From positions 1 to 34,609 of IMG/VR virus record IMGVR_UViG_3300020470_000091: a stretch of 34,609 nt of DNA. One strand, written 5' to 3'. Each line of letters begins with the position of its first letter. Position 1 is the stretch's first letter. Source of the stretch: a virus. The translations under genes and the position numbers were made by a program. This document shows, piece by piece, positions 1 through 34,609 of this stretch. The notes below the pieces were generated by a model. The model was not told the DNA's origin, did no database searches, and saw nothing but the letters and a program-made list of their open reading frames with translations.

Positions 1-206
1 ACTTGTCCATCCCAATTTAAGTCTGTTAATCGTCCTTGTTGTTGTTTAAAATCACTATTATATTGTTTATTATATTGTTCTAATAACCAGTCATGATGTT
101 TATTTCTATATTCTTCTTCACTCATATGGTCTAGTGTGAGATTATCCTTGTATTCTAACCACATTTGTGTACAGAAATAATTAAAATCCTTTGTGCCGTC
201 TATCAT
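1..206 (-). CDS. Partial hypothetical protein (N-terminus only)
   Basis: The ATG at 206 opens a frame that runs off the left edge, giving 68 visible residues that begin MIDGTKDFNYFC. The start overlaps the stop of the preceding hub gene in an ATGA arrangement, which indicates translational coupling in the baseplate operon. The visible part is polar and rich in Asn, Gln, Tyr and Lys. I do not recognise a family. Its position after a hub-like gene suggests another baseplate or tail protein, but that is inference. Confidence 0.75.
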   Translation of the reverse strand, partial: MIDGTKDFNYFCTQMWLEYKDNLTLDHMSEEEYRNKHHDWLLEQYNKQYNSDFKQQQGRLTDLNWDGQ

Positions 207-1726
207 GATAATTGTCCTTCTAGGTCTTCGTTAGGTGGTACTGGTGGTGCATCGTATCCATCTATATTGACTTCTGCACCATCACTTGCACATGTTAACT
301 GACATACCAGTTCGTCTTTTGTTGCTTGAAAGGTTAATCCAGTGATTAACATCTCTCCATTCTGTATTATTTCTGGTTCTACTCCATCTCCGCCTGGGAT
401 TGGTTGTCTTAAATCTAGGTTTATTACCATACCAGCATTGATATTTGTTCGTCCAGAGATAACTATATTCATACTATTGGTCTCTAACATTCGTCTGACT
501 GCATTCCTTCTAAAATTATGCAGTCCAGTATCAGTATGAATACCGACTGTATTTTTATTTACCCCATTTATATTATATATTGGTTCGTATCCGAAATCTA
601 TTACTGCATCCTTATAGGTGATAATACTGTCATTTAATCCATCTACATCCTGTACCATTGCATTACCTATATCACCTTCACCTTCAAATCCATCCGATGG
701 TTGATGATATTTCTCTTTACCTATCCTAAATGGTGGGGCTTTACTGATATGAACACCACCTTCCCATTCACCTTCTCCATTTATTTTATATTCTTCCTGT
801 CCCAATACACTATATTCTATCTCTTGATACAATTTAAGTGTAGGATTGTAGGTTATTCTTGTACCAGAATATACTCCATCTCCTGTATTATCTTCAACAT
901 TAAATAAACCTGCTCTTGTTATATCGTAGATATCCATTCCTGGCCCTGGCCTTCCCTCTTTACCATCGTCATCATATGTGGCGTCAATATCTCCTGTACC
1001 ACCTTCTGGTACACCAAATACTACTTCACCATTCAAATATTTAATACCCATCATGTCATCGACTGAATTTAATTTATATCCATTCCTTGCAGTCTGATAA
1101 AAATAATAATTATTCTTTGTAGTACCTTCTTCCTTAGACATATTATGCACCAACCAATTAATAGTTGAATTAATTGTCATCTTAGGGACTACTACATGAA
1201 TATTTTGTGGTTCAGACTGTTCTCTTACTGACATGAATAAACCAGATGGTACTTTCTCGTCATTATCTTGAATAGATAATTCGTTCTTTAATATTTTTGC
1301 AGTGATATCTGATAGTGAACCAGAATAGGCCTTGGATAATCGTTTTCTTTTACCTGCTAAGGATTGAGGTGAGATAAAGAATATTCTATATTGTTGTGTA
1401 GTTCCAGTATTATCTTTGGTTATTCCATCTACTTTAAATATTCTACAAGTAATGTCTACTTGTTCTTCAAAAGGGACTTCTGAGTCAATACCTTCTATAC
1501 CAGAAAAATGTATACGAATATATTCCTGTCCAGAGAAACCTATACGATTAAATAGGTTTTGACCATCTAATATTGTAACATAACCACCAATATAATTAGT
1601 AAATATAGACTCACTAATCTCAAAGTCTACATAAAGTGATTTAATATCTTGTTGCACTCCTTCATTATTACTAATGGTCATGGAATGCATGATATATCTA
1701 TTGGGAGTATTTCCACCCTCTGGCAT
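203..1726 (-). CDS. Baseplate hub protein, gp27-like
   Basis: This 507-residue protein has the N-terminal pattern of marine T4-like baseplate hub proteins: a strand with KSLYVDFEISESIF, then GGYVTILDG and the IGFSGQEYIRI segment. Its C-terminus (EMLITGLTFQATKDELVCQL) resembles the closing strand pair of hub proteins that read 'sets up, then tests'. T4 gp27 is shorter (about 390 residues); the central Gly/Asp-rich stretch around residues 235-345 accounts for extra length. It lies directly downstream of gp53 with a 2-nt gap and overlaps the next gene by 4 nt. The hub forms the central trimer of the baseplate that caps the tail tube and holds the spike. Assignment to gp27 rather than another large baseplate protein is from pattern and neighbourhood only. 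Confidence 0.55.
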   Translation of the reverse strand: MPEGGNTPNRYIMHSMTISNNEGVQQDIKSLYVDFEISESIFTNYIGGYVTILDGQNLFNRIGFSGQEYIRIHFSGIEGIDSEVPFEEQVDITCRIFKVDGITKDNTGTTQQYRIFFISPQSLAGKRKRLSKAYSGSLSDITAKILKNELSIQDNDEKVPSGLFMSVREQSEPQNIHVVVPKMTINSTINWLVHNMSKEEGTTKNNYYFYQTARNGYKLNSVDDMMGIKYLNGEVVFGVPEGGTGDIDATYDDDGKEGRPGPGMDIYDITRAGLFNVEDNTGDGVYSGTRITYNPTLKLYQEIEYSVLGQEEYKINGEGEWEGGVHISKAPPFRIGKEKYHQPSDGFEGEGDIGNAMVQDVDGLNDSIITYKDAVIDFGYEPIYNINGVNKNTVGIHTDTGLHNFRRNAVRRMLETNSMNIVISGRTNINAGMVINLDLRQPIPGGDGVEPEIIQNGEMLITGLTFQATKDELVCQLTCASDGAEVNIDGYDAPPVPPNEDLEGQLS

Positions 1727-1728
1727 AA

Positions 1729-2463
1729 TTAAGTCCTAATAACTTCTCTAAATTCTTGGAATATTCTATTTGAGAATTTAGCAGGAATATATTTAATAAA
1801 CCTCTTGTCGTCATTTAATTTTCTTTCATATTCAGCATTGGTTTGAATGTCATATGTTGCATTATATTGTGTTGTTTTATTACCATTTGCATCAATATAA
1901 TGGTGTGGTCTGTCTTTGTAGTCTGCAAGTGCATGTAGTGTGAATGATTTTCCAGATTTAATACCTTCTACAGTCTCACCTACTTGGAATACTCCTTTTA
2001 CATCGTTAACTATCACATGATTAAATGTTGGGTCAACTTTAATTGCATATCCTAATGCACCAGATGTTGCACCATGAACCTTTTCACCCATTAGGAATTT
2101 ACTGGTACTAGATTGTACTATAGATGTAGAATATTCTGCAACCAATGCCTTACCAGCATATTTCCTATCAATATATTTCTCTTGTAGTTGATTTGACCTT
2201 GGCCAATCTGCATGAGTTGTTAATTCATCATTAACTAACCAGAATAACCAATATAATGTTGAGTCTCCATATACCCTTGCTGAAAGTGTATCTGGTCTTT
2301 CACCATTATCTATATGTAAGTATTCATATCCTGTTGCACCATCATCTGAGTCATCGAATACTCTTACTTGTCTGAATAAATCCTTTGCTCTAACCAGATT
2401 ACCATCATTCTTGATGTCATAATCCATACTAGGAAAGTGTCTAAAGTAATTTGAAGTTGCCAT
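1729..2463 (-). CDS. 53: Baseplate wedge protein gp53 with an inserted beta-rich module
   Basis: The N-terminal part (residues 5-85) carries the gp53 signature: YFRHFP, HIDNGERPDTLSARVYGDS, then LYWLFWLVND. gp53 joins wedges into the six-fold baseplate. At 244 residues it is longer than T4 gp53 (about 196). The excess falls at residues 112-180, where two similar motifs (FLMGEKVHGATSG and FQVGETVEGIKSG) form an internal repeat of the F-x-x-G-E-x-V-x-G-x-x-S-G type. The C-terminus resumes with RFIKYIPAKFSNRIFQEFREV, as expected for gp53. It sits between gp48 (1-nt overlap) and the hub gene, a standard T4-like baseplate block. Confidence 0.85.
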   Translation of the reverse strand: MATSNYFRHFPSMDYDIKNDGNLVRAKDLFRQVRVFDDSDDGATGYEYLHIDNGERPDTLSARVYGDSTLYWLFWLVNDELTTHADWPRSNQLQEKYIDRKYAGKALVAEYSTSIVQSSTSKFLMGEKVHGATSGALGYAIKVDPTFNHVIVNDVKGVFQVGETVEGIKSGKSFTLHALADYKDRPHHYIDANGNKTTQYNATYDIQTNAEYERKLNDDKRFIKYIPAKFSNRIFQEFREVIRT

Positions 2464-3674
2464 TATCCTGTATCCTCAGTTGTCTCAGTAGATGGTGGTG
2501 GTTTCTGGTTTGCATCTGCATTACTTGTCATGACACCAGCATCCCTACCAAGACCACCCGCACCCATCAGACTATCGATATTATCAGTTCTGTGTATAGA
2601 TACAAACTTCTTATATCTCTCACTATCCATTGTGATAAGTTCACTAAACTCTAATGATAGTGTTATTCCATTTGGATATATTCCACCATCAAATACCATA
2701 TCTGGGTTATCTTCATCCCCTTGATTAACCATATTTGGACTACCGATAAATGACATATCTGAACCACCAGAATAATCAACACTAACCTTAGTTAGTCCAG
2801 CAGGTAATGGTTTTTCTAACTGACCACTAATAGGCCCGAAATAATCCAACTCAAATGTGTATGGAATATGGAATCTTCTTGGGTTTACATCATCAACTGT
2901 AGGTAACGAACAAAGTTTTAATATGTATACTATCTCTGCAATTGCTTCTGAATCTGCCTGATTATATGGATGTAAATCGAATGAATATGAATGTGTTCTG
3001 AACCCTGTTCCTTCAAATAATTGGAATTTAACTGGGTTTTGTACTTCACCTTGTGCAATTGGTGTTAATGGTGCAAGTTGTTCCAGTACATTTCTACCTA
3101 CTTCACTACCAGCTGTTCCAGCAGCATCACCACTGTTCAATAGGGTTTCCCAGAATCCAGTACCACCTTCATTACCCCAAAAGTCTATGTCCATGAGACT
3201 ACCTGTTACAGCCTGACCTAAACCTATCTCTTCTGTCTTATATGATACTGAGATATCATCTTGTATCTTAGGTAGTGGTAGTGCAATCTCATATCCTCTT
3301 CTATTAGCAACCTTCTTACCCATTTGTTTCATTGTTCTAATGATTAGGAAGTTGTTAACAAAGGATTGGTTTTGATCTGTAGGGAACTGTAATCTGACTT
3401 TCTTTTCTGGTGTTTCTGATGTTGAGTTAGCACCCAGTTGTAGTTTCCTGTTAACTGAATTTTGTTGTTTCATTATCTCTGCATGAGAGTCAATAGAAGA
3501 TGGAACATTAGATATGTTCACACCAAATTTGGCTGCAAATAAATCATCCAATGCATTTGATATGTTTGCATTGAATAAGTTTCTTTGTCCTTCTAATGCA
3601 GAGTTAAGGTCTGCTTTAACTGAACCTATAAGTTGTCCCTTAAGACCTTTGAATAAACCTTTAAATAATGACAT
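2463..3674 (-). CDS. 48: Baseplate tail-tube cap protein, gp48-like
   Basis: A 403-residue protein opening with an amphipathic segment (SLFKGLFKGLKGQLIG) and containing KVRLQFPTDQNQSFVNNFL, IALPLPKIQDDISVSY and EIVYILKLCSLP. This order of beta segments matches gp48 of T4-like phages, which caps the baseplate hub and nucleates tube growth. T4 gp48 is about 364 residues, so the length is compatible. It is the first gene of the leftward baseplate operon; a TATAAATA late promoter lies 39-46 nt upstream of its ATG and an AGGG Shine-Dalgarno sits just before the start. The C-terminal tail is acidic and Thr/Pro-rich, probably disordered. Confidence 0.7.
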   Translation of the reverse strand: MSLFKGLFKGLKGQLIGSVKADLNSALEGQRNLFNANISNALDDLFAAKFGVNISNVPSSIDSHAEIMKQQNSVNRKLQLGANSTSETPEKKVRLQFPTDQNQSFVNNFLIIRTMKQMGKKVANRRGYEIALPLPKIQDDISVSYKTEEIGLGQAVTGSLMDIDFWGNEGGTGFWETLLNSGDAAGTAGSEVGRNVLEQLAPLTPIAQGEVQNPVKFQLFEGTGFRTHSYSFDLHPYNQADSEAIAEIVYILKLCSLPTVDDVNPRRFHIPYTFELDYFGPISGQLEKPLPAGLTKVSVDYSGGSDMSFIGSPNMVNQGDEDNPDMVFDGGIYPNGITLSLEFSELITMDSERYKKFVSIHRTDNIDSLMGAGGLGRDAGVMTSNADANQKPPPSTETTEDTG

Positions 3675-3712
3675 ATAGTACCCTAAATAGTTTTATATTG
3701 AATTCTATAGAG

Positions 3713-3720
3713 TATTTATA
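3713..3720 (-). promoter_or_regulatory. T4-type late promoter for the baseplate operon
   Basis: A perfect TATAAATA followed by CT lies on the minus strand upstream of the gp48-like gene, in the 45-bp gap between divergent genes. T4-like late promoters need only this -10 element, recognised by the gp55 sigma factor with gp33 and the gp45 clamp. Expected transcription start is about 6-7 nt downstream, leaving a leader of about 33 nt with an AGGG Shine-Dalgarno. Confidence 0.75.
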
Positions 3721-4148
3721 TGAGTTACAAAGGAAGATTTAAACCAAAACACTATAATAAGTATAAAGGTGATCCTACAAAGATTATCTATCGTTCTTTA
3801 TGGGAAAGAAGATTTATGAAATATTGTGATGATAATCCTAATATACTTAAATGGTCTAGTGAAGAAGTTGTTATACCCTATAGATTGGATGATGGTTCTT
3901 TCCATCGTTATTTCCCAGACTTCATGATAGAATATAGGGATAAAGATGGTAAAATGCAAAGAGAGATAATTGAAGTCAAACCCAAAAAACAATGTTCCCC
4001 ACCAGTTCGTGGTAAGAAATCGTATGGTCGTTATATTGCAGAGGTGAAAACCTATCGTAAGAATGAATGTAAGTGGGATGCAGCCAGAGAGTATTGTGTC
4101 GATAGAGGATACAAATTTCGTATATTAACCGAAGACCACTTGACTTAA
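3720..4148 (+). CDS. 4: Head completion protein gp4 (endonuclease-fold)
   Basis: This 142-residue protein matches the gp4/gp50 head completion family: YRSLWERRFMKYCDDNPNILKWSSEE, then VIPYRLDDGSFHRYFPDFMIEY and EIIEVKPKKQ. The E-x(n)-PDF-x(n)-EVKPK arrangement is that of TnsA-like PD-(D/E)XK nucleases (E at about 29, D at about 67, E/K at about 86-88). gp4 acts on the filled head before tail joining. It is divergent from gp48 with only 45 bp between starts, and its ATG overlaps the minus-strand late promoter. I see no perfect plus-strand late promoter for it. Confidence 0.88.
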   Translation: MSYKGRFKPKHYNKYKGDPTKIIYRSLWERRFMKYCDDNPNILKWSSEEVVIPYRLDDGSFHRYFPDFMIEYRDKDGKMQREIIEVKPKKQCSPPVRGKKSYGRYIAEVKTYRKNECKWDAAREYCVDRGYKFRILTEDHLT

Positions 4149-4151
4149 GAG

Positions 4152-4159
4152 TATAAATA
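4152..4159 (+). promoter_or_regulatory. T4-type late promoter, 5 nt before a start codon
   Basis: A perfect TATAAATACT lies just after the gp4 stop codon. The next ATG follows the octamer by only 5 nt (CTAGT), so with usual late-promoter spacing transcription would begin at the A of the ATG. No Shine-Dalgarno is present nearby. The site therefore predicts a leaderless transcript for the downstream gene. Confidence 0.7.
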
Positions 4160-4164
4160 CTAGT

Positions 4165-4761
4165 ATGGCAGGTAAACTATTTGACAGGTTAGAGAGAGAA
4201 GCGTTTCGTGGTGGTATTCAGGCAAGAACTGCTGAGTCCATGAAGTGGTTTCGTACTCGTGTATCTCAAATTAAAAGAGTTAGTGGTAAACAAGTACACT
4301 CTGAACAAAGACAAAAATCAAGACATCTATTTGGTGAAATGTATATGATGTTCTATGACCCTAAACACAAGAAAACCCTTCCTTATTATGATAGGTTCCC
4401 TCTTGTAATACCTTTCCAGAAAGCAAAGAATGGGTTCTTAGGACTAAACTTACATTACTTACCACATAGTCTTCGTGCAAAGTTCCTTGATGAGTTGTAT
4501 GATACTGTTAATAATGATAAGTTTGATGCAACTACAAGGTTTAAGATAACATATGATATCCTACAAAGGGTATCACAAAACAATGCATTTCTACCATGTG
4601 TTAAACACTATCTTAGTGGACATATTAGAAGTAAACTTGCAGTAGTTGATAGTGCAGACTGGGAAATAGCAATATTCCTACCAACAGAACAATTTAAGAA
4701 GGCTAGTCTCTCATCAGTTTATAGAGATTCTAGACGAATCATGAGACAGGCAAATAACTAA
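4165..4761 (+). CDS. Conserved T4-like virion/packaging protein, possible DNA end protector (gp2)
   Basis: A 198-residue basic protein containing YMMFYDPKHKKTLPYYDRFP, then FLGLNLHYLPHSLRAKFLDEL. This pattern recurs in T4-like marine phages beside gene 4. In T4, gene 2 (DNA end protector, which shields packaged DNA ends from RecBCD) lies next to the gene 4/50 head completion gene, so gp2 is a reasonable candidate. I cannot verify the match by alignment. The N-terminus is strongly basic (RLEREAFRGG, RTRVSQIKRVSGK), fitting nucleic acid contact. It overlaps the following gene at TAATG. Its start is placed directly after a late promoter. Confidence 0.55.
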   Translation: MAGKLFDRLEREAFRGGIQARTAESMKWFRTRVSQIKRVSGKQVHSEQRQKSRHLFGEMYMMFYDPKHKKTLPYYDRFPLVIPFQKAKNGFLGLNLHYLPHSLRAKFLDELYDTVNNDKFDATTRFKITYDILQRVSQNNAFLPCVKHYLSGHIRSKLAVVDSADWEIAIFLPTEQFKKASLSSVYRDSRRIMRQANN

Positions 4762-5369
4762 TGAAAGTAGATAGATTAAAATCCCAAGTCAATTCAATGG
4801 CTAGAACTAACCGATATAATGTTGCAATGTTTGGAACTGGGTCAGCAGTTAGTGGTCTTGCAGTAAGAGGTATACATTGTATTTCTGCAACTATGCCTGG
4901 CAGAGGATTCATGACCAAGACTCCAATAGAGTTTGGCCCAAGACGAACAGTTCCTACTGCACCACAATTCGATGCATTCGATTGTACATTCCGATTAGAA
5001 AACCACATGGAAGATAGAGAATTAATAGAGAAATGGCAAGAAGCTATCTACAGTCCTGCCCCAGATTTTTATATGCATTACTTTGATGACTACAAAGGAA
5101 TGCTTTACTTAGAACAATTAGATATGTATGACCAAGTTACATATAGAGGTATACTGGTTGATGCATGGCCTATGCAAATGGGAGTAATGCAGTTTAGTGC
5201 TGACAGTGTAAATGATGTACAGACAATGACTGCACAATTTAATTACAGATTTTGGTATTCAGAGTTTACTAACTCGAAACCAGACACCTTCATTGGTGGA
5301 ATTATCCAGAAGTTTGGAAAGAAACTAGGAAGGAAGATAACATCCAAGATTGAGGATGTTTTATTTTAA
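4761..5369 (+). CDS. Tail-tube-fold protein (gp54-like tube initiator or gp19-like tube)
   Basis: This 202-residue protein has the tail-tube fold pattern shared by gp19 and gp54: an N-terminal NRYNVAMFG strand, CISATMPGRGFMTKTPIEFGPR, a central DCTFRLENHMEDRELIEKWQEAIY helix, and the closing strands TMTAQFNYRFWYSEF. T4 gp19 is 163 residues and gp54 is 320. The extra amphipathic C-terminus (GGIIQKFGKKLGRKITSKIEDVLF region) and the location beside gp48/gp53, away from any sheath or portal gene, favour the gp54 tube initiator. The following gp26 and tape-measure genes would also suit a tube gene, so the choice is open. Its ATG overlaps the upstream stop (TAATG). Confidence 0.7.
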   Translation: MKVDRLKSQVNSMARTNRYNVAMFGTGSAVSGLAVRGIHCISATMPGRGFMTKTPIEFGPRRTVPTAPQFDAFDCTFRLENHMEDRELIEKWQEAIYSPAPDFYMHYFDDYKGMLYLEQLDMYDQVTYRGILVDAWPMQMGVMQFSADSVNDVQTMTAQFNYRFWYSEFTNSKPDTFIGGIIQKFGKKLGRKITSKIEDVLF

Positions 5370-5370
5370 G

Positions 5371-5378
5371 TATAAATA
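5371..5378 (+). promoter_or_regulatory. T4-type late promoter before gp26
   Basis: A perfect TATAAATACT follows the stop of the tube-fold gene. The predicted transcript has about a 20-nt leader that includes a GTGAGGA Shine-Dalgarno before the gp26 ATG. Confidence 0.75.
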
Positions 5379-5405
5379 CTTAGAAATAATAGTGAGGAAT
5401 ATATT

Positions 5406-6128
5406 ATGGCATTACCAAAGGTAAACCAAGTAGAATATACTGCTGAATTACCATTAAGTAAGATTGAAGTAGGGTATCGTCCATTCTCAGTTAAAGAACA
5501 AAAAATCTTTTTAACTGCAATGGAAGATGGTACAGCTGCTGTTATCAGTAAGGCATTAATAAATGTTACACAAGGATGTGTTGTTACTGAGAAAGTAGAT
5601 GTTAGGAAGATACCAGGCCCAGACCTCGAATGGTTGTTTTTACAGATAAGATGTAAATCTGTAGGTGAATCAACAGAAGTGAAGTTCAAGTGTGAACAAT
5701 GTGGACACATGAATGACACCGAAGTTGACCTAACAGAAGCAACTGTTGGAAGAGGTGAACAAGATTGGGAAGGTACTACTAAGGTACAAATCAATGATAC
5801 TTTAGGTGTTAAGTTATCTGCACCATCGTTTGGGATTGTAGAATCTAAACTGATGGAAGTGCAGAACTTATCTGCTCAAGATTTATATGATATAGTTTGC
5901 TTGTGTATATCACAAGTGTATGATGAAGAGAATGTTTGGGACAGAACAGACTTTAGTCAAAAGGAGTTACATGAATTTGTTGACAGTATGTCATCAGAAC
6001 AGTTCAATAGAATGATTGAATTCTTTGATGATTTACCAAGACTCCAGTTGATTAAAGAATTTGATTGTACTGAATGTGGTCATCATAATGAGATTGATAT
6101 ACAAGGGTTACAGAATTTTTTCGTATAG
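5406..6128 (+). CDS. 26: Baseplate hub/tail assembly protein gp26-like with Cys-pair zinc motif
   Basis: A 240-residue protein typical of T4-like marine gp26: PLSKIEVGYRPFSVKEQKIF at residues 16-35, then PDLEWLFLQIRCKSVG and two CxxC pairs, CEQCGH (C96, C99) and CTECGH (C221, C224), which can form one zinc ribbon split across the chain. In T4, gp26 is a chaperone-like hub assembly factor encoded before gp51, the hub proteins and the tape measure. Here it lies between a tube-fold gene and the tape measure, the place where many tailed phages keep G/GT-type tail assembly chaperones. The last codons read AAT TTT TTC GTA TAG and contain a slippery heptamer, described separately. Confidence 0.82.
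   Translation: MALPKVNQVEYTAELPLSKIEVGYRPFSVKEQKIFLTAMEDGTAAVISKALINVTQGCVVTEKVDVRKIPGPDLEWLFLQIRCKSVGESTEVKFKCEQCGHMNDTEVDLTEATVGRGEQDWEGTTKVQINDTLGVKLSAPSFGIVESKLMEVQNLSAQDLYDIVCLCISQVYDEENVWDRTDFSQKELHEFVDSMSSEQFNRMIEFFDDLPRLQLIKEFDCTECGHHNEIDIQGLQNFFV
6116..6122 (+). promoter_or_regulatory. Candidate -1 ribosomal frameshift site T TTT TTC
   Basis: In the gp26 reading frame the codons are AAT TTT TTC GTA TAG, so the heptamer T TTT TTC fits the X XXY YYZ rule for simultaneous -1 slippage two codons before the stop. After slippage the ribosome reads CGT ATA GCC CTT and continues for 62 codons to TAG at 6308. I see only a weak 5-bp stem (TATAG with CTATA) downstream, no strong pseudoknot. 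Position at the end of a chaperone-like gene upstream of the tape measure matches the conserved G/GT logic. Confidence 0.6.
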
Positions 6129-6310
6129 CCCTTTCTCATGAAACATTAGCAAACTATATGAACACAAACTTTGGGTTGATGCAACACCATAATTATAGTC
6201 TTGCAGAACTGGAAAGTATGTTGCCTTGGGAAAGGGAAATATATATTGCTCTTCTAATGCAATGGCTTGAAGAAGAGGAATTAAGAAGAAAACAAGAAAA
6301 GAACCGATAG
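6122..6310 (+). CDS. gp51-like -1 frame extension of gp26 (or separate 50-aa protein)
   Basis: The -1 frame after the slippery site encodes RIALSHETLANY, then MNTNFGLMQHHNYSLAEL, then SMLPWEREIYIALLMQWLEE and a charged C-terminus. This resembles the short gp51-type hub assembly protein that follows gp26 in marine T4-like phages. The first ATG in this frame is at 6158 and would give 50 residues, but I see no Shine-Dalgarno before it, and the family-like sequence begins upstream of that ATG, exactly at the slip site. The fusion product would have 301 residues. Both expression routes remain possible; the coordinates cover the extension only. Confidence 0.65.
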   Translation, partial: RIALSHETLANYMNTNFGLMQHHNYSLAELESMLPWEREIYIALLMQWLEEEELRRKQEKNR

Positions 6311-6326
6311 GTTCGTAGGAGAGAAA

Positions 6327-6710
6327 ATGGCAGATAATGTAGTAATGGATACTACCAGAAATGAAGTCCAGATCGATCTGGATAAGTTCATGGCAATGTC
6401 CGAAGAAATATCCGAACTCAAAGACAAATTGAGAGAGGCTACTGACCCAGAACTACAAGACAAAAGAAATCCTTGGCAGAGATGGATTCATCTTGCAAAA
6501 GCAGTGGATGCATGGAGAATATGGCCAAGAGCATTCTTAAGTGTCTATATCTTTCTAATTTATTTCGTTGTAATGTGGTTTATAGATTTAGAAGCACCTA
6601 CAATGGAACAAAGTGGATTGATTAGTATACTGGTTGGTGCTGGAGCTGCATGGTTTGGACTGTATGTTAACAGTGCATCTAAAGATCATGCTGCTGACAA
6701 CAACAAATAG
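6327..6710 (+). CDS. Small two-helix membrane protein, holin-like topology
   Basis: A 127-residue protein with a charged N-terminal half containing a short coiled coil (residues 17-37), then WPRAFLSVYIFLIYFVVMWF as a first membrane helix and GLISILVGAGAAWFGLYV as a second, and a short hydrophilic tail. Topology and size suit a holin or a small tail-associated membrane protein. It follows a GTAGGAGAG Shine-Dalgarno and precedes the tape measure by 12 nt, so it belongs to the late tail operon. Similar small proteins occur in marine phages, usually without function. The holin role is only a possibility; no other holin candidate in the window is better. Confidence 0.75.
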   Translation: MADNVVMDTTRNEVQIDLDKFMAMSEEISELKDKLREATDPELQDKRNPWQRWIHLAKAVDAWRIWPRAFLSVYIFLIYFVVMWFIDLEAPTMEQSGLISILVGAGAAWFGLYVNSASKDHAADNNK

Positions 6711-6722
6711 TTAGGATAACCA

Positions 6723-8783
6723 ATGACGAATACCACTGACAAATCAGTTGACCCTATGTCTCTACAGAGAACAAGAGGAGAAAAGGGTAAATTTGATACA
6801 AATGAAAAATGGCAGAAAAAGGTCGAAGAATCTAATAAAGTACAGGAAACTGAACTTAAGAACAACAACAAAGAACTTCAAAAACAAGGTAAGTTAACAG
6901 AAGACCAAGCCAAAAGATCAGAAGACCTTCTGGAATCACTCCAGAAGGTTCAGATGGATGCAAGAGCAAAAATGATGAACCCAGAAGTTCATCAAGAAAT
7001 GGCTGCATCTATTGGTATTCAAAAAGATGCATTCATAATGCATACTAAACAACAAGCAGATGCAGAACAGCAGAAACTTGAACTCCAAAATCAAATAAAA
7101 GCAATAGAAGAGAATAATCTTCAATCAACTCAAGCAGGTTGGGAGAAGAGAAATGAACTTCAATCACAAATTGATGCAATCGATAAGAAGAATGAAGATT
7201 GGGGTAAGAACAATAACAGTATTCTATTTGGAATTAAATCATGGACTAAAAAGACTTGGGAAGAGATTGGTAAACAATCTTATGGTGATATCCTTAGTTC
7301 TGGATTTGGTGATTTAAAATCTGACTTCATGGGTCTTATGGGGCCTGCAAGTTCAGTATTAGCAAACATTCCATTCCTTAAACCTATCGCATCTATAACT
7401 GGTAAACTTCTCATGAAGACTATCCATGCTCTTACTAGAACTGAGTTCTGGGAAAAGACCAAGATGGCAATGGCAAAACTCCGAGACAAACTCACACTAA
7501 AACAGTGGAGAATGGAAAGGAGAGATAAGAAGAAAGAGAAGAAGAAACCTATGAAGGTCGAAATCGAACAGAAAGGTGGAGACAAAGGTGATAAAGATGG
7601 TGGTGGTGGAATGGGCATGGTCATGAAACTTAGAGGACTTGCTATGGTTCTACCAATGTTGGCTGCACCAATAAGACTCTTAGGTATGACTCTTGCTTCT
7701 ATGGCACCAATTGCAGGGCCAATGGTGGTAGGTGCTGGTGCATTAGGACTTGCACTTGCAGCGTTAGGTGCTGGTGCTGGTGTTGGACTAATGGTACTAG
7801 GTGCTGGTCTTGTAGTAGTTGGTGCTGGTATGGTTAAACTTGCAGATGGATTTGAAGCATTCACTGAGTTAGAAGGTGAAAAGATTCGTGCAAACATATC
7901 AGAGATTGGTAAGTCTATGGGATGGTTACTTGCAATGGCATGGATAGGAACAATAGCATCTATTGCTGGTAAATTATCTGGTGGTCTACCAGACCTTGCA
8001 AACTCATTCAAATCATTTGACCCTACTATAGAAGGTAATGTAGATGGTAAAGAAGTTGCAGCGAATATCAATGCACTTGGTACTGCAATGGAATCATTAG
8101 GTTCAATTACATCTACTTCACTAGGTGCATCATTTAAAGGTTGGGTTGGTAGTTTCTTCACTGATGATGGTGAATCACCAATGCAGAAATTAGCAAATGA
8201 CCTTAAAGCATTTGAAACAGTAGATGGAGAAAAACTTGCACTTGCAGCTCCTGGCATCATAACCCTATCGTCTGCAATGAATGAATGGGGTAAGAATGCA
8301 CCAGAAACAGGTGTATGGGATGCAATAGGTGCTGGTTTAGGTTCCTTGTTTGGTACTGATATGATGTCTACTCTAGACAAGGTTGCAAACTTACCGCCAG
8401 GCATTGATAAGAAAGCAGAAGCACTTAAGTCTGTTGGAGAAGCATTTGATTCTCTTGGACAAGGTATTAAAAACCTCAATGACCAAGATTTAGATAGGTG
8501 GTGGAAGTATGTAGTTAAAGGTTTAGAAAGAGTAGACCATGTAACCATTACACCATCTGTTGCAGTTGCAAATGTTGAAGGGATGATGACTATGGGAGCA
8601 AAACATGGTGTCGTAATCAACCAAGCAGCTGGAGTAGCATCCTCATCAGCACCAACAGTAAACACAATGGCAATGCAAAGTGTTGCTAACAATGTAGTTA
8701 ATGCAAACACTAGAAAAACCTATGTTGCACAAGGTGTTAAATCAATTCAGGCACAAAATATCTCTGACCAGAGATTAAGATAA
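6723..8783 (+). CDS. Tail tape-measure protein (gp29-like)
   Basis: The largest plus-strand protein (686 residues). Residues 20-165 are Glu/Lys/Gln-rich and predicted coiled coil; residues 240-285 are strongly basic (KKEKKKPMKVE); residues 296-380 form long Gly/Ala/Met/Leu-rich hydrophobic runs (APIAGPMVVGAGALGLALAA type), and the C-terminal third is mixed alpha-helical. This layout, and its place after the gp26/gp51-like chaperone region, is what tape measures show. Such proteins set tail length and may assist DNA passage through the membrane. T4 gp29 is 590 residues; greater length is unremarkable. A TCTCTGACCAGAGA inverted repeat lies at the very end of the coding region. Confidence 0.75.
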   Translation: MTNTTDKSVDPMSLQRTRGEKGKFDTNEKWQKKVEESNKVQETELKNNNKELQKQGKLTEDQAKRSEDLLESLQKVQMDARAKMMNPEVHQEMAASIGIQKDAFIMHTKQQADAEQQKLELQNQIKAIEENNLQSTQAGWEKRNELQSQIDAIDKKNEDWGKNNNSILFGIKSWTKKTWEEIGKQSYGDILSSGFGDLKSDFMGLMGPASSVLANIPFLKPIASITGKLLMKTIHALTRTEFWEKTKMAMAKLRDKLTLKQWRMERRDKKKEKKKPMKVEIEQKGGDKGDKDGGGGMGMVMKLRGLAMVLPMLAAPIRLLGMTLASMAPIAGPMVVGAGALGLALAALGAGAGVGLMVLGAGLVVVGAGMVKLADGFEAFTELEGEKIRANISEIGKSMGWLLAMAWIGTIASIAGKLSGGLPDLANSFKSFDPTIEGNVDGKEVAANINALGTAMESLGSITSTSLGASFKGWVGSFFTDDGESPMQKLANDLKAFETVDGEKLALAAPGIITLSSAMNEWGKNAPETGVWDAIGAGLGSLFGTDMMSTLDKVANLPPGIDKKAEALKSVGEAFDSLGQGIKNLNDQDLDRWWKYVVKGLERVDHVTITPSVAVANVEGMMTMGAKHGVVINQAAGVASSSAPTVNTMAMQSVANNVVNANTRKTYVAQGVKSIQAQNISDQRLR

Positions 8784-8949
8784 GTTGATTGACTGGCCCC
8801 TTCACCCGCCGTCTAATCCGATACTACTCTGCCGCTGTTAGTATCTTTCCTCGTTTCTTATACCTAACCCTCGACCCTTCGTTGGTATAGAATCTCCAGA
8901 TTCCATTGGTGGTTTATCTGGCCCCCGCAATAGTTTTAGTCGTGCATAA
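8784..8949 (-). ncRNA. GC-rich hairpin-rich island, candidate structured RNA
   Basis: This intergenic stretch between convergent genes is unlike its surroundings: 73 of 150 bases at 8791-8940 are G or C by hand count. On the minus strand it follows a perfect late promoter. Three stems are visible: 8887-8894 with 8899-8906 (8 bp, one G-U, 4-nt loop); 8837-8845 with 8860-8868 (8 bp around one bulge); and 8820-8826 with 8839-8845 (7 bp, 12-nt loop). The last two share one arm and exclude each other. CTGGCCCC occurs at 8793-8800 and 8918-8925. No convincing ORF is present; a 22-codon ATG frame exists on the minus strand. The strand is inferred from the promoter. Confidence 0.4.
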
Positions 8950-8957
8950 TATTTATA
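8950..8957 (-). promoter_or_regulatory. T4-type late promoter facing the GC-rich island
   Basis: A perfect TATAAATA lies on the minus strand just after the gp32 stop codon. It would transcribe 8944 to 8784, the hairpin-rich island, and then run antisense into the tape-measure gene. No downstream minus-strand gene exists before 3674, so if used it makes a non-coding or antisense RNA. Confidence 0.45.
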
Positions 8958-8980
8958 TAAAATTCAAGTTTGACTAAAAC

Positions 8981-9877
8981 TTAATTTACATCATTCGCAA
9001 GTTTTTCAAAGTACGACATGTTGTCGTCCTCATCTGCATCTGTACTTGGTATAGAAGTTTCAGATACACTTGGCATTGGTGATGGTTGTGCAACATCAGT
9101 CATATCTTCTGACCTACTCGCTGCAGTAGCAGTTGGAACTGCAAGTCCTAAAACTCTATCGAGTTTCTCTTTCAGTTCGTCATAAGATTTAAACTGGTCT
9201 GGTGCGATTACACCTTGCAGTGAATGTTGTGAATTCCAAGTTGCTTCCAACTGGTCATCATTATCAAACAATGGAGCAGCAGCACTGAACTCTGACTTAT
9301 CATAGTTCCAGAAACCATCTACTTTTCTTAGTTTGATTTTAAAGTTTGCACCTTCCCACAAGTCAAAAGGATTAACTGGTGTTTCATCCTCAAATTGTGG
9401 TTGCATTTTATCTTTCAACATCTCGAAGATTTTCTTCCCAAATCTGTATAGGAATACTTTACCTTCATTCTCTGGATGTGCTGGGTCAGAAACAACATAT
9501 ATGTTAGAAACATAATGTAGTCTTCGTTTCTGTTTCCTTGCAATATCCTTATTGGCTTCAACACCAGAGTTCCAGAGTTCAGTATTGTACTCTGATACTG
9601 GGTCTTGTTTATTGAGAGTCGTTAAACTTTTCTCAATATACCAACCACCTGGCCCTTGAAAACCATGATCCCAATACTGAACCCAAGGCATGTCTTCACC
9701 AGTTGGTGCAGGCAAGAACCTTACTTCAGCATAACCATTACCAGATTTATCCATTTCTATTTTCCAGAAACGATCATCAGCAAAGGATTTTTGGGTATTA
9801 TTACCACCAGAGGTCTCTAGTGATTTTTGCAGTGTATCGAACCCACTGCGGGATTTCTTTAAGTCTTGAAAAGACAT
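8981..9877 (-). CDS. 32: Single-stranded DNA-binding protein gp32
   Basis: A 298-residue gp32 homologue: residues 1-20 form the basic cooperativity domain (SFQDLKKSRSGFDTLQK), the core has FWKIEMDKSGNGYAEVRFLP, WDHGFQGPGGWYIEKSLTT, RKQKRRLHYVSNIYVVSDP and NPFDLWEGANFKIKLRKVDG, and the tail (STDADEDDNMSYFEKL) is acidic, as needed to contact replication partners. T4 gp32 binds zinc with one His and three Cys; this protein has no cysteine at all and reads DPVSEYN where the Cys pair should be. It is last in the gp33-bS21-gp59 operon and has a GAGGAG Shine-Dalgarno. It coats ssDNA in replication, recombination and repair. Confidence 0.93.
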   Translation of the reverse strand: MSFQDLKKSRSGFDTLQKSLETSGGNNTQKSFADDRFWKIEMDKSGNGYAEVRFLPAPTGEDMPWVQYWDHGFQGPGGWYIEKSLTTLNKQDPVSEYNTELWNSGVEANKDIARKQKRRLHYVSNIYVVSDPAHPENEGKVFLYRFGKKIFEMLKDKMQPQFEDETPVNPFDLWEGANFKIKLRKVDGFWNYDKSEFSAAAPLFDNDDQLEATWNSQHSLQGVIAPDQFKSYDELKEKLDRVLGLAVPTATAASRSEDMTDVAQPSPMPSVSETSIPSTDADEDDNMSYFEKLANDVN

Positions 9878-9901
9878 AATTTACTCCTCGTATTTATCGT
9901 A

Positions 9902-10750
9902 TTAATCGTATAACACTTCGTGTGTCAGAAGGTGAACACTAAGTTCATCCTTCATATAATAATAATTTATGTTTTGGAATCTGTCAAGCAAAACTTTCAG
10001 TTGATTTGTCTGAGACATCCAACCTCTTTCGTCTTCCTCTTTCAGTCTAGTGTTCTCTGGGTCATCTAATGTCCCATAACATCTAGTTCCAGCATAAATA
10101 TTATTATAAGTATTTATATCATAGTTCCAGATGGAATCGAATCCAACATAAACTATGTTATCATACTTTCCTGTCATGGATGCCATTGCACTTGCAGTGG
10201 TTCCACAAAAGAAATTCTCGAACAAGAAAGGGTCATCTTCTGGCCCTCTCACTTCTGTAATTCTGTAATCTTCTTCTATACCTATCGCTTGCATTTCTAG
10301 GATACCTACATTCCCATTACCCTTTCCATGCATAGTGATATGTGTATGTTCTGGTCTTATCCATTCTCTCACTGGGACATCCATTGTTGATTTAATCACT
10401 GGATATTCTTCATCCCTATGTAATGGTTCTGTCCATTCTCCAGAGAAATAACATTTGTTGTACTTAGGGTATGCTGATTCAGCACACTCACCCATGATAC
10501 TAACATCTACTATTGTAAGGTAGTCTGGAGTATAGTCTCTAAACAGTGCATTACAACCCCATACATCCCCGCCAAGCACATCTAAGTTCAATCCTATCCT
10601 AGACTGTCCATTACCTATGATATATGCAGTCCTTAATTGGTCTAACATTAGGTATGATGTATGTGGTAAATTCTTATTCAATGTCTCTAGTGCAGTTGGT
10701 TGTAGACTGCTGTAATCAAAGTGTAAAGGTTTGTCATTTCGTCCAAACAT
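9902..10750 (-). CDS. Conserved phage protein with GNGxSR motif (possible GT42/DUF115-like fold)
   Basis: This 282-residue protein contains AYIIGNGQSR at residues 42-51, then VWGCNALFRDYTPDYLTIVD at 63-82, followed by FFCGTTASAMASM and NIVYVGFDSIW. The GNGxS...CN pattern resembles the nucleotide-sugar-binding start of GT42 sialyltransferases and the DUF115/MptE-like Rossmann proteins, where it sits at the N-terminus of a parallel beta sheet. That relation is recalled, not tested. It lies between gp59 (17-nt overlap) and gp32, an odd place for a sugar enzyme. A DNA-modification or surface-glycan role is possible, but I assign no function. Confidence 0.75.
   Translation of the reverse strand: MFGRNDKPLHFDYSSLQPTALETLNKNLPHTSYLMLDQLRTAYIIGNGQSRIGLNLDVLGGDVWGCNALFRDYTPDYLTIVDVSIMGECAESAYPKYNKCYFSGEWTEPLHRDEEYPVIKSTMDVPVREWIRPEHTHITMHGKGNGNVGILEMQAIGIEEDYRITEVRGPEDDPFLFENFFCGTTASAMASMTGKYDNIVYVGFDSIWNYDINTYNNIYAGTRCYGTLDDPENTRLKEEDERGWMSQTNQLKVLLDRFQNINYYYMKDELSVHLLTHEVLYD
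10112..10119 (-). promoter_or_regulatory. Possible internal late promoter upstream of gp32
   Basis: A perfect TATAAATACT occurs on the sense strand inside the GNG-motif gene, about 235 bp before the gp32 start. It could give late gp32 expression. It is inside AT-rich coding sequence, where it may be chance. Confidence 0.3.
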
Positions 10751-11327
10751 CTATCATTATCTCACTCACTTTCTTTTTATCATATGGAAGAAATGGTATC
10801 AATTTCTTCATTCTTGTTTTAAATTCTGGCCAAACATACTCTTCTTCTATAGGTAAGGCATCGGTGAATTGTAACCTTGATTCAATGAGTCCATATGTAA
10901 TGGGACTAATAGTTCTGGATAAGACACTACGACAAATAACTGGATGAGTATTATTATCGCAAGTAAATAAAGTATCCAACCCCTCTGTAGATGATTCCAG
11001 AACTTCACAATCTCTTCTGAAACTGTATGTAAGACTTTGTATGTACTTCTTATAAGATTTGTAATTGTTTTCACATTCTTTTCCTAACATGTCGCCTATC
11101 CATATATCTTCATGGATAAAGTTAGATATAAAGAAGTCCTTAAGTTCTCCTTTATACTTTTTGCCGACCTTCGCAAAGTGGTATTTATCTTTTCTCTTAA
11201 GGTAACTATCAAATGTGGCACTCTTAACTTTTCCATTATACTTCACCCAATCATAATCAGATGTAAAATGAAGTTTAAGTGATAAGTAAAGTGTATATGC
11301 ATCAAATCCTTGTCTTGAGTCTACCAT
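10734..11327 (-). CDS. 59: DNA helicase loader gp59
   Basis: A 197-residue match to T4 gp59 (217 residues): the N-terminal MVDSRQGFDAYTLYLSLKLHF, then DYDWVKYNGKV, YLKRKDKYHFAKVGKKY, and DFFISNFIHEDIWIGDM align by eye with the corresponding T4 segments (KYDVIKYNW, RRDKYFFQKL, LIFISNLVANQDAWIGD). gp59 binds forked DNA and gp32 and loads the gp41 helicase during origin- and recombination-dependent replication. Its ATG overlaps the end of the bS21 gene by 7 nt and it lies in the same operon as gp32, its direct partner. Confidence 0.9.
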   Translation of the reverse strand: MVDSRQGFDAYTLYLSLKLHFTSDYDWVKYNGKVKSATFDSYLKRKDKYHFAKVGKKYKGELKDFFISNFIHEDIWIGDMLGKECENNYKSYKKYIQSLTYSFRRDCEVLESSTEGLDTLFTCDNNTHPVICRSVLSRTISPITYGLIESRLQFTDALPIEEEYVWPEFKTRMKKLIPFLPYDKKKVSEIMIDVWTK

Positions 11328-11602
11328 ATTGAAGTTTGTTTTCTTCTCATTTCTGCTTCTGCTTCACGAATCTTCTGTAACTGAATCTTTCGTTTCTTAT
11401 CGTTAATCTTCTTCTGTCTCAATTCAGAAGGTTTAACATAATACTGTCTTCGTCTAACTTCTTGGATGATTCCATCCCTTTCGACTTTCTTCTTGAATGC
11501 CCTCAACAGTTGGTCAAAGGATGGTTTCCTATTCTTCTTCTGGAACTTCTTATTCCTTTGGTAACCTTTTTGTTGTTGTGGTCTTCTATATGGTTTTGAC
11601 AT
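11321..11602 (-). CDS. rpsU: Ribosomal protein bS21 homologue
   Basis: Residues 28-68 show the S21 core: FDQLLRAFKKKVERDGII, then QEVRRRQYYVKPSELRQKK, comparable to bacterial S21 ([26 protein letters not shown]). The whole protein is 93 residues and very basic, with a Gln/Lys/Arg-rich N-terminal extension of about 25 residues not found in the shorter bacterial proteins. bS21 is a small-subunit protein near the mRNA Shine-Dalgarno/anti-Shine-Dalgarno helix, so a phage copy could alter initiation on host ribosomes. Phage-encoded bS21 is known from marine phages. The ATG shares a base with the preceding stop (TAATG), and the stop overlaps gp59. Confidence 0.85.
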   Translation of the reverse strand: MSKPYRRPQQQKGYQRNKKFQKKNRKPSFDQLLRAFKKKVERDGIIQEVRRRQYYVKPSELRQKKINDKKRKIQLQKIREAEAEMRRKQTSIW

Positions 11603-11766
11603 TATCTTCCTTGGCCCCTATACGCCTTATGTGATCTTTTTTTCGATTTGTTCATCGTTGACATGGCAATCTTTACCTTTCTACTTCTACCACCTGTACC
11701 CTGTGATGAACACTTTCTGGTTGGTGTTACTGCTTTAATCGTAAATGCACTTCTTCTTTTTGCCAT
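11602..11766 (-). CDS. Small basic conserved protein (54 aa)
   Basis: A 54-residue ORF starting MAKRRSAFTIKAVTPTRK and ending KSKKRSHKAYRGQGR. It is almost entirely basic and Ser/Thr/Gly-rich. The same pattern, including the C-terminal YRGQGR, occurs beside gp33 or S21 in marine T4-like phages as far as I recall. It begins 3 nt after the gp33 stop, and its own stop overlaps the bS21 ATG, so all three are translated as a unit. Charge suggests nucleic acid or ribosome binding, but this is inference. Confidence 0.75.
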   Translation of the reverse strand: MAKRRSAFTIKAVTPTRKCSSQGTGGRSRKVKIAMSTMNKSKKRSHKAYRGQGR

Positions 11767-11769
11767 GTT

Positions 11770-12009
11770 TTATGTTTCAAATTTTGTTAAAGTTCCTTTA
11801 CCTCTCTTTGTGTTGGGTTTTAAGAAATTTAGGTTAGTTGCATCCGCCTCTATCTTTTCTTTTAGTGGTGGAGTTATAAGATGCTTGACCGATTGTGGGT
11901 CTAGATAATGTTGTTCACAAAAGACTACTATCGCATCAATGTAGTTCATGTTTTTGTCTGCAACTAATTCCTCTATTGCAGCTGTGAATCGTTTTTTCGT
12001 AATTATCAT
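11770..12009 (-). CDS. 33: Late transcription coactivator gp33
   Basis: A 79-residue protein with MNYIDAIVVFCEQHYLDPQS followed by VKHLITPPLKEKIEADATNLNFLKP. This matches T4 gp33 (GMSYLEATTAFLEENSI, then KFIPSGIIEKIQSEAIDENLLRP). gp33 bridges the beta flap of host RNA polymerase and the gp45 sliding clamp, coupling late transcription to replication. It is shorter than T4 gp33 (112 residues), losing the N-terminal part, as in marine relatives. It is the first gene of the operon and lies 18 nt after the -10 of a sigma70-type promoter, with no clear Shine-Dalgarno. TATAAATA late promoters in the window are the expected targets of its complex. Confidence 0.82.
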   Translation of the reverse strand: MIITKKRFTAAIEELVADKNMNYIDAIVVFCEQHYLDPQSVKHLITPPLKEKIEADATNLNFLKPNTKRGKGTLTKFET

Positions 12010-12027
12010 TTTTTTATCTACTATATT

Positions 12028-12055
12028 ATTATCTCATGGATTCTTTATTTGTCAA
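12028..12055 (-). promoter_or_regulatory. Class B sigma70-type promoter for the gp33-gp32 operon
   Basis: TTGACA, a 16-nt spacer ending in TGA, then GATAAT (extended -10). The longer string TTGACAAAT, 9 variable nt, ATGAGATAATAATAT is repeated exactly, with identical spacing, at the primase promoter (29.78 kb). Confidence 0.75.
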
Positions 12056-12071
12056 GTAAAAAGTTTTGCAT

Positions 12072-12079
12072 TATAAATA
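12072..12079 (+). promoter_or_regulatory. T4-type late promoter for a tiny membrane peptide
   Basis: A perfect TATAAATA on the plus strand, divergent from the gp33 promoter. The predicted leader of about 55 nt contains AAGGAG at 12117-12122 before the ATG at 12140. Confidence 0.65.
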
Positions 12080-12139
12080 ATATCGATGTGTTGGAATAAA
12101 CCAGCATTATAATACTAAGGAGTTTTACTAAAATATAAA

Positions 12140-12268
12140 ATGGGCCACCTAAGAAGTGTACTGGCCAAGAACAAAGATGAATTGGAAACATTAAGGGATA
12201 TCCTAGAATTTACATTCTGTCTGATAACACCGCTTGCAATCCCAGTCCTACTAATGTATCTTGCATAA
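12140..12268 (+). CDS. Tiny single-helix membrane peptide (42 aa)
   Basis: An ORF of 42 residues beginning MGHLRSVLAKNKDELETLRD and ending with a hydrophobic stretch (TFCLITPLAIPVLLMYLA) that can span a membrane. It has its own late promoter and a fairly distant AAGGAG (17 nt before the ATG, longer than ideal). Its TAA abuts, without a gap, the stop codon of the convergent exonuclease gene. Size and topology recall small phage lysis-control or holin-type peptides; no homology is claimed. Confidence 0.6.
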   Translation: MGHLRSVLAKNKDELETLRDILEFTFCLITPLAIPVLLMYLA

Positions 12269-12940
12269 TTATTTACCATACTGTTCTCTATACTCGTTTC
12301 TAAGAGTAACCAATTGGTCTACCCAACGATCACTTGGTTCATCAATAAACAATTGAGAAGTACCATCGGACACTGCAATTAGTGTAACGATAGATTCAAC
12401 ACGCTCTCCAGTTCTTTCCTCAAACATTTTTGCATATGCAGTCTCTTGACAAAAGTAATTTGTTATCCATTCTGGTTTCTTTGGTTTAGCACTCGTTTTA
12501 AAATCGATGACTGCAAGTTTACCATGCCACTCTGCAATACAATCTACTCTACCAGCAAGTTGTAGTTCATCACCATAAAGTGGTGCCTCAAGTGCATGGA
12601 CTGTTCCAATCTCATCCAGAAGTTGTTTTACTGAATTGAATGCAAGTTGTGTTGTAGGCATTGCAGTCTTATACTTCTCTTCAAAGTTATCACTTCTGAT
12701 ATAATCTTCAAATAATTGGTGTGCAGATGTACCATGTCTACTTGCTTGAGTTGATATCTTATTTGCTTTCTTTTCACCAACTCTCTTTCTCCACTGTTTG
12801 ATTGCTTTCTTATTTGCAAGTCCAGTAACAGATGTTACTGATGGGTAGTTGTTACCATCTGGTGTGGTATAATATCTTTTCCCATCTATATTTGTTGTAG
12901 GAAGTTTCTGAAAGTTGTAGTCTAATATTGTATGTGTCAT
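12269..12940 (-). CDS. RecB/Cas4-like PD-(D/E)XK exonuclease
   Basis: A 223-residue nuclease with the RecB-family motifs in order: GTSAHQLFEDY around residue 74, E119 in HALEAPLY, GRVDCIAEWHGKLAVIDFKTS with D133, D146 and K148, and the QETAYA motif (Q165, Y169). These are the catalytic and Q-x-x-x-Y residues of PD-(D/E)XK exonucleases found widely in marine T4-like phages. Likely roles are degradation of host DNA or processing of recombination ends. Its ATG overlaps the stop of the upstream FmdB-like gene (ATGA), so it is the last member of a tightly coupled five-gene operon. Confidence 0.85.
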   Translation of the reverse strand: MTHTILDYNFQKLPTTNIDGKRYYTTPDGNNYPSVTSVTGLANKKAIKQWRKRVGEKKANKISTQASRHGTSAHQLFEDYIRSDNFEEKYKTAMPTTQLAFNSVKQLLDEIGTVHALEAPLYGDELQLAGRVDCIAEWHGKLAVIDFKTSAKPKKPEWITNYFCQETAYAKMFEERTGERVESIVTLIAVSDGTSQLFIDEPSDRWVDQLVTLRNEYREQYGK

Positions 12941-13245
12941 GTTAATTTATCTAATCCATGTTTTTTAATTACTTGGTCTCTCTTCACTTCTGATGCAGTT
13001 CTAGTCTTGACTTGTTTTGCAAGTGCAGATTGTGGATGTTTATCTGCAACCTTATGTAATACTTCGTTGAATCCACCTTTACCACCCATGTTGGTTCTGT
13101 CTCCAGACTTACTAATAATCTGTGGTGCTTGAACCATTCTTTTAATATGTGGGTTCTCTTCTAGGTAAGTATCTGCTTCAGATATACCCATAAACTTTTC
13201 AAACTCTTCACCTGTTTCAGTGTTTTGAAATACATAAGTAGGCAT
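12937..13245 (-). CDS. Small FmdB-like protein lacking zinc cysteines
   Basis: A 102-residue protein starting MPTYVFQNTETGEEFEKFM, the opening of FmdB-type putative regulatory proteins, but without the CxxC pairs those proteins use to bind zinc. The remainder (RMVQAPQIISKSGDRTNMGG and a basic C-terminus) is predicted helical. Similar cysteine-free versions occur in marine T4-like phages. It is coupled at both ends: its ATG overlaps the stop of a 26-residue ORF at TAATG, and its stop overlaps the exonuclease start. Function unknown. Confidence 0.72.
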   Translation of the reverse strand: MPTYVFQNTETGEEFEKFMGISEADTYLEENPHIKRMVQAPQIISKSGDRTNMGGKGGFNEVLHKVADKHPQSALAKQVKTRTASEVKRDQVIKKHGLDKLT

Positions 13246-13325
13246 TAATCTCTATCCTCTTTACTGAATATACTCCAGAAGAGTATCCAGATAGTTCTGA
13301 GGATAGGAAGTCGTTCTATGTTCAT
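13245..13325 (-). CDS. Micro-ORF, 26 aa with a hydrophobic helix
   Basis: Encodes MNIERLPILRTIWILFWSIF and a charged end (SKEDRD). The start overlaps the previous stop as ATGA, and its stop overlaps the next start as TAATG. This double coupling, rather than homology, is the reason to call it. A single membrane helix is likely. Confidence 0.5.
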   Translation of the reverse strand: MNIERLPILRTIWILFWSIFSKEDRD

Positions 13326-13465
13326 GATACTCTTATCCTCTTCTCTAGGGTCTCAATCTGTTTGAGTTGTTCTTTGGTGGGTTCTTTTATAGTCTGTAGT
13401 CTTTCTAATGCTCTAGACCTTCTTGCTTGTCTTCCACCTGTATGACTAAATTTTCTTAACTTCAT
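13322..13465 (-). CDS. Small basic protein, 47 aa
   Basis: Begins MKLRKFSHTGGRQARRSRAL and continues as an amphipathic helix (ERLQTIKEPTKEQLKQIETL). It overlaps both neighbours by 4 nt in ATGA junctions. The basic N-terminus followed by a helix suggests nucleic acid binding, with no recognised family. Confidence 0.6.
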   Translation of the reverse strand: MKLRKFSHTGGRQARRSRALERLQTIKEPTKEQLKQIETLEKRIRVS

Positions 13466-13953
13466 GCTGTTTCTCTAAACCAATATGGTGTAGGTCTATT
13501 CTTCCATGTGGAGAATGAACCTTTGTCGTTGATATAATACTTTCTGTATGCAAGTATAGAACTTGTCATCTTATACTCTTCTGGCATACATTGTGGTGGT
13601 GGGTTCCATGTAACTTGTGGTATGTTGTCTGGTGCTTTTGCAAGTGGTACTCTGAGTTGTCTATCACTTGCATGTTGTTTACCATATCTATATGTGTACT
13701 CATCACTTAATGCAACAAACAAGTCATAAAGATATCTGTAATGCATATGTGAAGACCTCACCCATATAGTTGATGGATGGTTCACATGTGCATTCTTATA
13801 AAGTTTGTGGGTATCTGCATATTCATCACCATCTAACTGACGATGTGCAGTAGATAACATTTGTGCAGACTCTAGTATCATCTTGACACAATGTTTGTCG
13901 TTGTGCATCTTAGCACATATGGTTGGATCACTGTCTAAATAAAATATATTCAT
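13462..13953 (-). CDS. Conserved phage protein of the MNIF-LD-D family
   Basis: A 163-residue protein opening MNIFYLDSDPTICAKMHNDK followed by HCVKMILESAQMLSTAHRQL, then HPSTIWVRSSHMHYRYLYDLF and a C-terminal TPYWFR. This pattern is common in T4-like and other marine phages. The spaced His and acidic residues faintly resemble pyrimidine-dimer glycosylase (DenV) relatives, but DenV catalytic features are not evident, so I leave the function open. The ATG lies 6 nt after a perfect sigma70 -10 box and there is no Shine-Dalgarno, predicting a leaderless mRNA. It heads the operon that ends with the exonuclease. Confidence 0.78.
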   Translation of the reverse strand: MNIFYLDSDPTICAKMHNDKHCVKMILESAQMLSTAHRQLDGDEYADTHKLYKNAHVNHPSTIWVRSSHMHYRYLYDLFVALSDEYTYRYGKQHASDRQLRVPLAKAPDNIPQVTWNPPPQCMPEEYKMTSSILAYRKYYINDKGSFSTWKNRPTPYWFRETA

Positions 13954-13959
13954 AATATA

Positions 13960-13988
13960 ATTATACTAGCAAAATGGATTTTTGTCAA
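13960..13988 (-). promoter_or_regulatory. Consensus sigma70 promoter, leaderless geometry
   Basis: TTGACA, 17-nt spacer, TATAAT, both hexamers perfect. The downstream ATG at 13953 begins 6 nt after the -10, at the expected transcription start. Confidence 0.85.
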
Positions 13989-14167
13989 TCAGAATCTTTT
14001 TGCATTTGGTCATCGTATTCATTAGACTTCATCTTCTTGACTTTATCTAATTCTTTCTCAATTGCATTCTTCTCTGCAACTAATTCTGCAATACGAACCA
14101 TCAATTCTCTGTTCTGTTTTTCCATTTCACGAACATTACCTTCAAGAATTTGGTAAGTGTTTGGCAT
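13985..14167 (-). CDS. Small coiled-coil protein (60 aa)
   Basis: Nearly the whole protein is a predicted coiled coil: EGNVREMEKQNRELMVRIAE followed by LVAEKNAIEKELDKVKKMK. It overlaps the end of the upstream gene by 26 nt, and the end of its coding region overlaps the -35 of the next promoter. No Cys, no membrane segment. Function unknown; the length and heptads suggest a small oligomerising adaptor. Confidence 0.6.
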   Translation of the reverse strand: MPNTYQILEGNVREMEKQNRELMVRIAELVAEKNAIEKELDKVKKMKSNEYDDQMQKDSD

Positions 14168-14453
14168 TTCTTTTATCTCTTACTTTAAGTTGTGCTTGGA
14201 TTATAACCTTCTCTTTCTCTGTAAAAACATCGATAGATTTAGGCCCCCAGACTGTTCCAAATCTCGTAAGTTTATCACATGCAGATAACATATTATTCCA
14301 TACATCATCTTCTGGACAACCCTTCCGATCTTTCTCGAACAGTTTACGACTAAACCTTAATGATTTGGTCTTATTCTTTTCTGCATATTCAGCTATTTCC
14401 CTGCCGATTTCTGCCAGTTTTAACTCTCCCTCAGTCATATCATAATATCCCAT
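14142..14453 (-). CDS. Hypothetical protein (103 aa)
   Basis: Begins MGYYDMTEGELKLAEIGREI, then an acidic-basic helical body and RFGTVWGPKSIDVFTEKEKV near residue 75. An AAGGAG Shine-Dalgarno precedes the ATG, and a GGGTACAT-class promoter lies about 35 nt upstream. No family recognised. The 26-nt overlap with the coiled-coil ORF downstream suggests that both are expressed from this promoter. Confidence 0.65.
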   Translation of the reverse strand: MGYYDMTEGELKLAEIGREIAEYAEKNKTKSLRFSRKLFEKDRKGCPEDDVWNNMLSACDKLTRFGTVWGPKSIDVFTEKEKVIIQAQLKVRDKRNAKHLPNS

Positions 14454-14487
14454 TATATACTCCTTGAGTTAATTATAAATTGTTATC

Positions 14488-14517
14488 ATTATACAAGAAT
14501 ATGTACCCTACAGTCAA
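14488..14517 (-). promoter_or_regulatory. Class A promoter with GGGTACAT spacer element
   Basis: TTGACT, 18-nt spacer, TATAAT. GGGTACAT lies at 14501-14508, three nt after the -35, the same place as in three other promoters of this window. Confidence 0.8.
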
Positions 14518-14948
14518 TTGTTTTCTGGAAACAAAGGAACAACCTTTGCACCTTTTTGTCTCTGTAGTTCTTCTTCATCTTGTTTTTTAATTTCTTCAAT
14601 ATCTTCTTCTAATTCTGAGGGAACTGGATAACCGAAATTTTGTAATAGTTCCTTGATATGTTGTGGTTCCATAAAGAGTTTATCAATACTGTCTTCATCT
14701 TGCCATTCAGTAAAGATATCTTCATTAGACTCTTGCATTATGGATTGTCTTGTTCTTAGGTAGGTATCACTGATAAGTGATAAATGTGTGATTGCTTTGT
14801 ATAATGACAACCAATTAGGATTTATATCCAATGGGTCGAGGTCTGGGTCGTCTGCATATGCAACTGATATCTTCTGAAACCAACCATCGTTTTGGGTTAT
14901 GACAAGAGCAAGATCACCCTTGTTCATCTTTAAAATGTGTTCTGTCAT
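14514..14948 (-). CDS. Hypothetical acidic protein (144 aa)
   Basis: Starts MTEHILKMNKGDLALVITQN and has a strongly acidic helical C-terminus (PSELEEDIEEIKKQDEEELQ). Segment NWLSLYKAITHLSLISDTYL is a likely amphipathic helix. The start overlaps the stop of the upstream gene (TAATG). Its coding end overlaps the -35 of the class A promoter. No family recognised. Confidence 0.7.
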   Translation of the reverse strand: MTEHILKMNKGDLALVITQNDGWFQKISVAYADDPDLDPLDINPNWLSLYKAITHLSLISDTYLRTRQSIMQESNEDIFTEWQDEDSIDKLFMEPQHIKELLQNFGYPVPSELEEDIEEIKKQDEEELQRQKGAKVVPLFPENN

Positions 14949-15727
14949 TAACTTGCTAATGGATGTCCACTTGGGTAGACTGTTGAATTTGGAATTGTTC
15001 CATCTTTATTGGTAGAATATTTGTCTTCATTCCATACACCATTTCTAGATAAATGTGCATATCCATTTCTATTCCACCAGTCTTCTAATTTGGTAACTTG
15101 TTCTAAACTACCACCAGTTACCATTTCATATTGTATTTTCATGTTCATAGATGATATTAGGAAACCATCTGCACATGATTGTTTTTGGGTTAACCTTCCT
15201 GCCTGATACTCTCTTAGATAGTCGTCTGCATATCTCCAGTAGACAGTTACTTTTGTTGAACCATCACCTTGTTTTTCAAACTCTTTCCAAGATGGGTTTA
15301 CAACTCCAGTTCTAACACTCCAGTTAACTGCAGCCATATGGCCTGGGTCAAATGTCTCTGATTCTGGCCCTGCATTTTCAGCAACATTGTTTGCATCTGC
15401 AATTCTTGTTGCTTCGTCTCTACCATCTGTCCTTGTTGCACCTTTAGCACTACCATCATGGAATGTCCATGAATCACCATGAATTGAATTCTCATTGTGG
15501 TCTGGCCATTCTGCATCAGATGGTGAAATTTGAGCTGCACCCTGTCGAGTATCAGTTAAAGTAAATGTACCAGCAGATGGATCGAGAATTCCATTAGGTG
15601 CAGTTGCATCATCATCTGCCCTTTGTGTTAAAATTTTATCTAGAACAGTATAATCTGAACCAGACCTTAATGCCATATGTTTAGTAAATACTACTTCTGC
15701 ATCATCTTTCCAACTTGGTGCTGCCAT
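14948..15727 (-). CDS. Hypothetical protein, possibly virion-associated (259 aa)
   Basis: Starts MAAPSWKDDAEVVFTKHMAL. The central part is rich in Gly, Asp, Thr and Trp (DPSAGTFTLTDTRQGAAQIS, DGSWTF-like turns), typical of beta-structured surface proteins, and the C-terminus holds VTVYWRYADDYLREYQAGRL. It follows two conserved T4-like proteins by 3 nt. I recognise no domain. A minor structural or decoration role is plausible from composition only. Confidence 0.65.
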   Translation of the reverse strand: MAAPSWKDDAEVVFTKHMALRSGSDYTVLDKILTQRADDDATAPNGILDPSAGTFTLTDTRQGAAQISPSDAEWPDHNENSIHGDSWTFHDGSAKGATRTDGRDEATRIADANNVAENAGPESETFDPGHMAAVNWSVRTGVVNPSWKEFEKQGDGSTKVTVYWRYADDYLREYQAGRLTQKQSCADGFLISSMNMKIQYEMVTGGSLEQVTKLEDWWNRNGYAHLSRNGVWNEDKYSTNKDGTIPNSTVYPSGHPLAS

Positions 15728-15730
15728 TTT

Positions 15731-16147
15731 TTAACCCCTTGTTACTTTTTTAACTCTATCAATCTGTTGATTGATAATTGCCTTTCTGTTAGGCCAATAG
15801 ATGTATTCTTTATCCTCATTCTCCATAAGTTTGTAGAGTAGTGGTAGGATAAGTTCTTCTGCTTCTGCAAGACTTGATTTCAATTTACTAACTGCAACAT
15901 CTGTTGAACTACCGATGTTTGATTTTGCATCTTCTAGTTCATCAAGTGCAGATGAGACCACTTTAGTAAGTACATCTACCTTACTATCAAGTTCCTCAAT
16001 TTGTTTTACATTCACAGCACTCTTAGATGACTCTGCAACTTGTTTAAGGTCTTCTGCAATCTTCTCTTGAATTGCAGCTGCTTCACCAGTCTTAGTTACT
16101 AGTTCATCTTGGTCTACTGCCGTAAAACCGAAATCTAAATCTGCCAT
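15731..16147 (-). CDS. Conserved marine T4-like coiled-coil protein (138 aa)
   Basis: Begins MADLDFGFTAVDQDELVTKT, has a long Ala/Glu/Lys coiled coil (residues 25-105), and ends LMENEDKEYIYWPNRKAIIN, QQIDRVKKVTRG. The DFGFTAVD opening and the KEYIYWPNR ending recur together in cyanophage and pelagiphage proteins of similar size. Function is not known to me. It lies between two genes with gaps of only 3 nt, so it is part of one transcript. Confidence 0.75.
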   Translation of the reverse strand: MADLDFGFTAVDQDELVTKTGEAAAIQEKIAEDLKQVAESSKSAVNVKQIEELDSKVDVLTKVVSSALDELEDAKSNIGSSTDVAVSKLKSSLAEAEELILPLLYKLMENEDKEYIYWPNRKAIINQQIDRVKKVTRG

Positions 16148-16150
16148 TTA

Positions 16151-16474
16151 TTATTTCCTCTTAGGTTTTCTATTTGCCTTAGGTACATCTTTCTCATCGT
16201 CTTCCTCTGCTACTGTGTCGCCCTCTTCTGGGGTCGCCTCTTCAAAGGAAGCACCACCAAACTGTTCAGTATTGGTTGCACCTTGAGCCTGTTGTATCAA
16301 TTGACTCTGATGTTGGGATTCTGCAAGAACCTTATCTCTGAGATTACCTATTGCAGTAAACTCTTCTGCCTTGAATGCACCCCTATTAGCAGCAGTGTCA
16401 ATAATTGCAATCATAGATGTAAAATCTTGAAGATTTATAAATCTTAGTTGCATCGCATTTTGCTGTTCAGCCAT
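16151..16474 (-). CDS. Conserved T4-like hypothetical protein (107 aa)
   Basis: N-terminal two thirds are helical (NLQDFTSMIAIIDTAANRGA, then FKAEEFTAIGNLRDKVLAES), followed by an acidic linker and a basic end (KANRKPKRK). The N-terminal pattern is shared with small proteins of marine T4-like phages that sit next to the DFGFTAVD protein, as here. Function unknown. A GGAGTTATT Shine-Dalgarno precedes the ATG. Confidence 0.7.
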   Translation of the reverse strand: MAEQQNAMQLRFINLQDFTSMIAIIDTAANRGAFKAEEFTAIGNLRDKVLAESQHQSQLIQQAQGATNTEQFGGASFEEATPEEGDTVAEEDDEKDVPKANRKPKRK

Positions 16475-16580
16475 AATAACTCCATTCTAAATGTGGTGGA
16501 TACTGGAATAGTTTTGTACCCACTCTTAAATGATTAATTGACTCCTTACTATCCCAACTGGTTAAAGTTAATACCTTCAT
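16467..16580 (-). CDS. Possible small ORF (37 aa)
   Basis: Encodes MKVLTLTSWDSKESINHLRV, ending HLEWSYYG, and overlaps the next start by 8 nt. A GGGGGTGAT stretch, able to pair with 16S rRNA, lies 13 nt before the ATG, a long spacing. The remainder of this gap (16581-16662) holds nothing I can identify. Support is modest: placement and an open frame only. Confidence 0.4.
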   Translation of the reverse strand: MKVLTLTSWDSKESINHLRVGTKLFQYPPHLEWSYYG

Positions 16581-16662
16581 AACGACAGTTAAGATCACCC
16601 CCTTATCTTTCAAGTTGGTTTTTCAGTCCTCACTCACTCATTCTAAAAATTACCCCATCACC

Positions 16663-16968
16663 CTAAAAAGGGCCAGATGGGAATCTACTTATTGGATTAG
16701 GACTTGTACTTCCTACATCCACCTTTTTCTCTACTGGAACTTCCCAGTCTGGATTGGCACATGACCAACCTCTGCCTGGCACTTTCCAAGTAGAAGAATT
16801 CTTATCGTATAAAAATTCAATTACCTCATCATTCTTTGGATCAAATAATTTTACTAGACCATAGATTGGGTCAAAGTGTCTTACTTCTGCAATGGTACTA
16901 ACACCATCCCTATCATAAGTTACACTTCTCTCTAAATCTGTTACACCTAGTTTATTTGTTGAATCCAT
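16663..16968 (-). CDS. Hypothetical late protein (101 aa)
   Basis: Starts MDSTNKLGVTDLERSVTYDR and looks beta-rich (EVRHFDPIYGLVKLFDPKND, EVIEFLYDK), ending in a Pro/Ser-rich tail (TSPNPISRFPSGPF). A perfect TATAAATACT lies 5 nt before the ATG and no Shine-Dalgarno is visible, so a leaderless late transcript is predicted. Late control points to a virion-related role. No family recognised. Confidence 0.7.
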   Translation of the reverse strand: MDSTNKLGVTDLERSVTYDRDGVSTIAEVRHFDPIYGLVKLFDPKNDEVIEFLYDKNSSTWKVPGRGWSCANPDWEVPVEKKVDVGSTSPNPISRFPSGPF

Positions 16969-16973
16969 AGTAG

Positions 16974-16981
16974 TATTTATA
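16974..16981 (-). promoter_or_regulatory. T4-type late promoter, 5 nt before a start codon
   Basis: TATAAATACTACT followed directly by ATG. The arrangement copies the one at 4152-4159 (TATAAATACTAGT then ATG) with a single base change in the 5-nt gap. Confidence 0.72.
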
Positions 16982-16982
16982 C

Positions 16983-17723
16983 TTATTGAGGTGTTAGATT
17001 GAACCCAGCAGCCTCACAAACTTCTTTTGTGATGTTCTTAAATGGCATTTTCTTTTGTCTAATTTCATTTAAGAATTCTGCTTCTGATGTTTCCAAAGAC
17101 CTTAGAGTATCCAAGAATATCTCTTCTCTCTTAGCAGGTTTTGCTTGTGAACGACCACCTTCTACCCAATACTGCATTCTTTTATAAACACGAATGAGTC
17201 TTTCTGGTGCCATATCCATAGCACCTGCTGGTGTATCTGGGTCTCCGATTACAAAATTATCTGGTAATCCTTCTGGTAAAGTGAACACAACTCTATCATC
17301 AAATGCAGCCTTTAAACAATAAACTACATCTGCCCTTTCAGTAAACTTAGATAGTTGTGCAACTTGGTCTTTCTTACCTCTTAATGAGTTAACACCCTTA
17401 AGTATTTCTACAACACTTGGGTTTCTAGGTAAAGTATCAGCAGTCCATTTCTTAGGTGCAGACGATTTCTTAGGTTCTTCAACCTTGTCTGGGCCCTTAA
17501 GAACTTTCTCTTTGGTAGAACCTTTTTCAATTGGTTCTATAACTGGTGAACCATTTCCATCATAACCGAAGTCCTCTTCTTTGATTCCATTAGAACTCTC
17601 ATCGAGTTGTTCAATCATTTCTTGAGCAGCAGCCATTTGATCACCAATATCTACTTTTTTCTGTTTTTCTAAAGTTTTTTTGTTTAAGGAACCTTTAGGT
17701 CGTCCCCTTCCTCTTTTCGCCAT
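16983..17723 (-). CDS. AT-hook protein of the DUF6433-like T4-phage family
   Basis: Start chosen at the ATG giving MAKRGRGRPKGSLNKKTLEK; an upstream TTG would add two residues but lies inside the RNase H stop region. Residues 4-14 form a classic AT-hook (RGRGRPKGS), flanked by basic residues, for minor-groove binding. After an acidic linker, residues 95-245 (NPSVVEILKGVNSLRGKKDQ, VVYCLKAAFDDRVVFTLPEG, KREEIFLDTLRSLETSEAEF, KKMPFKNITKEV) resemble the T4-like family I know as DUF6433. The family has no assigned role. It starts 2 nt after the RNase H stop with GGAG as Shine-Dalgarno. Confidence 0.72.
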   Translation of the reverse strand: MAKRGRGRPKGSLNKKTLEKQKKVDIGDQMAAAQEMIEQLDESSNGIKEEDFGYDGNGSPVIEPIEKGSTKEKVLKGPDKVEEPKKSSAPKKWTADTLPRNPSVVEILKGVNSLRGKKDQVAQLSKFTERADVVYCLKAAFDDRVVFTLPEGLPDNFVIGDPDTPAGAMDMAPERLIRVYKRMQYWVEGGRSQAKPAKREEIFLDTLRSLETSEAEFLNEIRQKKMPFKNITKEVCEAAGFNLTPQ

Positions 17724-17725
17724 AA

Positions 17726-18571
17726 TCAAAAATCTCCGATATGTTCTTGCAATTCCATTAACCTATTCTTAATAAAGTAGTTGAGTAGACCACTTCTTGG
17801 TTTTGGATTAAAGTTCTCAAACTCTTCCAGAATTGCATCTTTATATTGTTTAGGTATATAGGTGAGATCAATAAGTGTTCTATTTCTCTGGAAGTTTCTT
17901 TCTACCTCACTGTCTTTTTCAACCAGTGGGTCTAATAAGATACCTCTTTTCTTTTTAGAAATAGGTCTCTGCCTAATACCTTCTACTATACAATCATCTT
18001 GACTTAAAACATTAGGAACTCCATCCCCTTTGTCTCCACTTATAATGTGGTTTGCAAGATATTCTGTTGCCTCATTATTATTTAGTGTGATAGTTTTTCT
18101 TGTTATTGGTGAATACTGATTGACTTTCTTGTATCTCTGTAACTGTTGAAAGTCTTTATCACCACTAACTATCATAATGTTCTCAGAGTCCCCATATCGT
18201 TCACAGAGAACCCCTATAACATCATCCGCTTCACAACCCCATACATTGAGATACTTGTATGGGAAATTGTCTCTCAGTTCGTCTCTAACTTTGTTGAGAC
18301 ACTCAAATACTAGATTCCAATCTAAATCAGATTCGTCTCTACCTTTTTTCCTATGTGCTTTATACAGAGGAAAGAAATCTTTTCTCCAATAATGTATAGA
18401 ATCCGAGCAGAGAACTACTTCTCCAAACTTCTTAGTATATTGTTTTCTATAATTCGCAATTGATTTAAGACAGATATGTCTTACCAAGTCCTCAGAGATT
18501 GGGTCTTTTCCACCCCTAGTCTGAGCCATAAGTGATGCAATCATCACTTGAGTCAAGTCTATTAGTATCAT
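17726..18571 (-). CDS. rnh: RNase H / 5'-3' flap exonuclease (T4 rnh type)
   Basis: A 281-residue FEN/5'-nuclease. Acidic metal-binding residues appear in the usual order: D5 in MILIDLTQVM, D57 in CSDSIHYWRK, E114/D116/D117 in GCEADDVIG, D138/D140 in VSGDKDFQQL, and D180/D183 in ISGDKGDGVPN, which also begins the helix-three-turn-helix. T4 RNase H is 305 residues. It removes RNA primers and adjacent DNA from lagging-strand fragments in cooperation with gp32. The start abuts the stop of the upstream unknown gene, and the downstream AT-hook gene begins 2 nt after its TGA. Confidence 0.92.
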   Translation of the reverse strand: MILIDLTQVMIASLMAQTRGGKDPISEDLVRHICLKSIANYRKQYTKKFGEVVLCSDSIHYWRKDFFPLYKAHRKKGRDESDLDWNLVFECLNKVRDELRDNFPYKYLNVWGCEADDVIGVLCERYGDSENIMIVSGDKDFQQLQRYKKVNQYSPITRKTITLNNNEATEYLANHIISGDKGDGVPNVLSQDDCIVEGIRQRPISKKKRGILLDPLVEKDSEVERNFQRNRTLIDLTYIPKQYKDAILEEFENFNPKPRSGLLNYFIKNRLMELQEHIGDF

Positions 18572-19687
18572 TTAATTCACTTTCAATAATATAGTGTGTT
18601 GGTTTATTCTTCCTGTTGGAATGGACGATTTTGTGTTTATTTCATCCATTACTTTACTTAATACTATTTTACCACCTTTCTGTATTCTGTCAAGGAAATA
18701 ATCTGTCTTGTTTCCTATCTTCTTAGTGGTTCCTCTAAAATTCTGTAATGTAGTTCCTTTGATACCAATTCCACCTCTATCCAGTGCAAGGTATCTGGTG
18801 ATTTCTTTTGTCTTGGTGTTGAATGCCCAGAACTCCATAGAACCGACAATCATTGTAGGGTCAAGTGATGTTAGTTGGTAGTCTGCATCACTCCACTTGT
18901 ACTTTAGGTTCTTAGATTGTTGTTCTGCACTGTAAATCTTTTTCTTTCTTGGTTTTCTCTTCGATTTACCATCGGCATATTTCTCTATTGATTCAATAAT
19001 ATCTTCATGAAACTTTTTAAACTTTCTTAATTGTGGTTTAGTTAGGAATGAATATCCTTCTTTAAGTTGTGGGTCAGTACCATCTAATGCTTCTGTAACT
19101 TCTGCAAGATTAGGTCTAAAGATATCTGCAATCTTTAATGCAACTGGCCCAGATACTTTCAAATCTTGTAGATATGCAAATGTGTTAAAATCTGATTTCA
19201 TGTTTGTAGATTCTAATACACAATCTATTGCATAGTCTATCTCACCACTCAATACATTTGCTTTATTCTGTATCCTTTCTTGAATGGATACAAATGGTTT
19301 CTTAGGTTCGTATTTCCTTTTCTCTTTTGTAGTGTTAATCTTTTTAACGATACTATCGATTAATGGTTTAATCTTTTCTTCTACAGTCATACCACCCAAG
19401 TTTGGTGGTTCTGGGAAATCTGGGTCTGTTATACATGGGACTTGTCTTAACTCCATACGAGCAAGACTTGCTGTTGAATTAGGAATGTGGTCTGAATACT
19501 TTCTGACTTTATCAATATACTCTGAATGATACTCATTATGTTTCATCCAGTCTGCCAACCAACCACTTAGTTGTTCTTTTTTAGACATATAAGAGTACCA
19601 TTGAAAACATGCATGGATGTTTCCTTGATAGTTTTCATCTGGTTCTGGCCCATAATGAATTTCGTCTATTGTCTTTTTTCTTCCCAT
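18572..19687 (-). CDS. Conserved hypothetical protein (371 aa)
   Basis: A basic protein starting MGRKKTIDEIHYGPEPDENY. Segments: FQWYSYMSKKEQLSGWLADW near residue 30, a Lys-rich linker at 245-260 (DGKSKRKPRKKKIYSAE), and a C-terminal half with KYKWSDADYQLTSLDPTMIV, FWAFNTKTKEITRYLALDRG and IGIKGTTLQNF, which looks beta-rich. Similar large proteins are found next to RNase H in marine T4-like phages as far as I recall, without function. Its stop touches the RNase H start, indicating one transcript. DNA binding is suggested by charge only. Confidence 0.72.
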   Translation of the reverse strand: MGRKKTIDEIHYGPEPDENYQGNIHACFQWYSYMSKKEQLSGWLADWMKHNEYHSEYIDKVRKYSDHIPNSTASLARMELRQVPCITDPDFPEPPNLGGMTVEEKIKPLIDSIVKKINTTKEKRKYEPKKPFVSIQERIQNKANVLSGEIDYAIDCVLESTNMKSDFNTFAYLQDLKVSGPVALKIADIFRPNLAEVTEALDGTDPQLKEGYSFLTKPQLRKFKKFHEDIIESIEKYADGKSKRKPRKKKIYSAEQQSKNLKYKWSDADYQLTSLDPTMIVGSMEFWAFNTKTKEITRYLALDRGGIGIKGTTLQNFRGTTKKIGNKTDYFLDRIQKGGKIVLSKVMDEINTKSSIPTGRINQHTILLKVN

Positions 19688-19704
19688 AATAAATTAATTA
19701 TTAA

Positions 19705-20316
19705 TTAAGTATCATCTGAATAAAACAGATGGTCTTGGTGAACTGCCACTTGGTGATATACTTCACTCCAAAATGGTTTCACCTTCTTAGAATGATACCA
19801 CAATGCACCCTCTGTATTATCCTTTGGTCTTTTAAAAATAACCGAAGTCGCAAGTGCATGGGATTCATTCCACGCAGTCATTTCATGTTCAAATGGTTCA
19901 TCTGACTTTCCATCGCAGTACCACGAGAACTGACATGAATGTAAATCAATTCTACCACTAGGGTAGTATTTTGTTTGTTTTACAACACCACAAATGGTGT
20001 TAGGGAATCTTGGGTCTTCTACTCTATTCAGAGTAACTTGAGCAACTGCAAGTCTTCCCTCTTTACTTTGATTCCTTGCCTCCCAGTATATATTTTCTGC
20101 AAGGCAACGAATCTCTTCTTCCGAAGCATCCAGAGCAAGTCGTTTAATTTCTTCTTCTCTCCGAATTTTTTCCAATTCTATATGTTCTTCAATTCGATCA
20201 ATTTGTTCTTGTTGAATCTCATTCTCTGTTTTGATATTATGCGTATGTACTATTACTGCAAGAATCAAACCAGCCGTAAACATTACAAGTGCTGGAAATC
20301 TATCTCTCTTATCCAT
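19705..20316 (-). CDS. Cell-wall hydrolase (SleB/CwlJ type), membrane-anchored endolysin
   Basis: Start moved to the ATG at 20316 because GAGGTG lies 6 nt upstream; the longer frame to 20355 lacks such a site. Residues 8-25 (PALVMFTAGLILAVIV) form an N-terminal signal anchor, residues 28-65 a charged coiled coil, and residues 66-200 the hydrolase: EEEIRCLAENIYWEARNQ with the expected catalytic Glu (about E79), GRLAVAQVTLNRVEDPRFP, and SCQFSWYCDG. This is the Hydrolase_2 family that cleaves peptidoglycan. The anchor suggests export by the host Sec system and release on membrane depolarisation, as in SAR endolysins; that is inference. Confidence 0.82.
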   Translation of the reverse strand: MDKRDRFPALVMFTAGLILAVIVHTHNIKTENEIQQEQIDRIEEHIELEKIRREEEIKRLALDASEEEIRCLAENIYWEARNQSKEGRLAVAQVTLNRVEDPRFPNTICGVVKQTKYYPSGRIDLHSCQFSWYCDGKSDEPFEHEMTAWNESHALATSVIFKRPKDNTEGALWYHSKKVKPFWSEVYHQVAVHQDHLFYSDDT

Positions 20317-20365
20317 AGGCACCTCTTTTTTACAGTGTCGAATTTTATTTATCACTTTTAAGATT

Positions 20366-20677
20366 TTAAGATACTATAAAGGTTATCAAATTTTTAACTA
20401 AAAAGAGTAATCCGACCCCATTTAGTATAATTAATGCCCTATCTTTCCATAATAAGGACACTACCAACCATAAGGATACACCCACAATTGATAGAACTAA
20501 ATCGTACATTTCTAACCCTACAACACCTCTTAGGGACATTGCCATCAACACAAATGCAGATGCAATCCATTTAATATACCAGTCTAAAGTATACTTTGGT
20601 GTTGCAGATTTAAAAATCCTTTTTGACTTTAATATTTCTTCTTTCTTAAAGTCTCCTATTTTAACTTCCTTCGTCAT
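20366..20677 (-). CDS. Small integral membrane protein (103 aa)
   Basis: Start set at ATG 20677 (MTKEVKIGDFKKEEILKSKR), overlapping the end of the upstream gene by 17 nt; the longer frame would overlap it by about 100 nt. Membrane segments: WIASAFVLMAMSLRGVVG, YDLVLSIVGVSLWLVVSLLW and ALIILNGVGLLFLVKNLI, three helices with a basic cytoplasmic N-terminus. Similar three-helix proteins with a W-K-D-R loop occur in marine T4-like phages. Function unknown; a holin-like or membrane-stabilising role is possible given the endolysin gene downstream. Confidence 0.7.
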   Translation of the reverse strand: MTKEVKIGDFKKEEILKSKRIFKSATPKYTLDWYIKWIASAFVLMAMSLRGVVGLEMYDLVLSIVGVSLWLVVSLLWKDRALIILNGVGLLFLVKNLITFIVS

Positions 20678-20855
20678 AAGTCTTAGTCCATGCTGTAAAC
20701 ACTTCCATTGCTCTCTGTTTTGAGAGATTAAACTCATCTTCCAGTACCTTTGGGGCACCAAACATATTCATCAATCCACTTTCACGCAGAATGTCTAGAA
20801 AGATAAAAAACCTTTCATTTTCGGCACCTTTAGATGCCACATTTTCACTTATCAT
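20661..20855 (-). CDS. Small conserved helical protein (64 aa)
   Basis: MISENVASKGAENERFFIFL, then DILRESGLMNMFGAPKVLED and EFNLSKQRAMEVFTAWTKTY. This matches a small family in cyanophages and pelagiphages with the F-x-x-L-x-x-L-R-x-S-G-x-x-N-M-F-G-A core. AGGAGAAG lies just before the ATG, which also overlaps the stop of the 43-residue basic ORF. Probably an all-helical regulatory or adaptor protein; role unknown. Confidence 0.8.
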   Translation of the reverse strand: MISENVASKGAENERFFIFLDILRESGLMNMFGAPKVLEDEFNLSKQRAMEVFTAWTKTYDEGS

Positions 20856-20983
20856 AATTCTTCTCCTAATAAGTTGACTCTTCGTACTCTCTTATTTGAG
20901 AGTTGTTTGTTCTTTTTTGTCTCTTTCCTTGAAAGAGAATTAATAACTTCTTTTTTTGCTCTTGGTACTCTTTTCTTTGTCAT
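20852..20983 (-). CDS. Very basic small protein (43 aa)
   Basis: MTKKRVPRAKKEVINSLSRK continues to VRRVNLLGEEL. About two fifths of residues are Lys or Arg. The start overlaps the upstream stop (ATGA) and the stop overlaps the downstream start (ATGA). The region also holds the Shine-Dalgarno of the next gene. Nucleic acid binding is plausible from charge. Confidence 0.55.
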   Translation of the reverse strand: MTKKRVPRAKKEVINSLSRKETKKNKQLSNKRVRRVNLLGEEL

Positions 20984-21171
20984 CTTTTTAGTTTGATAAA
21001 TTTCCTTCGTGCTTTGGAAAACAACTTGGATGGTTTTTTATAAAAGATTTCTTCTTTTGTTCCTGTCTTGATATAACCTACATTCTGATTCTGTTCATTA
21101 AAGATGTAAGTATGATTGGGAACTTTTTGGTTTCCCCAATCTGTTATCTCTTTTAAATATGTTAAACTCAA
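20980..21171 (-). CDS. Small conserved protein (63 aa), TTG start
   Basis: SLTYLKEITDWGNQKVPNHT, then YIFNEQNQNVGYIKTGTKEE, and a basic end (FSKARRKFIKLKR). The pattern is familiar from cyanophage small proteins. The first codon is TTG and overlaps the TGA of the 29-residue membrane ORF, so reinitiation by coupling is likely. Beta-hairpin followed by basic helix; function unknown. Confidence 0.75.
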   Translation of the reverse strand: MSLTYLKEITDWGNQKVPNHTYIFNEQNQNVGYIKTGTKEEIFYKKPSKLFSKARRKFIKLKR

Positions 21172-21257
21172 AATATACCTAATGCGATTAATAGGATAAG
21201 GATGAATTCATCGATTATCATTATTCCTACAAAAATCTTTACTAATAATAATTTCAT
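21168..21257 (-). CDS. Membrane micro-peptide (29 aa)
   Basis: MKLLLVKIFVGIMIIDEFIL followed by ILLIALGIF: almost wholly hydrophobic with one DE pair in the middle. A GGAG Shine-Dalgarno lies 8 nt upstream, and the stop overlaps the TTG start of the next gene. Good initiation signals make it credible despite its size. Confidence 0.6.
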   Translation of the reverse strand: MKLLLVKIFVGIMIIDEFILILLIALGIF

Positions 21258-21276
21258 ATCTCTACTCCAAAATGGT

Positions 21277-21387
21277 GAGAATTGCATGTCGATTGATGAT
21301 AGGGAAGGAGAGAGTTAAACCCATCTGTCAACCAGCACCTTTAGGAAATAATCCAATTTACATCTGCCATGTTGACATGCAATTCTC
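21277..21387 (-). repeat. Perfect 14-bp inverted repeat closing an 83-nt structured region
   Basis: GAGAATTGCATGTC at 21277-21290 is exactly reverse-complementary to GACATGCAATTCTC at 21374-21387. Read as minus-strand RNA, the interior can also fold: GGTTGA pairs with TCAATC (6 bp) directly stacked on the outer stem, enclosing GATGGG with CCC(T)ATC, and ACAT pairs with ATGT on the 5' side. It lies between two small genes in an operon with no ORF across it. A structured RNA, processing element or regulatory switch is possible. Strand is assigned from the flanking genes. Confidence 0.65.
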
Positions 21388-21394
21388 GTAACTG

Positions 21395-21595
21395 TTAATA
21401 TTTCATATTGTCTTCTGCACAATAGTTGTACTTCATATCGAAAGCAGTCTTGAACTCTTCATAAGTTTCAGCTTTACTTCCATAAATTTCTTGAACTTCT
21501 TCAAAACATGGATGTGAATCATCACAAAGATATCCCATATTGTTAATCTCTTTGATTCGTACATCCTTCCATTCTTGTGTTTTAAATCCTGCCAT
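21395..21595 (-). CDS. Hypothetical protein (66 aa)
   Basis: MAGFKTQEWKDVRIKEINNM, then GYLCDDSHPCFEEVQEIYGS and AETYEEFKTAFDMKYNYCAE. Helical, acidic, with three Cys but no CxxC. A AGGAGAG-type Shine-Dalgarno precedes it. No family recognised. Its stop lies 8 nt before the inverted-repeat element. Confidence 0.65.
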   Translation of the reverse strand: MAGFKTQEWKDVRIKEINNMGYLCDDSHPCFEEVQEIYGSKAETYEEFKTAFDMKYNYCAEDNMKY

Positions 21596-21605
21596 TACAC
21601 TCTCC

Positions 21606-22091
21606 TTATGCTGCTAAATTGTCCCTATACTCACAGGCAGTTTTATTATCTACCCATTGTCCATTGTCAAGTTCATACTCAGACTTATATGAACCATCTT
21701 CCCTACCACCTTCTAGGGTAGGAATCCAAAATTCTCTTTGCCTAATGATACCACGAACATGATCCATCATTAAAGGACTTCCAAGTTTCTTACATTGCCA
21801 ACCACGACCAATTGCAAAGTTCTCTTCAAAGATAACAGGTGCTTCCCATTCTTCACAAACTACTTTGTCGTCTTCGACAACATCTATATCGATGATGTAC
21901 TCTTTAGACATAACATCATCGTACTCGATTAATTTCTTAATCTCAGGCACGATACGAATTCGTGCATCACGAGGATCAACATCTTCAACCACATAAGTGG
22001 AACCACCTTTAGGTTTCCAGTAATCATTACCCTCGCCAGGATTATCACAATTATAATTCTCTAGATATTGGGTTTGTATTACTAATTTCAT
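21606..22091 (-). CDS. Hypothetical phage protein (161 aa)
   Basis: MKLVIQTQYLENYNCDNPGE, then GSTYVVEDVDPRDARIRIVP, EYIIDIDVVEDDKVVCEEWE and RGWQCKKLGSPLMMDHVRGI. A beta-rich N-terminal half and a mixed C-terminal half. Similar early proteins beginning with 'KLVIQTQYLENYG' are common in marine phages and occasionally bacteria; none has an assigned role that I know. It is the first gene after a class A promoter and has a GAGAGGAC Shine-Dalgarno. Confidence 0.72.
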   Translation of the reverse strand: MKLVIQTQYLENYNCDNPGEGNDYWKPKGGSTYVVEDVDPRDARIRIVPEIKKLIEYDDVMSKEYIIDIDVVEDDKVVCEEWEAPVIFEENFAIGRGWQCKKLGSPLMMDHVRGIIRQREFWIPTLEGGREDGSYKSEYELDNGQWVDNKTACEYRDNLAA

Positions 22092-22127
22092 ATGTCCTCT
22101 CTTTTTAAGTTATTTCTCTATGTTTCC

Positions 22128-22157
22128 ATTATACGAAAAAATGTACCCTAGTGTCAA
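22128..22157 (-). promoter_or_regulatory. Class A promoter with GGGTACAT spacer element
   Basis: Perfect TTGACA and TATAAT with an 18-nt spacer; GGGTACAT at 22141-22148, three nt after the -35. It probably drives the leftward operon of small proteins down to the endolysin. Confidence 0.85.
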
Positions 22158-22489
22158 ATGTTCTCTGCTAAGAGTTCTTCCAAATCCCACTCTGCTTCAT
22201 CTTTATCGTTATCAACAGACCTTTTTAAATCCTCAAATGGTTCAACCAAGTCGTAAATTGCAGACTCTAATTTGTTTACACATTCACGAACTTCTTTGAT
22301 TTTCCACTCTAAATCGTCTTTATCGATACCATACTCTTCTGCATAAGACTCAACTTTTAAGTAAATATCAGAAGGTACATCGTTGTACTTAATCTCTTTA
22401 GTCTTTGCATTGACTAAACCAATAGCAGAATCAAGGTTATCAGATTTCTCTTCTAATGCCTTGATTTTCTTTTCTAACTCAATTTTCAT
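22154..22489 (-). CDS. Coiled-coil acidic protein (111 aa)
   Basis: MKIELEKKIKALEEKSDNLD begins a coiled coil; the middle holds VPSDIYLKVESYAEEYGIDK and the C-terminus a second acidic helix (DNDKDEAEWDLEELLAENI). It overlaps the end of the upstream gene by 11 nt and has an AAGGAG Shine-Dalgarno inside that gene. Its 3' end overlaps the -35 of the next promoter. Function unknown. Confidence 0.65.
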   Translation of the reverse strand: MKIELEKKIKALEEKSDNLDSAIGLVNAKTKEIKYNDVPSDIYLKVESYAEEYGIDKDDLEWKIKEVRECVNKLESAIYDLVEPFEDLKRSVDNDKDEAEWDLEELLAENI

Positions 22490-22799
22490 TTAAAACTCCT
22501 TTTTTTATTTCAATTCCTTTTTTAATCCAATCGATTATTGAAGGTTTTAATGCAAATGCATTGAAACTACCAACACATTCAATGTTAAGAATTCGACCAT
22601 CGAATCCTAGTTTGTAGTATTTGTTACCATCAATCATGTCATAACCATTGACACCACTTAACCAATATTTACCATATTGACCTCTAACTGGGACAAGGTT
22701 CATTCCAGCATATTCTTTTAAAAATCCAATAAAATTCTCAATTGGAAGTGCATCCATCCCCTTTGGGACTATTCGTATATTTTCGTTTCCTAATTTCAT
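22479..22799 (-). CDS. Hypothetical early protein (106 aa)
   Basis: MKLGNENIRIVPKGMDALPI, then ENFIGFLKEYAGMNLVPVRG, QYGKYWLSGVNGYDMIDGNK and IDWIKKGIEIKKG. A small alpha/beta protein with a Gly/Tyr-rich central part. It has AAGGAG before the ATG and lies 20 nt after a class A -10 box, so early expression is likely. No family recognised. Confidence 0.68.
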   Translation of the reverse strand: MKLGNENIRIVPKGMDALPIENFIGFLKEYAGMNLVPVRGQYGKYWLSGVNGYDMIDGNKYYKLGFDGRILNIECVGSFNAFALKPSIIDWIKKGIEIKKGVLNEN

Positions 22800-22819
22800 A
22801 ATTCTCCTTATTTAACAAT

Positions 22820-22849
22820 AGTATATCAAAAAATGTACCCCTGTGTCAA
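22820..22849 (-). promoter_or_regulatory. Class A promoter, leftward member of a divergent pair
   Basis: TTGACA, 18-nt spacer, TATACT, with GGGTACAT at 22833-22840 three nt after the -35. Its -35 is separated by 2 nt from the -35 of the rightward promoter. Confidence 0.78.
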
Positions 22850-22851
22850 GT

Positions 22852-22881
22852 TTGACCTATGGGTACATATAATGATATCAT
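22852..22881 (+). promoter_or_regulatory. Class A promoter, rightward member of a divergent pair
   Basis: TTGACC, 18-nt spacer, TATCAT, with GGGTACAT at 22861-22868, again three nt after the -35. It drives the SprT-like gene. The weaker -10 suggests lower or assisted activity. Confidence 0.65.
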
Positions 22882-22917
22882 CTGTTTTTCGTACCTAAAT
22901 ACAGATAGGAGACTGCT

Positions 22918-23289
22918 ATGATTGGTGTGAATATAGGTGGCCCAAGAGGTGGGAAAGTCCGAGAAGAACAGAAAATCTGGGATTTTGTCAATGAATGTAT
23001 AGATATTTTGGGTCTAGAAAAGTATGATTTTGGGTTAGAAATTATCGTTTCTAATCAATTTGAGGAAGGTTTCTCAGATGCTGTAGGTGCTTGTTATGGT
23101 GATACCGAAGAAATTGTCGTGGAACTTGCACGAAAAGATTGGGATGGTCAAAAGACTGAAATACTAAAAACTTTAGCTCATGAAATGATACATGTTCGTC
23201 AATGTGCTAAAGGTGAATATATGTATGAGAATCCCGCAAGGAAACATGAAGGATTTCTATTCGATCTCGTTATGGAAAGACTTATGTAA
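22918..23289 (+). CDS. SprT-like zinc metalloprotease
   Basis: A 123-residue protein with the SprT-type active site LKTLAHEMIHVRQ (H88, E89, H92) and the upstream GFSDAVGACYGDTEEIVVEL strand typical of these minimal proteases. A third zinc ligand may be His in ARKHEGFLF (about residue 110). SprT/Spartan relatives cleave DNA-crosslinked proteins; the phage role is unproven. It is the only plus-strand gene among the early genes, has AGGAG before the ATG and its own class A promoter. Its 3' end overlaps the convergent nuclease gene by 33 bp, and an intrinsic terminator follows. Confidence 0.82.
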   Translation: MIGVNIGGPRGGKVREEQKIWDFVNECIDILGLEKYDFGLEIIVSNQFEEGFSDAVGACYGDTEEIVVELARKDWDGQKTEILKTLAHEMIHVRQCAKGEYMYENPARKHEGFLFDLVMERLM

Positions 23290-23607
23290 TTTGAAGAAGT
23301 ATTCTGCATCTAATAGGACTAATGGTTTAGTCCTATTTTTCTTTAAGACTACCAAAGGTTCGTAGTTTCCAGAGTTCTCACTTGCTTGGTCATATGCTGA
23401 CCAGAGATTAACTTTCTCTTGGTTCTTACATTCAATTGAATATGGGAACTTCTCTCGTGCAGCTCTTGCCATGATGACATCCTCACCACCAGCACCCATT
23501 GAAGTAGACTTGATGTCTTCTGGATGAATATCCAATTCTTCTATGAGTCTCTCACGAGTCCACTTTTGTAGATTCCTACCTTTTGCTTTTGCACTTTGTG
23601 GTTTCAT
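23257..23607 (-). CDS. PD-(D/E)XK / VRR-NUC-like nuclease
   Basis: 116 residues: a basic N-terminus (KPQSAKAKGRNLQKWTRERL), then SMGAGGEDVIMARAAREKFP with E42/D43, SIECKNQEKVNLWSAYDQAS with E59 and K61, and VVLKKNRTKPLVLLDAEYFF. The order G-x-D, (x)ECK and the following helix is that of small restriction-like nucleases such as VRR-NUC or Holliday junction resolvases. Substrate is unknown; a role in branched DNA resolution or host DNA breakdown is likely. The SprT terminator hairpin is inside this gene. It overlaps the 39-residue ORF upstream by 32 nt. Confidence 0.75.
   Translation of the reverse strand: MKPQSAKAKGRNLQKWTRERLIEELDIHPEDIKSTSMGAGGEDVIMARAAREKFPYSIECKNQEKVNLWSAYDQASENSGNYEPLVVLKKNRTKPLVLLDAEYFFKLHKSFHNEIE
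23312..23340 (+). terminator. Rho-independent terminator for the SprT-like gene
   Basis: Stem AATAGGACTAA (23312-23322) and TTAGTCCTATT (23327-23337), loop TGGT, followed by a T-rich run to 23344. It is 22 nt after the SprT stop and lies entirely within the convergent nuclease gene, whose coding must accommodate it. Confidence 0.82.
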
Positions 23608-23695
23608 TCAAACCTTTCTCATAACCATCTTTCCATATGAAGTATACCATAGGTATTAATACTAACATATGAAACATTAAAACTTCAATACTCAT
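23576..23695 (-). CDS. Small membrane protein (39 aa)
   Basis: MSIEVLMFHMLVLIPMVYFI is a single membrane helix, followed by WKDGYEKGLNETTKCKSKR. The ATG overlaps the stop of the upstream gene (ATGA), and the 3' end overlaps the nuclease by 32 nt. Helix plus W-K-x-G-x-x-x-G tail is a pattern seen in other small phage proteins. Confidence 0.55.
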   Translation of the reverse strand: MSIEVLMFHMLVLIPMVYFIWKDGYEKGLNETTKCKSKR

Positions 23696-23955
23696 AATCC
23701 CATTCCTATTTGAGTTCCATCAATCACTGACCATGAAATTATAGATGAAACTTCTATATCTTCCCATTTTTGAACATCTTGTCTCCAGACAATGATTTTA
23801 TCTCCATCTGGATTTTGTTTTATATTAAAATGGTTAGGGATTCTATCTTCCCTTAAAGTGCATGGTGCAGTTATATTTCTTTCAGAAACTAAACTTCTGA
23901 AATCAATCTTCACCTCTGCAACTTTTAAAGTTTCTAATAATTTATTCACTATCAT
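23692..23955 (-). CDS. Hypothetical protein (87 aa)
   Basis: Start set at ATG 23955 (MIVNKLLETLKVAEVKIDFR), overlapping the zinc-ribbon gene by 14 nt; the longer frame would overlap it by 83 nt. Continues SLVSERNITAPCTLREDRIP, NHFNIKQNPDGDKIIVWRQD. A small beta-rich protein with no recognised family. Confidence 0.6.
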   Translation of the reverse strand: MIVNKLLETLKVAEVKIDFRSLVSERNITAPCTLREDRIPNHFNIKQNPDGDKIIVWRQDVQKWEDIEVSSIISWSVIDGTQIGMGL

Positions 23956-24139
23956 CAAATTCTTCCATTTGTTCAAGCAATTCTTCTTGGAATTCCTCTT
24001 CTCTATCATCCAATTGTTCACCACAAAATGGGCAAAATTGGATAGGTAGTTCTTGGTTCCACTCTGTTTCTATATTTGCAACTCCATCGCAACTATAACA
24101 GTGAATTTCTTCTACTCTCTCAACTTCTGGTTCGTTCAT
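23942..24139 (-). CDS. Zinc-ribbon protein with acidic tail (65 aa)
   Basis: Two CxxC pairs, CYSCDG (C14, C17) and CPFCGE (C36, C39), form a zinc ribbon; the rest (DDREEEFQEELLEQMEEFDD) is strongly acidic. The start overlaps the glutaredoxin stop (ATGA). A transcription or nucleotide-metabolism adaptor is conceivable. No specific family assigned. Confidence 0.75.
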   Translation of the reverse strand: MNEPEVERVEEIHCYSCDGVANIETEWNQELPIQFCPFCGEQLDDREEEFQEELLEQMEEFDDSE

Positions 24140-24390
24140 TCGTTATCCTTAAGCATGTTTCCTAAATGTTGTTGTAGTTCTTGGAATCCACCAACATATG
24201 TTGTGGTTCCATCTATCACAAATTGAATTTGTGGAAAAGTCCTTGCAGTTGGAAATTTCTCTAGAAGTTCTTCTTTAGTGAAGTCTTCATTTAACATGAA
24301 ATACTTATATTCCAGTTTTCTCATTTCACATAGCATTTTTGCCTTATCACAATAAGGACACATAGGTTTCCCATAAATCTCAACTATCAT
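24136..24390 (-). CDS. grx: Glutaredoxin
   Basis: 84 residues with the redox motif CPYC at residues 11-14 (MCPYCDKAKMLCEMRKLEYK), the cis-Pro region TARTFPQIQFV and the GG of YVGGFQEL. This is the standard glutaredoxin fold and length. It reduces ribonucleotide reductase at its C-terminal Cys pair. The gene overlaps nrdB by 4 nt, fitting that role. T4 supplies the equivalent function with NrdC. Confidence 0.9.
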   Translation of the reverse strand: MIVEIYGKPMCPYCDKAKMLCEMRKLEYKYFMLNEDFTKEELLEKFPTARTFPQIQFVIDGTTTYVGGFQELQQHLGNMLKDNE

Positions 24391-25484
24391 AACTTAAATC
24401 CTTTAAATGTATCGTCTTCTATATCTTGTTTAATTCCACCAATAACATATGACTCAATCTCTGTCTCTTGTGGTGCATTCTGTTGTCCTTTAGATGATAA
24501 CCAGTGTTGAGTCCAAGGCAATGGATTTGTCCGACTGGATATATCATATATAGGTTTTAATCCAATTGCACGAAGTCTTTTATTGACTGTATAATCTACA
24601 TACTGACTCAATAATTCTACAGAAAGTCCTATCATACTACCATGTGTAAACAGATATTCTGCCCATTCTTTCTCTTGATGTGCAGCCTCTTCATACATTC
24701 TATACACTTCATCTTCACTTTCTTTCATAACCTTCAACATAAGTGCATTCTTTTCTTGGTTCTGGAATGCTTTAATAATATGTTGAGTTATTGCAAGGTG
24801 AACTGCCTCGTCTCTTGCAATCAGACTGATAATCTTTGCCGAACCTTCCATAAGTTTCAATTCTCCGAAACCAAAAGTACATGCAAATGACACAAAGAAT
24901 CTTAAACCTTCCAGTATGTTGATACTTATTAATGCAAGATATAGTTTCTTGTAAAGTTCTTTCTCATCAGTTTTATATCCCAGTTTCCATCTATTTGCGT
25001 AATCAATAAAATCATCATAAGTCTTAGTAACTGATTCTGCCCTTGCAATGATATGTTCGTTATCAATAATGGTATCAAATTCTTTTGTTGGGTCTGAATA
25101 GATGTTCTTCATCATATAGGTATATGACCTACTATGGATTGATTCCATGAAGTCCCATGCAATGATACATGATTCTAATTCTGGAATAGTACAAAATGGA
25201 AGTAGTGCAAGTGCAGGCCCTCTTCCTTGTACTGAGTCTAATAATGTTTGATACTTTAAATTACTAGTAAAGATATGTTTATGTGCTTTACTTAATTCGT
25301 TGTAATCATTTCTGTCCTTCTGGAGAGAAACTTCTTCTGGTCTCCAGAAGTAACCCAATTGTCTTTGTGTTAACTTGTCGAATATGGGATATTTAAAATC
25401 ATCATATCGTTGGGTATTAAGTTCCTCTCCGAAGAACATTTTATTCTTTAGAAAGTTGACTTTGTTTTTGTTAAATATACTCAT
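24387..25484 (-). CDS. nrdB: Ribonucleotide reductase class Ia small subunit
   Basis: 365 residues with the class Ia pattern: YQTLLDSVQGRGPALALLPF, CIIAWDFMESIHSRSYTYMM (iron ligands E and H, and the radical-bearing Tyr corresponding to E. coli Y122), DNEHIIARAESVTKTYDDF, and the second E-x-x-H in SLIARDEAVHLAITQH. The subunit houses the diiron-tyrosyl radical cofactor. It overlaps the oxygenase gene by 4 nt at its start and glutaredoxin at its end. No intron or homing endonuclease interrupts it, unlike T4 nrdB. Confidence 0.95.
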   Translation of the reverse strand: MSIFNKNKVNFLKNKMFFGEELNTQRYDDFKYPIFDKLTQRQLGYFWRPEEVSLQKDRNDYNELSKAHKHIFTSNLKYQTLLDSVQGRGPALALLPFCTIPELESCIIAWDFMESIHSRSYTYMMKNIYSDPTKEFDTIIDNEHIIARAESVTKTYDDFIDYANRWKLGYKTDEKELYKKLYLALISINILEGLRFFVSFACTFGFGELKLMEGSAKIISLIARDEAVHLAITQHIIKAFQNQEKNALMLKVMKESEDEVYRMYEEAAHQEKEWAEYLFTHGSMIGLSVELLSQYVDYTVNKRLRAIGLKPIYDISSRTNPLPWTQHWLSSKGQQNAPQETEIESYVIGGIKQDIEDDTFKGFKL

Positions 25485-26506
25485 TCTTCGTATTTCTCGA
25501 ATCCTTTACCACATGCTTTACCAGTTGCTGGGTCTGTTATACTAACATTTGCATAATACTTGTAGTTATTTTGGTTTTGTAAAAATTTACTTGCTTCTCC
25601 CCTTTTATACATATCTACTGAACCACTACCATGATAGATTGATGGTCTTGAGTCATACATCAATTCTGGAAAGTCTCTATACATTGGGCCATCTTCATGC
25701 AAGTAATGTAAAAAGATTTGTCTTGCAGAATTACCTACTAATCTTTCTCTCCAGTGAATCACATTACTACCTTGATAGAATAGTGCATCACCAGGCCATA
25801 AATCAACTGGAACTGCTTTCTTATGTCTTGACCTAAATGGTTTACCCATTGATAAATCCCATGCAGTCTTACCAGTTAATCCAGTAAAGTTGTGGTCTCC
25901 TCTTGCCCATATTCTCCAAGGCTTACCATCATCTGTATCAAATGATACTGGAAGTGTTGCACTGAATTCACATGATGGTCTATCAGAATGTGATAGTAGT
26001 CTAGCATGTCTTTCATATGTTCTACCATATGAATAAGTTGGTTTTAATCTAAGACCAAATAGTTTCTCTACTTTCTCCTTATACATTAGAAGAAGTGTTT
26101 CACCATAGTTTGGAAATGGCATTCCTTTACTTACCCAGTTATCTAAGAATGCACCTTTATCATCGTAATTCTCTTGAATGATATTTTCTTCTCTGTAATA
26201 TTGTTTTCTCTGTTCTTGGAATTTGAACATGTGTAAACAAAATTCTATATGTGATTTATCAAAGAAGTTTCTTGCAATATAGAATCTATTCTTACCTATC
26301 AAATAACCTTCTTTAGTTATTTCTGGTACATCTGGGTTATCTATATTGTCTTGTGGATTAAATATCTCTAGTTGTCTTTTCTTATCTACTACATCAAACT
26401 GTTGTTGCTTGATGATTTGATCTTCCATCATTTCATGATGTTGTCTTTCTCTTTCTCTTTCTTCTAAACTTAAATATGAAAATTCTTCACTTTTTAAATT
26501 GTACAT
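25481..26506 (-). CDS. 2OG-Fe(II) oxygenase-like protein between nrdA and nrdB
   Basis: 341 residues. Residues 1-60 are charged helical; the catalytic beta core follows. Candidate iron ligands are H173 and D175 in LLSHSDRPSCEFSATLPV and H251 in GSNVIHWRERL, with R262 (SARQIFLHYL) as the likely 2-oxoglutarate anchor. WPGDALFYQG precedes the distal His, as in prolyl-hydroxylase-type enzymes. The H-x-D-R-P-S-C-E pattern is shared with oxygenase-like proteins of marine phages. Substrate unknown. It overlaps nrdA by 13 nt and nrdB by 4 nt, so it is co-translated with both subunits. Confidence 0.78.
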   Translation of the reverse strand: MYNLKSEEFSYLSLEERERERQHHEMMEDQIIKQQQFDVVDKKRQLEIFNPQDNIDNPDVPEITKEGYLIGKNRFYIARNFFDKSHIEFCLHMFKFQEQRKQYYREENIIQENYDDKGAFLDNWVSKGMPFPNYGETLLLMYKEKVEKLFGLRLKPTYSYGRTYERHARLLSHSDRPSCEFSATLPVSFDTDDGKPWRIWARGDHNFTGLTGKTAWDLSMGKPFRSRHKKAVPVDLWPGDALFYQGSNVIHWRERLVGNSARQIFLHYLHEDGPMYRDFPELMYDSRPSIYHGSGSVDMYKRGEASKFLQNQNNYKYYANVSITDPATGKACGKGFEKYEE

Positions 26507-28791
26507 GCCTCACAATCCTCATCATCTATTTCTTCACCTAATGGAAGTGGTTCTGATGGAACCTCAATAATATCTTCTGTTTTACTATCGTATGTATTTT
26601 GATAGTAAGATGTTTTCCACCCATACTTATATGTATTCAACATATCAGTTGCCATTACAGATATGGGTACTTCATTGTTCTCATAATTCTCTGGATTATA
26701 ACTCCAGTTACCACTGATAGATTGGTCAAAAAACTTTTGCATAACTGCAACAATTTTGATGTATCCATCATTGTCTTTCATATCCCACAATAGAGTATAA
26801 AAATTTTGTAGTCTTGTATATGAAGGAACTATTTGTTTCAATGGCCCTTTCTTACTCTTCTTGACTGATAAGAAATCTCTTGGTGGTTCAATACCATTTG
26901 TCTCATTTGATACCACTGATGAACTTTCAGATGGCATTTGTGCAGACAATGTACTGTGTCGTAACCCATGTTCCTTGATATCTTTTCTTAGTTTTTCCCA
27001 ATCAAAGTTCAGAACATTTGGAACTATCTCATCAACATCTTTCTTATAATGATCAATAGGAAGTTTACCTAAAGCATATTTAGTACGATCAAAATAATCA
27101 CATTTACCCTTCTCTTGTGCAAGTTGATTAGATGCTTTTAATAAATGGTATTGAAAACTTTCTGTTAAATCGTGAACTAATTTATGTGCTTCTGGGTCAT
27201 TGTACATTACTTTATGTTTTGCAAGGTAATGTGCAAGACCAATGTATCCTATACCTAAACTTCTTCTTGCAAGTGTAGATACTTCTGCAGCCTTGACTGG
27301 ATAGTTCTGGTAATCAATTAGATTATCCAAAGCCCTAACTGCAAGATCACATACTTCTTCCATGTCTTCAAGTTTTAAACTACCAACATTGATTGCAGAT
27401 AGAATACAAAGTGCAATCTCACCTTCACCATCTGGATGTTGAATAGGGTCTGTAGGTAATGTAATCTCTTGACATAGATTACTCATGTTAACTTTATCTT
27501 GGAATGAACTATGTGAATTTGAATGGTCTATATTCATGATATAGATTCTACCAGTTTCAGCTCTTTCTTTGAGTAAATCCATGAATAGAGTTCTTGCAGA
27601 TATTTTTGTCTTAGGTACTGAGTATGCTCTTTCATACTTCTCATAGAGTTCATCAAACTCTGGAGTACCAAATGCATCATACAATCCTTCTACATCATGT
27701 GGTGAGAATAGAGTAATCTCTTCATCGTTTAGAAATCTCTTATAGAATAGTTCACTAATCTGAATAGAGTAATCTAATTTTCTTACTCTGTTATCTTCTG
27801 TTCCTTTGTTATTTTTGAGAACAATAATGTCCTCAATTTCTTGGTGCCATATTGGAAAGTGGACAGTAGCACTCCCACCCCTAACTCCATTCTGAGTGCA
27901 ACAGCGGACTGTGCTCTCGAATTTCTTGAGAAAAGGGATAACACCAGTGTGCTGGACTTCTCCACCCCTAATTTTAGAATTAATACCACGAATTCTGCCA
28001 GCATTAATACCAATTCCAGCCCTCTGAGCAACATACCTACCAATAGCCATATCACTAGAAAAGATGCTTGGTAAAGTGTCATCACTGTCCACAAGGACGC
28101 ACGATGCAAACTGTCTAATGGGCGTTCGTATACCCGCCATAATTGGTGTTGGAATGTTGATTTTAAATTGCGAAATCGCATCATAATATTTTTTAACATA
28201 AGTTAACCTCGTCTCACTAGGGTAGTCCTTAAACAATACTGCACTGATTAACATATACATGTATTGTGGACTTTCATATAATTTTCCAGTAGACCTATCT
28301 TGAACAAGATACTTGTCTACTACTTGTCTCAAACCAGCATAAGAGAATAAGAAATCTCTTTTGTGATTCATATAACTGTTAAGAGTATCCCACTCTTTTT
28401 CAGTATAGTAATCTATCAATCTACTATCATAGACACCAATCTCTATGTTTCTTGCAACTATATCCTTAAGTTTTGGATAAATTTTACTGTCTTTCCATTT
28501 GGTGTTGAATACATCTTTCCTTATTGCAAATAACAATAACCTTGATGCAACATACTGATAGTTTGGTGTGTCCAGACTGATTAGGTCTGATGCTGATTTA
28601 ATTAGGGTTTGTTGAATCTCTTCTGTTGTGATTCCATCGTAGAATGATAAGTTTGCACTCATTTCCACCTGTGATGCAGATACACCATTAATACCTTTTG
28701 TCGCTGCATCCACCATCTTGTGGATTTTTTCTATCTTTAGTGGTTCTTTACTTCCATTCCTCTTTATGATACTGATTCCATTTGTTGTCAT
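26494..28791 (-). CDS. nrdA: Ribonucleotide reductase class Ia large subunit
   Basis: 765 residues. An N-terminal ATP-cone (ISIIKRNGSKEPLKIEKIHK) provides allosteric activity control. Catalytic Cys residues appear in RQFASCVLVDSDD and LCILSAINVGSL; the N-x-C-x-E active-site set is in NMSNLCQEITLP; the radical-transfer Tyr pair is in TSYYQNTYDSK; and the C-terminal Cys pair is DEDCEACTI, reducible by glutaredoxin. All key residues of class Ia enzymes are present. It starts directly after the primase stop (TAAATG). Reduces ribonucleotides for phage DNA synthesis. Confidence 0.96.
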   Translation of the reverse strand: MTTNGISIIKRNGSKEPLKIEKIHKMVDAATKGINGVSASQVEMSANLSFYDGITTEEIQQTLIKSASDLISLDTPNYQYVASRLLLFAIRKDVFNTKWKDSKIYPKLKDIVARNIEIGVYDSRLIDYYTEKEWDTLNSYMNHKRDFLFSYAGLRQVVDKYLVQDRSTGKLYESPQYMYMLISAVLFKDYPSETRLTYVKKYYDAISQFKINIPTPIMAGIRTPIRQFASCVLVDSDDTLPSIFSSDMAIGRYVAQRAGIGINAGRIRGINSKIRGGEVQHTGVIPFLKKFESTVRCCTQNGVRGGSATVHFPIWHQEIEDIIVLKNNKGTEDNRVRKLDYSIQISELFYKRFLNDEEITLFSPHDVEGLYDAFGTPEFDELYEKYERAYSVPKTKISARTLFMDLLKERAETGRIYIMNIDHSNSHSSFQDKVNMSNLCQEITLPTDPIQHPDGEGEIALCILSAINVGSLKLEDMEEVCDLAVRALDNLIDYQNYPVKAAEVSTLARRSLGIGYIGLAHYLAKHKVMYNDPEAHKLVHDLTESFQYHLLKASNQLAQEKGKCDYFDRTKYALGKLPIDHYKKDVDEIVPNVLNFDWEKLRKDIKEHGLRHSTLSAQMPSESSSVVSNETNGIEPPRDFLSVKKSKKGPLKQIVPSYTRLQNFYTLLWDMKDNDGYIKIVAVMQKFFDQSISGNWSYNPENYENNEVPISVMATDMLNTYKYGWKTSYYQNTYDSKTEDIIEVPSEPLPLGEEIDDEDCEACTI

Positions 28792-29775
28792 TTAGACCTT
28801 ACTCCAATTCTTTATTGCAAGTGTTAATTGTAATCCTTGCAATGTGTTCCTTTCAATAATATCAAGTGGATTTAGACCACTCAATACCATGTCATTTATA
28901 TCCTTTTCTTCAATAGTTTCTGGCCAGACACAAACTTTATATCCAAGTTCTGCAATAGAATTCATCTTCTTGATGATTTCTTTATTTCGAGGTTCGTTAT
29001 CAAATACAATAGTAGTATTCGTTTTTGGAATCTCGTTTGTTATCTTGGAAAAGTCTGAACCCGCAACTGCAATACAGTTATCCAGAAATAGAGAGTCAAT
29101 AGGGCCTTCGACAACATAAAGAGGTTTGTTGAAATCGATTTTGTTAAGTCCGAATATAAATGGTTTATCATCGTCAAATCTTAGTGTTAGGTATCTCAGT
29201 TGTGAATCGTTTAATGCCCTGCCTGTAACTCCAACAAGGTTTCCTTGTCGATCTTTAAATGGAAATACAAGTCTAGGGTCGTTTCCTAAAACTCTCCTAT
29301 TATACTTATAATTCAAAGAACTTAGACTCTGGGAATTTTCAACAAAATAGATGTCTTTCCAATGTTTTTTTGGAATATTTCTTCTCATCAAATAAGTGAG
29401 AGAAATTTCATTGTCTTCTGCTTTAGTATACCCCTTTAAAGGGTCTGATTTAAACTCTGGTTTAAAAGACATTTCTGGTAATGGAGTCTTTCTTTTCTCT
29501 CTGCGACCAAACTTTTCCATTACCCACTGTTTATATAAGGTACTGGAATGTTCTTCTAGGAATTTACCAAGACTGGTCGAATGACCACAATTATGGCACT
29601 TAAAGACATAAGAATCCTTATACACGAAATGATAACCTCGTGCTTTAAGTTTATCCTTCTGAGAATCCCCACAATAGGGACATGAATGATTTAAGAGCTT
29701 ATCACTCTTCCACTTAGAATTCTTAAATCTAGGTGCTACTAGTTTAAGATACTTTTTATCAATCCACAAAGACAT
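28792..29775 (-). CDS. 61: DNA primase gp61
   Basis: 327 residues. An N-terminal zinc-binding domain has CPYC (C32, C35) and CHNC (C60, C63); the TOPRIM domain has YVVEGPIDSLF with the catalytic Glu (E223), VAGSDFSK and IVFDNEPRN with acidic metal residues. T4 gp61 is 342 residues. It makes RNA primers for lagging-strand synthesis with the gp41 helicase. Its ATG begins 6 nt after the -10 box of a class B promoter, without a Shine-Dalgarno, so a leaderless transcript is predicted. It is the first gene of the primase-nrdA-oxygenase-nrdB-grx operon. Confidence 0.92.
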   Translation of the reverse strand: MSLWIDKKYLKLVAPRFKNSKWKSDKLLNHSCPYCGDSQKDKLKARGYHFVYKDSYVFKCHNCGHSTSLGKFLEEHSSTLYKQWVMEKFGRREKRKTPLPEMSFKPEFKSDPLKGYTKAEDNEISLTYLMRRNIPKKHWKDIYFVENSQSLSSLNYKYNRRVLGNDPRLVFPFKDRQGNLVGVTGRALNDSQLRYLTLRFDDDKPFIFGLNKIDFNKPLYVVEGPIDSLFLDNCIAVAGSDFSKITNEIPKTNTTIVFDNEPRNKEIIKKMNSIAELGYKVCVWPETIEEKDINDMVLSGLNPLDIIERNTLQGLQLTLAIKNWSKV

Positions 29776-29781
29776 AATATT

Positions 29782-29809
29782 ATTATCTCATAGAAAGTGG
29801 ATTTGTCAA
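29782..29809 (-). promoter_or_regulatory. Class B sigma70-type promoter for the primase-nrd operon
   Basis: TTGACA, 16-nt spacer, GATAAT, with an extended -10 TGA. The 24 fixed positions TTGACAAAT, 9 nt, ATGAGATAATAATAT are identical to the gp33 operon promoter at 12.03 kb. Upstream lies an imperfect operator-like area: TATGTC/GACATA at 29817-29822 and 29832-29837. Confidence 0.78.
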
Positions 29810-29862
29810 GTAGATTTATGTCCTCTCTCAAGACATAACGACTAAGACATTGGATTTTGGGT

Positions 29863-30405
29863 CTATTTTTTAATTATTTCTGCACCAACGGCTGGTTGGT
29901 CTTTGATAGTAACATTTCTGTAGTAAACTACCACTTCTTGTACTTCTCTGATGTATCTTCGTAATTCTTGCATGTTCATTGCCATTAGTTCGTAATCTGC
30001 AACTGTCATTGCAACAAATACCACATCACCAGAGTTCATTTCTTTCATTTCATCAATGAATTGATCTAGGTAAGTATATCCTTCTGGCCAATCTGGGTTC
30101 TCTTTCCCATTTTTACAAGAACCATCCTCGTTCTTTTCTCTTTTACCAGTTTCCACATCTTTTACACATGGATTGGATATAACTGCTTCTGATACCACAT
30201 ACCAATGTGGTTCACTCAACTCTATGTTTCTAGGCATAGTAGGTTGAATGATTTCTATTTCTATAGGTTTTGATACCACCTCAACCTGTTTAGGTTGAAA
30301 AATCGAACAACTAGTTGTTAGGATTAATATCAGTGGTAATGTCGTCCAACGAATCCAACTCTTTTGAGTCGTTTTCGATGGAGTCAAATACTTCTTTAGT
30401 TCCAT
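29863..30405 (-). CDS. Outer-membrane lipoprotein, o-spanin-like (Rz1 position)
   Basis: 180 residues. Residues 15-33 (KSWIRWTTLPLILILTTSC) form a signal peptide ending in a lipobox-like LTTSC, so Cys33 would be lipidated. The mature part has NPCVKDVETGKREKNEDG, then MNSGDVVFVAMTVADYELMA and a helical C-terminus. Its first 95 nt overlap the end of the coiled-coil membrane protein in another frame, which is the Rz/Rz1 architecture. It is much longer than classic Rz1 (about 60 residues), so either an unusual o-spanin or another lipoprotein placed there. No gene is seen between its stop and the primase promoter. Confidence 0.65.
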   Translation of the reverse strand: MELKKYLTPSKTTQKSWIRWTTLPLILILTTSCSIFQPKQVEVVSKPIEIEIIQPTMPRNIELSEPHWYVVSEAVISNPCVKDVETGKREKNEDGSCKNGKENPDWPEGYTYLDQFIDEMKEMNSGDVVFVAMTVADYELMAMNMQELRRYIREVQEVVVYYRNVTIKDQPAVGAEIIKK

Positions 30406-30706
30406 TGTTTACTCTTTTCTCAATAAGACCAGGCTTGGCAACTGCAAGCTGGTTTAAATTATGTCTACGAAAGATATCCATATATCTATTCATTTCTGCT
30501 TCAATTTCTGCATTCTTAGATGCCATCTGATTCAAGGCTTTTCCTTGAGTTTCATAGGATTCTTTAATTGCTTCGATTGTTTTCTTCTGTTCTTCCACTG
30601 CAAAGTTTAATGCAGTGTTCTCGTTCTTAAGGGTTATGTTCTGATTGTATAAAAAGAAACCACCTAGTCCTAAGACTAAGATTATCCCCATTAAAATCTG
30701 TTGCAT
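30311..30706 (-). CDS. i-spanin-like membrane coiled-coil protein (Rz position)
   Basis: 131 residues: MQQILMGIILVLGLGGFFLY is an N-terminal membrane anchor, residues 24-75 a coiled coil (ENTALNFAVEEQKKTIEAIK), and a polar C-terminus with an Asp/Asn-rich end. That is the layout of i-spanins, which bridge the inner membrane to a lipoprotein in the outer membrane at the last step of lysis. The overlapping lipoprotein gene downstream supports the call. It follows the upstream ORF by 1 nt. Confidence 0.7.
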   Translation of the reverse strand: MQQILMGIILVLGLGGFFLYNQNITLKNENTALNFAVEEQKKTIEAIKESYETQGKALNQMASKNAEIEAEMNRYMDIFRRHNLNQLAVAKPGLIEKRVNNGTKEVFDSIENDSKELDSLDDITTDINPNN

Positions 30707-30707
30707 C

Positions 30708-30974
30708 TTATAATTCCTCAGTCATATAATCCATAGGAGTTGCAGTTCTAAGTTCGACCTTATTACCTTCAAATGTTTTGAATGCAATGTATTTTGGCCC
30801 AAGATTATAAATCTTTCTGACTTCCCATGATCTAGTGAGAGTGTCTATAATTTCACCCTCTTGGTTATATTTATTATAACTTACAGTTAGTTGTTTATGA
30901 CATTCAAACCAACTAACTATCCATAACCATACAGATTTAAACCAGTCTGCAATTTTAGTTATCCACTTTCGCAC
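30708..30974 (-). CDS. Small conserved protein (88 aa), GTG start
   Basis: GTG at 30974 is preferred because GGAG lies 5 nt upstream and it overlaps the previous gene by only 20 nt; the ATG at 31079 would overlap by 125 nt. The protein reads VRKWITKIADWFKSVWLWIV, SWFECHKQLTVSYNKYNQEG, then KYIAFKTFEGNKVELRTATP and ends MDYMTEEL. The C-terminal part matches a small family in marine T4-like phages that ends in similar fashion. An amphipathic Trp-rich N-terminus may contact membrane. Function unknown. Confidence 0.68.
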   Translation of the reverse strand: MRKWITKIADWFKSVWLWIVSWFECHKQLTVSYNKYNQEGEIIDTLTRSWEVRKIYNLGPKYIAFKTFEGNKVELRTATPMDYMTEEL

Positions 30975-32541
30975 TTGCTCTCCACTGATAACATGACCAA
31001 TATCTTGCCTTCCATTTAGGGCCTGGGTCTGCACAATTATGTCTTGCTCTGAATGACTTTCTTTTTTCTGGGTTATCACGATTTATACCCATCTTAGGGT
31101 CTCCAAATCGAACTACCACAACCTTACCCTTCTCATTCTTCACATATACTTTAAACTTCTTGTTAGGGTTCTCAGAAGTCCTTATAGGGTCGTTTAGTGT
31201 AACTTTCTTACCTTGATACTCTGCTTCTGTAAGTTGATGGTCATAATATCCTAAACATTCTGCACAACATTCTTCTTGTGCTCTTTTGATTTGGTCTGGA
31301 GTAGGAGCTCCTTTCTCACCTTTCTTTCTCATCTTTTCACCAGAACCAGCTTTAATTCTTGCCCTTTTCTTTCTAATATTATCCCAGAGTCCTTCTTTTA
31401 AATCGTCATCTTCATCATGACCACCTTTTATAAAAGAATTAACTCTTGCCATTGCCCACTGTTGTGGAGAAGTTACATTAGGTCTTACACTACTAGGATT
31501 TGTTTTATAAGCACCCATACCTCTATCATATACTTTTTTCAAAACTGCATATGAATATTTTGTTTCTTTTGCTTTGTTTTCCAGACCTTTAATCTTCTCT
31601 TCGTCTAGTTCTTCACCCATTTTCATGAACAACTTACCTTTTTGTTGTTTCTTATTTGATACTTTAGCACCAACTAAAGATGCAACTTGATTAACAAATC
31701 TAAGTCCTCTTTCTTGGTTAGACTGGTATTCTTTACCCATTTTTTTCTTTACTGACTTAACAATTGCATCAAAAATTGAATTGATATCTGCAACCAACTT
31801 ACCTTCATCGATACCTTCTCTAAGTCTAGGTTCTCTTCTATTGGTACTTCTATTTGCAACTCTTAGGTTACCCATTTCATTGTTCTCTGGGTTGTTGTCT
31901 TTATGATGTACATCTTTACCATCGAAAGGTTTTACTCTACCTGCTTTTTCCAGTGCCCTTCTAGCTCTTTTTCTTGCAGCGTTTCTTTTCATTTGTTCTG
32001 GTTTACCCAGATAGTTTTCCCTTTCTTTCTTGTAATCTCTTTTATACTTTTCTTCTATTTCATCACCAGATACTAATTGTGCAACTTGAGTAATCATTTG
32101 GGTAATTGCAGCTGGTGGTAATGTTAGAATAATTTCTATTTGTTTATTGGTAATTCCTTTAATCTTTTGAAGTTGTTTTTTTAACTTTACCTTATTAAGT
32201 GCCTCTTCAAGTACCTCTTGCATAGGTGTACCTTGTTTGAACCTTCTAAGTAATGCATCTGTACCTATCTCATTATTACCAGCACCTAATGACCAATTAT
32301 TATCTCTTCCACCCTTTAAATACTTTTTTTCTTTCTTCTTTTTCTTCTTACTTTTCCAGTGGACTTTATCATCACCAGTACCAGCAACTGGAGCACCTGT
32401 TGCATTTGCTGGTGCATCTTCTTCTAACCATTCTCTAAACCACCCATTATCTTTTCTATCGTAATCTTTAGGCGTAGAATGTGTTGATGCACGATTGTAC
32501 ACATTCATAAATTTTGCTACTGGGTTAGTTTTACCTTTCAT
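30955..32541 (-). CDS. Large mosaic protein with HNH motif and DUF5824/DUF5872-like domains
   Basis: 528 residues. Residues 63-76 are a Lys-rich tract. Residues 175-240 hold an HNH-type motif (GKDVHHKDNNPENN, then GNLRVANRSTN; H212, H213, N217-N221). Residues 328-375 (YSYAVLKKVYDRGMGAYKTN, SPQQWAMARVNSFIKGGH) resemble DUF5824, and residues 442-527 (KVTLNDPIRTSENPNKKFKV, VVVRFGDPKMGINRDNPEKR, RARYWSCYQW-like end with CADPGPKWKARYWSC) resemble DUF5872. These modules occur in different combinations in marine T4-like phage proteins. The 'FMKMGEELDEEKI' area looks like a linker. Role unknown: virion-packaged nuclease or scaffolding-associated protein are options. Confidence 0.7.
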   Translation of the reverse strand: MKGKTNPVAKFMNVYNRASTHSTPKDYDRKDNGWFREWLEEDAPANATGAPVAGTGDDKVHWKSKKKKKKEKKYLKGGRDNNWSLGAGNNEIGTDALLRRFKQGTPMQEVLEEALNKVKLKKQLQKIKGITNKQIEIILTLPPAAITQMITQVAQLVSGDEIEEKYKRDYKKERENYLGKPEQMKRNAARKRARRALEKAGRVKPFDGKDVHHKDNNPENNEMGNLRVANRSTNRREPRLREGIDEGKLVADINSIFDAIVKSVKKKMGKEYQSNQERGLRFVNQVASLVGAKVSNKKQQKGKLFMKMGEELDEEKIKGLENKAKETKYSYAVLKKVYDRGMGAYKTNPSSVRPNVTSPQQWAMARVNSFIKGGHDEDDDLKEGLWDNIRKKRARIKAGSGEKMRKKGEKGAPTPDQIKRAQEECCAECLGYYDHQLTEAEYQGKKVTLNDPIRTSENPNKKFKVYVKNEKGKVVVVRFGDPKMGINRDNPEKRKSFRARHNCADPGPKWKARYWSCYQWRASAKVDN

Positions 32542-33128
32542 CTTACATCCTGGCCAGTTAAAAACTGGACTTTATCTTGAGTTTTATTGTATCCTTTATA
32601 GATATTAACACCCATAATACGATCTGTCAACTCAATTATCTGTACTTTATCATGACGATAACCTATATTGTCATCATCATTCCACAAAGATGTCCTTAGA
32701 GTGTAAATATGACCTTCTGAGAGGGTATTCTGAGTGGCATCAAACTCTTCTAATAAGTCTGACACTTTACCTTGTTCCTTAAGGTATTGATAGAATTTTT
32801 CTTCTAGATATTGAGAATCTAGACCAAAATTCTCTTTGAGTAGTGCAAGAGCAGCTGCATAATTAGCAAGTCTTGATTTACCAAATGGGATTAATTCAAG
32901 AATTCTTTTAAGATTGAATATTAACCTATGAAGAAGAGTATATGAATTTTTTTGTTCTTTAGTCTTGGGTTTGACTGATTTAATTCTTTTACCTTTTTCG
33001 TCAATAAGACCTTGTTTGAATGCTTCCATATCTTCCCACTTAGTTGAGAAGATTTTAAGTAATCTAAACACAATTACTGTGTCGATGACTCCCATTGTAC
33101 TTGCTTCTTGTAACTTGACTTGTTCCAT
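32538..33128 (-). CDS. Conserved T4-like protein (196 aa)
   Basis: Start set at ATG 33128, overlapping the preceding TAA (TAATG); the longer frame to 33185 would run through the upstream gene. MEQVKLQEASTMGVIDTVIV, FRLLKIFSTKWEDMEAFKQG, LLHRLIFNLKRILELIPFGK and LANYAAALALLKENFGLDSQ form helical segments well known from marine T4-like phages in this neighbourhood. Its start follows the 122-residue protein and its stop overlaps the mosaic protein by 4 nt. Function unknown; likely an assembly or virion component because of its neighbours. Confidence 0.75.
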   Translation of the reverse strand: MEQVKLQEASTMGVIDTVIVFRLLKIFSTKWEDMEAFKQGLIDEKGKRIKSVKPKTKEQKNSYTLLHRLIFNLKRILELIPFGKSRLANYAAALALLKENFGLDSQYLEEKFYQYLKEQGKVSDLLEEFDATQNTLSEGHIYTLRTSLWNDDDNIGYRHDKVQIIELTDRIMGVNIYKGYNKTQDKVQFLTGQDVR

Positions 33129-33496
33129 TATAGTTCCCTTAGTATCTCTGCAACAGTCATGTCTATAGGAATGCTTGGTCTCCAATCTTCCTCAACATGA
33201 CCCATGTAAATCAACATTGTCTTTAGAACTGGCCAGTATTCTTCTTCGATTTTGAAGTCCAGCATTTTAATGCAATTAGGAACCCCAAAAATATTGAGAA
33301 GACAGATAAGGTGATTGAGGAGTAATCTTTCTCTGAGTTCATCGTTCTTGTAATATCTCCTTAGAAGTCGTTTTAAATAACGAAACCTTCTTAGGTCTTC
33401 CATGAACTCGTCCACTGATGTACACTGCGGGTTGTCATAACACTGCATTGCGAACATCGTGAAGTTCTCGTCTGTTAATTTCTCAAATAACTTCAT
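33128..33496 (-). CDS. Conserved helical phage protein (122 aa)
   Basis: MKLFEKLTDENFTMFAMQCY, then DEFMEDLRRFRYLKRLLRRY, LLLNHLICLLNIFGVPNCIK and MLDFKIEEEYWPVLKTMLIY. All-helical with an LNHL-x(4)-N-x-FG core recognisable from many tailed phages. No function known to me. AGGAAAT precedes the ATG; a 9-bp palindrome at 33506-33530 ends inside that Shine-Dalgarno. Confidence 0.72.
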   Translation of the reverse strand: MKLFEKLTDENFTMFAMQCYDNPQCTSVDEFMEDLRRFRYLKRLLRRYYKNDELRERLLLNHLICLLNIFGVPNCIKMLDFKIEEEYWPVLKTMLIYMGHVEEDWRPSIPIDMTVAEILREL

Positions 33497-33505
33497 AATA
33501 ATTTC

Positions 33506-33530
33506 CTACTATTAATTAACATAATAGTAG
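33506..33530 (-). repeat. 9-bp inverted repeat upstream of the 122-aa gene
   Basis: CTACTATTA (33506-33514) and TAATAGTAG (33522-33530) are perfect complements with a 7-nt loop. The element borders the AGGAAAT Shine-Dalgarno on the minus strand and could limit initiation or act as a protein-binding site. It is AT-rich and has no T tract, so not a standard terminator. Confidence 0.5.
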
Positions 33531-33554
33531 TATATAGGTACAGAGAGAAAAGAT

Positions 33555-34001
33555 TTACTGGATGTTTGCTACAACTTTAAACATGTTGTTAGGTTGTTTT
33601 TCCCACTCAACATGTAGTTTCAGTTCTGGGCCGTCTTTAGAAATGAAGTCGTCATCGAGGTCTGCACCATCGATATCCTTTCCAAATCTTCCACCAAACT
33701 GACTTAAAGGTAGGTCAGCAGAACCTTGATCTTCTGAACCTTCGTCAAGGATAGTATCAAATTCTATACCGACTTGTTCAACTTTACGACCTAGTTGTTC
33801 TAAAGCTGCACCGACAGAGATAAATTCTCTGTCTGCAACACCACCAATAAATGCATTTAATCTTTGCAATACTTCAGCATCTTCTGAAAATCTGTGTAGG
33901 TCATCTGTTGCAACTCTACCAGTTGAATCAGAAGGTAATCCATACCCACCATTTGGGCCAGATTCATATGCTTCTGCAATGTATTTCTTAAATGATTTCA
34001 T
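33555..34001 (-). CDS. Conserved marine T4-like hypothetical protein (148 aa)
   Basis: MKSFKKYIAEAYESGPNGGY, then PSDSTGRVATDDLHRFSEDA, VLQRLNAFIGGVADREFISV, GAALEQLGRKVEQVGIEFDT. Acidic Gly/Asp-rich C-terminus with ELKLHVEWEKQPNNMFKVVA. Many prohead-packaged or structural T4-like proteins begin MKSFKKYI-AEA. That start could be a protease-trimmed propeptide, by analogy with T4 prohead proteins, but no cleavage site is proven. It follows the outer structural protein by 12 nt. Confidence 0.72.
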   Translation of the reverse strand: MKSFKKYIAEAYESGPNGGYGLPSDSTGRVATDDLHRFSEDAEVLQRLNAFIGGVADREFISVGAALEQLGRKVEQVGIEFDTILDEGSEDQGSADLPLSQFGGRFGKDIDGADLDDDFISKDGPELKLHVEWEKQPNNMFKVVANIQ

Positions 34002-34013
34002 AATTATTTCCTA

Positions 34014-34556
34014 TTAAGCAGCAACTGTAATTGTACCAGCAGCAGTTCCGATACCAGCAGATGAAGTAATAGTTGCATTACCACCTTCTGATGTATCAAC
34101 AATTGTACCACTGTTCAAAGATACTGCATTTGCACCAATACTTAGAACATCACCAGCTGATGTAGCTGCATTTGCAGCTGCAATCGTAAGACTGAATGTA
34201 AGTTCGTTAGTTGTTGAACCACTAGCATACGATAATGTATGGTTTGCTCTTTGGTCATTAACAACAGTTAATTGTGGTGTACCTGTTACTGTAACTTTCT
34301 CATTGAATACTACTTTTACAGATAGTGTTCCACCATCTGATTTGTCAAAAGATTCTGAAACCCAAATGATATCAGTTATGTCTGCTTGACCAATTGATGT
34401 TGCAAGAGCTCCGATAGCTGCAATCACCTCTTCTTGATGATTTGCAGATTTTTTGTATACCCAACCTCTTGCAGTTGCGTATGTAAGTTTTTTGTCCGCT
34501 GCAGTTAACCATTTAGGTTTGGCTTCATCAGCGTCTGAATTTCCCCATAAAGACAT
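34014..34556 (-). CDS. Virion surface protein with Ig/SwmB-like beta domain
   Basis: 180 residues. The N-terminus MSLWGNSDADEAKPKWLTAA is typical of marine T4-like structural proteins that begin with SLWGN-x-D. Residues 62-180 look like a secreted beta-sandwich: SFDKSDGGTLSVKVVFNEKV, TVTGTPQLTVVNDQRANHTL, NELTFSLTIAAANAATSAGD, a Gly/Thr/Ser/Ala-rich pattern like SwmB or calcium-stabilised surface repeats. No cysteine. Probably a head decoration or tail-surface protein. GGGG before the ATG is the likely Shine-Dalgarno. Confidence 0.7.
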   Translation of the reverse strand: MSLWGNSDADEAKPKWLTAADKKLTYATARGWVYKKSANHQEEVIAAIGALATSIGQADITDIIWVSESFDKSDGGTLSVKVVFNEKVTVTGTPQLTVVNDQRANHTLSYASGSTTNELTFSLTIAAANAATSAGDVLSIGANAVSLNSGTIVDTSEGGNATITSSAGIGTAAGTITVAA

Positions 34557-34557
34557 A

Positions 34558-34609
34558 TTAATTTTCCCCTATTTTATGATTACCCTCGCGGATAGTCCGA
34601 TTATTAGAT
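34558..34609 (-). CDS. Possible C-terminus of a gene entering from the right
   Basis: One frame stays open from the window edge to a TAA at 34558-34560, reading SNNRTIREGNHKIGEN. A second frame is also open to another stop, so the assignment is weak. The stretch is too short to identify. Confidence 0.25.
   Translation of the reverse strand, partial: SNNRTIREGNHKIGEN

Follow-up and report, generated by a model that had tools for sequence, protein, structure and literature searches.

Cut-site-like motifs at the module joints of an HNH-bearing phage mosaic protein suggest a packaged polyprotein

Results

The mosaic gene and its neighbourhood

The sequence analysed here, called the window, is a 34,609-base record of a marine T4-like phage in which one long ORF, the mosaic gene (Table 1), begins with ATG and contains no internal stops. 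An earlier note made from the same sequence had described its product as a large protein with a lysine tract, an HNH-like segment, and two further domains that recur singly elsewhere. The ORF and its tract were borne out, and the HNH-like segment matched Pfam HNH_3 (PF13392) at residues 199-236 (E = 6.4e-7; 29.4 bits against a cut-off of 24.8). The further modules do recur singly in other phages, but not within the 34.6-kb record, where the mosaic protein has a single match, itself.

A DUF5824 domain (PF19141, residues 295-371, E = 8.1e-9) likewise exceeds its Pfam cut-off. Among PHROGs profiles, phrog_4590 surrounds the HNH match (residues 165-237), phrog_28338 matches residues 317-381, phrog_16028 residues 382-421 (E = 2.1e-16), and phrog_7595 the C-terminal residues 436-520 (E = 1.3e-14). 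The DUF7230-like N-terminal extension is common to the window protein and two relatives, L002 and L111; the ten HNH-less relatives described below showed none. Throughout, a slash marks a predicted cut. The first such site, LEE/D, falls inside the targeting-like segment with residue 41 at P1; the limits of segments B and D were set at predicted sites (LEE/A and IEE/K for segment B), and the HNH module is flanked by IEE/K and LRE/G.

Table 1. Features of the mosaic gene and one neighbouring gene in the window
Feature	Positions	Strand	Residues	Basis or remark
Neighbour gene, product begins MKSFKKYIAE/A	33555..34001	-		T4-type capsid-targeting sequence
Mosaic gene	30955..32541	-	528 aa	ORF translation; whole-protein pI 9.9
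DUF7230-like N-terminal extension	32452..32532	-	4-30	Pfam, below cut-off
Targeting-like segment with capsid-like tag DAPANATGAPVAGTGDD	32368..32442	-	34-58	
Lys tract KSKKKKKKEKK	32323..32355	-	63-73	
Segment B	32050..32202	-	114-164	Alignable with HNH-less relatives
HNH module	31816..32049	-	165-242	Pfam HNH_3, phrog_4590
Segment D	31600..31803	-	247-314	Alignable with HNH-less relatives
DUF5824 module, LDE/ in front	31393..31599	-	315-383	Pfam PF19141
Module F (phrog_16028), LKE/ in front	31225..31392	-	384-439	PHROGs
Module G (phrog_7595), LTE/ in front	30958..31224	-	440-528	PHROGs

The neighbours of the mosaic gene in the window encode a protein with a T4-type capsid-targeting N-terminus (Table 1), DUF7207, two uncharacterised proteins, the Rz and Rz1 spanins, and a primase, with the large subunit of ribonucleotide reductase beyond them. 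The earlier note had placed the gene among structural genes, which, given these neighbours, is only loosely right. Homologues of the targeting-sequence gene lie near the mosaic gene in relatives. A small gene follows the mosaic gene (30708-31079); its GTG start as called would overlap the mosaic gene by 125 bases, and the true start is probably later, because alignment to L002 begins at residue 36.

Relatives at the same locus

Scanning viral contigs gave at least 231 confirmed loci, the best 80 of which were used. Ten near relatives lack the HNH and DUF5824 modules (L003, L006, L007, L008, L009, L010, L011, L013, L018, and L059; 348-424 aa, with L007 and L059 almost identical). All ten retain the tag, segments B and D, and modules F and G, and a different segment stands where the HNH would be. 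In L002 (298 aa) the HNH is retained, and the protein stops past segment D, just short of the GEELDE joint of the window protein. L002, L111, and nine of the ten HNH-less relatives share the gene order phrog_11617, targeting-sequence protein, DUF7207, phrog_18642, mosaic gene, Rz, Rz1, primase, nrdA; the tenth piece, L009, begins within the targeting-sequence protein and has the remaining genes in the same order. An extra ORF of 363-369 aa directly precedes the mosaic gene in six of the ten (L003, L006, L007, L013, L018, and L059) and is missing from this position in both the window and L008, and the small gene after the mosaic gene is matched in five (L003, L007, L009, L011, and L059). The upstream half of the locus is shared, at lower identity, with L126 and L158. 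Because ten relatives hold the gene without HNH in the same neighbourhood, modules are exchanged in place, and modules without nuclease motifs are exchanged the same way.

Judged by the reductase gene, the closest isolate is Mosig EXVC030M (71% DNA identity); seven genes inspected upstream of its primase included no such mosaic. L015, L029, and other loci encode mosaic proteins of up to 1227 aa, in which cytidyltransferase or other domains are joined to several recurring small modules; the longest run off their contig pieces. Salinibacter phages account for 183 of the 280 phage records matching the mosaic protein, and among the matches listed the region covered is residues 310-449 (258-449 in one), comprising DUF5824 and module F.

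Head-protease-type motifs at module joints

The T4 head protease gp21 is described as cutting after L/I-x-E (PMC9026906). Eight such triplets occur in the window protein, with P1 at residues 41, 113, 164, 242, 246, 314, 383, and 439; shuffles of the protein contain 3.7 on average, and 44 of 2000 reach eight. None of the eight lies in a trimmed HMM core (P = 0.03 given the Glu positions). Five are no more than a few residues from an edge of an HMM-defined module (164 and 242 flank the HNH; the others are 314, 383, and 439), and the remaining three bound segments drawn at the sites themselves, so that "edge" is circular for segments B and D. Predicted pieces would have masses of 4.9-10.4 kDa and pI values of 9.2-10.6, except for GIDE, whose four residues would make a useless piece and so count against reading the protein as a polyprotein. 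A model of residues 296-528 was poor (mean pLDDT 60); that its low-scoring stretches (296-311, 374-384, 416-434, and 522-528) coincide with or come close to the predicted cuts (314, 383, and 439) is only suggestive.

To look at joints across the family, we took contexts less than 50% alike and compared the stretch immediately upstream of module starts with composition-keeping shuffles. Sites preceded 10 of 24 HNH starts (shuffle mean 3.0), all eight DUF5824 starts (1.9), 8 of 10 starts of module G (2.8), 6 of 10 of module F (0.8), 1 of 2 of KRA (0.3), 2 of 6 of PCW (0.2), and 0 of 6 of TQP (0.2); the poor PCW and TQP results count against cleavable joints. With Glu as the anchor, Leu or Ile stood at -2 in 41 of 136 cases at joints versus 8 of 201 in module interiors (7 module types, 66 contexts; P = 2e-11, a value that overstates the evidence because the anchors, windows, and tests were set post hoc, once the pattern had been seen, and contexts within a module are related). 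The next-largest Leu/Ile differences were at +1 (15/136 versus 10/201) and +2 (28/136 versus 27/201, P = 0.06).

Broad tests at alignment edges, which are less specific than those at module starts, gave z scores of 7.5 and 8.1 for [LI]xE, 4.5 and 6.2 for [KR]xE, and 4.9 and 2.4 for [LI]E, and conditioning them on Glu left a weak signal (odds ratio 1.49 at -2 and 1.60 at -4); the rise of the other Glu motifs and this weakness count against cleavable joints. In the HNH-less relatives the first site reads FE/D or LE/D rather than L/I-x-E, which counts against cleavage there. A gp21 gene (PF03420) was present in the contigs of 5 of 12 relatives, G001 and G002 included, some of these contigs being fragments, as the window itself is.

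Targeting-type N-termini in the family

In the published account of T4 internal proteins, the first ten residues of IPIII target the head, positions 4 and 7 serving targeting and positions 8 and 10 processing, and an Asp at position 10 blocks processing (PMC9026906). We modelled a strict targeting pattern on IPIII. It matched 50 of 1157 distinct N-termini, versus 1.7 expected from shuffles, and was found in 19 of 114 module-flagged ORFs versus 31 of 1043 others, some of the latter being DUF5824 ORFs missed by the module flag. The 95 module-bearing ORFs without the pattern count against packaging. Stand-alone DUF5824 ORFs often begin with a targeting sequence (for example in L038, L060, and L103), as does a stand-alone G ORF in L103; the evidence for module G is weaker, because the strict sequence is present in just 1 of 27 short G-module ORFs. 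In L056, an ORF that starts with module F and runs off the contig has a targeting-type start, and the HNH polyprotein of L126 carries a strict sequence at its very N-terminus (MKRFSHYLEE/D). The window protein is not among the strict matches: a 31-aa DUF7230-like extension precedes its GWFREWLEE (residues 33-41).

In T4 itself the pattern matched 5 of 258 ORFs (0.54 expected), IPII and IPIII among them; IPI and Alt were missed, and one match was the defective I-TevIII. Four Autographiviridae pieces gave 1 match in 44. In S-SM1 the sole match among 226 ORFs (0.32 expected) was the cytidyltransferase T4-GC190, which is among the proteins reported as detected in S-SM1 virions (Sullivan et al. 2010, PMC3037559). 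T4-GC190 combines a capsid-targeting N-terminus with presence in the virion. The L029 product is 43% identical to it over 268 aa and, like the window protein, carries HNH, DUF5824, and G modules, in its case behind the cytidyltransferase domain; unlike the window protein, T4-GC190 itself has no HNH motif that we could see.

A capsid-like tag

In five capsid proteins of relatives, L/I-x-E (four) or M-x-E (one) stands before the conserved shell domain, and T4 gp23 has FLTE/A at the corresponding place; by analogy, we infer that the relatives' motifs are cut sites. The window segment LEEDAPANATGAPVAGTGDD, at the first predicted cut site, and the segment LSEDAPINNAGGAVGGTGVD of the G001 capsid protein are identical at 12 of 20 positions, and none of 5000 shuffles did as well. 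Taken capsid by capsid, the number of equally good shuffles per 1000 was 0 for L188 (G001), 0 for L184, 20 for L185, 56 for L187 (G002), 240 for S-SM1, 429 for L186, and 690 for T4. The likeness is thus strong for two of the seven capsid proteins; G002, which of the relatives with a capsid gene is the nearest, shows only a weak one, and this counts against a tag. When the ORFs of G001 and G002 were compared with the capsid cut region of their own genome, none stood out; the mosaic ORF of G001 was compared separately, and its tag was equalled by none of 1000 shuffles.

Two other proteins showed similar matches. T4 gp61.1 (54 aa; NC_000866 18966-19130, L195) starts MKTFKEFIKE and aligns with the T4 gp23 cut region over 35 residues with a score of 81 (next best of 265 ORFs, 31; 0 of 1000 shuffles as good), making it a candidate for an unrecognised internal head protein. 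A 182-aa S-SM1 protein annotated "major head protein" (T4-GC 426; NC_015282 152805-153353, L190:27806-28354) best matches the post-cut segment of S-SM1 gp23 (score 54, 0 of 1000 shuffles as good) and is perhaps another tag-bearing protein rather than a capsid protein.

Conservation and predicted fold of the HNH module

A second scan gave 270 confirmed loci, the best 80 of which were used. Across the loci of both scans, at least 43 HNH modules differing in sequence and flanks were obtained, the window's included, all within ORFs of at least 196 aa, and the module recurs in many contexts. We aligned the window module with 29 of the other 42. The earlier note had made conservation of the HNH residues in homologues a point to be settled, and H213, N220, N221, N225, N234, and R235 proved invariant in all 30 sequences, with H212 replaced by Gly in two. 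Between the window and L002 the module has a dN of 0.042 and a dS of 0.69, so that, judged by substitution rates, it is under purifying selection.

Among PDB profiles, I-HmuI alone matched at E ≤ 1 (E = 0.017), and its His and Asn residues line up with those of the module; the residue before the catalytic His, which is His here apart from the two Gly cases, is Asp in I-HmuI. An AlphaFold2 model of the module had a mean pLDDT of 74.8, with blocks 21-80 at 81-90 and predicted elements E60-64, E77-81, and H82-86. Foldseek returned no significant match (best E 1.2, with DotN in the top rows), and VIA-align gave Z ≥ 2 for 3 of 57 chains (Z 2.0-3.2), all three of them HNH nucleases. For the beta-beta-alpha-metal fold raised in the earlier note, the picture is therefore mixed: the strand-strand-helix elements and the identity of the three matches agree with it, but the scores are low.

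Discussion

Modules, motifs at their joints, targeting-type N-termini in the family, gp21 genes in relatives, and an HNH module that is conserved and under purifying selection are established at the level of sequence. We consider it somewhat better than an even bet, with a probability of roughly 0.57, that the mosaic protein is a packaged polyprotein cut by the head protease. A chain of small basic modules would be taken into the prohead alongside the internal core proteins, and a gp21-type protease would cut between modules after L/I-x-E, freeing a 78-residue HNH protein (9.4 kDa, pI 10.6) among other pieces. These would stay associated with the DNA in the head and exit together with it at infection. 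The HNH piece would then introduce nicks or breaks into DNA, with that of the host or of a competitor as the most likely target.

The steps differ in strength. Between the alternatives offered by the earlier note, a virion-packaged nuclease and a captured homing domain, the former is favoured because of the gp21-type joint sites, the family's targeting-type N-termini, the capsid-like tag, and the detection of a related protein in virions. Packaging is likely, and cleavage at the joints, given packaging, would be equally so. Nuclease activity of the HNH is probable. Least certain of all is what the released HNH does, and the idea that it attacks DNA of the host or a competitor once ejected is a tentative proposal. 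Two points count against the polyprotein: we found no proteomics for any HNH-bearing member, and a free nuclease inside a DNA-filled head would need control.

Two known systems invite comparison. In T4, IPI-III and Alt are described as internal head proteins that are packaged and cut by gp21 (PMC9026906). The mosaic family resembles them in its targeting-type N-termini, L/I-x-E sites, small basic pieces, and the gp21 of relatives; it differs in that the window protein comprises several modules in one chain, an HNH included, with sites at many joints, and carries a 31-aa N-terminal extension ahead of its targeting-like segment. Because the strict N-terminal targeting sequence is missing, we do not assign the window protein to the T4 internal-protein class. 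Polyvalent proteins, which are phage proteins of several domains, are believed to be packaged and then injected, and the authors who described them drew a polyprotein analogy (Iyer et al. 2017, PMC5512222). None of their hallmark domains (ArdC-N, MPTase, ParB-like, and others, some of which may lack a Pfam model) is among the six Pfam families matched at E ≤ 1, and, whereas embedded peptidase domains are described for polyvalent proteins (PMC5512222), release here would be by the head protease.

Among other explanations, the one that survives best, though we judge it unlikely, is that the HNH piece is packaged or head-associated and serves head assembly or DNA packaging rather than acting as an injected weapon. 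HNH proteins encoded beside terminases are thought to act in packaging. In a phage collection, the module was found at E ≤ 0.01 in 12 of 50,697 records, and in three of the four T7-like records inspected, all Autographiviridae, a related stand-alone HNH gene of 72-74 aa immediately follows the scaffold gene and is separated by a few small genes from the capsid gene downstream (in the fourth, its neighbours are unannotated); this arrangement favours a role in the head. However, the HNH seems dispensable at the mosaic locus, because ten relatives have the gene in the same neighbourhood without it. Even so, a second mosaic gene of G001, one of the ten, carries an HNH, and the remaining nine are known from contig pieces and may have an HNH elsewhere.

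Less likely still is an ordinary cytoplasmic multidomain protein in which the L/I-x-E joints are only acidic linkers. The linkers are indeed Glu-rich, and other Glu motifs are also enriched at edges, but the Leu/Ile peak at -2 persists with Glu held fixed, and neither the capsid-like tag, the family's targeting-type N-termini, nor the detection of a relative in virions would be expected of such a protein. A captured homing endonuclease domain spreading its own module is very improbable: HNH_3 includes I-HmuI-like enzymes and I-HmuI is the one structural profile match, but, unlike I-HmuI, the HNH here is embedded in a 528-aa ORF rather than free-standing, no homing DNA-binding domain is among the Pfam hits at E ≤ 1, HNH-less relatives hold a different segment and no intact empty site, modules without nuclease motifs are swapped likewise, and the module occurs in many contexts.

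The new point is the presence of cut-site-like motifs at module joints. In the titles and abstract openings of the matches listed from the open-licence literature, we found no account of cleavable module polyproteins or of such an HNH in marine T4-like phages, and that literature yielded no paper on DUF5824. If the packaged polyprotein is real, many "hypothetical" marine phage genes could be read as one class of packaged cargo whose cut points can be predicted, and the occurrence of the same small domains both alone and fused would be explained. The T4 internal-protein system would extend from single proteins to polyproteins that carry an enzyme, and what marine phages inject besides DNA would become testable through virion peptides that start after L/I-x-E. 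More broadly, and with the balance just short of even, marine T4-like phages may possess a general system of exchangeable cargo, in which basic effector modules, HNH included, are strung into polyproteins with head-protease joints, carried into the head by targeting sequences or by tags copied from the cut site of the capsid protein, and separated once inside; in such a system, a single in-frame recombination event at a joint would suffice to add a new effector.
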